Program-made: the position numbers and the translations under genes | Notes under the pieces: generated by a model | Told to the model about the DNA's origin: nothing | The model's input: the letters and a program-made list of their open reading frames with translations, nothing else | Database searches by the model: none | From: Jezberella montanilacus | GTDB lineage: Bacteria > Pseudomonadota > Gammaproteobacteria > Burkholderiales > Burkholderiaceae_B | Reading direction: 5' to 3' | DNA: 64,000 nt | NCBI RefSeq assembly: GCF_003003055.1 | Contig: NZ_PVTV01000018.1 | Span: 1 to 64,000, forward strand | Part shown: in pieces, positions 1-64,000 of the stretch | How positions within the stretch are numbered: the first letter of the stretch is position 1 | Layout of the letters: every line of letters begins with the position of its first letter

Positions 1-127
1 GCGTCTTAGCCTGTGGAGAGTTGGCGCAGTCAGGCCGCTCTGTGAAGCAGGAACCCACCGAAGCGACTCGCAAATCATCGCGTAGCGCCGTAGGAATCCC
101 CGTCCTTTAGGCCGGGGAGGATGTCAA
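1..127 (+). mobile_element. Right end of an IS200/IS605-type element
   Basis: The tnpB 3' end is followed by the right-end structure usual for this family: a 6-bp perfect stem (97-102 with 113-118, loop 103-112), then a GGAGG segment and TCAA at 124-127. TCAA is the right-end cleavage tetranucleotide known from IS605/IS608-type elements, so I place the boundary at 127/128. The left end is outside the window. The element stops 11 bp from the livF stop codon, so it lies in the 3' flank of the liv operon without breaking it. Confidence 0.75.
3..110 (+). CDS. tnpB: TnpB C-terminal end (partial, runs off left edge)
   Basis: Reading from base 3, an open frame gives 35 codons ending in TAG at 108-110. 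The peptide has the tail typical of IS200/IS605 (IS891/IS1341-type) TnpB proteins: an ACGE segment, then SVKQEP, and the ending VGIPVL. TnpB is an RNA-guided RuvC-type nuclease encoded by these transposons; its catalytic domain would lie to the left, outside the window. Nothing can be said about whether the gene is intact, or whether a TnpA transposase accompanies it. The assignment rests on recognising the C-terminal tail and on the matching right-end hairpin that follows. Confidence 0.85.
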   Translation, partial: VLACGELAQSGRSVKQEPTEATRKSSRSAVGIPVL

Positions 128-143
128 GCGTTCGATAGTTAAG
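60..143 (+). ncRNA. Candidate omega-RNA (reRNA) 3' part and guide
   Basis: In characterised TnpB systems the guide RNA is cut from the 3' end of the tnpB transcript: its scaffold overlaps the end of tnpB and the right end, and its guide is the host sequence just past the element. Here the scaffold would finish at TCAA (124-127), and a guide of about 16 nt would be 128-143, crossing into the livF stop codon at 139-141. The upstream limit of the RNA is not visible, and 60 is an arbitrary start. Seen: hairpin and boundary. Known from the family: guide position. Inferred: expression. Confidence 0.5.
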
Positions 144-861
144 CCGCTTCACCCAGGTAAGCCTCTTTCACTCTAGGATCATCGAGCATTTCGCTTGCGT
201 TGCCGTGCATCGTGATCAGGCCTGAATCCATCACATAAGCTCGATCGGCCGCTTGTAAGGCCAACCTTGCGTTCTGTTCGACCAGCAGCACTGTCACCCC
301 TTCTTTAGAAATCGTATTGACGACTTCGAAGATCTTCTGAACCATGATTGGTGATAGACCCATCGATGGCTCGTCAAGTAAAAGCAATCTAGGTTGGCTC
401 ATCAGTGCGCGCGCCATGGCGAGCATCTGTTGCTCACCGCCAGACATCGTGCCCGCGAGCTGATTCGCCCGTTCTTTGAGTCTGGGAAAGATACTGAACA
501 TCCGTTCAATATCGGTGGCAATCGTCGTCGTATCGGTGCGAATATAAGCGCCCATCTGCAGGTTTTCGACAATCGTCATACGCGTGAAGACACCGCGACC
601 TTCCGGCACCATGGCAAGCCCTTGTTTCAGTAGCTCATGGCTTGGCACGCCCTTGATGGATTTGCCGAGATACGTCACGTCACCGGCAACCCATCCCTGT
701 AACCCTGTGATCGCCTTCATAGTGGTGGTTTTGCCGGCACCGTTGGCACCGATCAGGGTCACGAGTTCGCCGTCGCGGATCTCAAGATTGATCCCTTTGA
801 TTGCGTGGATGCCGCCATATGCGACTTTCAGATCTTTAATTTCAAGCAGGATATCTTTCAT
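139..861 (-). CDS. livF: Branched-chain amino acid ABC transporter ATPase LivF
   Basis: One of two cytoplasmic ATPases that power import of leucine, isoleucine and valine or related amides through LivHM. At 240 residues it has the usual LivF length. Walker A GANGAGKT is at about 38-45, the signature SGGEQ at 140-144 and Walker B LLLLDEP at 159-165. It is the last gene of livKHMGF, 13 nt after livG. The IS200/IS605 right end begins 11 bp beyond its stop. Substrate preference cannot be read from the sequence, and LivF-type ATPases also serve urea and short-chain amide systems. Confidence 0.95.
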   Translation of the reverse strand: MKDILLEIKDLKVAYGGIHAIKGINLEIRDGELVTLIGANGAGKTTTMKAITGLQGWVAGDVTYLGKSIKGVPSHELLKQGLAMVPEGRGVFTRMTIVENLQMGAYIRTDTTTIATDIERMFSIFPRLKERANQLAGTMSGGEQQMLAMARALMSQPRLLLLDEPSMGLSPIMVQKIFEVVNTISKEGVTVLLVEQNARLALQAADRAYVMDSGLITMHGNASEMLDDPRVKEAYLGEAA

Positions 862-874
862 GATTTCGCCAACC

Positions 875-1681
875 TTAATGCGCAGGTGTGCCGAGGTATG
901 CCTCGACGACAGCCTTGTCTTTTTGAACGTCCTGAGGAAGCCCCTGAGCGATGACTTTGCCGTAATCCAGCACGGTTAAGCGGTTGCATAAACCCATGAC
1001 CAGTTTGACGTCATGTTCGATCAGCAAAATGGTGCGGCCATCTGTCCGGATTTTGTCGAGCAGCCCACGCAATTCAACTTTCTCGGTCGCATTCATGCCA
1101 GCGGCTGGTTCATCTAACGCCAGTAACTTGGGCTCAGTGGCCAACGCGCGGGCGATTTCGAGCCTGCGTTGATGTCCGTAGGATAAATTCCGTGCCGTGT
1201 GATGGGCGTGTTGGCTGATACCGACATACTCGAGCAGCTCGTGCGCCATATCTTCAATCTCTGCTTCTTCGCGTTTGATTGAAGCCGGTCTGAAGACCGC
1301 GCCAAATAAGCCTGCTTTCGTTCTGACATGCCGACCGACCATGACATTTTCAAGGGCGGTCATTTCGCCGAACAAACGAATGTTCTGGAAGGTGCGAGCA
1401 ATGCCAGCTTTTGCCACCTCGTGCACGGCGGTTGGTTGATACGTATTGCCGCCCAGTTTGAACTCACCTGAGTCCGGTGTGTAGAGCCCGGTAATGACGT
1501 TAAAAAAAGTTGTTTTACCAGCGCCGTTTGGACCAATCAATCCATAGATTTCACCGGGTTTGATTGCCAGGCCAACGTCTGACAAGGCCTGTAAACCACC
1601 AAAGCGTTTGTTGACGCCTTGCACAGAAAGAATCAATTCGCCTGTATCCGGCTGCGTGGTTGCTGTATTCATGTTGGTCAT
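875..1681 (-). CDS. livG: Branched-chain amino acid ABC transporter ATPase LivG
   Basis: Second ATPase of the HAAT-type importer. Walker A GPNGAGKT is at about 50-57, signature LSYGH at 166-170 and Walker B LLALDEP at 186-192. The C-terminal part has the extra segment normal for LivG (268 residues). The start ATG lies 1 nt after the livM stop, so translation is probably coupled; a second ATG three codons in (MNTATT) is an alternative start. It would pair with LivF as a heterodimer under LivHM. Confidence 0.95.
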   Translation of the reverse strand: MTNMNTATTQPDTGELILSVQGVNKRFGGLQALSDVGLAIKPGEIYGLIGPNGAGKTTFFNVITGLYTPDSGEFKLGGNTYQPTAVHEVAKAGIARTFQNIRLFGEMTALENVMVGRHVRTKAGLFGAVFRPASIKREEAEIEDMAHELLEYVGISQHAHHTARNLSYGHQRRLEIARALATEPKLLALDEPAAGMNATEKVELRGLLDKIRTDGRTILLIEHDVKLVMGLCNRLTVLDYGKVIAQGLPQDVQKDKAVVEAYLGTPAH

Positions 1682-1682
1682 C

Positions 1683-2813
1683 TCAAACCCCTCCGTCCAG
1701 GCGGCTGGTATGCCCGCGCACTCTGGTCACGGGGCGATCTTCACGCTTGGGAGCAGGCCATAAGCCAGCAGGTCGATAAAGCATGACCCCGACAAGTGCT
1801 AAGCCAAACAACAGTTGACGTAACACCTCGGCGTCAATGAGTACCTCGCCAAACATCATTTTTTGAACTGGGACTGCTAACTCACGCAACAGCTCTTGGA
1901 AGCCGACCAAGAGAATGCCGCCAAGAATCACGCCTGGGATGTGTCCCATGCCACCGAGCACCACAATCGCCAGAACATAAATGGACTCCCACAAGACGAA
2001 CGATTCAGGTGAAACGAAAGCTTGAAACGCACCGAACACCACACCCGATACGCCACCAAACGCAGCACCCATGCCAAACGCCATGAGTTTGACGTTGCGG
2101 GTATTGATACCCATGGCCTTAGCAGCGGTTTCATCTTCTCGGATCGCTACCCAGGCGCGGCCGATTCGCGAGTGTTGCAGACGCAGACTAAAAAAGATCA
2201 CCACCAGCGTTAACGCAACGATCAAGTAGTAGTACATCACGCCAGGCGATATTTTGATGCCGAATAAATTTTGCGCCTTAGAGAAATCAATACCAAAAAA
2301 CACGACCGGGTCAATGGCGTTAATCCCCTTAGGGCCATTGGTGATATTGATTGGACGGTCAAGATTGTTCATGAAGATTCGGATGATCTCTCCAAATCCC
2401 AGTGTGACAATCGCCAGGTAGTCGCCACGCAGCTTTAAGGTCGGGGCACCGAGCAGAACGCCAAACAAGGCGGCGATCGGTCCAGCGATCAATAAAATCC
2501 ACCAGAAACCGAGGTGCAAGCCGTGCGGGAACAAGCCAGCAATAAACTCGAACTGGGTTGACAGGTGAGGCGAGCTCAGCAGCGCCATCAAATAGGCACC
2601 CACTGCATAGAAGGCGATGTAGCCCAGATCGAGCAAACCAGCAAACCCGACGACAATATTGAGGCCAAGCGCCAGCATGATGTAGAGCAGGGCAAAATCC
2701 AGAATACGCACCCAGTAGTTGCCGCCTAGAGTCTGAGCCAGAACGGGTGCTACCAGGGTCAAAATCACCAGAGCAATGAGGGACGTGGTTTTGTTCATTT
2801 TAAAAGTAGACAT
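1683..2813 (-). CDS. livM: Branched-chain amino acid ABC transporter permease LivM
   Basis: Inner-membrane permease half of the Liv importer, about 376 residues, with many hydrophobic segments and the family stretch GLNIVVGFAGLLDLGY near the N terminus. I chose the ATG at 2813 (MSTFKMNK) because an AAGGGG ribosome-binding sequence precedes it and an earlier in-frame start would overlap livH. The C-terminal 20-25 residues are polar and basic and would be cytoplasmic. It lies between livH (13 nt upstream) and livG (1 nt downstream). Confidence 0.93.
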   Translation of the reverse strand: MSTFKMNKTTSLIALVILTLVAPVLAQTLGGNYWVRILDFALLYIMLALGLNIVVGFAGLLDLGYIAFYAVGAYLMALLSSPHLSTQFEFIAGLFPHGLHLGFWWILLIAGPIAALFGVLLGAPTLKLRGDYLAIVTLGFGEIIRIFMNNLDRPINITNGPKGINAIDPVVFFGIDFSKAQNLFGIKISPGVMYYYLIVALTLVVIFFSLRLQHSRIGRAWVAIREDETAAKAMGINTRNVKLMAFGMGAAFGGVSGVVFGAFQAFVSPESFVLWESIYVLAIVVLGGMGHIPGVILGGILLVGFQELLRELAVPVQKMMFGEVLIDAEVLRQLLFGLALVGVMLYRPAGLWPAPKREDRPVTRVRGHTSRLDGGV

Positions 2814-2826
2814 GATCACGGACCCC

Positions 2827-3762
2827 TTATGCTCGGTCGGCGACACGCTCGCCCATGATGCCGGACGGACGGAAGACCAAAACAATAATCAGCACGATGA
2901 AGGCAAACACATCTTGGTAATTCGAGCCAAAGATATCGTTTGTCAGATCACCGATATAGCCTGCACCTAAGGCTTCGATCAGGCCCAGCAGAATGCCACC
3001 GACCATGGCACCCGCCAAGTTACCAATGCCGCCAAGCACGGCAGCGGTAAACGCCTTGAGACCTGGAATGAATCCCATGTAGAAGTGAGCATTACCGTAG
3101 TTGGTGGCCATCATCACACCCGCGACGGCAGCTAAGGCAGCGCCGATCATAAACGTGGCAGAGATGACGAAGTTAGGGTTCACTCCCATCAGGCCAGCCA
3201 CCCGTGGGCTTTCAGCTGTTGCGCGCATCGCTCGCCCCAGTTTGGTCTTGTTAACGAGTAACAGCAGGCCCACCATCACGACTAAGGACATGATGATGAT
3301 CATGATCTCTTTGCCGGTAATCACGGCGCCAGTATCAAATATATCGATGGGCGATGAAGGCAGTAGTGTCGGAAAAATCATCGGATTGCGTGACCAGATA
3401 ATCATGGCGAGCGTTTGTAAAATGACCGAGACGCCGATAGCGGTGATCAGAGGAGCTAGCCGAGGCGCGTTACGTAGGGGGCGGTAAGCAATACGCTCGA
3501 TCCCGTAAGAGAGAGCCGCACAAACCGGCATAGCGATCAGCGTTGCAATGACTAAGGTCAACCATTGAGGTAGACCTGGCATGTAATGTTGCAGCATCAG
3601 GATTGACGACAAGGCGGTCAATGCACCGACCATTAAGACGTCACCGTGAGCAAAGTTAATGATGCCCAAAATCCCGTAGACCATGGTGTAGCCAAGCGCA
3701 ATCAGCGCATAGATGCTTCCTAGTACCAGGCCATTTACCAATTGCTGGATAAAGATATCCAT
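2827..3762 (-). CDS. livH: Branched-chain amino acid ABC transporter permease LivH
   Basis: Second membrane permease of the importer, about 311 residues, with the family opening QQLVNGLVLGSIYALIALG and the IINFAHGD segment. The start at 3762 (MDIFIQQ) has a good AGGAGA ribosome-binding site; a longer reading to 3825 begins inside the upstream hairpin region and is unlikely. It follows livK after a 130-nt gap that contains a strong hairpin, which may lower expression of livHMGF relative to the binding protein. Confidence 0.94.
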   Translation of the reverse strand: MDIFIQQLVNGLVLGSIYALIALGYTMVYGILGIINFAHGDVLMVGALTALSSILMLQHYMPGLPQWLTLVIATLIAMPVCAALSYGIERIAYRPLRNAPRLAPLITAIGVSVILQTLAMIIWSRNPMIFPTLLPSSPIDIFDTGAVITGKEIMIIIMSLVVMVGLLLLVNKTKLGRAMRATAESPRVAGLMGVNPNFVISATFMIGAALAAVAGVMMATNYGNAHFYMGFIPGLKAFTAAVLGGIGNLAGAMVGGILLGLIEALGAGYIGDLTNDIFGSNYQDVFAFIVLIIVLVFRPSGIMGERVADRA

Positions 3763-3806
3763 AATCTTGCTCTCCTGCGGCTGAGCCGAAAAAAATAGAC
3801 TCAGTG

Positions 3807-3842
3807 AAAAACAACGGCACCGCAAACTTTTCGCGGTGCCGT
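3807..3842 (-). terminator. Intercistronic hairpin between livK and livH
   Basis: A perfect 10-bp inverted repeat (3814-3823 with 3833-3842, 9-nt loop) lies 51 nt past the livK stop. On the transcribed strand it is followed by GTTTTTC, so it resembles an intrinsic terminator with an imperfect U tract. Partial termination or 3'-end protection after a binding-protein gene is a known way to make more binding protein than membrane components. Efficiency cannot be judged from sequence. Confidence 0.65.
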
Positions 3843-3892
3843 ACGTTTAGTGCTTGTTAATCGTAATGACCAATGCGGTTAAGCGGGGTCAA

Positions 3893-5038
3893 TTACATCT
3901 TCATGACGTCAAGCACTTCTTTCTTCTTGTTGCCGAACTGATACAGGGTGATAACGCCTTGCTTCATGTCGCCCTTTGAATCAAACGCGATGTTGCCGAT
4001 CAAACCGTCATAGTTTGTTGCGGGCATTGCAGCCAGGATTGCATCGGCTTTGGTCGATTTTGCACGCTTCATTGCATCGACAATCACGTAGACCGCGTCA
4101 TAAGTGAAGGGGGCATAGACTTGAATCGGTGCTTTGAAGCGAGCTTCGTATCTCTTGGCAAAGTCTGCGCCTTTGGGCATGTTAGCCAAGGCCATACCAG
4201 CTTCTGAGCAAACGATGTTCTTCACAGCATCACCAGCCAATTCGATCACTTTGTCAGTGCAAGCGCCGTCGCCCTGAACGACCTTGGCCTGAATGCCGAG
4301 CTCAGACGCCTGTTTGGTCAAAGGACCGCCCGTTGCATCCATACCGCCGTACATGATGACGTCAGGTTTTTTACCTTTGACTTTAGTCAAGATGGCTTTG
4401 AAGTCAGTCGCTTTGTCGTTGGTGGCTTCGCGAGCAACAATTGTTGCTCCATCTGCTTTCGCTTTCTTTTCGAATTCGTCAGCTAAACCCTTGCCGTAAG
4501 CCGTTGCATCGTCAATGATGGCGATGTTTTTAGCTTTCAGTGTTTTGGTTGAGTAGGTTGCCAGTGCTGGGCCCTGTTGTGCATCCGTTGCAACGACGCG
4601 ATACGTCGATTTGAAACCTTGCAGCGTGTACTGGGGATTGGTTGACGAAGGCGAGATTTCTACAATGCCTGCGTCGTTATAAATTTTTGAAGCTGGGATG
4701 GATACGCCTGAGTTCAGATGACCGACAACGCCGACAACTTTGGCATCAACCAGTTTCTGTGCAACAGCAGTGCCTGTCTTTGGATCGCCAGCGTCATCCT
4801 CTGTGACCAGTTCGAGGGTAACTTTTTTGCCGTCAATCATCAGGCCAGCTGCGTTGATTTCTTCAACAGCTAAACGAGCGCCGTTTTCGTTATCTTTGCC
4901 TAGGTGGGCAATCGCGCCGGTCAAAGGACCCACGTGACCGATTTTCACAACTTCTTGTGCGTTGACGTTTGCGCCAGCGGACATTAGGGCAATCGCCGCA
5001 GCGACTGGTAGCAACTTAACAAATTTGTTCAGTTTCAT
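3893..5038 (-). CDS. livK: Branched-chain amino acid ABC transporter periplasmic binding protein
   Basis: Periplasmic type I solute-binding protein of 381 residues. A signal peptide is visible (basic MKLNK, hydrophobic core, likely cleavage after ANVNA near residue 27). The mature N terminus carries VKIGHVGPLTGAIAHLGKD, typical of LivK/LivJ. It opens the liv operon; the 177-nt region upstream separates it from the hslU stop and should contain its promoter. Ligand cannot be assigned from sequence; Leu/Ile/Val is the default for the family, but related proteins bind amides or aromatic acids. Confidence 0.9.
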   Translation of the reverse strand: MKLNKFVKLLPVAAAIALMSAGANVNAQEVVKIGHVGPLTGAIAHLGKDNENGARLAVEEINAAGLMIDGKKVTLELVTEDDAGDPKTGTAVAQKLVDAKVVGVVGHLNSGVSIPASKIYNDAGIVEISPSSTNPQYTLQGFKSTYRVVATDAQQGPALATYSTKTLKAKNIAIIDDATAYGKGLADEFEKKAKADGATIVAREATNDKATDFKAILTKVKGKKPDVIMYGGMDATGGPLTKQASELGIQAKVVQGDGACTDKVIELAGDAVKNIVCSEAGMALANMPKGADFAKRYEARFKAPIQVYAPFTYDAVYVIVDAMKRAKSTKADAILAAMPATNYDGLIGNIAFDSKGDMKQGVITLYQFGNKKKEVLDVMKM

Positions 5039-5215
5039 AGAGATCTCCGATTAAGACTTGTGCGATTACACGCCGAGTAATAATACGCTTAATCTTCGGA
5101 AAATACACTAAGGAAAAACAGGGATAACCCTAGAAACTGTTGTGGTGCATAGCTTTCCAGCCAGTGCCGCATTATGGTGCGCAATCTTGTCGTAAAGATC
5201 GAATCCTGCATCGGG

Positions 5216-6547
5216 TTAGAGCACAAACCTCGCAAGGTCCTGGCTGGAAGCGACCTCTTCGAGCTGCTGGTTCACATAGGCGGTATCGATTTTGATCGTT
5301 TGCCCGGCATGCGCCGTTGCATTGAAGGATATCTCATCCAGCAGTTTCTCCATCACCGTATAGAGTCGTCGTGCGCCAATGTTCTCGGTCGTCTCGTTGA
5401 CGTCGAAAGCAAGCTCGGCCAGGCGGGCCACGCCATCTTCGCAGAAATCGAGATGGATATCTTCGGTTGCAAGCAAGGCGCTGTATTGCTTGGTGAGTGA
5501 GGCGTCAGTATCACCCAGTATTTGTATGAAGTCTTTGGCTGTTAATGAGTCGAGTTCGACTCGAATCGGAAACCGGCCTTGCAATTCGGGAATCAAGTCA
5601 GAAGGTCGAGCGAGATGAAACGCACCAGAGGCAATAAACAGAATGTGATCGGTCTTTACCATTCCATATTTAGTGGAGACGGTTGTACCTTCGACCAGGG
5701 GAAGTAAATCACGCTGAACCCCTTGTCGTGAGACTTCGGCACCACCACTCTCTTGTCTGGCTGCGATTTTGTCGATCTCATCCAGAAAAACAATGCCATG
5801 CTGCTCAACGCGTGTGATCGCCTCAGTTTTGATATCTTCGTCGTTAACACGCTTGCCCGCCTCCTCGTCAATCAAGAGCTTGAAGGCTTCTTTAACCGTC
5901 ATTTTGCGGGTTTTGGTTTTTTCTTTGTTGAGCCCTGCGAACATGCCTTTTAGTTGCTCAGTCATGTCTTCCATGCCAGGCGGCCCCATGACGTCAAGCT
6001 GAGGCAGTGGCGTTGCAACCTCAATATCAATCTCGGTCTGGTCAAGCGTGCCCTCGCGCAGACGTTTGCGAAAGGTCTGACGGGTTGCGGTTTCTTCTCG
6101 AAGCGGCGAACCATCGGCAGCCCGTGGCGGGGCGATCAGGACGTCAAGTATGCGATCTTCTGCTGCATCTTCAGCCTGTACACGAACGCGCTTCATCTGT
6201 TGTTGCCGACTTTGTTTGACGGCGATTTCAGCTAAGTCGCGGATGATCGTCTCTACATCGCGGCCAACATAGCCAACTTCAGTGAACTTGGTCGCTTCGA
6301 TTTTGATGAACGGAGCGTCGGCGAGTTTGGCTAACCGTCTGGCAATCTCAGTCTTGCCAACACCCGTTGGTCCTATCATGAGAATGTTTTTAGGATGAAT
6401 CTCATGACGCAGTGGCTCGGCAACCTGCTGGCGACGCCAACGATTGCGCAAGGCAACTGCGACTGCTTTTTTTGCTTTGTTTTGACCGACAATATATTTG
6501 TCGAGCTCGCCGACGATTTCGGCTGGTGTCATGGTTGAGGCAGACAT
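5216..6547 (-). CDS. hslU: HslU, ATPase subunit of the HslVU protease
   Basis: AAA+ unfoldase that feeds substrates to the HslV peptidase in the cytoplasm. At 443 residues it has family length. Walker A GPTGVGKT is at about 59-66, the pore-loop motif GYVG at 92-95, Walker B FLDEIDKI in the middle, and the C terminus LARFVL is of the kind that docks into HslV. It starts 4 nt after hslV, so the two are co-transcribed. The family is usually heat-shock induced; I could not identify a convincing sigma-32 promoter upstream of hslV. Confidence 0.97.
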
Positions 6548-6551
6548 AGGC

Positions 6552-7088
6552 TTAACTTAAAACTTCGATGAGGTGGTTTTGATTGGTATAGATGCAGAGA
6601 TCGCCAGCGATCTCAAGCGACTGTTTGACGATGGTTTCAGGGCTTAGGTCAGTGTTGCGCAGTAAAGCGAGCGCTGCGGATTGAGCGTACGCACCACCCG
6701 AACCGATTGCGGCGATGCCGTTTTCGGGTTCGAGTACGTCGCCATTGCCAGTTAGGACTAAGGTGTGATCGCGATCGGCAACGATTAACATCGCTTCAAG
6801 CCTTCGCAAGATACGATCGGTGCGCCAGTCGCGCGTTAATTCAACCGCCGATCGCATCAAATTGCCCTGGTGTTTTTCTAATTTGGCTTCGAACCTTTCT
6901 TGCAAGGTAAACGCGTCGGCGGTTGCGCCAGCAAAACCAGCCAAAATCTTGTCGTGATAAAGCCGTCGAATCTTGCGTGCGGTACCCTTAATAACGATGT
7001 TGCCTAGCGTCACTTGGCCGTCGCCACCTAAGGCAACTTGGTTGCCACGACGAACTGAGACGATGGTCGTGCCGTGAAATTGTTCCAT
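6552..7088 (-). CDS. hslV: HslV, peptidase subunit of the HslVU protease
   Basis: Proteasome-beta-like N-terminal threonine peptidase, 178 residues. The propeptide MEQFHG is removed so that Thr7 of TTIVSVRR becomes the catalytic nucleophile; the GGDGQVTLG stretch follows. The start at 7088 fits the conserved short propeptide, although the ribosome-binding site is poor (TTTTGACA before ATG). It precedes hslU by 4 nt. The dksA terminator lies in the 165-nt gap upstream, so hslVU should have its own promoter there. Confidence 0.97.
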
Positions 7089-7148
7089 GTGTCAAAACTA
7101 AAAAAATGAGTTTGATTGCGTTAATACGCGGATTTGGACTTAAGAATC

Positions 7149-7184
7149 AAAAAAGGGCACAGCGCCTTGATCAGGTATGTGCCC
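7149..7184 (-). terminator. Intrinsic terminator after dksA
   Basis: On the minus strand GGGCAC (7184-7179) pairs with GTGCCC (7160-7155) and is followed at once by six T residues (7154-7149). It lies about 70 nt past the dksA stop and before hslV, consistent with separate transcription units. Confidence 0.75.
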
Positions 7185-7253
7185 CATGGTGACTCTCGAT
7201 CAAGCAGTTTGAGATGGGTGGTTTGGTTTGCCACCGCATCCCGGTTAAGGATC

Positions 7254-7718
7254 TTAGTCCCCAAACATCTTTTGACGCATCTCGCGACGCTCTTGTGCCT
7301 CAAGAGACAAAGTCGCTGTCGGGCGTGCGAGCAAGCGAGGTATCCCGATTGGCTCACCGGTTTCTTCGCACCAACCGTAGTCGCCGCTATCGATCCGTGT
7401 AATCGACTGCTGGACTTTTTTCAACAGCTTACGTTCGCGATCCCGAGTGCGCAACTCAAGCGCGTGCTCTTCTTCGATTGTCGCGCGGTCAGCTGGGTCA
7501 GGCACAAACTGGGTCTCGCGCAGGTGCTCAGTCGTTGTCCCTGCGTTACTGAGAATATCTCGTTCGATCTGTCTGAGCCTGTCTCTGAAAAAGCCGAGCT
7601 GACGCTCGTTCATATAGTCAGATTCTGGCATCTTTAGCAACTCGTCTTCGGTAGGCAGGTTGTTCTCCGACAGATCGCCTGTCGTTTCGGGTTTCTTCTT
7701 TGCTGCCTTGGTAGCCAT
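7254..7718 (-). CDS. dksA: RNA polymerase-binding transcription factor DksA (single-cysteine type)
   Basis: Secondary-channel regulator that works with ppGpp to adjust transcription initiation. From the ATG at 7718 (GGAG ribosome-binding site) it is 154 residues; a TTG lies directly before. The coiled-coil tip motif DxxDxA is present (Asp74, Asp77, Ala79), and the C-terminal ARPTATL segment is conserved. The zinc-finger region has only Cys117; the other three expected positions are Thr, Ser and Ala. Reduced-cysteine DksA proteins are known in other proteobacteria, so this is probably a functional lineage variant. Confidence 0.95.
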   Translation of the reverse strand: MATKAAKKKPETTGDLSENNLPTEDELLKMPESDYMNERQLGFFRDRLRQIERDILSNAGTTTEHLRETQFVPDPADRATIEEEHALELRTRDRERKLLKKVQQSITRIDSGDYGWCEETGEPIGIPRLLARPTATLSLEAQERREMRQKMFGD

Positions 7719-7763
7719 CAAAACACTCCGTTAATTATTAACTGCAGCACCTTGGTGCCAGAT

Positions 7764-8912
7764 TTACTTCACCAGACACTGCTCGAGACCTTTGGTAAAA
7801 ATCTCTTTGGGCAGTTTACGTCCGATGAAGACCATTTTTGTGGTTTTCTTTTCGTTTGCCAGCCAAGGTTTGCCTGGCTCAGCACCCATCATCATGTGAA
7901 CCCCCTGGAACAGCATGCGACGGTTGATTCCTTTCATGTACAAGATGCCCTTGTAACGCAAAAGATCAGGACCATAAACCTGCACCACGCCACCTAAAAA
8001 CTCTTCAAGACGCTCAGGGTTAAAGGCTTTGTCTGATTTGAATACAAAGGCACTGATTTCGTCGTTGTGCGCAGGCGCGTGATTGTGATGGTGATGATCA
8101 TGGGTCGGATCATCGCAATGCTCATCATGAGCGTGGTCATGACCGTGCGCGTGAGCATGATCGTGATCATGGTCGCAATCTGGTCCGTGAACGTGGTCGG
8201 GGTGATCATGATCGTGAGCGGCATCGGGGTGCTCGTCAGCAAGAAACTGAGGATCGATGTCCAGAATGGCGTTCAGATTAAAGCCACTGATATCAATGAT
8301 CTGTTTGAGATCCGTCTCGCCAAAATTAACTGGCTCCATTGAGGCGCGCGGGTTGATTTTAACGAGCCGGCGACGCAAAGCTTGATATTCGGCGTCGCTC
8401 ACGAGATCTTTTTTCGAGATCAGGATGCGGTCTGCAAAGCCGACTTGTTTTTGCGCTTCTTCTTGTTGGTCGAGGGTCTCCATGCCGTGTTTCGCGTCGA
8501 CGATCGTTACAACAGCGTCAAGACGGTAGTACTCGGCAATATCGTCGTCCATAAAGAACGTCTGGCAGACGGGGCCTGGGTTGGCCATGCCAGTTGTCTC
8601 AATAATCACACGCTCGAAATTCAGTTCGCCTGCTTGACGACGAACGCGCAAATCATTCAGTGTGCGCATCAGATCGCCGCGAACGGTGCAACAGATGCAA
8701 CCGTTCGAGAGTTCGATGATCTCTTCATCAGAGTCTTGCACGAGTAGGTCGTTATCAATGCTTTCAGGCCCGAATTCGTTTTCAATCACAGCAATACGCT
8801 TGCCGTGGTATTCCGTCAGGATCCGCTTGAGCAGGGTCGTTTTGCCCGCACCAAGAAAGCCGGTGAGGATCGTGACAGGAACCATTTTTTCAATATCAGC
8901 TGGTGAATTCAT
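7764..8912 (-). CDS. COG0523 (CobW/G3E family) GTPase with His-rich region
   Basis: P-loop GTPase of the metallochaperone group, 382 residues. The P-loop GFLGAGKT is at 18-25, the metal-binding CxCC motif (GCICC) at 71-75, and SKKD at 167-170 in place of NKxD. Residues 228-282 hold about 22 histidines alternating with Asp and Ala, a likely metal-holding arm, and the C-terminal CobW_C domain follows. Such proteins deliver zinc, or sometimes cobalt or iron, often under Zur control. The position beside dksA is notable because zinc-independent DksA forms are linked to zinc limitation in other bacteria. Metal specificity is not visible. Confidence 0.88.
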
Positions 8913-9037
8913 TCGGCAAAGCCTTTCAAGTAACGCCGGATTACAGCACAGTGGATTGTTACCGGCAAATACAAATAACCAAGGGTTTAGCCTAGGTTTG
9001 CAAATAAGCTAAGAGTTATAACCAAAATTGACTAAAA

Positions 9038-9058
9038 ATAGCTAAAACTTTTAGTTAT
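9038..9058. promoter_or_regulatory. 21-bp inverted repeat upstream of the COG0523 GTPase gene
   Basis: ATAGCTAAAA and TTTTAGTTAT flank a central C; all pairs are Watson-Crick except one G-T. The repeat lies 126-146 bp upstream of the GTPase start and about 109 bp past the xerC stop, in an AT-rich 254-nt gap that also has the palindrome GTTATAAC at 9014-9021. Its symmetry and position suit a regulator operator. It has no U tract on either strand. Zur is a guess from gene type only. Confidence 0.35.
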
Positions 9059-9166
9059 CTATAGCCCAAAATGTTGTGATGACCGTGCTTTGAGTGTCAC
9101 CAATATCTTAATTTTCATAGATGGGGGCAAAAAGCTCAAATTCAAGAGCTGGGCAAAAGCTGTTGC

Positions 9167-10150
9167 CTAAGACTTTCGACCTGCCCTGGGATGGGCTTGG
9201 TCATATGCTTTTGATAGGTGTTGAAAATCTAATTTTGTATAGAGCTGAGTCGTTGAAATATTGGCATGACCCAACATTTCTTGCACTGCCCTTAAGTCTT
9301 GCGCAGACTGTAATACATGGCTGGCAAAGCTATGCCTGAGCACGTGTGGGTGAATGGTGGTTGGCAACCCGGTCAGTGTGGCAAGTTTCGTAAGACTTGA
9401 CTGAACCACTCGAGGATGGATGCGTTTGCCGCGACTGCCGATAAAGAGCGCCAGCGCATCCTCATCATCAGGATTGACTGGGGCAATCAGTGCCCGAGCC
9501 TCTATCCATTTATTCAACGCAGTGATGGCTTGCGCACCAATCGGTACACTGCGTCGTTTGCCACCCTTACCCAAAACATGAACGTCTCGATCAACTAAAT
9601 TGATCCAGCTGGCAGAAGTGTAGTGTTTGCTTTGAACATAGTGAATATCAAGGCTGACGAGCTCGCTCAGCCGTAATCCACTTGAATAAAATAGTTCAAA
9701 CATCGCTTGATCGCGCAAGGCCATCGGATCAGTCATGGCCCGCATGACTGGTGAATCCAGTAGTGCTTGAGTCTGATCGACAGAAAGCGCCTTGGGTAGT
9801 CCGCGACTGGCCTTAGGTGCTTTAACGTCAGCCGTTGGGTTTGATGCGAGCCCGGCGATTGGTGCCCACCACTTGTAAAAACCTCGCCAGCCAGCCAGCG
9901 TGCGCGCGAGGCTTCTCGCACCGTGCCCTTGTGCATGCAGGCGAGCCAAAAATTGTCTGATCTGCCCGGTCACAATTTGATCGAGAGGTCGACCCTTGGC
10001 TAGTGCCACCAGTTCAGAAAGGTCTCGACGATAGGCTGATAGCGTGTGGGGCGAATATCTGCGGTTGTGCAACAGATGATCGAGCCATTGCTCGACCGGT
10101 GGCGGTAGGCTGCTTGTTGAATCGACATCTTCCGGATCGTTACGAGTCAC
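9167..10150 (-). CDS. xerC: Tyrosine recombinase XerC
   Basis: Site-specific recombinase that, with XerD, resolves chromosome dimers at dif. The 327-residue protein has the SAM-like N-terminal domain and the complete catalytic set: Arg in SSGLRLSE, Lys in GKGGKR, HVLRHSFASH, GH in LGHANIS, and the nucleophile Tyr in QLYTK. The start is GTG at 10150. It is third in dapF-DUF484-xerC, 35 nt after the DUF484 gene, the arrangement also known for xerC operons in other proteobacteria. The N terminus carries a short polar extension, so the true start could be slightly later. Confidence 0.93.
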   Translation of the reverse strand: MTRNDPEDVDSTSSLPPPVEQWLDHLLHNRRYSPHTLSAYRRDLSELVALAKGRPLDQIVTGQIRQFLARLHAQGHGARSLARTLAGWRGFYKWWAPIAGLASNPTADVKAPKASRGLPKALSVDQTQALLDSPVMRAMTDPMALRDQAMFELFYSSGLRLSELVSLDIHYVQSKHYTSASWINLVDRDVHVLGKGGKRRSVPIGAQAITALNKWIEARALIAPVNPDDEDALALFIGSRGKRIHPRVVQSSLTKLATLTGLPTTIHPHVLRHSFASHVLQSAQDLRAVQEMLGHANISTTQLYTKLDFQHLSKAYDQAHPRAGRKS

Positions 10151-10185
10151 CAGTCACGCCTGTTTGTATTGGTGTTGGATTGCGT

Positions 10186-10851
10186 TTAAGTCGCTTGTGG
10201 TTTGAGTCGGGATAACGCAGCACCAGCCAGACGACTCACCACGTCAAGGAACTGTGTGCCCATCTCAGGTGAGAAGCGCTGTGGATCATCAGAGCCCAGC
10301 ACCAGCAGACCAAATGCAGCGGATTCGCCGGGTGTGCGTAAGGCGAGAATGGCGACCGAGGCGGGTTTTGCGCTTAGCCAGGTGGCAGCAACAAATTCGG
10401 TATTCGTGCCGCAATAGGGTTGAGTGAGCCCTTCTGCAAAAATATGCACATCCTGCGAAACCGGCGCGCCAACGCCTTCTTCAGGTAAGTCAAGGCCCCA
10501 GACCCGCAAGGCAACTTCCTGAAGATTGAAAAGATCAGCTAAGCCAAGCGCTACCTCGCCCGGCAAGCGTGCCTTGTTTTGCTCAGCCAGAATACGCTCG
10601 CACCACTGATTCAGCTTGTCATTCGTTGTTTCGTTTTGGGTGGCGTTCCGCACCATGTCGGCCAGTCTGAATTCGAAATCCCGTAGGCGGTCTCGCAAGG
10701 TCAGGATCTGGCGTTCGCCTAATGATATAGCACGCGTTTGGTGAGGGTGGGGTACTTCGAGCGACGAAAATAATTCAGCGTGCTGAGTAAAGAAGTCAGG
10801 GTTCTCTTGCAGGAATTTGGCTACGCTGTGTGCGGTCATTAACTCGGTCAT
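10186..10851 (-). CDS. DUF484 family protein
   Basis: A 221-residue protein of the DUF484 family, commonly found between dapF and xerC. It shows the N-terminal VAKFLQENPDFF motif, a predicted coiled-coil helix around residues 45-75 and a GAF-like C-terminal half. No enzymatic motif is visible and the function is unknown. The start ATG overlaps the dapF stop by 4 nt, so translation is coupled. A second ATG four codons in (MTAHSV) is an alternative start. Confidence 0.85.
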   Translation of the reverse strand: MTELMTAHSVAKFLQENPDFFTQHAELFSSLEVPHPHQTRAISLGERQILTLRDRLRDFEFRLADMVRNATQNETTNDKLNQWCERILAEQNKARLPGEVALGLADLFNLQEVALRVWGLDLPEEGVGAPVSQDVHIFAEGLTQPYCGTNTEFVAATWLSAKPASVAILALRTPGESAAFGLLVLGSDDPQRFSPEMGTQFLDVVSRLAGAALSRLKPQAT

Positions 10852-11759
10852 GGCTTCTCTTGGGTCGTTGAGGCTGGGATGGATGCCACCAGTTTATCGA
10901 TGTCGATCTGGCCGGAATAAACAGTGGTGGCAGGTCCGGTCATGCGTAATTGAGCGCCGTCAAATTCAATGGTTAACCAACCACCGTGGGTGCGAACCTT
11001 GACAGGACTGTCGAGTATGCCCCTGCGCACGCCAGCAGCGACTGCTGCGCAAGCACCGGTGCCGCACGCAAGCGTTTCGCCTGCTCCGCGCTCGTAGACT
11101 CGCAGGTAAATCGTCTGTCTGTCGATGACTTGCATGAAGCCAGCATTGACTCGCTTGGCAAATCTCGGGTGTGACTCAATCAGTGGGCCGATTTGACGGA
11201 CCGGCGTTGTGTCGACGTCAACGACGACTTGGACCGCGTGGGGATTCGAAATCTGCACGAGCGATAGCCAGACAGCTTTTGTCACAGAACCATCCTGCGT
11301 CGTGAGAGGCAGCTCGTAGAGCGTGTCGATACCGTCTGTTTTGCTTGTTAATCCCGCTACATCAAATCCCAGGCTAGTGGGATCAAAACGAGTTTGGCCC
11401 ATGTCGACAGTGACATCGCCGCTGGGTAATTCGTTCAGGGTGATGAGGCCGGTCGCGATTTCAGCTTTCAGGGGATTGCGGGACGAAAGCTTTTGCTCGT
11501 GAACAAAACGGACAAAACAACGTGATCCGTTGCCGCAATGCTCTACTTCGCTGCCGTCGCTATTGAAAATCCGGTATCTGAAGTCGGCCTCGGGGTGCGA
11601 CGGGTTCTCGACGAGCAGAATTTGGTCGCAGCCGATGCCGAACTGCCGGTGAGCCAGCGCACGCGCGCGTTGAGGGGTCATTTCAATGGGGGATCGCACC
11701 CCGTCGAGCACGACAAAGTCGTTGCCCGCGCCATGCATTTTGGTGAAGTTCCAGATCAT
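10848..11759 (-). CDS. dapF: Diaminopimelate epimerase
   Basis: Converts LL- to meso-diaminopimelate for peptidoglycan and lysine synthesis. At 303 residues it contains both catalytic cysteines: Cys75 in CGNGSRC and Cys232 in ACGTGAC, plus the N-terminal MHGAGNDFVV motif. It heads the operon and is divergent from metK across 232 nt. In some relatives a lipid A acyltransferase gene lies between metK and dapF; none is present here. Confidence 0.96.
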   Translation of the reverse strand: MIWNFTKMHGAGNDFVVLDGVRSPIEMTPQRARALAHRQFGIGCDQILLVENPSHPEADFRYRIFNSDGSEVEHCGNGSRCFVRFVHEQKLSSRNPLKAEIATGLITLNELPSGDVTVDMGQTRFDPTSLGFDVAGLTSKTDGIDTLYELPLTTQDGSVTKAVWLSLVQISNPHAVQVVVDVDTTPVRQIGPLIESHPRFAKRVNAGFMQVIDRQTIYLRVYERGAGETLACGTGACAAVAAGVRRGILDSPVKVRTHGGWLTIEFDGAQLRMTGPATTVYSGQIDIDKLVASIPASTTQEKP

Positions 11760-11920
11760 GCTCGTATTATCGCCAATTTTGGCTTAAAATACCGTCAGGC
11801 GCTGAGTTAAACGACAACTTGCGGCGCGCCTGTTGTTAGATTGTGGATGACATGCCCGATCAACAACGAAAAAATCCGCTAAAGCGTCTCGCCCGGATCC
11901 ATACGTCTACATATCTGTTT

Positions 11921-11991
11921 GATGGCATAGGTAAGGGGTGCAGCGCACCTTCTAACCCATAACTGACCTAGTCAGTAGCAAGGATGCCATC
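11921..11991 (+). promoter_or_regulatory. Structured metK leader: candidate riboswitch (three-way junction)
   Basis: Seen directly: GATGGCAT (11921-11928) is the exact complement of ATGCCATC (11984-11991), extendable by T11920 with the A of the metK ATG. Inside are two hairpins: GGTGC/GCACC (11937-11941 with 11945-11949) and ACTGAC/GTCAGT (11962-11967 with 11971-11976), each with a 3-nt loop. The only good ribosome-binding sequence, AAGGA (11980-11984), lies between the second hairpin and the closing stem. Closing the stem would hide the start region. metK leaders in other bacteria often carry SAM riboswitches; the layout recalls SAM-III/SAM-VI in principle, but I recognise no known consensus here. 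Confidence 0.65.
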
Positions 11992-13158
11992 ATGCTAAAA
12001 GCAAGCGATTACCTCTTTACCTCCGAATCTGTTTCAGAAGGCCATCCCGACAAAGTCGCAGACCAAATATCTGATGCGATTCTTGACGCGATTTTCACCC
12101 AAGATCCCAACGCCCGTGTTGCTGCTGAAACGCTGTGTAACACTGGATTAGTGGTTCTGGCCGGTGAGATTACAACCTTCGCTAACGTCGACTATATCCA
12201 GGTCGCCCGCGACACCATTAAGCGTATTGGTTACGACAATACCGAATACGGTATTGATTACAAAGGTTGCGCGGTGTTGGTGGCCTACGATAAGCAGTCC
12301 CCGGATATTGCTCAAGGCGTTGATCGCAGTTCAGAGGATTATTTAAATCAAGGTGCTGGCGACCAGGGTTTGATGTTTGGTTATGCGTGTAACGAAACAC
12401 CAGATCTCATGCCCGCACCGATCTGGTACGCACACCGTTTGGTGCAACGCCAAAGCGAATTGCGCAAAGACGGTCGCCTGCCTTGGTTACGTCCTGATGC
12501 CAAATCGCAAGTCACCTTCCGATATGTCAATGGCAAGCCTGTTGAAGTCGACACCATCGTTTTGTCGACGCAACATGCGCCTGAAGCCTCGCAAGAGATG
12601 ATCCGTGAAGCGGTCATTGCTGACATCATCCGTCCTTGCTTCCCTGATGGTTTATTGACGCCGCAGACCAAGTTTCTGGTGAACCCAACAGGTCGTTTTG
12701 TTATCGGCGGCCCGCAAGGTGATTGCGGTCTGACAGGTCGCAAGATCATTGTTGATACCTACGGTGGTGCTTGCCGCCACGGTGGTGGAGCGTTCTCGGG
12801 CAAAGATCCGTCTAAGGTCGACCGCTCGGCCGCTTACGCTGCACGTTACGTTGCCAAAAATATCGTAGCCGCCGGTTTGGCGGCACAGTGCGAAGTGCAA
12901 GTGAGCTACGCAATCGGTGTTGCTGATCCGATCAACATCACTGTCAATACCAACGGCACGGGTGTGGTCCCTGACGAGCAGTTGTCTTTATTGGTTCGCG
13001 AACACTTTGATCTGCGTCCTAAAGGCATCGTCAATATGCTGGACTTGTTGCGTCCCATCTACAGCAAGACAGCAGCCTATGGTCACTTCGGTCGCAGCGA
13101 GCCTGAATTCAGCTGGGAAGCCACCGACAAAGCGGCTGCCTTGAAAAAAGGCGTTTGA
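11992..13158 (+). CDS. metK: S-adenosylmethionine synthetase
   Basis: Makes SAM from methionine and ATP in the cytoplasm. The 388-residue protein starts with [13 protein letters not shown] (His18 region) and has [12 protein letters not shown] and the P-loop-like [12 protein letters not shown], the three usual signatures. The start at 11992 is fixed by conservation and by AAGGA 7 nt upstream. The preceding leader is strongly structured and may regulate translation. The reaction links it to ahcY and metF about 4 kb downstream. Confidence 0.97.
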
Positions 13159-13159
13159 T

Positions 13160-13360
13160 TTGAGCGATACGCTTAATCACAAGCCCAAGCCCCGAGCAGA
13201 TTCGCCGTGCGTGGCGGTCTGCTCAACGCTCTTTGACGATACGTGCCGCGGTTGCGGTCGTACCGTCACAGAGGTCTCCAACTGGGTTTTGATGACAGAT
13301 GAAGAGAAGGGCGTTGTCTGGGAAAGAATTCTGGCGCAGGGATATCCCCGGCGTAATTGA
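13160..13360 (+). CDS. DUF1289 domain-containing small protein
   Basis: A 66-residue protein with four cysteines arranged C-x3-C-x7-C-x2-C (PCVAVCSTL...CRGCGRT), the pattern of DUF1289, likely a small metal-binding fold. The proposed start is TTG at 13160, 1 nt after the metK stop, with AAGGCG upstream; no ATG precedes the conserved motif. Likely co-transcribed with metK. Function unknown. Confidence 0.75.
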   Translation: MSDTLNHKPKPRADSPCVAVCSTLFDDTCRGCGRTVTEVSNWVLMTDEEKGVVWERILAQGYPRRN

Positions 13361-13408
13361 TATGTTCGAGTAATCGGTCGTGTTAAAAAAGAAGCGGAGA
13401 GAGCTTTT

Positions 13409-13660
13409 ATGCGCTTAGCACCCAACGAACATGAAATGATCCGCGCGGCAATCCATCAGCAAGATGCGCTAGCCGCCGTCTATCTCTTTGGATCCCGAGC
13501 GGATGATCGGGCCCGGGGTGGTGACATAGATCTATTGGTTTTGTCAAAGAAAATAAACTTGATGATGAAGTTGGATATGACGGTACGTCGCCTCAATTAC
13601 TCCGCTGCCGACAATTTAGTCCCGCTCAACATCTCGCTTAGCTTTGCTACAGCCGTGTGA
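13409..13660 (+). CDS. MNT-type nucleotidyltransferase domain protein, possibly truncated
   Basis: A short 83-residue protein with the minimal nucleotidyltransferase motif: GSR at 28-30 and GDIDLLV with Asp39 and Asp41. Such proteins act as AMP-transferring antitoxins paired with a HEPN toxin (MNT/HEPN modules). No HEPN gene lies next to it. Its last 21 codons overlap the convergent dehydrogenase gene 3' end, and the C terminus does not look like the family, so the original end may have been lost. The upstream GGAGAGAG is a plausible ribosome-binding site. Confidence 0.6.
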   Translation: MRLAPNEHEMIRAAIHQQDALAAVYLFGSRADDRARGGDIDLLVLSKKINLMMKLDMTVRRLNYSAADNLVPLNISLSFATAV

Positions 13661-14505
13661 TCCTGTCCAGGTCCGAGCATGGCTGCCGACGACGCGCAGA
13701 GTTCATTGCAAAGTGACGAGAACGGCACTGGGGTGTTGGTGTCTTTCGCAATGCCCAAAGCAATGCCCAGATCCTTGACCATCAAATCCAGCCCGAAGCC
13801 CGAGTTGTATTTGCCTGACAGCACGAACTGCTTGAACTTCTTTTGAGTCGAGTTGTTCATGCCCGTCGAGGCATTGAGCACGTCGACCATAGCTGCCGGG
13901 TCAAGGCCAAAGCGCTGGCCAATGATGAGGGCTTCAATGCCAATCAGAAAGCCACCAGCCGACACCAGATTATTGAGCGCTTTCATGGCATGGGCTGAAC
14001 CGACGCCACCTGTTGGCGTGATGGCAGTACCCATGCAGGATAAGACGGGGCGTACGCGTTCGAGAAGCGCTGCGCTGCCACCAAACATGATGGCTAGCTC
14101 ACCGGTTTTGGCGCGAGGCACACCACCTGACACAGGGGCGTCAACAAGGTGACCGCCCGCCGCTTCGACTAAGACAGCGAGTGCGCGGGTGGCGGTTGGT
14201 ACGCCAGAGCTCATTTCAACCACGACGCTATCTTTTTTGAGACCAGCTAAAAGACCGGTTGGGCCAGCCAGTATGCTTTCGACAATCGCGCTGGTTGGTA
14301 AAATCGTGATGATGATGTCAGCTGCGGCGGCCAGCTCTTTGTAGCTGACCGCAATTGAGCCACCGAACTCTTTGACAAAGGCTTGCGCGCGCTCGGCCGA
14401 GGCGTCAATCACTTGTACTGGAAAGCCGGCTTTGAGGATAAGACTGGCCATGGGCCAGCCCATGCTGCCGATGCCGATAAAGCCAATTGAAGGTTTTGCG
14501 CTCAT
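13597..14505 (-). CDS. NAD(P)-dependent 3-hydroxyisobutyrate dehydrogenase-family oxidoreductase
   Basis: Beta-hydroxyacid dehydrogenase of 302 residues with the N-terminal Rossmann motif GFIGIGSMGWPMA, the substrate segment DAPVSGGVPRAKTGELAIMFGG and the catalytic-lysine region AMKALNNLVSAG. Family members oxidise 3-hydroxyisobutyrate or reduce tartronate semialdehyde; the sequence does not decide. The start ATG overlaps the stop of the upstream carboxymuconolactone decarboxylase gene by 1 nt, suggesting one operon and a shared catabolic role. Confidence 0.85.
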   Translation of the reverse strand: MSAKPSIGFIGIGSMGWPMASLILKAGFPVQVIDASAERAQAFVKEFGGSIAVSYKELAAAADIIITILPTSAIVESILAGPTGLLAGLKKDSVVVEMSSGVPTATRALAVLVEAAGGHLVDAPVSGGVPRAKTGELAIMFGGSAALLERVRPVLSCMGTAITPTGGVGSAHAMKALNNLVSAGGFLIGIEALIIGQRFGLDPAAMVDVLNASTGMNNSTQKKFKQFVLSGKYNSGFGLDLMVKDLGIALGIAKDTNTPVPFSSLCNELCASSAAMLGPGQDHTAVAKLSEMLSGTKLSAAE

Positions 14506-15002
14506 TATTCAGCCGACTTTTTAACAGAGGCTTTTTTTGCTGCGACTTTTTTGGCAGGTGCTTTTTTTGCAGCGACCTTTTTGCTCGTCTTTTTAGCAGC
14601 AGGTTTGTCGAACGCACCTTGTTCGGTCAACACTTGATTCGCTGCTTTAAACGCGTCGAGGCCGGCAGGGATGCCGCAGTAGACCGTCGCATGCAACAGA
14701 GTCTCTTTAATTTCTTCAACGGTGACGCCATTGTTCAAGGCGCCTAAGACATGCAGTTTGATCTCGGCCGAACGGTTCAGTGCGGTCAGCATGGCCAAGT
14801 TGAGCAAACTGCGGGTTTTGCGCGGCAGGCCAGGACGGTTCCAGGCATAGCCCCAGCACCATTCGGTGGTGATGTGCTGAAACGCCATTTGAAATTCATT
14901 GGCTTTAGCGATTGATCCATCAACGTATTCAGCACCGAGGACTTCACGACGAGTTTTGAGACCTTCATCCCACAATTTATTGGTTGTTTCTTTTTTTGAC
15001 AT
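14505..15002 (-). CDS. Carboxymuconolactone decarboxylase family protein with histone-H1-like tail
   Basis: Residues 1-130 match the CMD/AhpD-like fold (NRPGLPRKTRSLLNLAMLTALN and an H-x5-G-x4-G/VTVEEIKE region), close to gamma-carboxymuconolactone decarboxylases of aromatic catabolism. Residues 134-165 are an unusual tail of Lys/Ala repeats (AKK, VAAKK, APAKK) resembling histone H1 or AlgP-type tails. The start at 15002 (MSKKETT) has a GGAG ribosome-binding site; a longer frame to 15077 is unlikely. It is coupled to the downstream dehydrogenase gene. Whether the tail binds nucleic acid is unknown. Confidence 0.8.
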   Translation of the reverse strand: MSKKETTNKLWDEGLKTRREVLGAEYVDGSIAKANEFQMAFQHITTEWCWGYAWNRPGLPRKTRSLLNLAMLTALNRSAEIKLHVLGALNNGVTVEEIKETLLHATVYCGIPAGLDAFKAANQVLTEQGAFDKPAAKKTSKKVAAKKAPAKKVAAKKASVKKSAE

Positions 15003-15218
15003 GTCGAGCTCCGAGTGGTTGATAGTGAGACTAAGTTTGATGATGATCGAATCAAGAAGAATCCACTGGATTGTCAAGCTTGCGCTTTCCGTCTGTCAAG
15101 CCATTATGCGGCGTCGCCAGTGAAACACGCTGAAGGGATGCTGCTGAGCGCTTGACGCACATCCTGCCAACATCTAAAACAGCGAGATAACTAAAAAATC
15201 ACAAAAAACGGAGACCCC

Positions 15219-16016
15219 ATGAAGCTGCCCAAGTACGAGATCTTTGCGCTGCGTTACGCGACCATGCAAAACCGCACACGCCGTGAGAATTTTATTTCGC
15301 ACGATCCGCACGACGACAATATGCCGATGGACTACTTTATATGGGTGATCCGCGACGGTGAGCGCGTCATCTTGGTAGACACAGGTTTTAATGCCAGACA
15401 GGCGACAGAGCGCGGTCGAAATTTGTTGCGTTGCCCGATCACTGCTCTAGCTATCCTGGGTATTGATCCAGCCCAAATTGAAGATGTGGTGCTGACACAC
15501 CTGCATTATGACCATGCCGGCAATATAGACTTGCTGCCCAATGCACGGTTCCATATTCAAGATGATGAAGTCGACTATGCCTGTGGTCGTCACATGTGCG
15601 CGGGATTGTTTCGGCATGCTTACGACGTGGAGGATGTGGTGACCTTGATACGCAGGGTGTATACGAATCGGGTCAGTTTTCATGATGGCGCTTACACCCT
15701 GGCGCCCGGAATCGAGGTTGTAAAAATCGGTGGCCACACCAAAGGTTTGCAATCATTGCGCGTCCACACAGCCAGAGGATGGGTGGTACTGACTTCAGAC
15801 GCCAGTCACTATTACGACAATATGGATAAGCCCTCGCCTTTTCCGATTGTGTTTCATCTGGGCGACATGCTTGCGGGCTACGATACCCTTCGTGCCTTGG
15901 CCGATTCGCCAGCACACCTCGTTCCCGGGCATGATCCGCTCGTACGCGAGCGCTATCCTTTCTGGGGTGATCCTAAGGATGACATTGTGGCTTTGCATCT
16001 TTCACCAAAAGGCTAG
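15219..16016 (+). CDS. Metallo-beta-lactamase-fold hydrolase, N-acyl-homoserine-lactonase-like
   Basis: A 265-residue cytoplasmic hydrolase with the di-zinc motif HLHYDHAGN (His94, His96, Asp98, His99) and later metal ligands in VKIGGHTKGLQ, TSDASHY and VPGHDP. The overall layout matches the AttM/AiiA-like lactonase group, but members also open other lactones, so quorum quenching is only one possibility. It is divergent from the CMD gene across 216 nt, in which I see no clear operator. The ribosome-binding site is GGAG before ATG. Confidence 0.8.
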   Translation: MKLPKYEIFALRYATMQNRTRRENFISHDPHDDNMPMDYFIWVIRDGERVILVDTGFNARQATERGRNLLRCPITALAILGIDPAQIEDVVLTHLHYDHAGNIDLLPNARFHIQDDEVDYACGRHMCAGLFRHAYDVEDVVTLIRRVYTNRVSFHDGAYTLAPGIEVVKIGGHTKGLQSLRVHTARGWVVLTSDASHYYDNMDKPSPFPIVFHLGDMLAGYDTLRALADSPAHLVPGHDPLVRERYPFWGDPKDDIVALHLSPKG

Positions 16017-16037
16017 GTGTTTGCCCTTATTTCTGGG

Positions 16038-16043
16038 TACAAT
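16038..16043 (+). promoter_or_regulatory. Candidate -10 element of the ahcY promoter
   Basis: TACAAT lies 7 nt before the first base of the riboswitch P1 stem, which would place the transcription start at about 16050. No good -35 hexamer is visible at the usual spacing. Confidence 0.45.
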
Positions 16044-16049
16044 ATCCCT

Positions 16050-16134
16050 GCTTTTGAGGAGCGTTGCGACGGATCGTTGGTAATCAACCACCAGTGCTAG
16101 TTACCAATACTAGCCATCCGCCAGGCTCAAAAGC
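16050..16134 (+). promoter_or_regulatory. S-adenosylhomocysteine (SAH) riboswitch
   Basis: The stem P1 is perfect: GCTTTTGAG (16050-16058) with CTCAAAAGC (16126-16134). It encloses the conserved core GAGCGTTGCGACGG (16059-16072) and CCGCCAGG (16118-16125), with P2 CGGAT/ATCCG (16070-16074 with 16116-16120). These are the hallmark nucleotides of the SAH riboswitch, which in betaproteobacteria sits before ahcY and turns expression on when SAH accumulates. The downstream gene is ahcY. Confidence 0.93.
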
Positions 16135-16139
16135 TCAAA

Positions 16140-16169
16140 CGTTACCGTTGGCATTTTCCAACTTTAACG
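16140..16169 (+). promoter_or_regulatory. Hairpin between SAH riboswitch and ahcY
   Basis: CGTTA (16140-16144) pairs with TAACG (16165-16169) and GTTGG (16147-16151) with CCAAC (16158-16162), separated by a small internal loop. It lies 88-117 nt before the ahcY start and may be part of the expression platform. No U tract follows, so it is not a standard terminator. Confidence 0.45.
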
Positions 16170-16256
16170 GCGCTCACCCAATCCTGTAGACAGCGATTGC
16201 GGTGGCTTATTGTCAGCCCAAGCAGTTGCTTCGCAGGCCTACCGGAGCTTACCGCT

Positions 16257-17672
16257 ATGAATGCTGTGACTGACAAATTTACCGATTACTACGTTGCCGA
16301 CATGTCCCTCGCACAATGGGGCCGTCAAGAAATCGCCATTGCTGAAACTGAAATGCCTGGTTTGATGGCTACTCGCGAAGAGTTTGCTAAGACCAAGCCT
16401 CTGAAAGGTGCCCGTATCACAGGCAGCTTGCACATGACCATTCAGACTGCGGTGCTGATTGAAACCTTGCAAGCACTCGGCGCCGAAGTGCGTTGGGCGT
16501 CATGCAATATCTACTCAACTCAGGATCATGCTGCTGCTGCGATTGCTGCGATGGGCACTTCAGTGTTCGCCAAGAAAGGCGAAACCCTGACAGAGTATTG
16601 GGATTACACCCACAAAATTTTTGAGTGGCCCAATGGCCATCACGCCAACATGATTCTGGATGACGGTGGCGATGCAACATTGTTGCTGCATCTCGGCACC
16701 AAAGCCGAGTCTGACATCAGCGTGCTCGATAAGCCAGGTTCAGAAGAAGAAATCGTTCTGTTCAGCGCGATCAAAGCAACGTTGAAGCGTGATCCCAAGT
16801 GGTACTCGGTTCGCCTGGCAGCCATCAAAGGCGTGACCGAAGAAACCACGACTGGCGTGCTTCGTCTGTACCAGATGTCGAAAAAAGGCGAGCTGGCTTT
16901 TGCTGCGATCAACGTCAATGATTCAGTGACTAAATCAAAGTTTGACAATCTGTACGGCTGCCGTGAATCCCTGGTTGACGCAATCAAGCGTGCAACAGAC
17001 GTCATGATTGCCGGCAAGATCGCTGTTGTGGCTGGTTACGGCGATGTGGGTAAGGGCTCTGCACAAGCCTTGGCCGCCTTGCGTGCCCAAGTTTGGGTGA
17101 CAGAAATTGATCCGATTTGTGCGCTTCAAGCGGCAATGGAAGGCTTCAAAGTTGTCACCATGGAAGAAGCAGCTGACAAAGCTGACATCTTCGTAACGGC
17201 AACGGGCAACTACAACGTCATTACCCGCGCCCATATGGATCGCATGAAGGATCAGGCCATTGTTTGTAATATTGGCCACTTCGATAACGAGATTGACGTT
17301 GTCGGCATCGAAGATCTGAAATGGGAAGAAATCAAGCCCCAAGTCGATCATGTGATCTTCCCTGACGGCAAGCGCATCATTTTGCTGGCCAAAGGTCGTC
17401 TGGTTAATCTGGGTTGCGGCACGGGTCATCCCTCATTTGTGATGTCTTCTTCGTTTACGAACCAGACAATCGCACAGATCGAGCTCTTCACACGCAACGA
17501 CGCTTATCAGTCAGGTCAGGTTTATGTTTTGCCTAAGCACCTCGACGAGAAAGTTGCCCGTTTGCATCTGAAGAAGATTGGCGCTCAATTGACTGAGCTC
17601 ACACCAGCTCAGGCAGCCTACATCAGCGTGAGCCAGCAAGGCCCATTCAAAGGCGACGCCTACCGCTATTGA
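16257..17672 (+). CDS. ahcY: S-adenosylhomocysteine hydrolase
   Basis: Splits SAH into adenosine and homocysteine, relieving product inhibition of methyltransferases. From the ATG at 16257 (GGAG 9 nt upstream) it has 471 residues, the bacterial family length; an earlier in-frame start would fall in the leader. Visible are the NAD-binding [10 protein letters not shown], the substrate region [13 protein letters not shown], and the C-terminal KGDAYRY. It is under the SAH riboswitch and is followed by a small membrane gene and metF. Confidence 0.97.
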
Positions 17673-17686
17673 TGACGGACGCTACG

Positions 17687-17749
17687 ACTCGCTTCGGCGA
17701 GTGGTAGCTCTGCGCTCGAGTCTGCTGCGCAAGGATGTCTCTTGCGCAG
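17687..17749 (+). terminator. Two hairpins in the ahcY to phage-holin-family gap
   Basis: The first is ACTCGC-TTCG-GCGAGT (17687-17702), a stable UUCG tetraloop hairpin. The second is CTGCGCAAG/CTTGCGCAG (17725-17733 with 17741-17749), 9 bp with a 7-nt loop. Neither has a following U tract, so they may attenuate, protect the ahcY 3' end or bind a factor, rather than act as strong intrinsic terminators. Confidence 0.4.
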
Positions 17750-17784
17750 TATGCTAGTGGTTTACAAAAATCAGGAGACCCAAC

Positions 17785-18117
17785 ATGTTATTACTGTGGA
17801 TATTGAATGCAGTGGCGTTGCTGATCGTTGCCTACTTGCTGCCTGGCATCGTGGTGACTGGTTTCGGCTCTGCTTTGATCGCAGCGGTCGTGTTGGGGCT
17901 GCTGAATGTGTTGGTTAAACCTGTTCTGATCTTGTTGACGCTTCCGGTCACGATCGTGACCTTGGGTTTATTTCTGTTTGTGATCAACGCGCTGGTGTTT
18001 TGGTTTGTCGGGTCGATACTCAGTGGCTTTAGAGTTGAAGGCTTCTGGTGGGCCGTGATTGGTGCCATTTTGTACAGTGTTATTTCCAGTTTATTGCAAA
18101 GTTTGACAGGCGCGTAA
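17785..18117 (+). CDS. Phage holin family (PF04020-type) small membrane protein
   Basis: A 110-residue, almost wholly hydrophobic protein with four likely membrane helices and the family motif GLLNVLVKPVLILLTLPVT near the middle. Despite the family name it is widespread in chromosomes and not evidence of a prophage. It commonly sits between ahcY and metF in betaproteobacteria. The stop overlaps the metF ATG (TAATG), so metF translation is coupled to it. AGGAGA precedes the ATG. Function unknown. Confidence 0.85.
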   Translation: MLLLWILNAVALLIVAYLLPGIVVTGFGSALIAAVVLGLLNVLVKPVLILLTLPVTIVTLGLFLFVINALVFWFVGSILSGFRVEGFWWAVIGAILYSVISSLLQSLTGA

Positions 18118-18959
18118 TGTCATCTCGTTCAGATTCTGTGTTCAGCCTTGAGTTTTTTCCTCCGCGTGATGACGCTGCGCAAGAGCGCCTCTTGGCGGGC
18201 GCTCAGAAAATGTTGGTCATGCAGCCGCATTATTGCAGCGTGACCTTTGGCGCCGGCGGGTCAACCAAGGACGGTACACTAGAAACGGTTCGTACCCTGC
18301 GTGGCATGGGTTGTGAGGCGGCGCCGCATTTATCATGCATCGGTGCTTCACACAGCGAGCTGCGTTCGCTCTTGCATCGTTATCGTGAGGAAGGCATCAA
18401 ACGTATTGTCGCGCTGCGCGGTGATCTGCCCTCGGGAATGGGATTAAATGAAGGTGCGCTGCGCTACGCAAGCGACCTGGTCGGGTTCATTCGCAAAGAA
18501 ACCGGCGACTGGTTTCACATTGAGGTGGGTGCCTACCCAGAGATGCATCCGCAAGCGTCAGGCCCCGAGCGTGACCTGGATCACTTCGTGCGCAAAGTTG
18601 AAGCGGGTGCCGACAGTGCTATTACGCAATATTTTTTTAATGCCGATGCCTATTTTGATTTTGTTGATCGGGCGTTAGCTCGCGGCATCGATATCCCGAT
18701 CGTTCCTGGCATTATGCCGATCACCAACCATAATCAACTGATGCGGTTTTCGGATATGTGCGGGGCTGAAGTGCCGCGCTGGATTCGTTTGCGTCTAGCC
18801 GAGATGGGTGATGACAAGGCGTCGATCAAAGCATTCGGTGCGGAGGTCGTGACACAACTGTGCCAGACGCTACTTGAGAACGACGTGCCTGGACTGCACT
18901 TCTATACGCTGAATAATGCCGATGCAACCTTGGCGATTTGGCGAGGATTAACTCAATAG
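18117..18959 (+). CDS. metF: Methylenetetrahydrofolate reductase
   Basis: Flavoenzyme that reduces 5,10-methylene-THF to 5-methyl-THF for methionine synthesis. The 280-residue protein starts at the ATG overlapping the upstream stop and reads SLEFFPPRDD, then SVTFGAGGSTKDGT, ALRGDLPSG, EVGAYPEMHP and TQYFFNAD, which are the family signatures. A longer frame begins inside the membrane-protein gene and is rejected. With metK and ahcY it completes much of the local methyl cycle. It converges on the cyclo-ligase gene with a 10-nt gap. Confidence 0.96.
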   Translation: MSSRSDSVFSLEFFPPRDDAAQERLLAGAQKMLVMQPHYCSVTFGAGGSTKDGTLETVRTLRGMGCEAAPHLSCIGASHSELRSLLHRYREEGIKRIVALRGDLPSGMGLNEGALRYASDLVGFIRKETGDWFHIEVGAYPEMHPQASGPERDLDHFVRKVEAGADSAITQYFFNADAYFDFVDRALARGIDIPIVPGIMPITNHNQLMRFSDMCGAEVPRWIRLRLAEMGDDKASIKAFGAEVVTQLCQTLLENDVPGLHFYTLNNADATLAIWRGLTQ

Positions 18960-18969
18960 CTTTTGAGAT

Positions 18970-19602
18970 TTAGTCGTCAAAAGCGCGGATTTCGTTGGGT
19001 GTCCAGCCGCGAGGTGTCAATATTGTGTCAAGTTGCTGATCGTGATCGCTGGCTTGGTACTCAGGAAACTCTTTCTCGATTGCGCCCTCGTCCCAACTGA
19101 TCCCAATGGTGACTGGATCAATCCCTTTTGACCTTAAGGCATGAAGGGTACGATCATAGAAGCCCTTGCCATAGCCGAGTCGGTCTGCAAATTCAGTGAA
19201 GCCCAGCGTTGGTACGAGCATGACGTCAGGTACAAGTGGCTGTTGTTTTGGTGGCTCCATCACGCCAAAGCTTGCCATGGTCATGGGGGTAGCACTGGTC
19301 CAGCGATGAAACTCGAGCGGGCTGTCTTTTTCGACCATAACGGGTAGCGCCACGATAACGCCGGCTTCGTCCCATTGCGCTAACAATGGCTCAAGGTCGG
19401 GCTCACCGTCCAGCGCCCAGAAAGCAGCGACCACCAAGGGTCGGTTGAACCCTTTGGCCTCAGCGCGATCTGATGATAAGCCTAACCACGTAAACAAACG
19501 GCCCCGAATCAAAAGGCTACCCCGTTGGCGCTGTGCAACGGGAATCTGTGATCGAAGCTCAATTAGACGTTTGCGAATCAGGTCTGAGGTATTCTTGGGC
19601 AT
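18970..19602 (-). CDS. 5-formyltetrahydrofolate cyclo-ligase
   Basis: ATP-dependent enzyme that converts 5-formyl-THF to 5,10-methenyl-THF. Visible motifs are the N-terminal RKRLIELR, the central VPTLGFTEFADRLGYGKGFYDR and the C-terminal WDEGAI. I place the start at 19602 (MPKNTSD), giving 210 residues; the longer frame to 19641 adds 13 atypical residues, and neither has a clear ribosome-binding site. It is divergent from the lytic transglycosylase gene across 58 nt and functionally related to its convergent neighbour metF. Confidence 0.88.
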   Translation of the reverse strand: MPKNTSDLIRKRLIELRSQIPVAQRQRGSLLIRGRLFTWLGLSSDRAEAKGFNRPLVVAAFWALDGEPDLEPLLAQWDEAGVIVALPVMVEKDSPLEFHRWTSATPMTMASFGVMEPPKQQPLVPDVMLVPTLGFTEFADRLGYGKGFYDRTLHALRSKGIDPVTIGISWDEGAIEKEFPEYQASDHDQQLDTILTPRGWTPNEIRAFDD

Positions 19603-19660
19603 AGGTTGTAAAGTTACAAAACAGTGGGTGTGTGTTAGCACACCGTTATCAAGGGTTCAG

Positions 19661-21862
19661 ATGTGTCAGCAGACAAAGTATCAGAGTTTTAAGTCAAAAA
19701 ATGTTCTGCAATGCGTGCAGACTTTATTCGCTCTGGCCGTTATCAGTAGTTTGGCGAGCATTGCCCTATTCAATTATCCGGCAAACGCACAGACCAGAAT
19801 GACTATACAGCCGGATGGCTCGCTGGTCCCTCAACGTGGTGCAGAGCCAGATGAATCCGGTTCAGCGGTTGTAAAACCTGATGCAGCAATCGATACGACT
19901 GGGAATGCCCGAGCTGCTCCGCCCGCTGCCTCTTCGAAACCAGTTGTGGCTGCCACACCTGTCAAGTTGCAAAATCTGACACTGCGCGATGAGACGCCAG
20001 CAGCGATTGCTGTGGCAAACGCGCGGGATGCGTTGACCAAGAAAGCCTGGGCTCAGTTGTCCACCCTGGTTGGTCCGGCGCAGACTGATATTTTAGGCAT
20101 CTATCCCGCGTTTTGGGATTTGCGCAATCAATTGGCGAGCAATCGTAATCCAAGCCTTGACCAGGCGTTGACAGCTTTTTTGCAACGACATCCCGATACT
20201 TATCTGGCAGACAAATTAAAGGGCGAATGGATTCTGATGTCGGTTGCGACGGGAGACTTCGAAACGGCAGTTTCTCTTGGCGCGGTGAGCAACAGCAACA
20301 GTCAAATTGATTGTGCACGATTGCAAGCCAATCATGTCATGGGAAAACGCGCGACTGCAGATCAAGCAGTGAAAGCGTTCGGATCGGGGCAAGCCTGTTG
20401 GTCTTTGTTTGATCAGTTGGTGGCTGACCAAGTGCTCACGACACGCGAGATTATCCCCCTGTTTGAGGATGCGATCGAAAAGAATAAGGTTGTGGATGCC
20501 CGAAAATTTGCATCTTACGCGCTGGATAAGGTCGATCTGCAAGCGTATGACGTAATGATGCGCGAGCCGCTCAGATGGCTGGCAACTCAAGCATCCGCCC
20601 AACGATCAGCGATGCGCAATGAAATGGTGGCCATTGCGTTGACGCGAATGGCCCGTGGCGATTTGAATGCAACGGAAGCCTACCTCAAGCGTGAGTGGCA
20701 AGCCAAATTACCCGCTGCGCAACTAAGCTGGGTTTACGCACAGATGGCTTTGCTATCGATGGGGACGCTTGATCCACGCGCGGATGGTTTTTATCATCAG
20801 GCTGGCTTGATTCGGCTCAGCGATAACAATCACGCCTGGCGGGTGCGTGCGGCGCTGAGACAAAAGCAAGTCGACTGGTCTTGGATCGTACAGTGTGTTG
20901 ATCAAATGCCGACCAACATGAAAGCTGAGTCAGCGTGGCTTTATTGGAAGGCTCGTGGGTTAGCAGCGCTAGGTAAAACGGAAGAGGCTAAAGTGATTTA
21001 CTCGCAAGCTGGCCAGCAATTTAATTTTTATGGTCAGCTGGCGCTTGAAGAAATCGGGCAACAGATTATTGTTCCTCCAGCCGCGCAGCCTGTGACAGCT
21101 GAAGAATTGCAACAGGCTAAAAATCATCTTGGCTTGCAACGTGCGATTGCCCTATTCAAACGAGGCCATCGTCCAGATGCGGTACCAGAATGGAATTTCG
21201 CCTTGCGCGGGATGAATGACAGGCAATTACTTGCTGCAGCTGAACTGGCGCGCAGTGTCGATATCTACGACCGTGTGGTCAACACTTCTGATCGAACAAC
21301 CAGCGAGCACGACTTTACCCAGCGTTATATTGCGCCTTTTGAAAACAAGGTTTCTGCGCAAGCAAAGTCAATTTCTCTCGATACAGCCTGGGTCTATGGC
21401 TTAATCAGACAAGAGTCGCGCTTCATCATGGATGCGAAGTCAGTTGTGGGTGCCTCTGGTTTGATGCAGGTGATGCCAGCAACCGCAAAATGGGTCGCGA
21501 AAAAAATTGGCATGACCGACTATCAACCAGGTCAAGTAATTGACTTTGACACCAATACCAAGCTTGGAACCAGCTACATGAGTATGGTGCTCGAAGATCT
21601 CGGTGGATCGCAGGTGTTGGCGAGTGCAGGGTACAACGCAGGTCCGGGCAGACCGATGCAGTGGCGCGCGTCGCTGACGCATGCGGTTGAAGGGGCCATC
21701 TTCGCCGAGACGATTCCTTTTAATGAGACGCGTGACTACGTTAAAAACGTATTGGCCAACGCCACCTACTACGCGGCGATGTTTAGCGGCCAGCCTCAAT
21801 CATTGAAGCACCGATTGGGTCGGATCGAACCTCAGCCGTACGGGAAGAGTCCTTTGCCGTGA
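19661..21862 (+). CDS. slt: Soluble lytic murein transglycosylase
   Basis: Periplasmic enzyme that cleaves peptidoglycan with formation of 1,6-anhydro ends. The start at 19661 has AAGGG upstream and gives 733 residues with an N-terminal hydrophobic export segment ending near NYPANAQT. A long alpha-helical superhelical region follows. The C-terminal SLT domain has the catalytic Glu in [17 protein letters not shown] and the AGYNAGPGR motif. A Pro/Ala-rich linker follows the signal sequence. Its stop overlaps the GTG start of cca. Confidence 0.9.
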
Positions 21863-22947
21863 GCGATCGCGATGCCCTTGATGGCTTGACTGTATATGTA
21901 GTGGGCGGCGCGGTCCGCGATGCGTTATTGGGTCTACCCCCAGGAGATCGCGATTGGGTCGTCGTGGGCAGCACGCCCGAAGAAATGGTTGAGCGAGGAT
22001 TTGTTCCCGTCGGTGGGGATTTCCCAGTATTTTTGCACCCTGTTTCGAAAGAAGAGTACGCCCTGGCGCGGACCGAGAGAAAGTCGGGCCGTGGCTATCA
22101 GGGTTTTACGTTTTATACGGGCCCTGACGTGACGTTAGAAGCGGATCTTGCGCGACGTGACCTAACGATCAATGCAATGGCACGGGGTGCCGATGGCGTC
22201 CTTGTTGATCCACTTGATGGTTCTCGTGATCTCACTAGGCGGGTGTTTCGCCATGTTGGACCTGCGTTTGAAGAGGACCCCGTTAGAGTCTTGAGGCTCG
22301 CGCGCTTCGCGGCGAGATTCACAGACTTTACTGTGGCTGACGAGACGCTTGCACTTTGCCAGCGTATGAGTGATGTGGGTGAAGTAAGCCATCTTGTACC
22401 TGAACGCGTCTGGCAAGAAATCGCTCGCGGCTTGACGAGTGAGCAACCGTCGCGGATGTTTGAAGTGTTAGCACTAGCTCGAGCGACGCAGCACATCCTG
22501 CCCCACTGGGTTGATAGCAAGCGTGTTCGGGAGGCGCTCAATCAGGCAGCTAAAGATTCAATTTTGCCTCTGCATTGCCGCTACGCCTTACTCTGTCTGG
22601 ATACAGTCGAGACAAAAGCCTTATCTCAGCATTTGCGTGTGCCCGCTGATTGTGCGGATATGGCGCGTTTGTTGCCAGTGGTTCTGACCAACGCAGAAGC
22701 CAAGACTACGGGTGATACCGAAAGCACCTTGGGATTGATAGAAACGTGTGATGGTTTACGTAAACCAGAGCGTTTCGAATTGCTCTTGCGTACAGCAGTG
22801 ATTGTGACTGAGCTTGATATCTCACTGTGGTTGCAAAAACTGCGTGCAGTGCGCGGGGTAGATGCTGGATCAATTGCAGCTGGTCTGAAAGACCCTTCAG
22901 TGATCAAAACGGCCGTTCGACAAGCTCGGTTAGCCGCCCTGACGTAA
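21859..22947 (+). CDS. cca: CCA tRNA nucleotidyltransferase
   Basis: Adds or repairs the CCA end of tRNA. The 362-residue protein starts at GTG overlapping the upstream stop (GTGA). The nucleotidyltransferase head shows [17 protein letters not shown] with the catalytic acids at 30 and 32, and [11 protein letters not shown]; the [13 protein letters not shown] segment follows. It is shorter than enzymes with a C-terminal HD phosphohydrolase domain and I see no HD motif, so only the transferase activity is supported. GTG overlap implies coupling to the transglycosylase. Confidence 0.93.
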
Positions 22948-22954
22948 AGCGTTG

Positions 22955-24169
22955 CTACAACTGGTGCCGTCGATCCCCCCGGCTAAAGCCCATTAGTGAC
23001 GGCTCAAGGCCTCGGCCAATCACCAGCACCTTAAACAATTCGCCCATCTCGGCTTCAGAGATCAGCTTCTGCACAGCGTTGTTCATGGTCATGCGCGCTT
23101 GCACCGGGAAACCCTCATCCCGCTGTCGCGACATGATTAATTCGGTTAAACCAGCATTGATCAGAAAGCGCGCTTGTGAGGTGTAGCCTAATACGTCTAA
23201 ACCACTAGCCAGAGCGGCATCTGCCATGGCCGTGAAATCGACGTGCGCTGTGATGTCCTGCAGGCCAGGTGCCAAAAATGGATTGTCGTGAGCTCGATGC
23301 TGGATATGGCACATCAGGGTGCCCCGATGGCGTTGAGGATGATAGTATTCAGACCGTGGGAACCCATAGTCTATGAGAATAGCGGCACCCTTGGTCAGCC
23401 AGCCTGCGGTCTCTTTGATCCAGGCTTCGCCCCGCAGGTTGATTTCCGACTGATAGCCAGGCATGGCGGGACAGCGCTGCGCAATTGTCTCAGCAAGTGA
23501 GGTGTCGGCGAGCCGATCCTGCCAGACAAACTGAGCGTCTGGATTCGCTGCTTTATTGAGCGCGATACCCCGTTGCAGCACGTGGGGATTTGCCCCTTCC
23601 TCTGTCGGTAACGACCACGCGAAGACATCTACCGGCATGGCATCAAGGACTTCATTTGCGAGCACGCAACCGATGAAAGCCGTCGGTGCCTGATCCAGCC
23701 AGCGGATACGATCACCCCAAGAAGCAAGTCGTGTTTGTTGCCTTGCTTTTAGATCGGCTGAGACTTCCAGGATTGTGTATTGAGCTTTGATGCCAAGCAC
23801 GTCGAGGTGAGTTAACACGTCGTCGGCCAGCGCCCCGGTGCCGGCACCAAACTCGAGTACGTTGAGGCTCTCGCAACTGCTTAAAATCTCTGCCACCTGA
23901 TTGGCCAATGTTTGACCAAATAAAGGGGTGAGCTCAGGCGCAGTGATGAAGTCGCCAGTCAGTCTTTTAGCGTTTGGTGTGTTGTCTGCGAGCTTGACAC
24001 TGCCCGCAGCGTAATAGCCTAAACCCGGCGCGTAGAGCGCATGATGCATCCAAGCACTAAAGGGCAGCCAACCGCCTTGTTTGATTATCTGGTCGCGCAA
24101 AAAAGAACAGACGCGATGACTATGAGCCATCGCGTCTGCACTCACCGAAATAGCGTTATCGGTGGACAT
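22955..24169 (-). CDS. MidA/NDUFAF7-like class I SAM-dependent methyltransferase
   Basis: A 404-residue protein of the DUF185/MidA family. It shows the SAM-binding VLEFGAGTGALADDVL, ANEVLDAMPVDVF and LIDYGFPRSEYYHPQRHRGTL, which are diagnostic. The mitochondrial relative methylates an arginine of a complex I subunit; the bacterial substrate is not known to me. It starts 15 nt past the stop of the rhlE gene on the same strand and converges on cca with a 7-nt gap. Confidence 0.88.
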   Translation of the reverse strand: MSTDNAISVSADAMAHSHRVCSFLRDQIIKQGGWLPFSAWMHHALYAPGLGYYAAGSVKLADNTPNAKRLTGDFITAPELTPLFGQTLANQVAEILSSCESLNVLEFGAGTGALADDVLTHLDVLGIKAQYTILEVSADLKARQQTRLASWGDRIRWLDQAPTAFIGCVLANEVLDAMPVDVFAWSLPTEEGANPHVLQRGIALNKAANPDAQFVWQDRLADTSLAETIAQRCPAMPGYQSEINLRGEAWIKETAGWLTKGAAILIDYGFPRSEYYHPQRHRGTLMCHIQHRAHDNPFLAPGLQDITAHVDFTAMADAALASGLDVLGYTSQARFLINAGLTELIMSRQRDEGFPVQARMTMNNAVQKLISEAEMGELFKVLVIGRGLEPSLMGFSRGDRRHQL

Positions 24170-24184
24170 TACTCAAACATCTCT

Positions 24185-25987
24185 CTAGCGACGACCGCCA
24201 TCGAAATTAAAGCCACGGCGAGGTGCGCCAGCCGCTGCTGCGCGAGGCGCGCCGCCTGGTCGACCAGCACCCGCACCGATACCGGTACGAGCTGGACCAT
24301 CACCACGAGGGGCGAAGGACTTGCCGGCAGGTGCCGCTGCACGTGGAGCGAACTCCCGTGAGGGGCGTGCTGGTTTGCCATTGCCCGCGTAGGGATTGTC
24401 GCTGCGAGCTGCAAAAGGCTTGTCACCACGAGGTGCAAAGCTGCGCTCACGATCACCACCAAATTTCTTTTCGCCAGCGGGTTTGTCTGAGCGTGCTGCA
24501 AACGGTTTGTCACCTCGTGGTGCAAAAGGTTTGCCGCCACCGAAGGATTTCTCACCGTAGGATTTTTCGCTGTATGACTTTTCACCACGAGGTGCCGAGC
24601 TACGGTCGCGATCGCCGAAAGACTTAGCACCGCCGAACGACTTTTCGCCACCGAAGGATTTCTCGCCATATGATTTTTCACCGCGAGGAGCAAAACTGCC
24701 ATCACGATCGCCACCGAAGCGTGAGCCACCAGCATTGCTGCCTGAACGTGGTTTGCCACCAGCACCAGAACGTGGGCCACCGCGTGACGCGCCAAAGCGA
24801 TCCCCGCTGCGACCGCCAGAAGGACCTTCTGGGCGCATTTTTGGTGCGCGCTGTGGTTCGAGACCAGCAATGACTTCAGATGGGATAGGATGACCGATGA
24901 AGTGCTCGATACGGCGCACCTTATGACGCTCACTGTGGGTGGCCAACGTAAAGGCCAAACCGTTGCGACCAGCACGACCGGTACGACCGATACGGTGGAC
25001 GTAGTCTTCTGCCTGCATGGGTAGATCAAAATTGATGGCGTGGCTGATGGCTTTGACGTCGATACCGCGTGCAGCAACGTCAGTTGCAACCAGAATGCGG
25101 ACGTGACCATCTTGCACTTGCTCGAGTGTACGAGTGCGTTGACGTTGGTTCATGTCGCCATGCAAAGGCATCACGGTAAAACCTTGATCGGACAAGTGAT
25201 TGGCCAGATCATCGCAACCACGTTTGGTGGCGGTAAACACAATCGCTTGATCCATTGATGCATCACGCAAGACGTGATCAAGCAGACGCAGTTTGTGCTG
25301 GACGTCATCAGCGTAGAGAAGGGCTTGCGTAATATTTGCGTGACGATCTGACTGCGAAGCCATTTCGATACGCTCTGGGTCACGCATCATACGAGCGGCC
25401 AATTTAGCGACCGTGCCGTCAAGCGTTGCTGAGAACAGCAAGGTCTGGCGCGACTCTGGGCAACGATCAACGATGGTGTTGATATCGTCAATAAATCCCA
25501 TGTCAAGCATACGATCTGCTTCATCCAGGACCAAGGTGTGGACAGTTGACAGATCAACGCGACGGGCTTGTAGATGATCGAGCAAACGACCAGGCGTTGC
25601 CACTAAAACGTCGACACGGCGTGACAGCGCTTTGAGCTGCGCACCGTAAGGCATGCCACCGACGACCGTTGCGATATGCAAGTCGTTCAGGTTGGCGCCA
25701 TAAGTGGCGGTTGCTTCGCTCACTTGCAGGGCAAGTTCACGAGTAGGCGTCAATACCAGCACTTGAACGCCGCGGCCTTTGTTGCCGGGCTTGCCAGCAA
25801 TCTTATGTAAGGCTGGCAACATGAAGGCAGCAGTTTTACCGCTACCTGTTTGTGATGAAACCATCAAGTCTTTGCCAGCTAAGGCGGCGGGAATCGCAGC
25901 TAGCTGAACTGGCGTCGGGGTCGTAAAACCCGTTTCTTGAATGGAAGATAGCAATGCGGGGGCTAGCCCCAACGAATCGAAGGACAT
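24185..25987 (-). CDS. rhlE: RhlE-like DEAD-box RNA helicase with repetitive tail
   Basis: ATP-dependent RNA helicase for ribosome assembly or mRNA turnover. From the ATG at 25987 (AAGGAAAG upstream) it has 600 residues. The core has Q-motif FTTPTPVQ, motif I SQTGSGKT at 45-52, VLDEADRMLDMGF, SAT, and HRIGRTGRAGR. From about residue 390 the tail is low-complexity and built of repeated units such as GEKSFGG and FAPRGDKPFAARSD, rich in Gly, Arg, Lys and Ser, an RNA-binding disordered tail. It heads an operon with the MidA-like gene. Confidence 0.92.
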   Translation of the reverse strand: MSFDSLGLAPALLSSIQETGFTTPTPVQLAAIPAALAGKDLMVSSQTGSGKTAAFMLPALHKIAGKPGNKGRGVQVLVLTPTRELALQVSEATATYGANLNDLHIATVVGGMPYGAQLKALSRRVDVLVATPGRLLDHLQARRVDLSTVHTLVLDEADRMLDMGFIDDINTIVDRCPESRQTLLFSATLDGTVAKLAARMMRDPERIEMASQSDRHANITQALLYADDVQHKLRLLDHVLRDASMDQAIVFTATKRGCDDLANHLSDQGFTVMPLHGDMNQRQRTRTLEQVQDGHVRILVATDVAARGIDVKAISHAINFDLPMQAEDYVHRIGRTGRAGRNGLAFTLATHSERHKVRRIEHFIGHPIPSEVIAGLEPQRAPKMRPEGPSGGRSGDRFGASRGGPRSGAGGKPRSGSNAGGSRFGGDRDGSFAPRGEKSYGEKSFGGEKSFGGAKSFGDRDRSSAPRGEKSYSEKSYGEKSFGGGKPFAPRGDKPFAARSDKPAGEKKFGGDRERSFAPRGDKPFAARSDNPYAGNGKPARPSREFAPRAAAPAGKSFAPRGDGPARTGIGAGAGRPGGAPRAAAAGAPRRGFNFDGGRR

Positions 25988-26524
25988 GACTTTCCTTTTG
26001 ACCAGGTCATGGTCAATATGACGAGCCCGGAAAAAGGGTGGACCGGAGATCGTCGGTTGAATCGAGCATCGTGCCGACCGAATCAACCGAACGTCTGGGC
26101 TACAGAGACTAAAAAACAGTCTTTGGAACTTTGCCCACGAAAGGAAAGGAGGTCAGGAATCGATGATGAGGGCGGTCTGGCCGGGTTATCAACTTGATCA
26201 GGGGATACCTGACAGTTGTCGGACAGAGGCTGCCTGAGCTAAACATCAGCATCAGTGCCGTTTGGTGGTTTCGAGTGAAACTTTCGTTTGAAACAATGGT
26301 TTCGTTTGAAACAACTTATTTGCAGCGACCCGAAGTGTAGAGGAATTTTCGTGCGGGGTAAACCCCTAAATGCAAATCTGTTTTTAATTTGCAACTCAAC
26401 ACGTGAATACGTGGTTCTACGCATGGGCGTCTTGACCTGCTTTTGTCAAACTTCATACCTATTTAAAATTTGATTCTCAATTTGATGTAAATTGATGCAT
26501 ATTATGATGTTAAAGAGTCACGCC
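25988..26524. other. 537-nt intergenic region between rhlE and vapB
   Basis: No convincing gene is present; the short frames have no recognisable motif or ribosome-binding site. It should hold the rhlE promoter (minus) and the vapBC promoter (plus). RhlE-type genes often have long 5' untranslated leaders. The half near vapB is AT-rich, with TTGAT repeated at about 26470, 26482 and 26492, a spacing suited to antitoxin autoregulation. A 15-nt direct repeat is listed separately. Confidence 0.5.
26282..26314. repeat. 15-nt direct repeat pair upstream of vapBC
   Basis: TTTCGTTTGAAACAA occurs at 26282-26296 and again, identical, at 26300-26314, an 18-nt period. Each unit contains the imperfect palindrome GTTTCgtttGAAAC or part of it. 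It may be a two-site operator; position is roughly 210-240 bp from vapB and 300 bp from rhlE. Confidence 0.5.
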
Positions 26525-26719
26525 ATGCGTACCACTGTCACGATCGACGATGCTTTGTATCAGCAAGCGCTAGAGTTAGCCGACGAAAGCATGGATAAGT
26601 CCGACCTGTTCAGAGAAGCCATCAAAACGTTCGTCAGGGTCCAAGCAGGTAAACGGCTTGCAGCGCTAGGTGGCTCGATGCCAGATATGCAAAATATCCC
26701 TCGCAGACGCGAGGAATAG
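26525..26719 (+). CDS. vapB: VapB-family antitoxin
   Basis: A 64-residue protein beginning [20 protein letters not shown], the ribbon-helix-helix-type start of VapB antitoxins, followed by a charged C terminus that would wrap the toxin. The start at 26525 is chosen from the motif; a longer reading to 26492 begins in the AT-rich promoter region. vapC starts 5 nt after its stop. VapB proteins usually repress their own promoter, sharpened by VapC. Confidence 0.85.
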
Positions 26720-26724
26720 GCGTC

Positions 26725-27108
26725 ATGACAAAGGTGCTGGTTGATACGTCGGTGTGGGTGGATCATTTCAAGAGCATAAACAACGCTTTGGCCAATCTGA
26801 TTGCGTTAGACATGGCTCTTGTGCATCCGATGGTCATTCTTGAAATTGCTTGCGGTACACCCCCTGCTCCGAGAGAGCAAACCCTTAAAAATCTTAAGCA
26901 ACTGCAGTCAAGCGAGCAGGCTCGTTTAAGTGATGTGATGACGTTTATCGAGAATGAAAATGTTTATGGGCTGGGATGTGGCTTGGTCGATATGACGCTT
27001 TTGGTATCTGTGCTGATCACCCCAGGGGCGCTGATCTGGACAATGGATAAACGCCTTGAACATTTAGCTACTCAGTTTAACGTCTCGTTTCAACCAGTAT
27101 TTCACTAA
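26725..27108 (+). CDS. vapC: VapC-family PIN-domain toxin
   Basis: A 127-residue PIN-domain ribonuclease with the expected acidic metal-binding residues: Asp7 in VLVDTSVW, Glu40 in VILEIACG, Asp89 in GLVDMTLL and Asp108 in WTMDKRL. Family members cut tRNA, commonly initiator tRNA, or the sarcin-ricin loop; the target here is unknown. It is paired with vapB and looks intact. Confidence 0.9.
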   Translation: MTKVLVDTSVWVDHFKSINNALANLIALDMALVHPMVILEIACGTPPAPREQTLKNLKQLQSSEQARLSDVMTFIENENVYGLGCGLVDMTLLVSVLITPGALIWTMDKRLEHLATQFNVSFQPVFH

Positions 27109-27173
27109 CCCCCAGTCAGACTCGAGTTGTAAGTTTTGAAGCAAACAATTACGAGCGTAAATTTACGTGGCTC

Positions 27174-27251
27174 ATGACGGCTCTTTATGGCGGTCTGTTG
27201 GCGCTCGTCGGGTTTCTAGGCAAGTATTTGATTGATAGTTACGGCAAATGA
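27174..27251 (+). pseudogene. Short hydrophobic ORF, possibly a gene remnant
   Basis: A 25-codon frame starting ATG at 27174 has one hydrophobic segment (ALYGGLLALVGFLGKYLI) and a charged end. The same frame is open further upstream to 27081 and reads SFEANNYERKFTW just before the ATG, which looks like coding sequence without a start. It may therefore be the 3' end of a decayed membrane-protein gene between vapC and ung, or a real small membrane protein. I do not recognise a family. Confidence 0.3.
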
Positions 27252-27315
27252 ACGGTTGCCTTAAATGACGGGGTAAATCGAGTCGCAAACCAACGGATGC
27301 TTTAAAGCTTGAAAC

Positions 27316-28029
27316 TCACCAGTCAATCGCCTTCAGGCCTTGCTCAACCAACCACTGATTAGTCTGAACAAAATGTCCGCAACCAATAAAGGGCAGCGGC
27401 GGTCTCATCGCTGACAACGGCGAGGGATGATTCGCTTTCAAGATCAGATGGTGAGCGTGCTGAGCAATCAACGCTTCTTTAGTTTGCGCATGGGTACCCC
27501 ACAACATAAAGACCTTAGGCGACGGCTCGGCTGCTACGCCCGTGATGATGGCATCCGTGATCGACTCCCAGCCAAGCTTGGCGTGCGAGGCGGCTTTGCC
27601 GTCTTCAACTGTTAAGACAGAGTTGAGCAACAAGACCCCTTGATCGACCCAGCGAGTCAGATCATTGGTTGACAAGGTGCCAATAAAATCCCGTTGAATC
27701 TCTTTGAAAATATTACGTAAACTCGGTGGGCACTTCTCGTGATCAGGCACCGAGAACGCCAGCCCTTGGGCTTGATTCGGCCCGTGATAAGGGTCTTGTC
27801 CCAGGATCACGACTTTCACAGACTGCGGCACTAATTGCTTTAGCATCTTAAAAGGTAAGGTCGGATATATCACCACCTCTTGCGCTAAGCGCGCCTGAAG
27901 AAACTGACTCAGTCCTCCAAGCGTCTCGAGCAGCTGAGTTTGACTCAACAAGTGTTGCCAGGGCAGAGGCAGATCTTGCAAATGCTCGATGAGATCCGGT
28001 TTGACCAGACGATTGTGTGCTGCAGGCAT
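27316..28029 (-). CDS. ung: Uracil-DNA glycosylase
   Basis: Base-excision repair enzyme removing uracil from DNA. The water-activating motif GQDPYHGP has Asp79 and is followed by QGLAFSVP; the C-terminal motif NHPSPLSAMRPP is complete. Length is 237 residues from the ATG at 28029 (a TTG lies two codons earlier). It lies 19 nt past the CitE-like gene and appears to be the last gene of the run starting at trpE. Confidence 0.95.
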   Translation of the reverse strand: MPAAHNRLVKPDLIEHLQDLPLPWQHLLSQTQLLETLGGLSQFLQARLAQEVVIYPTLPFKMLKQLVPQSVKVVILGQDPYHGPNQAQGLAFSVPDHEKCPPSLRNIFKEIQRDFIGTLSTNDLTRWVDQGVLLLNSVLTVEDGKAASHAKLGWESITDAIITGVAAEPSPKVFMLWGTHAQTKEALIAQHAHHLILKANHPSPLSAMRPPLPFIGCGHFVQTNQWLVEQGLKAIDW

Positions 28030-28048
28030 GGACAATAAAAAGGTCTGC

Positions 28049-28972
28049 TTAACCTGGGGTCGAATGCTGGCGACGAGCGAGCATCAATTTTAAGGCTTCA
28101 TCTCGTTCAATCACCAATCGCGCTTGCATGGCAACCGGTGCATCGACCATTCGACCTTCGAACGTGCAGGCGGCGCGACCGGCGCGGCACTCTGCTTCGT
28201 AAGTCTCTAGCAAGGCACGTGCGCGATCGACGCTGGCTTGTGGCGGGCTGAAGGCTTCGTTAGCGGCCTCAACTTGTGACGGGTGAATGCAGAACGCCCC
28301 TTCAAACCCAAGCCGCGCTGCCCGTTGAACCGTTTCACGGAACTTCTCTTTGTCAGCGAAATCAGCCACTGAGCCAACAAAGCCAATTGGTGCGATTCCC
28401 GCGCGACGGCAGGCGGCAACAGCCATGACGTTAGGGATGTAAAGGCTATCGGGATCAACGGCCATTCGCATGGAGACCGCCAAATCTTCGGCGCCGACAA
28501 TCATGGCGCAAAGTCTGGGATGAGATTGAGCGATGTCATCGATATTGTGCAAGCCGTTCGCATCTTCAACCATTGCAATCAATTTCGTATGACCAAGCGG
28601 CAGACCAGCTTCGACTTCACATTCGTCAAGTATTTCAGCAACCGTCCGGATAAACGAGCCGTCAGGCACTTTGGGTAGCGTCAGCGCCTTGACTGACTGG
28701 CGAACACAGGCCTCGATATCTTTGACCATCAACCGGATGGGTCGATTAATACGCACGATTACATCGTAGCCTGCTGCATTGGCCTTATCCGCTAACTCAC
28801 CGATCCGGTTGCGTGCACTGTCTTTTAAATCGGGGGCGACACTATCTTCAAGGTCAAGCTGGATACAGTCAGTGGGGCGACGCAGAGCGCTTTCTAAAAA
28901 ACGGTCGCTGCTAGCTGGCACGAAGAGCATTGAGCGCCAGCTGAAGGGCACGGCTTGTGGTGGGTTTTTCAT
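28049..28972 (-). CDS. HpcH/HpaI-CitE family CoA ester lyase
   Basis: A 307-residue TIM-barrel enzyme with RSMLFVPASSDRFLESA, LDLEDSVAP, VRIN and MVEDANGLHN, and the late CIHPSQV, as in CitE and malyl-CoA/citramalyl-CoA lyases. The reaction is probably cleavage or formation of a 3-hydroxyacyl-CoA; no CitD or CitF genes are near, so it is not part of a citrate lyase complex. The start overlaps the stop of the upstream phosphotransferase gene by 4 nt, giving tight coupling. Confidence 0.85.
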   Translation of the reverse strand: MKNPPQAVPFSWRSMLFVPASSDRFLESALRRPTDCIQLDLEDSVAPDLKDSARNRIGELADKANAAGYDVIVRINRPIRLMVKDIEACVRQSVKALTLPKVPDGSFIRTVAEILDECEVEAGLPLGHTKLIAMVEDANGLHNIDDIAQSHPRLCAMIVGAEDLAVSMRMAVDPDSLYIPNVMAVAACRRAGIAPIGFVGSVADFADKEKFRETVQRAARLGFEGAFCIHPSQVEAANEAFSPPQASVDRARALLETYEAECRAGRAACTFEGRMVDAPVAMQARLVIERDEALKLMLARRQHSTPG

Positions 28973-30468
28973 GAGTTATGACTTGAGTTATTAGTTGAGT
29001 TAAGGGCGCTCTCGAGCGCGTGGACAATAATTTTCAGGACTTCGATTCGAGCATATTTTTTGTCATTAGCCGACAAAACATGCCAGGGGGCAACCAGCGT
29101 ATCGGTGTGATCAAACATATCCCTCGTGGCCACTGCATAGGCTTTTGACTTACTTCGATTACGCCAATCCTCATCAGTCATTTTGAATTGCTTAAAGGGG
29201 GATTGCTCACGTTCACGAAAACGTTTGAGCTGTTCATCCGAGCTAACGGCGAGCCAGAATTTCAACACGATCGTACCGTGATCGATCAGGTGTTGCTCGA
29301 AGTCATTGATTTCGCCGTAGGCTCGGGTCCAGGCGCTTTTCTTGATCAGTTTTTCTACCCGCTCGACTAGCACGCGCCCATACCAAGAGCGATCAAAAAT
29401 TGCCACCCTGCCATGGCGAGGAATATTTTGCCAGAAGCGCCACAGATAGGGCCGTTGTTGCTCTTCTTTTGTGGGGGCAATCACTGCCATGACACTATAT
29501 TGGCGCGCATCAATGGCACGGGTAACCCGACGGATTGTGCCGCCCTTACCGGCTGCGTCGTTACCTTCAAACACAAGGGCCAGAGAGCGGTGTTTGAATT
29601 TTTCACTACGGACTAACTGGGCAAGTCGGTTTTGCAAACCCAGTAGCTCGACCTCGTAGACGTCTTTCTCAAGGGTTAAGGCGTAGTTGATCTGATCGAG
29701 CGCAGTTTTATGCGTTTTGGCTAAGATCGGCGCACCCGGATTGTGTAATGGAGGAACCTTGGCCGAAGGTCGTTTAAGCGCTTGCAACACAGCCTGAGCT
29801 GTCCGGACCGCTCGAAGATTTGGGTCTGCGCTGGGAATGATAATCCACGGTGCGTAAGGCGTGTCGGTTGCTTCGATTATTCGCGCACCTGCATCCCGAA
29901 GTTTGTCGAAGTTCTTATAAACTTTTTTATCTGCTTTGGCCACTTGCCAGGCAGTCGATGGGTTTGCCAGCAGCGTTTTCGTTCTGGTTCGTTGTGCGCC
30001 TTGCGATAAATGAAACCAGAGCTTGAGCAGTCGTACGCCATTGGCTGCGAGATTGGCTTCGAGCCGTTTCAGATAGAGAATATCGCTGGCGAGCTTGTCG
30101 TGATCGGGCTTTTTTTTCAAAGCCTGTTCGATTAATTGCACATAACCAGCACCATAAATGATGCCGATCGATCCCTTGGGGGGCAAGCTCATCCATAAAC
30201 GGCGAACACGCGGAAACAACAACTCATCTGCACTGGGATCGGGAAACGCCACCGTGTGAATATGTCTGGGATCCATCCACTCATTCAGCAAGTTGATGGT
30301 TTCAGTTTTTCCGGCACCATCGATCCCGCTGACGAAAATCACCAGAGACTCGTCTTTGACGCTGAGGTGACGGTATTGCTCTAGCAGTAATTGCACCCTA
30401 AGGGTCGCCTCAAGCTGTTTCCTGTCGGCGTCGGTCAGTCGCGGATCGGACTCTGACTCTTCAAACAT
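28969..30468 (-). CDS. pap: Polyphosphate:AMP phosphotransferase (two-domain PPK2)
   Basis: Transfers phosphate from polyphosphate to AMP, giving ADP. The 499-residue protein is two fused PPK2 domains, each with a Walker A-like motif: SGIDGAGKTET near 48-58 and EGNDAAGKGGT at 301-311. The C-terminal domain is the more canonical (FDRSWYGRVLVERVE, PRHGRVAIF); in the N-terminal domain the equivalent DRSWY is replaced by IIYGAGY. I use the ATG at 30468; a TTG precedes it by three codons. It lies 24 nt past trpC. Confidence 0.9.
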   Translation of the reverse strand: MFEESESDPRLTDADRKQLEATLRVQLLLEQYRHLSVKDESLVIFVSGIDGAGKTETINLLNEWMDPRHIHTVAFPDPSADELLFPRVRRLWMSLPPKGSIGIIYGAGYVQLIEQALKKKPDHDKLASDILYLKRLEANLAANGVRLLKLWFHLSQGAQRTRTKTLLANPSTAWQVAKADKKVYKNFDKLRDAGARIIEATDTPYAPWIIIPSADPNLRAVRTAQAVLQALKRPSAKVPPLHNPGAPILAKTHKTALDQINYALTLEKDVYEVELLGLQNRLAQLVRSEKFKHRSLALVFEGNDAAGKGGTIRRVTRAIDARQYSVMAVIAPTKEEQQRPYLWRFWQNIPRHGRVAIFDRSWYGRVLVERVEKLIKKSAWTRAYGEINDFEQHLIDHGTIVLKFWLAVSSDEQLKRFREREQSPFKQFKMTDEDWRNRSKSKAYAVATRDMFDHTDTLVAPWHVLSANDKKYARIEVLKIIVHALESALNSTNNSSHNS

Positions 30469-30492
30469 GGTTGGCAAAATCCCCTGCGGTCA

Positions 30493-31281
30493 TTAAGCGA
30501 TGAGTCTGGCGAGTTCTGCCCCTGGGTCAGCTGCACGCATGAAGGCCTCACCCACGAGGAAGGCGTTAACGTCATGTTGTTTCATTAATTGAACGTCTTC
30601 CGGCTTGAGAATACCGCTTTCAGTGACAACTCGTCTGTCCATGGGAATACGCGGTAGCAAATCCAAGGTGTTTTGCAGACTGGTCTCGAAGGTTCTGAGG
30701 TTGCGATTGTTGATGCCCAGCAGCGAGGTTTGCATTTGTAGCGCGACATCTAGCTCTTCGCTGTCGTGGACTTCGACCAGTACGTCCATTCCCAAGTCAT
30801 AGGCACAAGCCTCGAACTCAAGCAGTTGTGACAGTTTTAAAGCCGAGACGATTAACAAAATACAGTCGGCGCCCATGGCGCGCGCGGCAATGATTTGATA
30901 CAGGTCAATAATGAAGTCTTTGCGCAAAACCGGTAAGCTGCAGGCTGCACGAGCTTGACGCAAGTGATCGTGTGAACCGTGAAAAAACTGGACATCGGTC
31001 AAAACCGACAGGCAGGCAGCGCCGTGTTTCTCGTATGACACTGCGATTTCCGCCGGTTTGAAGTCATCACGCAAGACCCCTTTTGACGGAGACGCTTTTT
31101 TAATTTCTGCGATGACCCCCGCGCCACCCGCCTGTATTTTTTCTTCGATCGCGTTTGCGAAGTCCCGCACGTCTTGGCGAGCTTGCGCTTCGCGCAGCAT
31201 TTCCGCTTCACTGCGCATGTGACGCGCCGAGGCAACTTCTTCAGCTTTGACGGCTAGGATTTTTTTAAGGATGTCGCTCAT
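30493..31281 (-). CDS. trpC: Indole-3-glycerol phosphate synthase
   Basis: Closes the indole ring in tryptophan synthesis. At 262 residues it is a stand-alone TrpC, not fused to TrpF. It shows [12 protein letters not shown] with the catalytic lysine, [32 protein letters not shown] and VTESGI. The start overlaps the trpD stop by 4 nt. Under the trp attenuator with trpEGD. Confidence 0.97.
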
Positions 31282-32309
31282 GCTTGAAAAGTCCTGGTTC
31301 TTGCGCAGAATGCGTCGAGCTTTGCAAGCGCCGCGCCGCTTGCAAGTGTGCTGAACGCCAGCTCAACACCTGCCTTCATCGTGGGTGCTTTATCGCCCAC
31401 GTAAATGGCTAAGCCCGCATTGAGTGCCACGATGTCACGCGCAGCACCAGCCGTATTGGATAAAGCTTGACGAACCATAACACTTGATTCCTCTTTGCTA
31501 GCTACCCTTAACGAGCGGTTCGATGTCATGGTTAAGCCGAAGTCTTCGGGATGAATTTCATATTCGCTGATGATGCCATGCTTGAGTTCACCCACCATCG
31601 TTGTCGCACCAAGGGATGCTTCATCCATCCCGTCTTTGCCGTGAACGATGAGAACATGACGGGAACCCAGGCTTTGCAAGACTCTCACTTGTATGCCAAC
31701 CAGGTCCGGATGAAAGACGCCCATTAATTGATTAGCAGCACGCGCCGGGTTAGTCAAAGGCCCAAGCAAATTGAACATGGTTCTGACGCCTAACTCTTTT
31801 CGCACTGGGGCAATGTGTTTCATCGCACTGTGGTGAGCTTGCGCAAACATGAAGCCAATACCTAGCTCATTGATGCAATCTGCCACTTGTGTGGGCGTCA
31901 AGCTGATGTTGGCGCCGAGTGCTTCCAGTACATCCGCACTACCTGAGGAGGACGAAGCGCTTCGTCCTCCATGCTTGGCGATCGGCACACCAGCAGCAGC
32001 AGCAACAAACATCGCTGCAGTTGAAATGTTGAATGTATTGCTACCGTCACCGCCTGTGCCACACATATCCACGAGTGCATCGGTATCGGGCACAGCGACA
32101 GGTGTTGCAAACTCGCGCATGACTTGCGCAGCCGCACTGATTTCGCCTACGGTTTCCTTTTTGACTCGCAAGCCAATTAAGAGGGCTGCTGCCATCGTTG
32201 GAGGCATCTCGCCCTTCATAATCATGCGCATCAGGTGCAACATCTCGTCGTGAAAGATTTCTCGATGCTCGATGCAGCGGCTTAGTGCTTCGGTCGGTGT
32301 GATGCTCAT
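31278..32309 (-). CDS. trpD: Anthranilate phosphoribosyltransferase
   Basis: Transfers the phosphoribosyl group from PRPP to anthranilate. The 343-residue protein has the glycine-rich [38 protein letters not shown] and [20 protein letters not shown] motifs. It overlaps trpG by 1 nt and trpC by 4 nt, so the whole segment is translationally coupled. Confidence 0.97.
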
Positions 32310-32899
32310 CAGGCAGCCTTTTGCTCAGTCAATTCATTGAGCTCGAGAAAGTTCTTTAGCATGGCATGACCATGCTCTGACAAAATCGATTCTGGATGAA
32401 ACTGTACGCCATAAATTGCTAATGTTTTATGTCTGACGCCCATGATCTCACCGTCGGTGGTTTCGGCTGTGATTTGTAAACAATCAGGGATTGTCGAACG
32501 TTCAATCGCTAGCGAGTGATAGCGAATAACAGTAAAGGGCGACGGCAGACCTTTAAACACATCTGATTGCGCGTGCGTGATGGCTGAGGTCTTGCCGTGC
32601 ATAATTTCTTTGGCACGAATAATGTTGCCGCCAAAAGCTGCCCCGATTGCTTGATGACCCAGGCACACGCCAAGAATTGGTTTTTTACCTGCAAAGTGCT
32701 CAATGACGGCGATTGAGATTCCGGCTTCGGCTGGCGAGCAAGGGCCAGGTGAAATGCAGATTCTGTCAGGGTTTAATTTTTCGATTTCATCAACGGTAAT
32801 TTGGTCGTTGCGGTACACGCGAACATCTTCACCGAGTTCGCCAAAGTATTGAACCAGGTTGTAGGTGAACGAATCATAGTTGTCTATCATCAGCAGCAT
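32309..32899 (-). CDS. trpG: Anthranilate synthase component II (glutamine amidotransferase)
   Basis: Supplies ammonia to TrpE. The 196-residue class I amidotransferase has the oxyanion/nucleophile motif [10 protein letters not shown] with Cys79 and the late [10 protein letters not shown] histidine-glutamate pair. The start at 32899 ([11 protein letters not shown]) has GAGGTG upstream; the longer frame overlapping trpE's end is rejected. The protein may also serve folate synthesis (PabA role), as is common when no separate pabA exists; this cannot be decided here. Confidence 0.96.
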
Positions 32900-32912
32900 G
32901 TCAACACCTCTA

Positions 32913-34439
32913 TCAGATTGGATCGTCAAGCCCGTTTTGCACTTGCTCGGCAGCCCTCAGCACTGCTCGAGCCTTCGCCTCGGTTTCCAGCCATTCTTTT
33001 TCTGGATCCGAGTCGGCAACAATGCCGGCTGCGGCTTGAACATAAAGCATATTGTTTTGCACGATGCCAGTGCGGATCGCAATCGCGACATCCATCTCGC
33101 CACTGTAGCTCAGGTAGCCAGCAGCGCCGCCATAGATACCCCGGCGAACAGGCTCGAGTTCATCGATGAGTTCCATGGCGCGCACCTTGGGCGCGCCGGT
33201 TAAGGTGCCGGCCGGGAAGGTCGCACGCAACACGTCCATGTTTGTCGTCCCTGCTTTGAGCGTGCCCGTGACGTTCGATACCAGATGCATCACGTGCGAA
33301 TAGCGCTCGATCACCATCGTATCGGTGACTTCGACAGAACCGATTTTGGCGACACGACCCACATCGTTGCGAGCCAGGTCGATCAACATCACGTGCTCGG
33401 CACGTTCTTTGGGATCAGCCAGCAGCTCTGCTGCCATCGCGGCGTCTTCTTCTGGTGTAGCGCCGCGTTTACGGGTGCCAGCTAAGGGACGGATGGTGAC
33501 TCGGGTTTCGGGCGTTTCGCCGTCTGGGGCAGGTAGCTTTTCTTGTCTGACCAATATTTCTGGTGAAGCACCGACGACTTCGAAATCACCGAAGTTCCAG
33601 TAGTACATATAGGGTGAGGGGTTGAGCGACCGCAAGGCTCGATAAAGCGATAACGCTGAGTCGCTAAAAGGCTTGGCGATCACCTGACCGACTTGCACCT
33701 GCATCAGATCGCCGGCAGCAATGTACTCTTTTGCCTTGAGCACAGCCGTCAGGTAGTCCTGCTTGGCAAAACTGCGCTGCTCTTCTGTCAGCACGCTTGC
33801 GTAGCTGTATGGGATATCGGCGGGTTTGCGCAGTCGCATGCGCAAATCCTTCAAGCGTTGCTGGCCTTTTGAATAGGCTTCAGGCGTGGCAGGATCCACG
33901 TAGACCAGAAAATAAATTTTGCCACTCAGATTGTCGACAATGACAAGTTCGTCGATCTGCAGCAACAAAATATCAGGTGGACCTTCGCCCATGCCTTTGG
34001 GATAGGGCTTCTTCGCAGGCCCCAGTTTGGGCTCCATGTGACGGACGGCATCGTAACCAAAGTATCCCGCCAAGCCGCCTGCAAACCGCTGAATGCCCGG
34101 GCGCAGGGAGACCTTGAAGCGAGCCTGATATTGCTCGATGAAGGCTAAGGGGTCACCCTCATGGGTTTCAACGACTTCTTCGTCACTGACCACCTCAATC
34201 TTGTTGCCACGAGATCTGAGCAGATTGTGCGCAGGCAGACCGATGAACGAGTAGCGCCCAAAACGTTCGCCACCCACGACGGATTCGAGCAGGCAGGTAT
34301 TTTTGCGACCCGTTTTGCTGTTTTGGGCCAACTTGAGATATAGCGCCAAGGGTGTATCCAGATCAGCGTAAGTCTCGGTGATCAGCGGGATACGGTTATA
34401 ACCTTGTGCTGCAAGTGCGTTGAATTCAATTTCTTTCAT
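32913..34439 (-). CDS. trpE: Anthranilate synthase component I
   Basis: Converts chorismate and ammonia to anthranilate. The 508-residue protein has the N-terminal Trp-binding LLES element ([16 protein letters not shown]) that gives feedback inhibition, and the chorismate-binding core with [25 protein letters not shown] and [17 protein letters not shown]. First structural gene of trpEGDC; its ribosome-binding region follows directly after the attenuator terminator. Confidence 0.97.
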
Positions 34440-34450
34440 TTCAAAAACCT

Positions 34451-34483
34451 AAAAAAAAAGCCCGACCATATTGAGGCGGGCTT
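34451..34483 (-). terminator. trp attenuator terminator
   Basis: On the transcribed strand AAGCCCG (34483-34477) pairs with CGGGCTT (34464-34458), and the A tract at 34451-34459 becomes a run of about nine U. It ends only 11 nt before the trpE start and about 60 nt after the trpL stop. This is a textbook attenuator terminator; the region between it and trpL should hold the competing antiterminator. Confidence 0.85.
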
Positions 34484-34542
34484 GGTTTTGCTACTTGGCG
34501 CTTGTGTGGTTAACCACCTGCAAGCTGAACATCAATGAACCA

Positions 34543-34611
34543 TTACCCGAGATGCGAACGCCACCAGCGCCAATAGGCGCCAATTGAAATCGCATTTAGG
34601 GTTATCTTCAT
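34543..34611 (-). CDS. trpL: trp leader peptide
   Basis: A 22-codon frame from ATG at 34611 to TAA at 34543-34545. It contains three tryptophan codons in four positions (Trp-Arg-Trp-Trp, preceded by Tyr). It lies between a candidate promoter and the attenuator terminator before trpE. Ribosome stalling at these codons when charged Trp-tRNA is scarce would favour the antiterminator. Position, length and codon content make this assignment strong even though peptides this short cannot be recognised by homology. Confidence 0.85.
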   Translation of the reverse strand: MKITLNAISIGAYWRWWRSHLG

Positions 34612-34669
34612 CTCAAAATCTCTTTATCGACGTGCCGCGATCGACTCGCCTGCACACCATGTTGAATCT

Positions 34670-34701
34670 ACTATAGCATCGACGTGCAGGTCTTGCACGT
34701 C
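34670..34701 (-). promoter_or_regulatory. Candidate trp promoter with overlapping palindrome
   Basis: On the minus strand TATAGT (34675-34670) is a good -10. Just upstream, GACGTGCA (34681-34688) and TGCACGTC (34694-34701) form a perfect 8-bp inverted repeat with a 5-nt centre, covering the -35 region, where no good -35 hexamer is seen. A repressor or activator operator is a reasonable reading. Because it lies 12 nt past the rpe stop it could instead be a 3' hairpin of rpe, but it has no U tract. Confidence 0.45.
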
Positions 34702-34712
34702 AGAATGGTTTG

Positions 34713-35426
34713 CTACCCGCCTGCCAGTGCAATCTGCTCGCGCAACTGTTTGATAATGGCTGCATAGTCGGGCTTACCAAAAATCGCAGAACCGGCCACG
34801 AAAGCATCGGCGCCCGCTGCACGGATCTCGCGGATATTGTCGATTTTGACCCCACCGTCTACCTCCAGATCAATGGACTGACCGCCGTTTTCGACGTGTT
34901 GATCGATTCGGGTTCGTACCGCCCGCAGCTTGTCCAGCGTGCCTGGAATAAAGCTTTGGCCCCCGAAGCCCGGATTGACCGACATCAATAAAATAATATC
35001 GATCTTGTCCATCACGTGATCGAGATAACTTAATGACGTGGCAGGGTTGAGTACTAGCCCTGCTTTGCACCCGTGCTCGCGAATCAGCCCTAGCGTTCGG
35101 TCAACATGTCTGGATGCTTCGGGATGAAACGTGATGATGTTTGCACCTGCCTTGGCGAACATGGGTACGATGGCGTCAACGGGTTCGACCATCAAATGCA
35201 CATCGATCGGCGCGTTGGTCAGCGGCCGTATCGCCTCACAAACCATGGGGCCTATGGTCAAATTGGGAACATAATGGTTGTCCATCACGTCAAAATGAAT
35301 CCAGTCGGCACCGGCTGCCAATACATTTTTGACTTCTTCACCCAGACGGGCGAAGTCGGCAGATAAAATGCTGGGTGCGATCCGAGCTGCAGGCAGTGAT
35401 TTGGTTTTAGGCATGATAGGTAGCAT
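34713..35426 (-). CDS. rpe: Ribulose-phosphate 3-epimerase
   Basis: Interconverts ribulose-5-phosphate and xylulose-5-phosphate. TIM-barrel protein with [58 protein letters not shown] and LEVDGGV; metal-binding His and Asp residues are all present. A second ATG at 35414 (MPKTKS) gives 233 residues and is equally plausible; neither start has a strong ribosome-binding site. A phosphoglycolate phosphatase gene often found between rpe and trpE in this group is absent. Confidence 0.95.
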
Positions 35427-35494
35427 TTGAAGAGCTGGCCACGGTGGGATGGCTCTATTATTGCAGTGATTTTGTTTTTAAATTTGGGCTTAGT

Positions 35495-35869
35495 GTGAAA
35501 CCTTACGAACTCTCCGTTGTTGTTGAACCGCGCTTCTTGCCAGAGCAGTCCGATCCGGCAAAACAGCAGTTCGTTTTTGCTTATACCGTTCGCATCACCA
35601 ACGTGGGCGAACGCCCGGCGCAAGTAATTAGCCGGCATTGGGTCATTACTGATGGTGATGACGTTGAGCAAGAGGTCCGGGGGCTGGGCGTAGTCGGGCA
35701 GCAGCCACTCATCCCTGCTGGTGAGACCTTCGAGTACACCAGCGGCTGTCCGCTCGCGACACCCGTAGGGACGATGCGTGGCACCTATCACTGCGTTGGT
35801 GAGAACGGTATCCCTTTCGAGGTCCCGGTCCCAGAGTTTGTCTTAGCCATGCCCCGCACCCTACATTGA
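35495..35869 (+). CDS. apaG: ApaG family protein
   Basis: A 124-residue beta-sandwich protein of the ApaG/CorD family, exactly the usual length when the GTG at 35495 is the start (VKPYELSVVVEPRFL). Conserved SRHWVITDGDG-like segment and GVVGQQPLIPAGETFEYTSG are visible. It is linked to Co2+ resistance and diadenosine tetraphosphate biology in enterics; biochemical role is unclear. Divergent from rpe. Confidence 0.93.
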   Translation: MKPYELSVVVEPRFLPEQSDPAKQQFVFAYTVRITNVGERPAQVISRHWVITDGDDVEQEVRGLGVVGQQPLIPAGETFEYTSGCPLATPVGTMRGTYHCVGENGIPFEVPVPEFVLAMPRTLH

Positions 35870-35883
35870 AGACAATAAAACTT

Positions 35884-37197
35884 ATGTCTACGCACATCCG
35901 ATTCAGCCGCTTGGCCTGTTCAGCGGCTTTGATCGCTTTGCTGGCAGCATGTTCGACCACGACCAATCAGGTGACGGTTAATCCGGCCCTGCCCGAGGTG
36001 GTCGCGCAAGCAGACGAGGGGCCGCTCGTTGTATTGCCTTTGTCCGCTCTGCCAGAGAGCCAAGCTAGACCACTAGCCGGTAAGTACGCTCCGGTCGCCT
36101 GGTCTGATTTGCCTGGCTGGGCCTCGGACGATTTGAAGAATGTGTGGTCGATTTTCTTGCGCAATTGTCGCGGCCTGGTTCGACCCACGAGCGGCAATTT
36201 AGCTGGGCCAGCACGCGCAGCACCGCGTGCCTGGCAACCAGTCTGTGCTGCTGCGGCAGACCTCAGCAAGGCGCCCCAGGGCGAGAACCTGGCAGCTGTG
36301 AGGACGTTTTTACAGACTTGGCTGCAGCCTTGGCGCATTCAGGGCGCCGATGGCAAGCCGGCGGCTAATACGGTCACCGGTTACTACGAACCGACTGTAA
36401 AAGGATCCCGCAACAGAGGCGGCGTTTATCAATGGCCGCTCTACACCGTTCCGACCGATTTGTTGACCATCGACCTGGGCAAGGTATACCCAGAGCTGGC
36501 GGGTAAGCGCGTGCGTGGCAAGCTCGACGGCAATAAGGTTGTCCCCTATGATTCGCGTGCTGCCTTTGATTCGAAAAGCAACAAGTCAGCCGCAATTGTC
36601 TGGGTCAACGACCCGGTTGATAATTTCTTTTTGCAAGTGCAGGGGTCAGGTCGCGTACAGCTGACAGAAGGCCCAGAGGCAGGTCAAACGCTGCGAGTCG
36701 CTTACGCTGATCACAACGGGCATCCCTACGTCTCGATTGGTAAGTGGCTGGCCGATCAAGGTGAGTTGCCGCTTGCACAAACATCGATGCAAGGGATTCG
36801 AGAGTGGGCCAAACGCCACCCCAACCGGGTCAACGAGATGCTTAACGCCAATCCGGCGCTGGTTTTTTTCAAAGAAGAGGTCATTACTGATCCAGAAAAA
36901 GGGCCTAAGGGTGCTGAAGGCATCGCACTGACCGCACAACGATCGATTGCGGTTGATACCAATTACGCACCACTTGGCTCCCTAGCGTATCTGGCAACCA
37001 CCCAACCCGCGTCTACTCAGCCGCTGAACCGGCTCGTTTTCGCGCAGGATACTGGCACGGCCATCAAGGGTGCAGCACGCGCTGATTTTTATTGGGGCTC
37101 AGGTGACGAGGCAGGGGCACTGGCGGGCAGAATGAAGCAAACGGGTCAGATGTGGTTGTTGTGGCCCAAGGCAGCGGGGGCGCCGAGCGCAAGATGA
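35884..37197 (+). CDS. mltA: Membrane-bound lytic murein transglycosylase A
   Basis: Outer-membrane lipoprotein that cleaves peptidoglycan glycan strands. The ATG at 35884 gives 437 residues with a lipoprotein signal (lipobox LAAC, Cys near residue 23). The MltA barrel domain follows (TGYYEPTVKGSR, VWVNDPVDNFFLQVQGSGRV), then the C-terminal 3D domain with FAQDTGTAIKGAARADFYWG, holding the catalytic aspartate region. A TTG start six codons earlier overlaps apaG and is less likely. Its stop overlaps the next gene (ATGA). Confidence 0.93.
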   Translation: MSTHIRFSRLACSAALIALLAACSTTTNQVTVNPALPEVVAQADEGPLVVLPLSALPESQARPLAGKYAPVAWSDLPGWASDDLKNVWSIFLRNCRGLVRPTSGNLAGPARAAPRAWQPVCAAAADLSKAPQGENLAAVRTFLQTWLQPWRIQGADGKPAANTVTGYYEPTVKGSRNRGGVYQWPLYTVPTDLLTIDLGKVYPELAGKRVRGKLDGNKVVPYDSRAAFDSKSNKSAAIVWVNDPVDNFFLQVQGSGRVQLTEGPEAGQTLRVAYADHNGHPYVSIGKWLADQGELPLAQTSMQGIREWAKRHPNRVNEMLNANPALVFFKEEVITDPEKGPKGAEGIALTAQRSIAVDTNYAPLGSLAYLATTQPASTQPLNRLVFAQDTGTAIKGAARADFYWGSGDEAGALAGRMKQTGQMWLLWPKAAGAPSAR

Positions 37198-38360
37198 AAT
37201 CACCCATCGTGGTCTGCGGCACAGGGATAGTCGGCATGGCGCTCGCTTTGACGCTGGCCAGGCGAGGCCAGGCCGTCACCTTGCTCGGACCAAAACTACA
37301 AATAGCGTCCGCAGAAACAGACGATTTTCATCCGCGCGTGTATGCAATATCCCCAGCCAGTCAGCTATTTCTGACCGAGATAGGGATTTGGCCTTTGTTG
37401 CCCGAAGCGCGCTTGACGCGTGTTCAGGCGATGGAGGTTTATGGCGATGCAGGGGGGCGTGTTGATTTGAGTGCGTGGCAGGACGCGCGCAGTGAATTGG
37501 CCTGGATTGTTGAAGCGAGTGAGCTTGAGCGAGCCTTGATTCAGGCGGTACAAATCGTGGGCGTACCTTGGCTGAGCGACAAGTTCTCGTCGATTGCCCA
37601 GCGCACTGTCACAACGTTCTCCGGGGCTACGCTTGCTGCGGACTTACTGGTGGGGGCGGATGGTGCTCAGTCTCCTGTCAGACAAGCACTGCAGCTCTCG
37701 ACTGAAGAGCACGCTTATGGCCATACAGGCGTCGTCGCGCACTTCACCAGTGAATTACCGCACCTGGGTGCTGCGCTTCAATGGTTTCGTCAAGAGGGTG
37801 TATTGGCCCTGTTGCCCTTGCCTGATACGAGTGCGGGCCATCAAGTTTCGATGGTGTGGTCTCTGCGGGATGATTTGGCTAATACGCTTTTAGCCCTGCC
37901 TTTTTCTGATCAAGCGGACTACCTCAGAAATCACCTCGCGCTTGCCACACAAGGGCGTCTGGGCGAGCTCAGCTTGCGAAGTGAAGTGCTTGGATTTCCG
38001 CTTGTCATGAGCAAATCGCCTATGATCGGAGACGGCGTGGCCTTGGTCGGTGATGCGGCGCATCGTATCCATCCGCTTGCTGGTCAAGGCTTGAACCTGG
38101 GTTTGGGTGATGCACAAGCCCTGGTCTCTGTGATTAGCGAGCGTGAAGATTTTCGCTCGGCAGGTGATCCAATGGTTTTGCGGCGTTACCGTCGTGCCCG
38201 AGCCGAGCATTTGATGGCCATGCGTTGGGCAACCGACGGTTTGCACCGTTTGTTTGACAATCCTTCGCAACCATTGTCTTGGGTGCGCAATCTGGGTATG
38301 GATTTAGTAAACAAATTGCCATTTATCAAACGTCGAATCGTGTCAGGTGCTTCTGGCTGA
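37194..38360 (+). CDS. UbiH/VisC-family FAD-dependent monooxygenase
   Basis: A 388-residue flavoprotein hydroxylase with the Rossmann motif VVCGTGIVGMALALTLARRG, the middle DLLVGADGAQSPVRQ and the FAD-ribityl motif LVGDAAHRIHPLAGQGLNLGLGD, the last diagnostic for ubiquinone-ring hydroxylases. Which position it would hydroxylate (UbiH, UbiF or UbiI type) cannot be decided. ATGA overlap with mltA implies coupling; dsbC follows 27 nt later. Confidence 0.88.
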   Translation: MKSPIVVCGTGIVGMALALTLARRGQAVTLLGPKLQIASAETDDFHPRVYAISPASQLFLTEIGIWPLLPEARLTRVQAMEVYGDAGGRVDLSAWQDARSELAWIVEASELERALIQAVQIVGVPWLSDKFSSIAQRTVTTFSGATLAADLLVGADGAQSPVRQALQLSTEEHAYGHTGVVAHFTSELPHLGAALQWFRQEGVLALLPLPDTSAGHQVSMVWSLRDDLANTLLALPFSDQADYLRNHLALATQGRLGELSLRSEVLGFPLVMSKSPMIGDGVALVGDAAHRIHPLAGQGLNLGLGDAQALVSVISEREDFRSAGDPMVLRRYRRARAEHLMAMRWATDGLHRLFDNPSQPLSWVRNLGMDLVNKLPFIKRRIVSGASG

Positions 38361-38387
38361 GTTTTCGATGCCTATAGGGATTCGGGT

Positions 38388-39122
38388 ATGACTAAGAAAT
38401 GGCTGATGAGCCTGACAAGCAGTCTGGGGATTGCCTTATCCCTTGCGAATTTCATCCCTGTTGGCGCCTACGCGGCTGACAATAAGATGGATGAGAAAGC
38501 GCAAGCGGTTCAAAAGCGCTTCCTTGAGCGTTTTGATAAAACCCCTGTGACGGCGGTCCGACCGACCGCTTATGGGTTATTTGAAGTTCAGCTCGGTATG
38601 GATATTGTTTACACCGATGAGCAAGTCAATTTTGTGCTCGATGGCAGTTTGATCGATGCGAGGACGCGCCGTGATGTCACGAAAGAGCGTTTGGAGATGC
38701 TGTCGCAGATTCCCTTTGAACAATTGCCACTCGAACTAGCGATTAAGCAAGTACATGGCAAAGGCGCACGCAAAGTCGCCATTTTTGAAGATCCGAATTG
38801 CGGCTATTGCAAACAGCTGCGTCAGGCAATCAAAAGCATCGATAACGTGACTGTCTATACCTTCCCTTATCCAATTCTCTCTCCGGACTCAACCCAGAAG
38901 GTTAAAGATATCTGGTGCAGCGCAGATCCAGCAGCAGCCTGGGAAGACTGGATGCTTAAAGGCACGAAACCTGCACAAGGTAAATGCGACGTGCCAGTAG
39001 ACAAGATGCTCGCCTTGGGACAAAAACTGATGATCCGGGGTACGCCAGGTATTATTTTTGCAGACGGGGGTCGGGTAGGCGGCGCAATTCCCGTCGATGA
39101 ATTTGAAAGCCGCTTGAAGTAA
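38388..39122 (+). CDS. dsbC: Thiol:disulfide interchange protein DsbC
   Basis: Periplasmic disulfide isomerase, 244 residues. Signal peptide ends near YAADNK (about residue 30); the N-terminal dimerisation domain follows, then the thioredoxin domain with the active site CGYC at 138-141 and the cis-proline loop RGTPGIIFADG. Two further cysteines later in the protein fit the family. It lies in a dense plus-strand run with the UbiH-like gene. Confidence 0.93.
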   Translation: MTKKWLMSLTSSLGIALSLANFIPVGAYAADNKMDEKAQAVQKRFLERFDKTPVTAVRPTAYGLFEVQLGMDIVYTDEQVNFVLDGSLIDARTRRDVTKERLEMLSQIPFEQLPLELAIKQVHGKGARKVAIFEDPNCGYCKQLRQAIKSIDNVTVYTFPYPILSPDSTQKVKDIWCSADPAAAWEDWMLKGTKPAQGKCDVPVDKMLALGQKLMIRGTPGIIFADGGRVGGAIPVDEFESRLK

Positions 39123-39191
39123 GACTTGCGTGCACCGTGACAAAGTCTGACCATATGACAAACAGCTGCCCGTCAATCAAAGGAGATAAGC

Positions 39192-40139
39192 ATGCGTATC
39201 GCTGTATTGGATGATTATTTGAACGTGGCAGAAGGCCTCGCCGACTGGAAATCGTTGGGTGCAGAGCTTCAGTTTTTTGATCAATATATCCAACCGTTAG
39301 CTTTGGTTGAGACGTTACAAGCGTTCGATGTCATTGTTGCGATGCGTGAGCGCTCAGCTTTCCCGGCTGCGGTGATTCATGCCTTGCTAAATTTGAAGTT
39401 ACTGATCACGACAGGTGCGCGGAATAACTCAATTGATCTCGAGGCTTGTCGTCAGAGAGGTATCGTGGTGGCGGGCGCTCCGGGTGATCCTCTCAGCAGT
39501 GGCGCAACGACAGAATTAGCTTGGGCGTTGCTGCTTGGATTGTTTAAGGGCGTGCCACAAGAGCAAGTCAATATGCAGAAAGGTCTGTGGCAAACTCAGA
39601 TGCCGCCAACGCTCTGCGGCAAGCGCCTTGGCTTGCTCGGTCTGGGTAATCTCGGTCAGCGGATGGGCAAAGTCGGTTTGGCTTTTGGTATGGACGTGGT
39701 GGCGTGGAGCCCCAACCTCACTAAAGAGCGTGCCGATCAGGCAGGGGTAAAGATGGTGACTAAAGAAGAGTTGTTCAGCACCTCTGATGCGGTCAGTATC
39801 CACATCGTGCTGAGCGCACGGACCAAAGGGATTGTCGATGCTGCTGCAATTGCGGCCATGAAATCCAACGCCTTTTTGATTAACACCTCGCGTGCTGGGT
39901 TGGTCGACCTTGCTGCTTTGAAGCAAGCGCTTGAGCAAGGCAAGATCGGTGGTGCGGGACTAGATGTGTTCGAGACTGAACCCTTGCCTGCTGATGACCC
40001 TTGGCGCCATGTGCCCCGAACGTTATTGACCCCTCACCTGGGTTATGCAACACCCGAGAACTTTGCGAACTACTATCCCAATGTGATTGATGCAATCAAT
40101 GCGTGGGTAGCCGGCAATCCTATCCGAGTCTTGACCTGA
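39192..40139 (+). CDS. D-isomer-specific 2-hydroxyacid dehydrogenase family protein
   Basis: A 315-residue NAD(P)-dependent dehydrogenase with LGLLGLGNLGQRMGKVG as nucleotide-binding loop, the catalytic-region INTSRAGLVDLAAL, GGAGLDVFETEPLP and the late HLGYATPENF, where the histidine is catalytic. Substrate cannot be predicted; relatives act on phosphoglycerate, glyoxylate and other 2-ketoacids. AAAGGAG provides a good ribosome-binding site. The stop overlaps the next start (TGATG). Confidence 0.88.
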   Translation: MRIAVLDDYLNVAEGLADWKSLGAELQFFDQYIQPLALVETLQAFDVIVAMRERSAFPAAVIHALLNLKLLITTGARNNSIDLEACRQRGIVVAGAPGDPLSSGATTELAWALLLGLFKGVPQEQVNMQKGLWQTQMPPTLCGKRLGLLGLGNLGQRMGKVGLAFGMDVVAWSPNLTKERADQAGVKMVTKEELFSTSDAVSIHIVLSARTKGIVDAAAIAAMKSNAFLINTSRAGLVDLAALKQALEQGKIGGAGLDVFETEPLPADDPWRHVPRTLLTPHLGYATPENFANYYPNVIDAINAWVAGNPIRVLT

Positions 40140-41215
40140 TGCAACCCATCCTACCTATTCATCTTGCTGCCAGAATTTTACTGATTCTGCTGTTGGCCCT
40201 TGCGGGTTACTTCTTCAGAGGCTTTTTGGTACCGGTGCTGGCTGCGCTCATTATCGGTTTTGCAAGCTGGCCTATCTATCAGCGCTGGTTAAAAATCTGT
40301 GGCAACAGGAATACCTTGGCTGCAAGCACGGCGCTGGCGATTATTGTGGTGGTATTGATCGTACCGATTGGTTTTGCCCTGTCCTACTCGATCAAAGAGG
40401 CACGTAATGTTTTTACCTGGCTGATGGCCGCCAATAAAGGCGGGATGAGTGTGCCCGACTGGATCAGAGATCTGCCTTTCGCAGGCGATAAACTCACTGC
40501 GTACTGGAACGAATATCTGGCTGAACCTCGTGCCTTAAGTGCTTTGATCGAAACCTTCAGTGGCGAGCATCTGGGCAATATTTACAGATTAGTTCTCGCT
40601 GCCTCAGGCGACTTGTTTCAAAGCAGTCTCGCCTTGCTTTTTTTACTGATCACCTTGTTGTTTGTCTATCGCGATGGCCCGAAAATTGTGGGGCAGCTCG
40701 ATTTGATTGGCGACCGGATATTTCCCGATCGATGGCATCGCTTTTCAAGAGTCGTACCCAATACCATTAGCTCAACGGTTACTGGTATGGGTTTGATTGC
40801 AATAGGCGAGGGGGTGGTGCTCGGGGTTGCGTATTGGGTGGCCGGGGTCCCGTCTCATGTCTTGCTCGGTGTGATCACTGGTTTTATGGCCATGGTGCCG
40901 GGCGGCGCGCCACTCTGTTTTACGCTGATATCCATTTATCTGGCGGGCTCAGGGCACGTCGTCGCGGGTGCTAGTCTGTTGGCCTGGGGCACGATCGAGC
41001 TGTTTATCGTCGACAAGACAATCAGGCCAAAACTTGTCGGCGGGCCTGTCAAACTGCCGTTTTTACCCACCTTCTTTGGCCTGATCGGCGGCCTGAAAAC
41101 CTTAGGGGTCGTGGGGTTGTTTATTGGCCCTGTGCTGATGGCGTTGCTCGTGGCGATTTGGCGCGAGTGGGTGCTTGAGATAAAAGAGCAAACACCAGTT
41201 AGCGCGCCAGATTAG
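40139..41215 (+). CDS. AI-2E family transporter (PerM-like)
   Basis: A 358-residue polytopic membrane protein with about eight hydrophobic segments and family hallmarks in the second half (MAMVPGGAPLCF, DKTIRPKLVGGPVKLPFLPTFFGLIGGL). The family includes the autoinducer-2 exporter TqsA and Na+/H+ antiporters; substrate is unknown here. Coupled to the dehydrogenase by TGATG. It ends at the base before the phoD-like stop, so the two genes converge tightly. Confidence 0.87.
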   Translation: MQPILPIHLAARILLILLLALAGYFFRGFLVPVLAALIIGFASWPIYQRWLKICGNRNTLAASTALAIIVVVLIVPIGFALSYSIKEARNVFTWLMAANKGGMSVPDWIRDLPFAGDKLTAYWNEYLAEPRALSALIETFSGEHLGNIYRLVLAASGDLFQSSLALLFLLITLLFVYRDGPKIVGQLDLIGDRIFPDRWHRFSRVVPNTISSTVTGMGLIAIGEGVVLGVAYWVAGVPSHVLLGVITGFMAMVPGGAPLCFTLISIYLAGSGHVVAGASLLAWGTIELFIVDKTIRPKLVGGPVKLPFLPTFFGLIGGLKTLGVVGLFIGPVLMALLVAIWREWVLEIKEQTPVSAPD

Positions 41216-42781
41216 TCAGAGTGTTTGGATGTCTGATTTGCCGTTGGCCACAAAAAACTTTGCTAACGTCAGGCTGTCAGACTTCGGATCAGTGATGTCT
41301 TTCATACCTTTAAGGGTGGTGGTTACCCCTTTTTGTGTGAAGTCTACTGTGCCATAGCCTCGGTATTCAGTATTTGCAAAGATGAAGTGTGGATTGCGCA
41401 CAAGCGATTGATTTAGCTGCGCCTGTTTGGCCCCTGATTTAGTCGTGATGCTCGTGCCGCAAAACTCTGCCCCGATGGTCGCGCTCGCGAGGTCGTTGTA
41501 ATCAGCCTTGATGTGACCAACCCAGTTATCGTGCACATCGCCACCGAGCATGATGGGATTGGTCAGTTTTGTATCAACAATCGATCCAATCATGCGTTGA
41601 CGGGCCGCTGTGTAACCGTCCCACCCGTCATTCCAGAATTTCTCAGTTCCCTTGATATCGCTTGCCCGTTGGCCAAATAACGTCTGCTGCGCAATGATGT
41701 TCCATTGCGCTTTGCTGCCAGCAAACTCATTTTTGAGCCAAGTTTCTTGCTCGAAACCCAGCAATGTCCGTTTAGGGTCTTTCCAGACCTCGCATTTATC
41801 AGCCTCAACCATGCCAGACCCAAAGGCATTGTCAGCATTGCACACTTGGCGATCCCGATATTGTCGGTCGTCGAGTGTAAACAGGTTGGCGAGGCGGCCA
41901 TAGGCAATGCGATCAAATAGGCGCACTTGCTTGCTTTGGCTAGTAAGCAATTTATCAAAGCTCGCCCGACGCACGGGCATGTTCTCGTAATAGGCCTGAT
42001 AGGCAGCCAGGCGTCTTGCGGGGAAGTCTGTAACGGCCGCACCTGAGCGACCTTGTATTTCACCCGCATAATCGTTTTGTACTTCATGGTCGTCCCAGAT
42101 CATCATCCAGGGGAAAGCGGCGTGGGCCGCTTGCAGATTGAGGTCTGATTTATGCAAAGCATAACGAGCGCGATAATCTTGCAGGGTGTTTACCCAGCCG
42201 CCCGTCGTCTCTCTGATCGGAGGAATCGATGCTGGATATTCGTAGATGTAGTCGCCAAGAAAAAATACAAAATCCAGGTCTTCTTTCGACATATGGTGAT
42301 ACGCGCTGTAATAGCCATCACCCCAGCGTTGGCAAGAGGCATACGAGAGCCTCAAACGATCAACCGCTGCGTCTGCTCGGGGAAACGTGCGAGTTCTGCC
42401 CACAGACGTAACAGCCTCGCCGACCAGGAAGCGATAAAAATATTGCCTTGCCGGTTCAAGGCCGTTGACCTCGGCATGCACAGAATGCCCCAGGGCTGGT
42501 TGAGCCGAGACGATACCCTTCGCTGCAATTTTAGTGAAGCCTTCGTCATGTGCAAGCTGCCAGACCACGTCGACGGCCTTGTCCGTCACACCCGCAGCTT
42601 CTAATGCCTGTGGGTCAAGCCGAGTCCAGAGCACAACCGATGAGCTATCGGGCGAGCCCGAGGCAATCCCCATGGTGAAAGGGTTGGTTTGCCAAGCTTG
42701 CTGACCCCATCCTTGTTTGGCTAAGCCAACCAGCGCCGCGCTGGCAAAGGCGCCTTGAAGCAATGAACGGCGAGTAAGCAT
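41216..42781 (-). CDS. phoD: PhoD-type alkaline phosphatase/phosphodiesterase with Tat signal
   Basis: Secreted phosphatase of 521 residues. The N terminus MLTRRSLLQG is a twin-arginine signal for folded export. Family motifs are present: GIASGSPDSSSVVLWTRL, FLGDYIYEY, WDDHEVQNDYAG and GGDVHDNWVG. PhoD enzymes release phosphate or alcohol from phosphomono- and diesters using Fe/Ca. The start at 42781 has GAGG upstream. It is divergent from an ABC importer operon ending in an intracellular phosphodiesterase, which suggests a joint role in organophosphate use. Confidence 0.9.
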   Translation of the reverse strand: MLTRRSLLQGAFASAALVGLAKQGWGQQAWQTNPFTMGIASGSPDSSSVVLWTRLDPQALEAAGVTDKAVDVVWQLAHDEGFTKIAAKGIVSAQPALGHSVHAEVNGLEPARQYFYRFLVGEAVTSVGRTRTFPRADAAVDRLRLSYASCQRWGDGYYSAYHHMSKEDLDFVFFLGDYIYEYPASIPPIRETTGGWVNTLQDYRARYALHKSDLNLQAAHAAFPWMMIWDDHEVQNDYAGEIQGRSGAAVTDFPARRLAAYQAYYENMPVRRASFDKLLTSQSKQVRLFDRIAYGRLANLFTLDDRQYRDRQVCNADNAFGSGMVEADKCEVWKDPKRTLLGFEQETWLKNEFAGSKAQWNIIAQQTLFGQRASDIKGTEKFWNDGWDGYTAARQRMIGSIVDTKLTNPIMLGGDVHDNWVGHIKADYNDLASATIGAEFCGTSITTKSGAKQAQLNQSLVRNPHFIFANTEYRGYGTVDFTQKGVTTTLKGMKDITDPKSDSLTLAKFFVANGKSDIQTL

Positions 42782-42939
42782 GAAAGACCTCAAGGCTAGA
42801 GTAATAGGTAGAATCACCTGATTTTATGCTTTTCGTTTGTCATCAACTCGTTATATTTGGCGTGTTAAACCAACAAGCTTGAGTCATCTTGGTGCTGGCA
42901 GATATCCAATCGGCCTGAACGGATCACGGAGAGAATTTG

Positions 42940-43950
42940 ATGAATAAATTGTTGAGAAAAATTGCAACGGCAGCAGCAGCGATTGCCCTGACCGGTATGA
43001 GCTTGGCAAACGCACAAACTGCCATTTGTTACAACTGCCCCGTTGAGTGGGCTGATTGGGGCACACAGATCGCCGCAATTAAAGCCAAGACGGGCGTGAC
43101 CGTCCCGCCTGATAACAAGAACTCAGGGCAAGCGTTGGCGCAGATGATTGCAGAGAAAGCCAGCCCGGTTGCGGACGTGACCTATTTGGGTGTGACCTTT
43201 GGTATCCAGGCGAAGAAAGATGGCGTCGTGACAGCGTACGAGCCTGCAAATTTTAAAGACGTACCGGCAGGTTTGAAAGATGCAGACGGCAACTGGGTCA
43301 CGATCCATTCGGGCACCTTGGGCTTCATGGTTAATGTCGACGCGCTGAAAGGTAAGCCAGTACCGAAGTCGTGGGCTGATCTGCTGAAACCAGAATACAA
43401 AGGCCTCATTGGCTATCTGGATCCCGCCTCAGCGTTCGTCGGTTACGTCGGTGCAGTCGCGATTAATCAGGCGCAAGGTGGGACCTTAGACAACTTCGGC
43501 CCAGCGATCGCTTACTTTAAAGCCTTACAGAAAAACGAACCAATCGTCCCCAAGCAAACGTCGTATGCCCGCGTATTGTCTGGTGAGATTGCTATCCTGC
43601 TGGATTATGATTTCAATGCCTACCGTGCCAAGTACAAAGACCACGCCAAGGTTGAGTTCGTCATCCCAGCTGAGGGAACCTTGGTTGTGCCCTATGTTAT
43701 GAGCCTGGTTAAAAACGGCCCGAATGCAGCGAACGGTAAAAAAGTACTCGATTTCGTCCTGTCAGATGAGGGCCAGGCGATCTGGGCAAATGCCTACCTG
43801 CGTCCAGTGCGTCAGATTGCACTGCCCAAAGAAGTTGAAGCACGCTTTTTGCCAGCGACTGAATACGCTCGTGGCAAGACGATCGACTATGGCAAGATGG
43901 CAGAAGTACAAAAAAGCTTCTCCGATCGCTACTTGAAGGAAGTCCAATAA
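42940..43950 (+). CDS. ABC transporter extracellular solute-binding protein
   Basis: A 336-residue periplasmic binding protein of the family that includes iron(III), thiamine, 2-aminoethylphosphonate and spermidine binders. Signal peptide ends near SLANAQT. The mature protein begins ICYNCPVEWADWG and has the clamshell hallmarks LLDYDFNAYRAKY and VLSDEGQAIWANAYLRPVR. The ATG at 42940 with GGAGAG is used. It heads the importer operon; ligand is inferred only from the downstream phosphodiesterase. Confidence 0.85.
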   Translation: MNKLLRKIATAAAAIALTGMSLANAQTAICYNCPVEWADWGTQIAAIKAKTGVTVPPDNKNSGQALAQMIAEKASPVADVTYLGVTFGIQAKKDGVVTAYEPANFKDVPAGLKDADGNWVTIHSGTLGFMVNVDALKGKPVPKSWADLLKPEYKGLIGYLDPASAFVGYVGAVAINQAQGGTLDNFGPAIAYFKALQKNEPIVPKQTSYARVLSGEIAILLDYDFNAYRAKYKDHAKVEFVIPAEGTLVVPYVMSLVKNGPNAANGKKVLDFVLSDEGQAIWANAYLRPVRQIALPKEVEARFLPATEYARGKTIDYGKMAEVQKSFSDRYLKEVQ

Positions 43951-44003
43951 GACTGCGTGTCTATTGTCTCGCGCCAGCGGCAACTTTTTTTGGCGCTTTC
44001 TGG

Positions 44004-44744
44004 TTGTTGCCCGCTGCGCGCTTGATCGCCCTGCCAGCCGAAAAAGGTTGGCAGACTTATTTTGCCGTGCTGACCGATAGTCATTATTGGTGGAGCCTCG
44101 TCAATACCTTGTTGCTCTCAGCGACGGTTACCGTGGTGACCCTCGTGTTGGGGGCAGCGGTCGGGATTTTTCTGGCGCGTACACCCTTTGTCGGTAACCG
44201 CATTTTGCTTGGCATACTGACTCTGCCGCTTTCCTTTCCGGGCGTGATCATTGGCTTCTTTATGATCTTGCTCGGGGGCAGGCAAGGTTTGATTGCCCAG
44301 GTTTCTGATGACTTAGGCTTAGGTCGGGTGACGCTCGCTTATGGCTTGCCGGGTCTTTTTCTCGCTTATCTTTATTTTTCTTTACCTCGAGCAATTTCAA
44401 CTTATCACGCAGCCGCCCAAGCAATGGATCCCGCACTCGAAGAGGCAGCATGCAGCCTGGGTGCACAGGGCTGGCCCATTGTGAGAGACGTTTGGATCGC
44501 CGAGCTTGCACCCACGACGTTGGCTTGTGCTGCTGTTATTTTTGCGACTGCGATGGGGGCGTTCGGTACTGCCTTTACGCTTGCCAGTAAGGTTGAAGTG
44601 TTGCCGATCAGCATTTATAACGCTTTCACCAATTATGCAGACTTCGCTACGGCAGCTGCCTTGTCACTCAGCTTGGGTCTTGTAACCTGGTTTGTGCTGT
44701 TTCTCGGCAGAAAGCTGGATGCCTCTGTCATGGAGACTCGCTAA
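44004..44744 (+). CDS. ABC transporter permease 1 (N terminus displaced by apparent frameshift)
   Basis: Membrane permease with the coupling helix EEAACSLGAQGWPIVRDVWIAELAPT. As read, the frame opens at a TTG at 44004, inside what should be the first membrane helix (WLLPAARLIALPAEKG). A GTG at 43957 opens the neighbouring frame and reads MSIVSRQRQLF until a T7 run at 43985-43991; adding one T joins the frames into a normal permease N terminus. Sequencing error, real mutation or ribosomal slippage are all possible. It is followed without a gap by the second permease. Confidence 0.8.
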   Translation: MLPAARLIALPAEKGWQTYFAVLTDSHYWWSLVNTLLLSATVTVVTLVLGAAVGIFLARTPFVGNRILLGILTLPLSFPGVIIGFFMILLGGRQGLIAQVSDDLGLGRVTLAYGLPGLFLAYLYFSLPRAISTYHAAAQAMDPALEEAACSLGAQGWPIVRDVWIAELAPTTLACAAVIFATAMGAFGTAFTLASKVEVLPISIYNAFTNYADFATAAALSLSLGLVTWFVLFLGRKLDASVMETR

Positions 44745-45551
44745 ATGGTCTCAAGGCGCAGCAATTCGAAAGTGTCTTGGGTGCTGTTGTGCGTGACTGC
44801 TGTCGTGACGCTGTTCATGCTGACCCCCATGGTGCTTTCGGTGACAGCTGGCTTGGTTAATCAATACAGTCAGGGAGTCTCGAGTGGTTTGACGACAAAG
44901 TGGCTTGAGCAGGTGTGGGCAAGCTATGGCTCAACAGTAGGCTGGTCTCTTGCGCTCGCACTCGCTTGTGTCGTTGGGAATCTTTTCCTGGGCATCCCCT
45001 GCGCCTATGCGCTGGCGAGGTCTCGTGCTAATTGGGCTAGGATTTTTGAGGACCTCTTGACTTTACCGGTTGCCATCCCCGGTTTGGCGACTGGCTTAGC
45101 CTTGATCTTGTCCTACGGTCAATTCAGAGACTTCAGACAAAGCTTTTATTTCATCTTAGTGGGCCACATGATTTTTACCTTGCCCTTCATGGTGAGAAGT
45201 CTGTCCGCAGCTTTACAGCGACGCGAGTTTGTCGCGCTCGAAGAGGCTGCCAGTACCTTGGGCGCTAATTTTGTGCAAAGACTTGTCGGGATTTTGCTGC
45301 CCGCGATCCTACCCACTATTTTTGCAGCAAGCTTGATGGTGCTTACCTTGTCTATTGGCGAGTTCAATCTCACCTGGATGCTGCATACGCCGCTTACACG
45401 AACGCTTCCAGTTGGGTTGGCAGATAGCTATGCATCAATGAGGATTGAAGTTGGCTCTGCCTATACTTTGGTTTTTTTTATGCTTGTGCTTCCCTTGTTA
45501 TGGGCCTTGCAAGCGGTTGGTACCTTGTTAAGTAGACGTTATGAAAACTGA
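44745..45551 (+). CDS. ABC transporter permease 2
   Basis: Second membrane permease, 268 residues, six hydrophobic helices and the coupling segment EEAASTLGANFVQRLVGILLP. It starts at the base after the permease 1 stop and overlaps the ATPase gene by 11 nt. The two separate permeases, binding protein and ATPase form a complete type I importer of the iron/thiamine/phosphonate superfamily. Confidence 0.9.
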   Translation: MVSRRSNSKVSWVLLCVTAVVTLFMLTPMVLSVTAGLVNQYSQGVSSGLTTKWLEQVWASYGSTVGWSLALALACVVGNLFLGIPCAYALARSRANWARIFEDLLTLPVAIPGLATGLALILSYGQFRDFRQSFYFILVGHMIFTLPFMVRSLSAALQRREFVALEEAASTLGANFVQRLVGILLPAILPTIFAASLMVLTLSIGEFNLTWMLHTPLTRTLPVGLADSYASMRIEVGSAYTLVFFMLVLPLLWALQAVGTLLSRRYEN

Positions 45552-46593
45552 CCCTCTTGCGATACAGGTCGAGGCGTGTGCCAAGACGTATCCTGATGGC
45601 ACTCAAGGCTTGCTAGCGACAACGCTGCGAGTGGAAGCCGGCGAGATCATGGCTTTGTTAGGCCCGTCTGGTTGTGGCAAAACAAGCTTGTTAAGAATCA
45701 TTGCCGGGCTTGAGACACCTGATCACGGTGGGCGTATTCTTTTTGGTGACCAGGACGTCACGCAACGACCGGTGCAAGCGCGAAAGGTTGGCATGGTGTT
45801 TCAGCACTATGCCTTGTTCCCCCAAATGACAGTGATCGAAAACATTGGCTATGGTCTAAAAATCAATCGATGCCCTGACCACGAGCGAACGGTGCGTGTA
45901 GGCGAACTGGTTGAGCTGGTCAGACTGAATGGATTGGAAAATAAGCGACCTGCAGAGCTCTCGGGAGGCCAGCGCCAGCGCGTCGCGCTGGCACGCGCGA
46001 TTGCAGTCAGCCCGAGAGTCCTGTTGCTCGATGAACCACTCACAGCACTTGATGCCAAATTGAAAGAAAGTGTCAGGGATGAGCTGGCTGAGCTGCTACG
46101 CAGGCTGCGTATTACAACCATTCACGTGACGCACGATCAGCATGAAGCGATGGCGATTGCTGACCGTCTGGCGGTGATGCGTGCCGGTCAGATTGTTCAA
46201 GTGGGGATCGCTGAGGACTTGTATCGCTCACCCGAACACGCGTTTGTTGCTGAGTTTCTGGGCCGTATAAACACCTTAAGTCGATCAGTGGAAGACGCCT
46301 CGCGTGACCTGCTGCTGCTTGGAGGTGCACAATTAACCTGCCCCAGTACCTATGGCACTAAAGTCTTGCTGCGTCCTGAAGATATTCGGCTGTCTCAGCC
46401 CGCTCAGTCCATACCTTGCGGGATTGTTCTGCAGCGTCAGTTCCTGGGCGATCGCGTGCACCTGCGGGTAACGATAGAAAACCAAAATGCTTTGCTGATC
46501 GACGCCCCCCGGGATTGTAAAACCATTGCCGGCGAGCGAATTGGCTTAGTGATTGACCCTTTAACCTTCATACCTTGTAAGGATGAGAAATGA
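45541..46593 (+). CDS. ABC transporter ATP-binding protein with C-terminal TOBE-like domain
   Basis: A 350-residue ATPase with Walker A GPSGCGKT at 41-48, Q-loop VFQHYALFPQM, signature LSGGQRQRVALARA, Walker B LLLDEPLTALD and switch THDQHEAMA, then a C-terminal OB-fold (TOBE) region of about 110 residues, as in PotA/FbpC/PhnT types. It overlaps permease 2 by 11 nt and the phosphodiesterase by 4 nt, so all are coupled. Confidence 0.92.
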   Translation: MKTDPLAIQVEACAKTYPDGTQGLLATTLRVEAGEIMALLGPSGCGKTSLLRIIAGLETPDHGGRILFGDQDVTQRPVQARKVGMVFQHYALFPQMTVIENIGYGLKINRCPDHERTVRVGELVELVRLNGLENKRPAELSGGQRQRVALARAIAVSPRVLLLDEPLTALDAKLKESVRDELAELLRRLRITTIHVTHDQHEAMAIADRLAVMRAGQIVQVGIAEDLYRSPEHAFVAEFLGRINTLSRSVEDASRDLLLLGGAQLTCPSTYGTKVLLRPEDIRLSQPAQSIPCGIVLQRQFLGDRVHLRVTIENQNALLIDAPRDCKTIAGERIGLVIDPLTFIPCKDEK

Positions 46594-47420
46594 CCATCAG
46601 CGCATTCGTTCAGATTTCTGACACACACATTCGTGAGCCAGGACGCCTTGCCTACAATCGGCTCGACACTGCACCGTATCTCAGTCAAGCGGTCGAGTCG
46701 GTTGGTCAATTGCCTCAACAGCCGCTTGCTGTTGTGATGACCGGCGATCTGACAGACTTTGGTCGCGAGTCTGAGTATGCGCATTTAAGAAGCTTGTTAA
46801 GTCCGTTCGCCGGCCAGATTTATTTGATGCCAGGCAATCACGATGACAGACAACAACTGCGCAAAAGCTTCCCCGAGCACGAATACCTGGGTCTAGAGGG
46901 CTTTATCCAGTACACCGTAAAGATTGGCCCGCTTCGTTTGATCGCTTTGGATACGGTCGTTCCTGGTCAAAGTCACGGCGGCTTATGCGCAGAGCGATTA
47001 ACTTGGCTCGAAGAGACACTAGCGAAATACGCGGATGAGCCTGTGGTGATTGCCATGCATCATCCGCCCTTTCAGACCTTGATTGGACACATGGATAAGA
47101 TCGGTTTGCTTGAGGGCGCGGGCCAACTTGAGGCAATCGTGAAACGATATAGCAATATCGAGCGAATCATCTGCGGACATCTGCATCGCGCCATTGAGGT
47201 GCGTTTCGGTGGCACGATTGCTAGTACGACCCCGTCACCTGCCCACCAAGTCTGTCTCGATCTTGACCCCGCCGCCGAGCCAGCCTGGTCGCTCGAGCCA
47301 CCAGGCTATCGGGTGCACGCGTGGGATGATACGAGCGGTCGCTTGGTCACCCACACAATTTGTACAGGACACTTCGAAGGACCTTATCCGTTTCACATGG
47401 ACGGGGTCCTGATCGATTAA
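46590..47420 (+). CDS. Class III phosphodiesterase (GpdQ/CpdA-like metallophosphoesterase)
   Basis: A 276-residue cytoplasmic metallophosphoesterase with the full metal set: DTH (Asp11, His13), GDLTD (Asp53), GNHD (83-85), HHPP and GHLHR. The closest groups are cyclic-nucleotide and glycerophosphodiester phosphodiesterases. Its gene is the last in the importer operon with 4-nt overlap, so the imported ligand may be a phosphodiester that this enzyme hydrolyses. That link is inference. Confidence 0.9.
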   Translation: MTISAFVQISDTHIREPGRLAYNRLDTAPYLSQAVESVGQLPQQPLAVVMTGDLTDFGRESEYAHLRSLLSPFAGQIYLMPGNHDDRQQLRKSFPEHEYLGLEGFIQYTVKIGPLRLIALDTVVPGQSHGGLCAERLTWLEETLAKYADEPVVIAMHHPPFQTLIGHMDKIGLLEGAGQLEAIVKRYSNIERIICGHLHRAIEVRFGGTIASTTPSPAHQVCLDLDPAAEPAWSLEPPGYRVHAWDDTSGRLVTHTICTGHFEGPYPFHMDGVLID

Positions 47421-47423
47421 CAA

Positions 47424-47966
47424 CTATATAAGGTGTCCGCCAATCAAGGTGGCATAGGCCGCAATACCCGCGGCAGTCAGGCCCAGACCGCCGGAAAGCC
47501 AGGCTAGTGCCATCATTCCGGTTAAGACACTGGCTGAGGCAAGCACGATGGCGACTTGCAACATCCCCACAGCAATTTCAAGGCTGTGGTAACGGTGACT
47601 GGCTTCCTCGCGCTGGTGTTCAGCAATCTGTGCGCGCTCGGCAAGTTCCTTTCTGCCCTCGCCCTTGTCCGGCTCAGAGCTATAGCGTTTGACGTCTTTT
47701 TCCCATTTTTCAAGGGCTGCGGTGATGCTTGGGTCGTCCTTTCGGTCAGATAGCTTAAGCGTATCAATCGTTAATTGGGTAGCCGTTTGCCTAATCGTTT
47801 TTGCCTGGTAAAACGACCAGAGATCAGATGATTGAATGTGCTTGGAAATAACTTCTGTTTGGTAGCCTTTGGATAAGGTCTCACAGACAGCAAGCACGAG
47901 CGCCAAGACCGCGATGAGCATCGCGATTCTTTTGTTTTCTGGATGGAGTTCTAAATGTTCGGACAT
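47424..47966 (-). CDS. DUF4337 domain membrane protein
   Basis: A 180-residue protein with one hydrophobic segment at about 13-30, a charged, likely coiled helical middle (70-130) and two hydrophobic segments at the C terminus (about 130-178). This is the DUF4337 layout. It starts 2 nt after the lldD-like gene on the same strand, so it is probably co-transcribed. No function can be assigned. Confidence 0.8.
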   Translation of the reverse strand: MSEHLELHPENKRIAMLIAVLALVLAVCETLSKGYQTEVISKHIQSSDLWSFYQAKTIRQTATQLTIDTLKLSDRKDDPSITAALEKWEKDVKRYSSEPDKGEGRKELAERAQIAEHQREEASHRYHSLEIAVGMLQVAIVLASASVLTGMMALAWLSGGLGLTAAGIAAYATLIGGHLI

Positions 47967-47968
47967 AG

Positions 47969-49129
47969 TCAGTTCGCCTTTGGGTAGGTGCCAGGTAACA
48001 AGATATTCTTATCAACATTTTCAATATTGGTATGACCGCAAAACGCCATGGTGAGATCCAGTTCTTTATGCAAGATCTCGAGGACTTTGCTCACGCCTTC
48101 GCCACCCATGGCACCCAAGCCGTATAGAAAGGCCCGACCGATGTAGCACCCTTGAGCGCCAAGGGCGCGTGCTTTGAGGATATCCTGGCCACTGCGTACG
48201 CCGCCATCCATGTGGACTTCAATCTGTTTGCCAACAGCCTCGACTATTGCCGGCAGGCTGCGAATGCTGGATTCAGCCCCGTCAAGTTGACGCCCGCCGT
48301 GATTGCTGACGATGATGGCGTCGGCACCGCTACTGACGGCCAGCTTGGCGTCCTCGACATCTTGAATGCCTTTGAGAATCAGTTTGCCGCCCCAGCGCTT
48401 CTTGACCCACTCGACATCGCTCCAGTCCAGAGCTGGATCAAACTGTGAGGCTGTCCATTCGCTTAACTTGCTCATGTCGCTGACGCCCTTGACGTGACCG
48501 ACGATGTTGCCAAACTGACGACGCGGCGTGCCCAGCATGCCCAGCGCCCAGCGGGGTTTGGTGGCAATATCGATCATATTCGCAATGGTCAGTTTTGGCG
48601 GGGCACTCAAGCCGTTTTTAAGATCTTTATGCCGTTGACCCAGAATCTGCAAATCAAGCGTCAGCACTAATGCCGAGCAGTTTGCTGCTTTGGCACGATC
48701 GATCAGACGCTCAATAAAGTCACGATCCTTCATGACGTAGAGCTGGAACCAGAACGGGTGACCATCGGTGCCTTTTTGTACATCTTCGATTGAGCAGATG
48801 CTCATGGTCGAAAGTGTGAAGGGGATACCAAAATCGCGCGCGGCACGTGCAGCAAGGATTTCGCCGTCAGCGTGTTGCATCCCCGTTAAGCCTGTCGGAG
48901 CGATCGCTAGCGGCATGGCGGTTTTTTGCCCGATCATGGTGGTCGCAGTGCTGCGATTCTCCATGTTGTGCAGGATGCGTTGCCGAAGTTTGATGCTCTG
49001 AAAATCGCTCTCGTTGGCGCGATAGGTGCTTTCAGTCCACGAGCCTGAGTCCGCGTAGTCATAAAACATGCGCGGTACGCGTTTCTTTGCCAGAACCCGC
49101 AAGTCTTCGATGTTGGTGATGACGGCCAT
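47969..49129 (-). CDS. lldD: FMN-dependent alpha-hydroxy-acid oxidase/L-lactate dehydrogenase (LldD-like)
   Basis: Flavoenzyme of 386 residues with VPRMFYDYADSGSWTEST, LAIAPTGLTGMQHADGE, the catalytic HGGRQLDGA (histidine acting on the hydroxyacid alpha carbon), and the phosphate-binding DGGVRSGQDILKA and GRAFLYG. Oxidises 2-hydroxyacids, L-lactate by default, passing electrons to quinone or oxygen. Divergent from the M20 peptidase gene across 86 nt. Substrate range is uncertain. Confidence 0.88.
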   Translation of the reverse strand: MAVITNIEDLRVLAKKRVPRMFYDYADSGSWTESTYRANESDFQSIKLRQRILHNMENRSTATTMIGQKTAMPLAIAPTGLTGMQHADGEILAARAARDFGIPFTLSTMSICSIEDVQKGTDGHPFWFQLYVMKDRDFIERLIDRAKAANCSALVLTLDLQILGQRHKDLKNGLSAPPKLTIANMIDIATKPRWALGMLGTPRRQFGNIVGHVKGVSDMSKLSEWTASQFDPALDWSDVEWVKKRWGGKLILKGIQDVEDAKLAVSSGADAIIVSNHGGRQLDGAESSIRSLPAIVEAVGKQIEVHMDGGVRSGQDILKARALGAQGCYIGRAFLYGLGAMGGEGVSKVLEILHKELDLTMAFCGHTNIENVDKNILLPGTYPKAN

Positions 49130-49215
49130 TGTTTTTTGGTCTCCCGCAGATTGCTACATTATGATGTTGGGCAGAGATTAGCAAAAATTAACAATAATTA
49201 CCCAAGGATTTGAGC

Positions 49216-50463
49216 ATGCGCCGATTTTTACTGACTATCCTGATTGCATCTATCCTGACGCTGTCACAGATTTCGGCTCGGGCTGACGCGGCGCCCCAAG
49301 CAATAGCCGAGATGGCTAAACAGCAAGTACCCAAGTACCTGGAGACGCTTCAAAACCTCGTTTCAGTTGAATCAGGCAGCAGAGATCTTGAAGGACTGCT
49401 CAAAGTAAGAGGCCTGATCGAAGCTAAGCTCAAAGCTCTGGATATCCCTTTTGAGATCATTGCTGCCCCCTCTGACAGCAAGGCTGGCTCAATGGTTAGC
49501 GCAACGTTAAAAGGTAAAGGGACGAAGCGCATTGCCTTGATTGCCCATATGGATACGGTATATCAGAGAGGTGATCTGGCCAAGCAGCCTTTTCGCATAG
49601 AGGGAGACAAAGCATTCGGTCTTGGCATCGCTGATGACAAGGGGGGTGTTGCGATGGTGTTACACACACTTGAAATGGTTAAAACCCTCAAAATAGATGG
49701 CTTCGGTCAATTGACCGTCTTGTTTAACGGGGACGAAGAGATTGGTTCACCCGTTTCACGGGATTACTTTACGGCGCTTGGCCGTGAAAACGACGTCGTG
49801 ATGTCTTTTGAGGGAAGTGGCACGAAAGCAGACTACGTCCGCCTGGCCACCTCAAGCATAGCGCGCGTCTTGCTAAAGGTAAAAGGCCGCGCCTCACATT
49901 CGGGCGCAAATCCGGACTTTGGTCGTAATGCACTGTACGAGCTATCCCACCAGGTTCTGCAGACTCGCGATCTTTCGGATCCGTCCAAAGGCTTGAAATT
50001 CAATTGGACACTAGGGAAGGCTGGCAGCGTCGCGAACATGATCCCCTCGGAGGCGACTGCTACGGGTGACGCCCGCGCTGAAAGGACAGTCGATTTTGAC
50101 AATCTTGAAGCAACACTCAGAGAACGGATCAAGAATAAATTGATTCCCGATACAGAGGTTTCTCTGGACTTTACGAGGACTCGTCCGCCGCTCAATCCAA
50201 CTGATGCTGCGAGAGCGGTGGCTAAACAGGCTCAACAGGTTGCAGCCGAGATCAAATGGCCGTTAACAGTGCTTGAAAAGGCGACTGGGGGTGGCACGGA
50301 TGCTGCTTTTGCGTCACTGCAGGCGAGGGGCGCGGTGTTAGAGAGCTTTGGCCCTCAAGGCTTCGGTGCCCATAGTGATAACGCCGAATACATCCTTATC
50401 CCGTCTATCGAACCACGCCTCTACATCACGACGCGCTTAATCGAAGAGATTGCTAAACCTTAA
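49216..50463 (+). CDS. M20 family metallopeptidase, carboxypeptidase G2-like
   Basis: A 415-residue zinc peptidase with a signal peptide ending near SARADAAP, so probably periplasmic. Metal-ligand motifs are IAHMDTVY, GLGIADDKGGVAM and FNGDEEIGS, and the lid domain has SRASHSGANPDFGRNA-like sequence. Carboxypeptidase G2 relatives remove glutamate from folates or N-acylated amino acids. The ATG at 49216 with AAGGA is used. It overlaps the convergent yhhQ gene by 11 nt. Confidence 0.85.
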   Translation: MRRFLLTILIASILTLSQISARADAAPQAIAEMAKQQVPKYLETLQNLVSVESGSRDLEGLLKVRGLIEAKLKALDIPFEIIAAPSDSKAGSMVSATLKGKGTKRIALIAHMDTVYQRGDLAKQPFRIEGDKAFGLGIADDKGGVAMVLHTLEMVKTLKIDGFGQLTVLFNGDEEIGSPVSRDYFTALGRENDVVMSFEGSGTKADYVRLATSSIARVLLKVKGRASHSGANPDFGRNALYELSHQVLQTRDLSDPSKGLKFNWTLGKAGSVANMIPSEATATGDARAERTVDFDNLEATLRERIKNKLIPDTEVSLDFTRTRPPLNPTDAARAVAKQAQQVAAEIKWPLTVLEKATGGGTDAAFASLQARGAVLESFGPQGFGAHSDNAEYILIPSIEPRLYITTRLIEEIAKP

Positions 50464-51199
50464 CTTTAAAAGGATTGAAATTGGTGTTGCGGTCGTAAAA
50501 ATCTTCTTGCTCTTTGCGTTTGAGAAAATTAACGACGACATAGGTGAGGGGGGTCGCAAGGACCTCCCAGCCAGTTTTTAAGAAATACTGGGTGACAGCA
50601 ACCTTGATGACTAGCTCAGTCGGCCAGATGCCATAAAAGGCAAGAAAATAGAAGAAGCTCGAATCAACCATCTCACCGACGGCCGTCGAGCCGATCGTGC
50701 GAAACCAGAGGTGGCGCCCTGAAGAGGCAATTTTCATTTTGGCTAAAACAAAGCTGTTCACCAGACTGCCCGACCAGAAGGCAAGGATGGATCCAGCTAC
50801 GATGCGCCAGGTGTTGCCGTAGACTGTCTCGAGACCTTCTTGCAGATGCGCACTGTATTCGCCGGGTGCTGGCTGCAGATGCACGACAATGAAGGCCATG
50901 ACAGCAGCGAAGACGAGTGCAGCAAACCCGCACCAAACTGCCCGGCGGTCATGGGCATAGCCATACACTTCGGTCATGATGTCGCCAAACAGGTATGAAA
51001 TCGGGAAAAACAGCACCCCGGCACCGAAAACCACTGTGCCAAAAAAAGGCAACTCTATCTGGGCAGCTTTGCTTGCCCCGATAATGTTTGAGCAAAGCAG
51101 CACTGTCACAAAAGCAGCAACCAGCAGGTCGTAATATCGATGCTGGCGACGCGGGACAGAAGAAAGCATTGCACTCACTGAATTGCTGGATGGCTGCAT
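50453..51199 (-). CDS. yhhQ: Queuosine precursor transporter (YhhQ/VUT family)
   Basis: A 248-residue membrane protein with about six helices and family motifs NIIGASKAAQI, FPISYLFGDIMTEVYGY and GEMVDSSFFYFLAFYG. Members import preQ0/preQ1 (queuosine precursors). No preQ1 riboswitch was recognised in the 87-nt gap upstream; that gap has the palindrome GTGACGTCAC at 51220-51229. Divergent from a DUF1993 gene. Confidence 0.9.
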   Translation of the reverse strand: MQPSSNSVSAMLSSVPRRQHRYYDLLVAAFVTVLLCSNIIGASKAAQIELPFFGTVVFGAGVLFFPISYLFGDIMTEVYGYAHDRRAVWCGFAALVFAAVMAFIVVHLQPAPGEYSAHLQEGLETVYGNTWRIVAGSILAFWSGSLVNSFVLAKMKIASSGRHLWFRTIGSTAVGEMVDSSFFYFLAFYGIWPTELVIKVAVTQYFLKTGWEVLATPLTYVVVNFLKRKEQEDFYDRNTNFNPFKVKV

Positions 51200-51219
51200 T
51201 TTTTCTTTGCACTATTATG

Positions 51220-51229
51220 GTGACGTCAC
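51220..51229. promoter_or_regulatory. 10-bp palindrome in the yhhQ/DUF1993 divergent promoter
   Basis: GTGACGTCAC is perfectly self-complementary and central to the 87-nt gap, 21 bp from the yhhQ start. A perfect palindrome in so short a divergent promoter may be an operator, although a site of this length can occur by chance. Confidence 0.3.
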
Positions 51230-51286
51230 GTTGACGATTTTTGTTTTTAACGCTTTAGCTCTAGTGAGACTCATACGACGATTTCA

Positions 51287-51775
51287 ATGTACCAAGCATC
51301 TGTACCCGTGATCAAGAAAATGTTGACGAATCTGTCGGCCATCCTCGGTAAAGGCAAGGCGTATGCGCAGGCGAAAGGCTTTGACGGCGTTAATTTGGTG
51401 CAATCGCGACTGATCGCAGATATGTTTGCGCTGGGTGTACAGATCCAGATCGCAACCGATATGTCGAAAGGCGGGTTGGCGCGTCTCGCAGGAATCGAGC
51501 CACCTAAATTCGAAAACGACGAAACGACTATTCCTCAATTGCAAGCACGCATTGCTAAAACAATCGAGTTCATGGACTCGATCCGCGCCGAGCAGATTGA
51601 CGGCTGTGAAGCTCGTGAAATCAAGTTCGCTATCCGTGACAACCAGTTTGAGTTCACCGGTCAGGCTTACTTGCTTGAATGGGTATTGCCTAACGTGTTC
51701 TTCCACATCACCACCGCCTATAACTTGTTGCGCCAGAATGGGGTTGACATCGGTAAGCGTGATTTCTTAGGCTAA
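51287..51775 (+). CDS. DUF1993 (DinB-like fold) protein
   Basis: A 162-residue, mostly helical protein of the DUF1993 family. The start MYQASVPVIKKMLTNLSAIL, the middle DMFALGVQIQIATDMSKG and the late NVFFHITTAYNLLRQNGVDIGKRDFLG are hallmarks. The histidines in the middle and C-terminal helices may bind metal as in DinB relatives. Function unknown. Followed by a symporter gene 73 nt later. Confidence 0.85.
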   Translation: MYQASVPVIKKMLTNLSAILGKGKAYAQAKGFDGVNLVQSRLIADMFALGVQIQIATDMSKGGLARLAGIEPPKFENDETTIPQLQARIAKTIEFMDSIRAEQIDGCEAREIKFAIRDNQFEFTGQAYLLEWVLPNVFFHITTAYNLLRQNGVDIGKRDFLG

Positions 51776-51848
51776 GCATGCCAGTCCCTCACCCCGTATA
51801 ATCCCCAGCAAAATTCCATCAGAGTCTTGGCCAACAGTGGGGTGAGAG

Positions 51849-53282
51849 ATGCTTCTCTGGTTCGTTATTGCGTATTGGGTGGTTTCGGTTGGCATCGGTC
51901 TTGTGGCTGCCATGGGCGTGAAAAACACAGCCGATTTCGCCGCAGCTGGGCACAAGTTGCCCTTGCCGATCGTGACCGCCACTGTTTTCGCCACCTGGTT
52001 CGGATCCGAAACAGTGCTGGGTATACCAGCAACTTTTCTTAAAGAAGGTCTGGGCGGTATCGTTGCTGATCCCTTTGGCTCGTCCTTATGCCTGATTCTG
52101 GTGGGTGTATTTTTTGCCCGCCACCTATACAACCGCAAGATGCTGACGATCGGCGATTATTTTCGCGAGCGCTATGGCCGCGTCGTCGAGATTCTCATCA
52201 CGCTCTGTATCGTGGCGTCTTATCTTGGCTGGGTCGCTGCTCAGATCAAGGCGCTGGGTTTGGTGTTCAACGTTGTCTCGGATGATGCAATCTCACAAGA
52301 AACGGGGATGTTGATTGGCGCAGGCAGCGTGCTGATTTATACCTTATTCGGTGGGATGTTGTCGGTAGCCATCACTGACTTTATCCAGATGATTATCATC
52401 GTCATCGGTATGCTCTACATCGGAGGTGAGTTTTCTCAATCGGCCGGGGGTGTTGCTGCTGTGATCACGCACGCGTCGAACGCAGGCAAGTTCAATTTTT
52501 GGCCGCATATGGATTGGGTATCCATCCTCGGCTTCATTGCTGCGCTGTTTACGATGATGCTGGGCTCTATCCCTCAGCAAGATGTGTTTCAACGAATCAC
52601 TTCTTCAAAGAACGTCAATACGGCGGTGCAAGCTGCCGTGCTCGGTGGCGTGATGTATTTCATCTTTGCTTTTGTGCCTTTGTTTTTGGCCTACTCAGCC
52701 ACGCTGATTGATCCCGATCTGGTTAAGCGCTACATCGATACGGATTCACAGTTGATCCTGCCGCGTCTGGTGCTGGATCATGCCCCACTGTTCGCGCAAA
52801 TTATGTTTTTTGGTGCCTTGTTGTCGGCGATCAAAAGCTGCGCGAGTGCCACGTTGCTGGCGCCGTCAGTGACATTTTCTGAAAATATTCTGAAGGGTTT
52901 GTTCAAGAATTTGAGCGATCGTCATTTACTGAGAATGATGCGCATCACGGTTTTATGTTTCACCGTAGTGGTCACCTTCTTTGCGATCAACTCTCAGCTA
53001 TCTATTTTCAAAATGGTTGAGAGCGCCTACAAAATCACGCTTGTTGCGGCGTTTGTGCCGCTGGCTTTCGGCGTTTACTGGAAGCGCGCCAATTCTCTGT
53101 CCGGCTTGCTTTCAGTGTTGGGTGGATTGATTGTCTGGATTGTTTGCGAGATGACCGCGGCTGATGCTGCGGTGCCCCCGCAGTTAGCTGGCTTGATCGC
53201 CAGCCTGGCTGGCATGCTGATCGGGGGCTTTGTCCCGCAATCGGAACTCATTCCCGTCGATCAGCCTCTTCGGGATAATTAA
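51849..53282 (+). CDS. Sodium:solute symporter family protein
   Basis: A 477-residue membrane protein with about 12-13 helices and SSS-family motifs TWFGSETVLGIPATF, GDYFRERYGRVVEI, YTLFGGMLSVAITDFIQM and QRITSSKN. The family includes proline, pantothenate and solute transporters; substrate unknown. AGTGGGGTGAGAG precedes the ATG. It ends at the last bases of the convergent class II aldolase gene. Confidence 0.87.
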   Translation: MLLWFVIAYWVVSVGIGLVAAMGVKNTADFAAAGHKLPLPIVTATVFATWFGSETVLGIPATFLKEGLGGIVADPFGSSLCLILVGVFFARHLYNRKMLTIGDYFRERYGRVVEILITLCIVASYLGWVAAQIKALGLVFNVVSDDAISQETGMLIGAGSVLIYTLFGGMLSVAITDFIQMIIIVIGMLYIGGEFSQSAGGVAAVITHASNAGKFNFWPHMDWVSILGFIAALFTMMLGSIPQQDVFQRITSSKNVNTAVQAAVLGGVMYFIFAFVPLFLAYSATLIDPDLVKRYIDTDSQLILPRLVLDHAPLFAQIMFFGALLSAIKSCASATLLAPSVTFSENILKGLFKNLSDRHLLRMMRITVLCFTVVVTFFAINSQLSIFKMVESAYKITLVAAFVPLAFGVYWKRANSLSGLLSVLGGLIVWIVCEMTAADAAVPPQLAGLIASLAGMLIGGFVPQSELIPVDQPLRDN

Positions 53283-54046
53283 TCCGCGTAGCCTGGGGAC
53301 TCGCGATCAAGTACCCGCATCATGGCGGCGAAGAACAACTCTGTGCGCTCTTCATTCGAATGACTATTGCCAGGTGCTGGGTTGTTGACCGTGTGTACGA
53401 TCTCGTCCGACAGCACTTCAATTTCTTTGCCCGTACTCATCGCGAGAACTTGTGCGCGACAGACTCGCTCAAGTTTATAAAGGCGCTTGTATGCTTCGGC
53501 AACGGTATCGCCGACCACCATGACACCATGGTTTTTCATGAACAATACTTTTTTATCACCAACCTGAGCGCATAGTCTTTCGCCTTCACTCATGGTGTCA
53601 GCAAGGCCAGTGTAAACATCGTCATACGCCGTGATGCCGGTAAAGAACGCAGCGGTTTGACTGGCGGGCAAAATCCGGTTGTCTTTGAGCATATTTAAAG
53701 CCAGTGCCCAGGTCTGGTGAGTGTGCAGCACGACCTTTGCACCGGTGATGCGATGCACGGGTGCATGAATGCAGAGTGCTGAGCGTTCGATTTTGCCTTC
53801 GCCTTCGAGCACTTCACCTTGCTCGTTAAAAATCTGGATGTCGCTCGCACGGGCTTCAGACCAGTGGTAACCAAAAGGCAAAATCATGAAACGATCGGTA
53901 TAACCAGGCACCATCATGGTGAAATGGTTGTCGATACCTTCTTCAAGCTGATCCCGAACAGCCAAGCGTAAAGCCGCTGCAAGATGGACTTTTGCCTGCC
54001 ACACTAGATCAGGTTGTTCTGCGATTTTTAGATGACGTGCTGACAT
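53279..54046 (-). CDS. Class II aldolase/adducin family protein
   Basis: A 255-residue zinc-dependent aldolase-like protein with the metal-site residues in NHFTMMVPG, CIHAPVHRITGAKVVLHTHQTWA (the paired histidines) and FMKNHGVMVVGDTV. Related to fuculose/ribulose-phosphate aldolases and to adducin-like decarboxylases. The start at 54046 has a very good AAGGAG. Located 36 nt after a peroxidase-related gene on the same strand, probably one unit. Confidence 0.87.
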   Translation of the reverse strand: MSARHLKIAEQPDLVWQAKVHLAAALRLAVRDQLEEGIDNHFTMMVPGYTDRFMILPFGYHWSEARASDIQIFNEQGEVLEGEGKIERSALCIHAPVHRITGAKVVLHTHQTWALALNMLKDNRILPASQTAAFFTGITAYDDVYTGLADTMSEGERLCAQVGDKKVLFMKNHGVMVVGDTVAEAYKRLYKLERVCRAQVLAMSTGKEIEVLSDEIVHTVNNPAPGNSHSNEERTELFFAAMMRVLDRESPGYAD

Positions 54047-54082
54047 GTTGCGCTCCTTTTTTGTAAGTGTCTTCAATAATAG

Positions 54083-54664
54083 TTATTTTTTGGGCTCGCG
54101 GGGGATTCGTCCCAATAAATAAAACTCGGGATTGGGCATCATGTTGCTGAAGTTTGCGATGCGGTTAGACATCCCGAAAAATGCAGTAATCGTTCCGATA
54201 TCCCAGATGTCCTCGTCGTCAAAGCCCTGTTCGTGCAGTGCGGCGAAGTCAAGATCACCGACTTCGTTGGCTTTCAGACAAACTTTTAGGGCAAAAGCCA
54301 GCATGGCTTTTTGACGAGGCGTGATGTTGGCCTTTAAGTAATTGACCGCGACCTGATCGGCGACCAAGGGCTTCTTCTCATAAATCCTTAACAGTGCTCC
54401 GTGAGCAACCACGCAATACAAGCACTGATTGGCGGCGCTGGTTGTCGTAATGATCATTTCGCGGTCGCCTTTTGTCAGCGAGCCGGTCTCTTTAACCATG
54501 ATGGCATCGTGGTACGCAAAAAAGGCCCTGAACTCGGCGGGTCGCCGCGCAAGCATCAAAAACACATTAGGCACAAAGCCCGATTTCTCTTGCGTTTCAA
54601 GAATTCGATCCTTTATGTCTTGAGGCAAGGTATTCAGATCAGGAAACGGATATCTTTCAGTCAT
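54083..54664 (-). CDS. Peroxidase-related (AhpD-like) carboxymuconolactone decarboxylase family protein
   Basis: A 193-residue all-helical protein with the redox motif CLYCVVAHG, as in AhpD-like peroxidase-related enzymes, preceded by LTKGDREMIITTTSAANQ. The CxxC plus histidine fits a peroxidatic cysteine system. It probably shares a transcript with the class II aldolase. Substrate unknown. Confidence 0.85.
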   Translation of the reverse strand: MTERYPFPDLNTLPQDIKDRILETQEKSGFVPNVFLMLARRPAEFRAFFAYHDAIMVKETGSLTKGDREMIITTTSAANQCLYCVVAHGALLRIYEKKPLVADQVAVNYLKANITPRQKAMLAFALKVCLKANEVGDLDFAALHEQGFDDEDIWDIGTITAFFGMSNRIANFSNMMPNPEFYLLGRIPREPKK

Positions 54665-54704
54665 TTTTGTCTCATTGATTATTTTTATAGCGCTACTCGA
54701 ATCT

Positions 54705-54944
54705 TCACGACGTGTTCTTTTTACTAAGTTTATCGACTAAATAGTTGGTGAGCTTCACTGCAGACGGCCGGTAGATCATGATGCAAAGCACTGCCAGCGG
54801 ATAAGTAATGAGCCAGGCATCAAACCAAGACCAGTGCCAACCAGTTGAAAAACCAATTCGATAAACCGTAATGGCGAGTGTGACAGTGATCGACATCCAT
54901 AAGCCCATCACGGCAGCGAAAATAAAACTCGGTAACTTGAACAT
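54705..54944 (-). CDS. DUF2798 small membrane protein
   Basis: A 79-residue protein with two hydrophobic helices (about 5-30 and 40-60) and the WHWSWFDAWLITYPLAV segment typical of DUF2798. The start MFKLPSFIF at 54944 matches the family; a longer frame to 55034 overlaps the divergent dioxygenase start and is less likely. Function unknown. Confidence 0.75.
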   Translation of the reverse strand: MFKLPSFIFAAVMGLWMSITVTLAITVYRIGFSTGWHWSWFDAWLITYPLAVLCIMIYRPSAVKLTNYLVDKLSKKNTS

Positions 54945-55026
54945 AGGTGTATCGTCTCTATATATTTCACTGTAACTGAGTTTGTCTAAAAGTCTATCCC
55001 ATTTTCTGTCTGAGTGAGTCGAAATC

Positions 55027-55803
55027 ATGAGCAAAGCACCAGTCCTTTTCGTTTCTCACGGCGCTCCCACGTTCGCACTAGAGCCAGGTATGGCGGGGCC
55101 TAAGCTGACAGAATTCGGTAAACACCTCAAAGACGTAAAAGCCATTCTGATCGTCTCGCCCCATTGGGAGACCCCTCAGGTTGAAGTGACCACGGGCGAG
55201 ACCTTTGCAACGATTCACGACTTTTACGGGTTTCCGAAGGCGCTGTATGAGCTTCAGTATCCAGCAAAGGGTTCGCCTTTTTTCGCTCAACAAGTAATAC
55301 AGTTGTTGAGTAACGGGGGGATCGAGGCGAGACCCAATACCGACCGCGGTCTGGACCATGGCGCCTGGGTGCCCCTGAGGTATCTCGTTCCTGACGCGAG
55401 TCTGCCGGTTTTCCAGGTATCAATGCCAGCTGGACTGGATGTCGCGGGCGCCTATCAGTTGGGTCGACTGCTCGCGCCATTGCGAGAGCAGGGAGTGATG
55501 ATTTTGGCATCGGGTTCGCTGACCCATAATCTAGGTGAGTTTCGTCTGGGTTTAGACGCTCCCCAGTCCTATGTAACCGAGTTTGTTAACTGGGTTAAAG
55601 AAGCCTTGGCTGACAATGACGACGATCGCATGCTTGCCTATCGTGAGACGGCGCCCCATGCCACTCGTGCCCATCCGGGCGACGATCACTTCCTGCCTTT
55701 GTTAGTCGCTTTAGGCGCGCACGACAATCAGGATGCGTTCTCTGTGATTGAAGGGGGCGTCACCTATGGTTTTCTGTCTATGGACAGTTTCGTTTGGCAA
55801 TGA
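55027..55803 (+). CDS. ygiD: Class III extradiol dioxygenase (4,5-DOPA dioxygenase type)
   Basis: A 258-residue LigB-superfamily enzyme. Conserved metal/acid-base residues lie in LFVSHGAPTFALEP, ILIVSPHWET, GLDHGAWVPLRYL and SGSLTHNLGEF. The family opens catechol-type rings (plant DOPA dioxygenase, E. coli YgiD); the natural substrate in bacteria is not settled. Divergent from the DUF2798 gene. Confidence 0.9.
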   Translation: MSKAPVLFVSHGAPTFALEPGMAGPKLTEFGKHLKDVKAILIVSPHWETPQVEVTTGETFATIHDFYGFPKALYELQYPAKGSPFFAQQVIQLLSNGGIEARPNTDRGLDHGAWVPLRYLVPDASLPVFQVSMPAGLDVAGAYQLGRLLAPLREQGVMILASGSLTHNLGEFRLGLDAPQSYVTEFVNWVKEALADNDDDRMLAYRETAPHATRAHPGDDHFLPLLVALGAHDNQDAFSVIEGGVTYGFLSMDSFVWQ

Positions 55804-55820
55804 TGTCTGACTGACATCAT
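55800..55820. terminator. Inverted repeat between convergent genes
   Basis: ATGATGTC (55800-55807) and GACATCAT (55813-55820) form a perfect 8-bp stem with a 5-nt loop, overlapping the stop codon of the dioxygenase gene. It sits between two converging genes. It is GC-poor and lacks a U tract, so termination is only possible. Confidence 0.3.
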
Positions 55821-55905
55821 TCAACTGTGATGAACAGGCCACCTCTTGATCAGGCGAGGCGGCTTGCTGGATTGAACAGAGTTTGGGACTTTAACGCTCA
55901 GTCAG

Positions 55906-56694
55906 TTATTCAAGGTGACTTGGCTCGAGCCCAGTCGCTCGAATGGTATTTGCGTTCTTGGGCGAACCCAGAAAATCCACCAGTGCTTTGGCTTGCTCGG
56001 GCACTTTGCTTTTGGCGACGACCGCGGCTGAGAAGGGTGTGACGAGTTGCACGTCATCAGGCAACAGACCGATGATGTCGATCCCGCCACCGACCGCCAT
56101 TAACTCGCTGCGTTGCTGGCAACCGAGTTCTGCTTCGCCTTTGGCAACGATTTCACCGACTGGCGTGGCGGGTATTTGGCGCACTTTGTCTTTCATCTGC
56201 TCTGCGATACCGAGTTTGTCCATCAACTCTTTTTTGATGTATTCGCCGCTTGCGCTATCTGAATAAGCGATCGTTTTCGCGTTCAAAAAAGCAGCCCGTA
56301 ATTTTTGCACGGTACTGATGTCCGGCTTTGGCGCCCCTTTTTTAACCGCGCAAGCGATTGGTGAATTGGCGAGCACAACTTTGCTGCCAGCCAAGAGTTT
56401 GCCTTGACTCATCAATTCATCCAGCGATCCGCCCACCATGATGACAACATCAATCGTTTCGCCGCGCTCAAGACGCAAAGGGATGGCATTTTTTGTTGTG
56501 CCCATTGATGGACCCCAGCCTGATACCAGTTTATGGTGGGTTTCTTTCTCAAAATCAGCAGCCAACTGTTTGTAGGCAGCCGCAAAGCCGCCTGAGCTGA
56601 CGACCTGAATTTCTGCGCTGTGCGCGATGGGTGATAGCAATACCAGACCGAGCAAGGCATTGCTCAAATGTGTCACAAGCGCAGAATGTCTCAT
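55906..56694 (-). CDS. ModA-like substrate-binding protein
   Basis: A 262-residue periplasmic binding protein with a signal peptide ending around SPIAHSAEI. Mature sequence shows SSGGFAAAYKQLAADFEKE, VVIMVGGSLDELMSQGKLL and AYSDSASGEYIKKEL, a molybdate-binding-protein-like layout. GAGGAT lies before the ATG at 56694; a longer frame is rejected. No ModB or ModC gene is present next to it, so its transport partner, and whether it binds molybdate at all, are unknown. Confidence 0.8.
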   Translation of the reverse strand: MRHSALVTHLSNALLGLVLLSPIAHSAEIQVVSSGGFAAAYKQLAADFEKETHHKLVSGWGPSMGTTKNAIPLRLERGETIDVVIMVGGSLDELMSQGKLLAGSKVVLANSPIACAVKKGAPKPDISTVQKLRAAFLNAKTIAYSDSASGEYIKKELMDKLGIAEQMKDKVRQIPATPVGEIVAKGEAELGCQQRSELMAVGGGIDIIGLLPDDVQLVTPFSAAVVAKSKVPEQAKALVDFLGSPKNANTIRATGLEPSHLE

Positions 56695-56728
56695 TTTTAT
56701 CCTCAGTATTTTGGGTGATCGCTGTAAT

Positions 56729-57589
56729 TTACAACGGGGCGCCGGTTTCAATACCCGCTTGAGCCGTCTCCCAAGCCAGTAATGCGGCTTTTTTATCGAT
56801 GCCCCAGCGGTAGTTGCCAAAGTCACCTGACTCGCGGATAACACGATGGCAGGGGATTAAATAGGCGAGGGTGTTTTTGGCAACTGCACTGCCGACCGCC
56901 CGCTGAGCCTTGGGTTGCCCGATCGCGCAAGCCAGATCACTATAGGACACGACACTGGCTAGCGGCGCTTTGATTAAGGCCTCCCAAACTTTGAGTTGAA
57001 AGTTTGTGCCCTTGAGCAAGAGTTTGATTTCTTTTTTTTCACCAGAGGGCTCAAATATATATTGACCGTAGTGGTTGGCTTGGTCTGCGTTTGCGGATAG
57101 CGTGGCTCGTGGCCAGAGGCTAATGAGCTCTGTCAGCGCTTCAGCTTTGTCTTCATTAAACGCCAGATGACAGATACCGCGCGAGGTCCAGGCAATCAGT
57201 ACAAGCCCAAAACGGCATTCCATAAATCCATACTCGATCAAAACATCCTTGCCAAGCGCCTTGATTTCGCCGGGTGTCATCGCAACTGCCATGATCATTA
57301 AGTCGTGTAAACGGCCAGTCCCCGATAAGCCGCTATCCCAAGCTGCAGTCAGGACATTTTTGGACGATTGCAAGTTGGCGAGCGCCTGTTCTTTTGTTAG
57401 ATATTGCAAAAATTTCTTCGGTGAAATCCCCGCCCAAGCGGTAAATACGCGCTGCAGGTGAAATTCACTTAAGTCGACCGCTCGAGCAATCTCCGCAAGC
57501 GAAGGTTGCTCATCCACATGCTGCTTAATAAAGTGGATTGCTTTTTCGACAACTTGATAGTGTTGATACTGTTGCTTGAGCTCAGTCAT
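56729..57589 (-). CDS. AraC-type HTH fused to methylated-DNA-protein-cysteine methyltransferase (Ada-like)
   Basis: A 286-residue fusion. Residues 10-110 are an AraC-family helix-turn-helix domain (LAEIARAVDLSEFHLQRVF). Residues 115-280 are an Ogt/Ada methyltransferase domain with the acceptor Cys247 in IPCHRV and the recognition helix SYSDLACAIGQPKAQRAVG. The N-terminal zinc/phosphotriester domain of full Ada is missing, so it cannot sense phosphotriesters as Ada does. Repairs O6-methylguanine, and could also regulate. Confidence 0.9.
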   Translation of the reverse strand: MTELKQQYQHYQVVEKAIHFIKQHVDEQPSLAEIARAVDLSEFHLQRVFTAWAGISPKKFLQYLTKEQALANLQSSKNVLTAAWDSGLSGTGRLHDLMIMAVAMTPGEIKALGKDVLIEYGFMECRFGLVLIAWTSRGICHLAFNEDKAEALTELISLWPRATLSANADQANHYGQYIFEPSGEKKEIKLLLKGTNFQLKVWEALIKAPLASVVSYSDLACAIGQPKAQRAVGSAVAKNTLAYLIPCHRVIRESGDFGNYRWGIDKKAALLAWETAQAGIETGAPL

Positions 57590-57708
57590 ATCGATGGCCT
57601 AAACGAATCTGGATTTTGATCGGCAGAACATTTCGTAATCAAAGGATAAACAGATCACAGTAAAAATAAAACCCGATTCTTGCGATTCACTGGCTTTCTG
57701 AACAATCG

Positions 57709-58587
57709 CTAGGATGACTGCTTTTGTACGGACATACTGGCGCTTAGTATCGCGCCAATCATGAGCAGCCCCCCAATTAGTGTTCTCAAAGAGGGAATTT
57801 GATGAAAGAGCACCCAAGCGAACGCGATGGCGTAGACGGGTTCAAGCGACACAATCAAGCCTGCGGTTCGCGCATGTAATACCCTTAGACTCAAAATAAA
57901 GAGCAGATGCGCGAGCCCAGTGCACACAAGTCCCAGCACCAGGAGCCAGCCCCAGCTGGCTAGGCTGATTGTGTCGACACTTTGGATGGCCCACAGACTG
58001 AGTAATAGAAAGACGGTCATGTTCTGCCAGGCGGCCACTTGAAACGCGTTGACACCACTTAGGGCATGGCGGTTGATGACGGCGAGTATGCCAAACGTGG
58101 CTCCCGATAAAAGCCCCCAAAGCAAACCCTCGGTGGCACGGTCGGCCAGCGTGAATGACGGCGTCACGAGTATTAATCCAACAGTCACCACGAGCAAACG
58201 TAGCCATTCGTCGCGCTTGACCTGCTCTTTCAAGATGAACCGCTCGATCAAAGTGATAAAAGCGGGAAAGCTTGCAAACCCTAAGGTGGCGACCGCGATG
58301 CCACCCACTTTGACTGATTGAAAAAACGTTCCCCAGTGTGCAGTCAGAAAAAAGCCAGAGAGCAGGATAGCTTGCCACTTTTTTCCCAGATTCTTCAGCG
58401 AAAGCGTGTTTTGTCGCAACATGACGGGGCTTGCGATTGAAAGAAATATCACTGCAAACAGGGCGCGAGCCCAGGTGATCGTGATGGCATCAGCTTGGAT
58501 CAGCTCACCGAGAACGCCGGTCATGCCGAAACAAAAGGCGACCAAATGAATCGCCAGGAGCGCTTGTAGCCGCGTCATTGTGTTCAA
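57709..58587 (-). CDS. DMT (EamA) family transporter
   Basis: A 292-residue membrane protein with ten likely helices in two EamA repeats (first half includes TITWARALFAVIF, second ends SLEPVYAIAFAWVLFHQ). Family members export amino acids, purines or other metabolites. Its start overlaps the MATE gene stop by 4 nt. An alternative start is the ATG three codons downstream (MTRLQ). Confidence 0.87.
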   Translation of the reverse strand: MNTMTRLQALLAIHLVAFCFGMTGVLGELIQADAITITWARALFAVIFLSIASPVMLRQNTLSLKNLGKKWQAILLSGFFLTAHWGTFFQSVKVGGIAVATLGFASFPAFITLIERFILKEQVKRDEWLRLLVVTVGLILVTPSFTLADRATEGLLWGLLSGATFGILAVINRHALSGVNAFQVAAWQNMTVFLLLSLWAIQSVDTISLASWGWLLVLGLVCTGLAHLLFILSLRVLHARTAGLIVSLEPVYAIAFAWVLFHQIPSLRTLIGGLLMIGAILSASMSVQKQSS

Positions 58588-59954
58588 CGACGACTCAGCC
58601 CGGTTTCCTTAAACCAGGTTCGCCGATAGACCGCAGTGGCGATGATGGTGCCATAAGTGCACATAGCGAAGGCACTCACCGCGAAAAACCACTGAAGCGA
58701 TTGCGTCCACTGGAAAACAAACCAGCCCAGGACGGCTGCAATGAACAGTCTTAGAATACCCGCTGTTAAAGGCCAAAACAGCCGCTGCGCACCTTGAGAT
58801 GCAAAATAAAGCGCGAACCCCATCGAGAAGAAACCAAAGAAAGGGCCGACAATGCGCAGGAACAAAGCGCCCGCTTCAATCATTTGCCGTTCAGCTCCAA
58901 ATAGGCTCATCCATGCCTCTGGCCAGATGGCCGCCAAAAGGCCGACCACTTCAGCCAAGGTAAACGCCAGCGCAGCACCGGTCAGCGCAATCTTGAGCGC
59001 TCTTTCGGGTTGTTTGGCCCCGAGGTTGGAGGCGACCATGGCAACCAGTGGTGCCCCAATCCCGAAAGCAACCGGGAAGATAAAGTACTCAAGTCTTGCC
59101 GCGATGCCATAGCCTGCCAGCGCAGCCGTCCCTGCAAACGAACCAACCAGGGCGGTCGTCGAGGCAATTAAGCCGTTGGTCAACAAGGGGTTGATCATGG
59201 CAAAGCCGCCCACGATCAGAATGTTGCGCATGGGACCCCATTTCAGGGCGCATCGTTGTAACCGCGCCAGGTTGCGACCTGACAGGCAGTACCAGAGAAA
59301 AATTGACGTGCCTGCGGCGTAATACAGAACAAAAGCCCAGCCAGCGCCAGCGATACCAAGCGCGGGGAAAGGGCCAAGACCAAAGATCAAGCAAGGTGAA
59401 ATAGGGACCAGTAACAAAGCGCCAACCAGGTTGACAGCGGCTGGAACAAACATATTGCCAGAACCGCGGATCGCGCTCGCTAATGCGTTCATGATCCACA
59501 TGAGAACCAAGGCCGTGAACGCGACACCCGAGTAAGCCATGGCGGCATCAAGCGCCTCGCCGGTGACTCCCATCAGCTTGAAAAGCGGTTGCCGAAACAG
59601 TAACAGCAGGCTGGCACAAGTCACACCCAAGCCCGCATTGAGCACGACGGCATGCAAGACCAGGCGGTTCGCCAGTTCGTTATCCTTCGCACCAAGTGCC
59701 CGCGCGATGGCAGAAGAAATCCCACCACCCATGGCACCCTGTGACATGGTCTGCATCAGCATAATGATGGGTAAGACGACAGCGGCACCCGCTAACGCGC
59801 TCACACCCAGATGAGAGATAAACCAGGTTTCAACGAGACCAGTACTGGCCTGTGCCACCATCATCAGCACGTTCGGCCAGGCAAGACCGATCAGGGTTAC
59901 TAAAATTGGCCCAGAGAGCATGGCCTCCAGGCGGGCCGTTCGGGCATTACTCAC
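58584..59954 (-). CDS. MATE family efflux transporter
   Basis: A 456-residue membrane protein with about 12 helices in two homologous halves. Motifs include the N-terminal SHLGVSALAGAAVVLP and, in the second half, GIAARLEYFIFPVAFGIGAPLVAMVASNLGAKQ, as expected for MATE/DinF Na+- or H+-drug antiporters. Substrates are unknown. Overlaps the cupin gene upstream by 4 nt and the DMT gene downstream by 4 nt, giving a three-gene unit. Confidence 0.9.
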   Translation of the reverse strand: MSNARTARLEAMLSGPILVTLIGLAWPNVLMMVAQASTGLVETWFISHLGVSALAGAAVVLPIIMLMQTMSQGAMGGGISSAIARALGAKDNELANRLVLHAVVLNAGLGVTCASLLLLFRQPLFKLMGVTGEALDAAMAYSGVAFTALVLMWIMNALASAIRGSGNMFVPAAVNLVGALLLVPISPCLIFGLGPFPALGIAGAGWAFVLYYAAGTSIFLWYCLSGRNLARLQRCALKWGPMRNILIVGGFAMINPLLTNGLIASTTALVGSFAGTAALAGYGIAARLEYFIFPVAFGIGAPLVAMVASNLGAKQPERALKIALTGAALAFTLAEVVGLLAAIWPEAWMSLFGAERQMIEAGALFLRIVGPFFGFFSMGFALYFASQGAQRLFWPLTAGILRLFIAAVLGWFVFQWTQSLQWFFAVSAFAMCTYGTIIATAVYRRTWFKETGLSRR

Positions 59955-60454
59955 GCGATGATGTCGTAGGCCATTCGTTTAACACCAGCGAGATTTTTGC
60001 CTTCGATGCGAATGAGTTGGGTGGGGCCTGTGCGTTTGGGAGAATGCAGGTCACCAACCTGGTAGGCGTGAGCAACGCCGGGCGTCAGTGCATAAGACCG
60101 GGTCATTTTTGCTTTGCCGGGTTTGTCCATCGTGGCCGACTCGACGATTTCGTAATCAAACATTTCTGTTTCACCACGCGCTTGTCCGTATATGGCCCAA
60201 GTGCTTTCATGGTCGTGTGGCGGGGCAGTTTTAGCACTGTCGTAGTTGTGGGCGACGATACAGAAACCGAGCTCGGGATCTTGATAAATCACATTGCGCT
60301 CTGAGGTTTCTGCACTGACGCAACGATCAACGAACTGAGCGTCTTTCAGCGCGTGCGAGAGCAACTTGGCGACTTCGGTGACACCCTGAGAGCCCGGTTG
60401 GGCTTTGAGCGTCGAGCGGCATTGTGAGGCAAATTCTTCTAAGGTCAAACTCAT
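59951..60454 (-). CDS. Cupin protein, cysteine dioxygenase-like
   Basis: A 167-residue cupin. Metal ligands are likely in PPHDHESTWAIYG and in the later GVAHAYQVGDL, spaced as in cysteine/3-mercaptopropionate dioxygenase-like proteins. The start at 60454 has AGGAGA. It is first in the unit with the MATE and DMT exporters. True substrate is unknown. Confidence 0.75.
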   Translation of the reverse strand: MSLTLEEFASQCRSTLKAQPGSQGVTEVAKLLSHALKDAQFVDRCVSAETSERNVIYQDPELGFCIVAHNYDSAKTAPPHDHESTWAIYGQARGETEMFDYEIVESATMDKPGKAKMTRSYALTPGVAHAYQVGDLHSPKRTGPTQLIRIEGKNLAGVKRMAYDIIA

Positions 60455-60603
60455 GCGGAAGTCTCCTGTAATTGGATTTTTGATCCATGTATGCAATCCG
60501 ATCTTCAGATTCTACATCCCAGCGTTGCTAATGTAAGTCCTGCTAAAGTGTCGATGAATAAGCTCCGATTGAACGGAGTGATGCGAAGGGGAAGAAATAA
60601 ACC

Positions 60604-61479
60604 ATGATAATAAAATACATAGACGCCAACGGCGTGAAATTTGCTTACCATGAACATGGTGAGGCTACGGCCCCCACAGTGATGCTGTTGCATGGTTTTC
60701 CTGACATCGCCACCACCTGGAGCCATCAAATCCCCCCTTTGGTGGCGCAAGGCTTCCGGGTCATTACACCTTATCTAAGAGGCTACCCGCCCACAGAAGT
60801 ACCTGCACACGGCTTCTATGACAAAGCCACGCATACGGCAGATATTGTTGCCCTGATCAAGCTGCTCGGGCAAAACAAGCCGGTCTATCTGGTTGGACAA
60901 GACTGGGGAGCCATCATTGGATACGCCGTCTTGGCTTCGCACCCGGAGCTCATTGCACGGGCAGTGTTGATGGCGGTGCCGCATCCTGGGCAGGTCACGG
61001 CAAGTCTGACTGACCCCAAGCATATTCATCGGTCATTTCACTGGTGGTTTTTTCAGTTGCCTGAGCTGCCTGAAAAAGCGCTGCTTGAAAACGATATGGC
61101 TTTCATTGATTACCTGTGGTGTTATTGGACAACACCCGGGCATAACGATGAAGCGCATATCCGTGAGATCAAGAACACACTCAAGCAACCAGGCGTCCTC
61201 ACCGCAACGCTGGGTTATTACCGCGCCATGTTTGATCTCAGTAAGGCAGATCCGTCACTGATGGGCTTAAGAGAGTTAATGGCCAGACCCATCAGCGTCC
61301 CGACACTGGCATTGTGCGGCGCGGATGATTTGCGTGCTGAGTTGATGCAGGATCAAGCGCGTTACTTCACCAACGAATATGACTTTAAATTGGTCGATCA
61401 GGCTGGCCACTTTTTGCATCGCGAGCAACCAGAACAAGTCACTCAACTTCTTCTGGACTGGTTAAAAAAAGGACGCTGA
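60604..61479 (+). CDS. Alpha/beta hydrolase, epoxide-hydrolase-like
   Basis: A 291-residue cytoplasmic hydrolase. Oxyanion motif HGFPD at 30-34, nucleophile Asp100 in VGQDWGA (an Asp nucleophile is typical for soluble epoxide hydrolases and dehalogenases), a cap region rich in Trp/Tyr, acid in LCGADD and catalytic His in DQAGHFLHRE. Divergent from the cupin gene. Substrate cannot be told from sequence. Confidence 0.87.
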   Translation: MIIKYIDANGVKFAYHEHGEATAPTVMLLHGFPDIATTWSHQIPPLVAQGFRVITPYLRGYPPTEVPAHGFYDKATHTADIVALIKLLGQNKPVYLVGQDWGAIIGYAVLASHPELIARAVLMAVPHPGQVTASLTDPKHIHRSFHWWFFQLPELPEKALLENDMAFIDYLWCYWTTPGHNDEAHIREIKNTLKQPGVLTATLGYYRAMFDLSKADPSLMGLRELMARPISVPTLALCGADDLRAELMQDQARYFTNEYDFKLVDQAGHFLHREQPEQVTQLLLDWLKKGR

Positions 61480-61482
61480 CCA

Positions 61483-61995
61483 TCACGCAGCGGGTGGACC
61501 TTCACTGAGCTTGAGCTGCAAGAAAGCCAGGTCAAGCCATCGGCCAAACTTTGTGCCGACTTCAGGCATCAGGCCCACTTCAACAAATCCCAGTTTTTTG
61601 TGAAGTTCGATCGAGGGCTGATTGCCAGCCTCGATTGCTGCAACCATCACATGCTTGCCGATTGCTTGTGCCCTGACAATCAAGGCTTTCATCATTTGAA
61701 GCCCCAGCCCTAACCCACGAGCGTCCTTGTGTACGTAAACCGAGTGCTCGACCGTGTACTTATAGCCATCATGGGGACGCCAGTCACCAAAGCTTGCGTA
61801 ACCCAGCACCTTGTTCTGCCCGTCGACAACAACCAGGACGGGATAGCCGAGCTTGTTGCGATCGGCCATCCAATTGACACGGTTAGGCGTGTCCACCGTG
61901 ATGTCGTTCCAGATGGCGGTGGTGTTGATCACTGCGTCGTTATAGATTTCCATGATGCTGGCAGCATCGGCAGGTAAAGCGTCTCTGATTTCCAT
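61483..61995 (-). CDS. GNAT family N-acetyltransferase (phosphinothricin acetyltransferase-like)
   Basis: A 170-residue GNAT protein. It begins IRDALPADAASIMEIYNDAV and has the acetyl-CoA binding ARGLGLGLQMMKALIVRAQ and the later NQPSIELHKKLGF; these match the PAT/Bar-like subfamily, which acetylates small amines such as amino-acid analogues. Actual substrate unknown. Located 3 nt past the convergent hydrolase gene. Confidence 0.88.
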   Translation of the reverse strand: MEIRDALPADAASIMEIYNDAVINTTAIWNDITVDTPNRVNWMADRNKLGYPVLVVVDGQNKVLGYASFGDWRPHDGYKYTVEHSVYVHKDARGLGLGLQMMKALIVRAQAIGKHVMVAAIEAGNQPSIELHKKLGFVEVGLMPEVGTKFGRWLDLAFLQLKLSEGPPAA

Positions 61996-62008
61996 TCTTT
62001 GAGTTTCC

Positions 62009-62761
62009 CTAGGCGACGGGTCGATGACGGGCTAAAAATTCGCGTGCTTGCGCAACCGCTACAGGGATCAGCTCTGGCGATGTTTTCCAGGGATAAATGC
62101 TGACCTCTGATTTAGGCGCCAAGCTGACGACTTCCATCGCAATGTCATAGGGATGAGGAGGGCTGTCATCAGGCATGACGAACACGGGCGTGTGGCAATT
62201 GCGCACGGTGTCACGATCGACAGTGTAGACAAAATCCCCACGCTTCAGATACATATTGTTGAGAAACGCTTCAACCAGGGTCATGTTTAATTCGGGCCGT
62301 TGCGCGCAAAGCGTCGGTCCCCACTTTGCCATATTGCTCTCGTAGCCCAAGCGAGGCTTTTCGTGTCGCCAGCCACTGGGTTGCGCAGTCACTGCTGCGA
62401 TGACTCGCTCAGGCGAACGCTTGAGCAGGTTCCAGATAAAGGGGCCGCCAATACAAAATCCCATAATTAAGAATTTATCGATCCCGAGATGATCCATCAA
62501 GCCAAGTTGATCATCTGTAAACGAATCCCAAGGGCGATCGATTTCCAGCGGACCATTTGATTTGCCACTGTAAGCGGTGCGCAGATCCATGGTGATGCAG
62601 CGATAACTGTCTCTAAATTCTTGCATCGGATCGAATGGCGAGAGCGTTGAAAAGAAAGCGCGCGATGAATCAAGACCACCCCCTGGGATGATGAGAAGCG
62701 GTGGTCCTGAGCCTTCCTCTTCGTAATGGATGCGAACTGCGCCTTTTTCGAAAAACGGCAT
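62009..62761 (-). CDS. Alpha/beta hydrolase with Cys in the nucleophile position
   Basis: A 250-residue alpha/beta hydrolase. The start at 62761 (MPFFEKGAV) has GAGG upstream; longer frames are rejected. Oxyanion region LLIIPGGGLDSS; the nucleophile elbow reads GFCIGG with Cys103 where most relatives have Ser. The candidate acid is in FVMPDDSPPHP. No clear C-terminal catalytic histidine motif is evident to me. Whether it is a hydrolase, a lyase-like or inactive member is open. It is 13 nt upstream of the GNAT gene. Confidence 0.78.
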   Translation of the reverse strand: MPFFEKGAVRIHYEEEGSGPPLLIIPGGGLDSSRAFFSTLSPFDPMQEFRDSYRCITMDLRTAYSGKSNGPLEIDRPWDSFTDDQLGLMDHLGIDKFLIMGFCIGGPFIWNLLKRSPERVIAAVTAQPSGWRHEKPRLGYESNMAKWGPTLCAQRPELNMTLVEAFLNNMYLKRGDFVYTVDRDTVRNCHTPVFVMPDDSPPHPYDIAMEVVSLAPKSEVSIYPWKTSPELIPVAVAQAREFLARHRPVA

Positions 62762-62910
62762 GGTAATGACCTCTGTTAAGCTCTTTTCAATGTGATAATT
62801 CTTGCAGATCGTCTCGATCTGCCAAGCAACTATACGAGAAATTGCTGGGTTGGGTACAGGTATCGATTCAGGCAGCAAGTTACCGGCATGTATAAATGGG
62901 AGTCTTTTTA

Positions 62911-63933
62911 ATGCGCACGCTGATCAGTAAATCTTTTAGGTCGCTAATGTTCGCCGTGTGCCTGGCTGGTGGTCAGGTGATGGCCGAGGAAAAAACCTAC
63001 GGCGTCGAATTACAAGGCTTTCAATATCCTTACCCGCTGATGCACTACAGGTTTGTCTCGCAGGGTCAGCCCATGCAGATGGCTTACATGGATGTGAGTC
63101 CTGAGGGCAAGCCCAACGGGCATACGGTCGTCCTGATGCATGGCAAGAATTTCTGTGGCGCGACTTGGGAAACCACCATCGCAGCGCTATCGCACAATGG
63201 TTACCGCGTCATCGTGCCTGATCAGATTGGTTTCTGTGCGTCAACGAAACCGCCACACTATCAATACAGCTTTCAGCAATTGGCGACCAATACGTTTGCG
63301 CTATTGCAAAGCATCGATGCGTCTCGCGTCATCCTGTTGGGCCATTCGACAGGCGGGATGCTGGCGACCAGGTTTGCGTTGATGTATCCAAAAGATACTG
63401 AGCAATTATTGATGGTTAATCCTATCGGGCTGGAGGACTGGAAAGCGCTTGGTGTGCCCAGTCGCACGGTGGATCAGTGGGTGGAGCGCGAACTGAAGGT
63501 CTCGGCTCAGGGCATCAGGGACTATGAGAAAAATGTCTATTATGTCGGCCGCTGGAAACCCGAATATGAAAAGTGGGTCGATATGCTGGCTGGCCTGAAT
63601 CGCGGTCCGGGGCACAAGCTGGTTGCGTTGAATTCAGCACTGATTTACGACATGATATTCACTCAACCCGTGGTGTATGAGTTCTCAAGGCTCACCGTGC
63701 CCACGACTTTGATGCTGGGGGATAAGGATACGACCGCGATCGGAAGCGATATCGCACCACCCGAGGTCAAGGCTAAGCTTGGTCATTACAACGAATTGGG
63801 CAAACAGGTGATCAAGCTCATTCCCAAGGGGGCATTAATTGATTTCCCGGGCTTTGGGCATGCGCCTCAGATTGAAGATCCGGCGATGTTTAATAAAGTG
63901 TTACTCGATGCGATCACAAGACCACATCGGTAA
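62911..63933 (+). CDS. Exported alpha/beta hydrolase
   Basis: A 340-residue hydrolase with an N-terminal signal peptide (MRTLISKSFRSLMFAVCLAG, cleavage near VMAEE), so likely periplasmic. Oxyanion motif MHGKNFCG, nucleophile Ser146 in LGHSTGGM, acid near LGDKDT and His in FPGFGHAPQIE. GGGAG precedes the ATG at 62911; an ATG five codons earlier is the alternative. Divergent from the preceding hydrolase. Substrate unknown. Confidence 0.85.
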   Translation: MRTLISKSFRSLMFAVCLAGGQVMAEEKTYGVELQGFQYPYPLMHYRFVSQGQPMQMAYMDVSPEGKPNGHTVVLMHGKNFCGATWETTIAALSHNGYRVIVPDQIGFCASTKPPHYQYSFQQLATNTFALLQSIDASRVILLGHSTGGMLATRFALMYPKDTEQLLMVNPIGLEDWKALGVPSRTVDQWVERELKVSAQGIRDYEKNVYYVGRWKPEYEKWVDMLAGLNRGPGHKLVALNSALIYDMIFTQPVVYEFSRLTVPTTLMLGDKDTTAIGSDIAPPEVKAKLGHYNELGKQVIKLIPKGALIDFPGFGHAPQIEDPAMFNKVLLDAITRPHR

Positions 63934-63962
63934 TTGCTAGCAGATCAGCTGGTGTCTGCGGG

Positions 63963-64000
63963 TTAGTCGAGTTTGACGCCTGATGTTTTTGCTAAAGCAC
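63963..64000 (-). CDS. Possible Bug-type binding protein, 3' end only
   Basis: On the minus strand a frame enters from the right edge and ends ALAKTSGVKLD then TAA at 63963-63965. This resembles the C terminus of tripartite tricarboxylate transporter (Bug) binding proteins, abundant in this order. Only about 12 codons are visible, so the call is tentative. Confidence 0.35.
   Translation of the reverse strand, partial: ALAKTSGVKLD

Follow-up and report, generated by a model that had tools for sequence, protein, structure and literature searches.

A SAM-II-like pseudoknot in the metK leader of Jezberella montanilacus and its relatives, proposed as a translational switch

The leader of metK in Jezberella montanilacus contains a conserved, covarying H-type pseudoknot that looks like a diverged relative of the SAM-II riboswitch (SAM_alpha, RF00521), and it is probable that this leader turns off metK translation as a divergent switch of the SAM-II type. 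The gene lies in the 64,000-nucleotide stretch of contig NZ_PVTV01000018.1 that was analysed (hereafter, the window), and the features of its leader are collected in Table 1. SAM binding, repression as its outcome, and the route of switching are inferred, as follows. The metK mRNA would begin with the pseudoknot aptamer (11796–11894), followed by a translational platform (11895–11992). When SAM is plentiful, it would bind the triplex pocket of P2 and keep P1 and P2 closed, leaving the sequence after the aptamer available for pairing with the start codon and the Shine–Dalgarno sequence (SD) of metK, so that SAM synthetase would be turned off; the net effect would be product feedback on this enzyme. 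Without SAM, the UUGC–linker–P1 3′ strand could form pairs with the tail that directly follows GCUAAAG; this would open the aptamer and, in some relatives, use up part of the anti-SD.

Such a switch would provide a regulator for betaproteobacterial metK, which was left without a known one by Leyn et al. (2014; PMC4239095). In that study, betaproteobacterial metK is under no known methionine regulator, and attempts to find one were unsuccessful. In the literature searched, where subscription papers were mostly outside the search, no report of a riboswitch on metK in this order was found.

Table 1. Features of the metK leader, with positions in the window
Feature	Positions	Strand	Basis or remark
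−10-like box TAAAAT	11785–11790	+	Sequence; transcription start expected at first aptamer bases
Aptamer P1 5′ strand, CAGGCGC	11796–11802	+	Pairs with 11826–11832 by sequence
Aptamer loop L1 (GAGUUAA) and P2 5′ strands (GAC, 11813–11815; UUGCGG, 11819–11824)	11803–11825	+	
Aptamer P1 3′ strand, GCGCCTG	11826–11832	+	Pairing and covariation
Variable insert hairpin in loop L3	11833–11867	+	
P2 3′ strand (CCGC, 11876–11879; bulged T11880; AA, 11881–11882)	11876–11888	+	
P2 extension GTC, within P2 3′ strand	11886–11888	+	Pairs with GAC, 11813–11815
Linker with genus-wide ACGTC (11903–11907)	11895–11920	+	By eye
Anti-SD strand of SD-hiding helix (closing helix of the junction), TGATGGCAT	11920–11928	+	Sequence, fold, shuffles
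Platform hairpin 1, GGUGCARCGC core	11930–11957	+	Fold; relatives' leaders
Platform hairpin 2, ACTGAC/GTCAGT	11962–11976	+	By eye
SD AAGGA and 3′ strand of SD-hiding helix, ATGCCATCA, reaching A of ATG	11980–11992	+	Sequence, fold
metK (SAM synthetase), 388 aa	11992–13158	+	ORF; named from its sequence

The pseudoknot lies in a block about 30–125 nt further upstream of the helix that had originally been predicted to close a metK-specific sensor (11920–11992), and this block is almost frozen among metK leaders: its sequence pattern matched 38 of 50 loci, in seven families, and it is present in 6 of the 17 metK leaders read from other families. Its order is P1, the loop GAGUUAA..GACAACUUGC, the P1 3′ strand, an optional hairpin, and then CCGCUAAAGCGUC, and in the window it is located just 3′ of the −10-like box. 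A search with metK found relatives of the gene in 59 of 61 related genomes. A −10-like hexamer is found within 22 nt upstream of aptamer P1, most often at a distance of 7–8 nt, in 39/39 same-family and 34/40 other-family leaders (52 of 632 control windows inside metK contain one); the TAAAAT box of the window was not picked by a two-hexamer promoter scan. With a −10-like box directly before aptamer P1, the RNA should start with the aptamer, near 11797. A leader peptide starting at the conserved GTGCAACGC was considered and rejected, as its frames end or shift between close relatives (judged by eye).

Two covariance models, whose E-values are rough owing to a short calibration, were used to follow the element: R1, trained on 20 metK leaders, and R2, trained on 32 sequences that all come from families other than that of the window. 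Searched against the whole genome of the organism, R2 gives one significant match, at 11797–11893 (58.4 bits, E = 8.2e-12; next E = 0.145). The proposed metK element, which is absent from Rfam 15, is matched by R1 in 136 of the 151 sampled genomes of the window's family; of the 15 negative genomes, eight are smaller than 1 Mb, five belong to one genus with genomes of 1.9–2.7 Mb, and two are larger. R1 matches 118/200 genomes of the order (genes other than metK included). Across the phylum it matches 35/299, of which 23 belong to the window's order and the remaining 12 to a single further family within the class. Among the matches listed, the loop pattern occurs in Achromobacter, Bordetella, Alcaligenes, Castellaniella, Pusillimonas, Advenella, and Zwartia; the environmental relative Zwartia panacis carries the element. 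R1 also finds metX, metZ, and metH leaders, and neither R1 nor R2 lists the metX element of the organism's own genome. By labels assigned from short motifs, the 230 parsed loci (duplicates included) comprise 177 metK, 15 metZ/Y, 13 MATE transporter, 3 metX, 3 metH, and 19 unclassified loci. Another family, probably Pseudomonadaceae, contributes 12 genomes (L256–L267; sRNA P11 was found in 2 of the 10 loci scanned). There the element lies upstream of a small ORF with a methyltransferase-like look, and these 10 loci contain no Rfam riboswitch.

Loci were parsed by a program that demanded the loop motif, [AG][AC]TTGC, GCTAAAG, and at least four P1 pairs, and therefore the conservation of these letters in the counts below is partly a result of selection. 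Of 249 loci, 19 were not parsed, comprising 11 metK leaders without the element by eye, L027, which is cut by its contig, and 7 in which an R1 match was missed; among the missed loci, L085 has the loop GGUUUAA (that is, U10) with GCTAAAG, and L084 has the same loop. L004 was misparsed at an internal GCTAAAG and is still one of the 40 same-family rows in the SD coevolution test and one of the 160 leaders in the leader counts; it was corrected for the 73-leader alignment, left out of the equilibrium-folding, aptamer:tail, and shuffle tests, and cut short of the start codon in the comparison of platform hairpins. The 73-leader alignment was drawn from 80 non-redundant leaders by removing the seven whose linker is 1 nt long; L111 was dropped from the U10 and linker counts, and L148 and L158 were left out of one other analysis. 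Some leaders have two locus numbers, so that raw tallies contain duplicates, and the sole correction for phylogeny in the permutation tests is the removal of leaders at least 80% alike.

The pairing of the pseudoknot is sustained across the 73 non-redundant metK leaders, in which 94.4% of 1240 pair cells form standard pairs and two-sided changes occur in 11 of 17 pairs (133 cells, compared with 41.9 in shuffles; 0 of 500 shuffles as high); when the partners are slid out of register, pairing falls to 37–48%. In aptamer P1, all seven pairs show two-sided changes and 90.6% of the cells are paired, the outermost pair being unpaired in 33/73 leaders. Six P2 pairs are paired in 100% of these leaders, and the two outer ones, which the parser never demanded, vary between G-C and A-U; the P2 extension GAC/GUC also occurs as GAGC/GUUC and GAAC/GUUC. 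When the window's family is left out, 92.1% of cells are paired and 11/17 pairs are two-sided in 32 other-family sequences, in which the number of further pair types is not above that of shuffles (389/500 as high). If the demand for P1 is dropped, at least four aptamer P1 pairs are found at 163 of 173 distinct anchored metK sites; at the other 10 the anchor is visibly misplaced upstream, and the stem is present where the true loop starts. P1 is present in the metK locus L118, another of those that the parser missed, where no GCTAAAG occurs within 135 nt. Loop L3 of 48/79 non-redundant leaders holds an insert of at least 14 nt; the insert folds have a mean z of −1.89 when 0.3 kcal/mol is added to the standard deviation of the shuffles. 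L015 has no insert.

The likeness to SAM-II extends from the H-type arrangement of P1 and P2, which the metK element shares, to the GA-N-UU loop, the UUGC and GCUAAA strands of the pocket, and an association with methionine and SAM genes. The pocket of SAM-II consists of U10, U11, and U12; U20, U21, G22, and C23; and G42, C43, U44, A45, A46, and A47 (PMC3764141). In the register given by the RF00521 alignment, whose consensus GAUUU, CUUGC, and GCUAAAG are in line with the metK element, 12 of these 13 nucleotides are kept in 73/73 metK leaders, with UUGC and GCUAAAG required for parsing; the invariance of U11, U12, and UUGC is likewise partly selection, through UUGC and the loop motif. The A-rich part of L3 before the P2 3′ strand reads CAAAT or TAAAT in many short copies, and AAAAAATCC plus the insert in the window. 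Unlike SAM-II, the metK element often has a hairpin insert in L3, has metK as its target, and has its SD about 90 nt after the aptamer. It also differs at position 10, where 118 of the 124 distinct metK copies that were parsed have G, compared with 5 of 47 other copies (counts without phylogeny correction), and in its linker, which is 2 nt long in 108/124 metK copies as well as 11/11 MATE copies, with P2 extended by two covarying pairs. U10 is present in at least two unparsed metK copies, L084 and L085. In the copies before metX, metZ, and metH, the loop reads GAUUUG and the linker is a single base; all but one also have CAGCUUGC.

The related copies before metX, metZ, and metH are nearer to SAM-II. 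Four of these leaders score above the curated cut-off of RF00521, 36 bits, at the same place as R1 (44.0, 37.9, 37.2, and 36.1 bits), and the metX leader of the organism's own genome (L051, 1500–1570) reaches 28.1 bits (E = 3e-4), below it. The window gives no RF00521 match at E = 10, and 2 of 35 metK loci match at 21.8 and 20.9 bits, both below 36 (one leader counted twice). Because of this score and the change at U10, the metK element does not qualify as a filed member of SAM-II. Neither the window leader nor 18 element-bearing leaders of relatives is matched by the Rfam families for SAM-I, SAM-III, SAM-IV, SAM-V, SAM-VI, SAM/SAH, SAH, or SAM-II long loops, and the single Rfam match in 11700–12200 is at chance level (E = 6.8).

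Related elements have been described. SAM-II in betaproteobacteria has already been mentioned (PMC2258182; PMC2704228), and Leyn et al. (2014) described a betaproteobacterial RNA element with six conserved regions and a predicted pseudoknot between regions 1–4 and 2–6, described at metX and metZ only and with terminators. In the same taxonomic order, R1 finds metX and metZ elements whose topology agrees with the published description; the target of the present element is metK. SAM-V (RF01826) has the same fold as SAM-II and is translational (PMC6061858), with its SD in P2a at the end of the aptamer, whereas the SD of the metK element is far downstream. The name of SAM-II long loops (RF01726; PMC2864571) suggests that inserts are tolerated, as in L3 of metK leaders; neither RF01826 nor RF01726 matches any leader scanned with Rfam. 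The SAM/SAH riboswitch (RF01727) is likewise a pseudoknot upstream of metK (PMC7367207), is described as found only in Rhodobacterales (PMC2864571), and does not match the window leader.

The same differences from SAM-II bear on the nature of the ligand. The pseudoknot might be a riboswitch in which U10G and the longer P2 have changed the ligand to SAH, methionine, or a SAM analogue; the near-restriction of G10 to metK copies and the linker and P2 shared by metK and MATE copies are in favour of this, and there is a precedent in SAM-I variants (PMC10853860). We regard such a change as unlikely, given that all 73 leaders retain the remaining 12 pocket nucleotides (partly by selection) and that L084 and L085 are metK copies with U10. 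In addition, metK is a classic target of SAM feedback. SAM, proposed from the start as the obvious ligand, is still rated the most likely one. More tentatively, the metK aptamer could be a distinct subclass in which U10G and the extended P2 retune ligand specificity or affinity, the GGUGCARCGC hairpin could be a further part of the platform, and these genomes could read SAM twice at different thresholds, through SAM-II-like elements on metX/metZ and through the metK element. U10G would in any case offer a natural SAM-II pocket variant for testing how pseudoknot aptamers tune binding.

The link from the pseudoknot to translation comes from the segment that follows it. For each leader, pairing of the 35 nt that follow GCUAAAGCG with its own SD/start region was compared in energy with pairing to swapped partners, giving −11.05 versus −9.33 in the window's family (z = −5.2, n = 40; 0/2000 permutations) and −12.90 versus −10.00 in other families (z = −7.7, n = 40; 0/2000 permutations), and three control segments were null (z = −1.1 to +1.4). 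Since own SD pairings beat swapped ones and the controls are null, the segment after the pseudoknot coevolves with the SD. The linker ACGTC is complementary to the SD of relatives, AGGACG, and the window has AGGATG (by eye); the genus pairing thus looks like ACGUC with AGGACG, and the SD of the window looks to have drifted and to use 11920–11928 instead.

Translational control is favoured by this coevolution together with the absence of a terminator-like site from the window leader (scan of 11700–12010), in agreement with the original prediction of a structured leader that probably controls translation. Control by transcription termination instead of SD hiding is the mode of most SAM-II switches (PMC6061858), and 3/39 and 3/40 leaders contain at least six consecutive T between the aptamer and the SD; for this leader it is improbable, since both the coevolution of SD and anti-SD and the lack of a terminator-like site in the window leader speak against it.

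The coupling itself is less plain at equilibrium. When the aptamer is imposed on the fold, SD accessibility does not change consistently: it is lower in 14 and higher in 10 of 42 same-family leaders, and lower in 11 and higher in 10 of 33 others (Wilcoxon p = 0.68 and 0.99). Such a lack of coupling would fit a protein-binding or constitutive mRNA structure that does not switch with a ligand; this is quite improbable, as metX, metZ, and metH have this core as well, in some cases matching RF00521, and the pocket residues are kept. For a SAM-responsive translational switch, folding during transcription may matter for the coupling between pseudoknot and SD. The alternative aptamer:tail pairing is stronger than with shuffled tails (0/100), is weak in the window (−9.1 kcal/mol), and gives no own-versus-swapped signal in 39, 40, or 79 leaders; it was rejected as a coevolving switch, as it beats shuffles without such a signal.

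The original prediction had placed the sensor in a compact 71-nt three-way junction between 11920 and 11992, and all the features it described are found at the positions given. GATGGCAT (11921–11928) is complementary to ATGCCATC (11984–11991), with one further pair between T11920 and A11992 (the A of the metK ATG, 11992–11994); the hairpins GGTGC-AGC-GCACC (11937–11949) and ACTGAC-CTA-GTCAGT (11962–11976) have 5 and 6 bp; the strands of the proposed alternative pair, GGGT (11936–11939) and ACCC (11955–11958), are both present; and the SD AAGGA is at 11980–11984. The minimum-energy fold of 11900–12010 includes the junction (−32.8 kcal/mol, z = −2.25; 3/200 shuffles equally stable), and a 9-nt perfect complement of 11977–11994 inside 11895–11975 is reached in 6/1000 dinucleotide shuffles. 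From these two shuffle results, the junction is modestly beyond chance.

Both strands of its closing helix are present in 1 of 160 distinct metK leaders, the window's own, and for this reason the helix fails as an aptamer stem on the ground of conservation in related leaders that the prediction itself had named. The idea that the junction is a new aptamer, despite its compact, stable fold and a hairpin 1 core common to the genus and many family leaders, is the least probable of all, as strong conservation and covariation belong to the pseudoknot further upstream and the closing strands are the window's alone; the sensor had probably been sought in the wrong place. What stands of the closing helix is its function, as SD pairing is conserved, and what does not is its sequence, for which other genomes use different coevolving strands: the helix is the version of the SD-hiding helix found in the window's lineage. 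The region 11920–11992 is only the 3′ half of the full leader element, and the junction is probably the part of the platform that adjoins the aptamer and hides the ribosome-binding site. The leader offers a case in which an SD-hiding helix is replaced quickly while the sensor next to it changes slowly. Platform hairpin 2 occurs in relatives as CTGGC/GCCAG, CCGGC/GCCGG, and TTGGC/GCCAA (by eye). The GGUGCARCGC core of hairpin 1 (11930–11957) is more conserved than a simple spacer would need.

Several observations were made beside the metK leader. RF02424 (Burkholderia sRNA Bp2_Cand287) matches the strand opposite the RF00521 matches, below its cut-off of 70, at L189, L179, L184, L110, L159, L161, L144, L093, and L120; read backwards, the RF02424 consensus resembles the aptamer, so that this family may represent a SAM-II-type riboswitch recorded on the wrong strand. 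Tandem aptamers, in which an RF00521 match is followed by a metK-type element, occur at L110 (38.4 bits; 131–208 and 301–379), L120 (29.1), L144 (28.9), L146 (33.5), and L093 (34.2), of which only L110 is above the RF00521 cut-off, and four of the five precede MATE-like transporter genes. At L126 (1295–1418, minus strand) and L130 (1294–1417, minus strand), a SAM-I/IV match (44.9 and 44.5 bits) lies directly before a metK-type element, so that two unrelated types of SAM riboswitch stand in tandem, and an ATPase-like gene follows downstream. The SAH riboswitch that had been noted near metK is confirmed by Rfam at 16050–16182 of the window (54.5 bits) and precedes an ORF (16197–17672) that is ahcY by its sequence.
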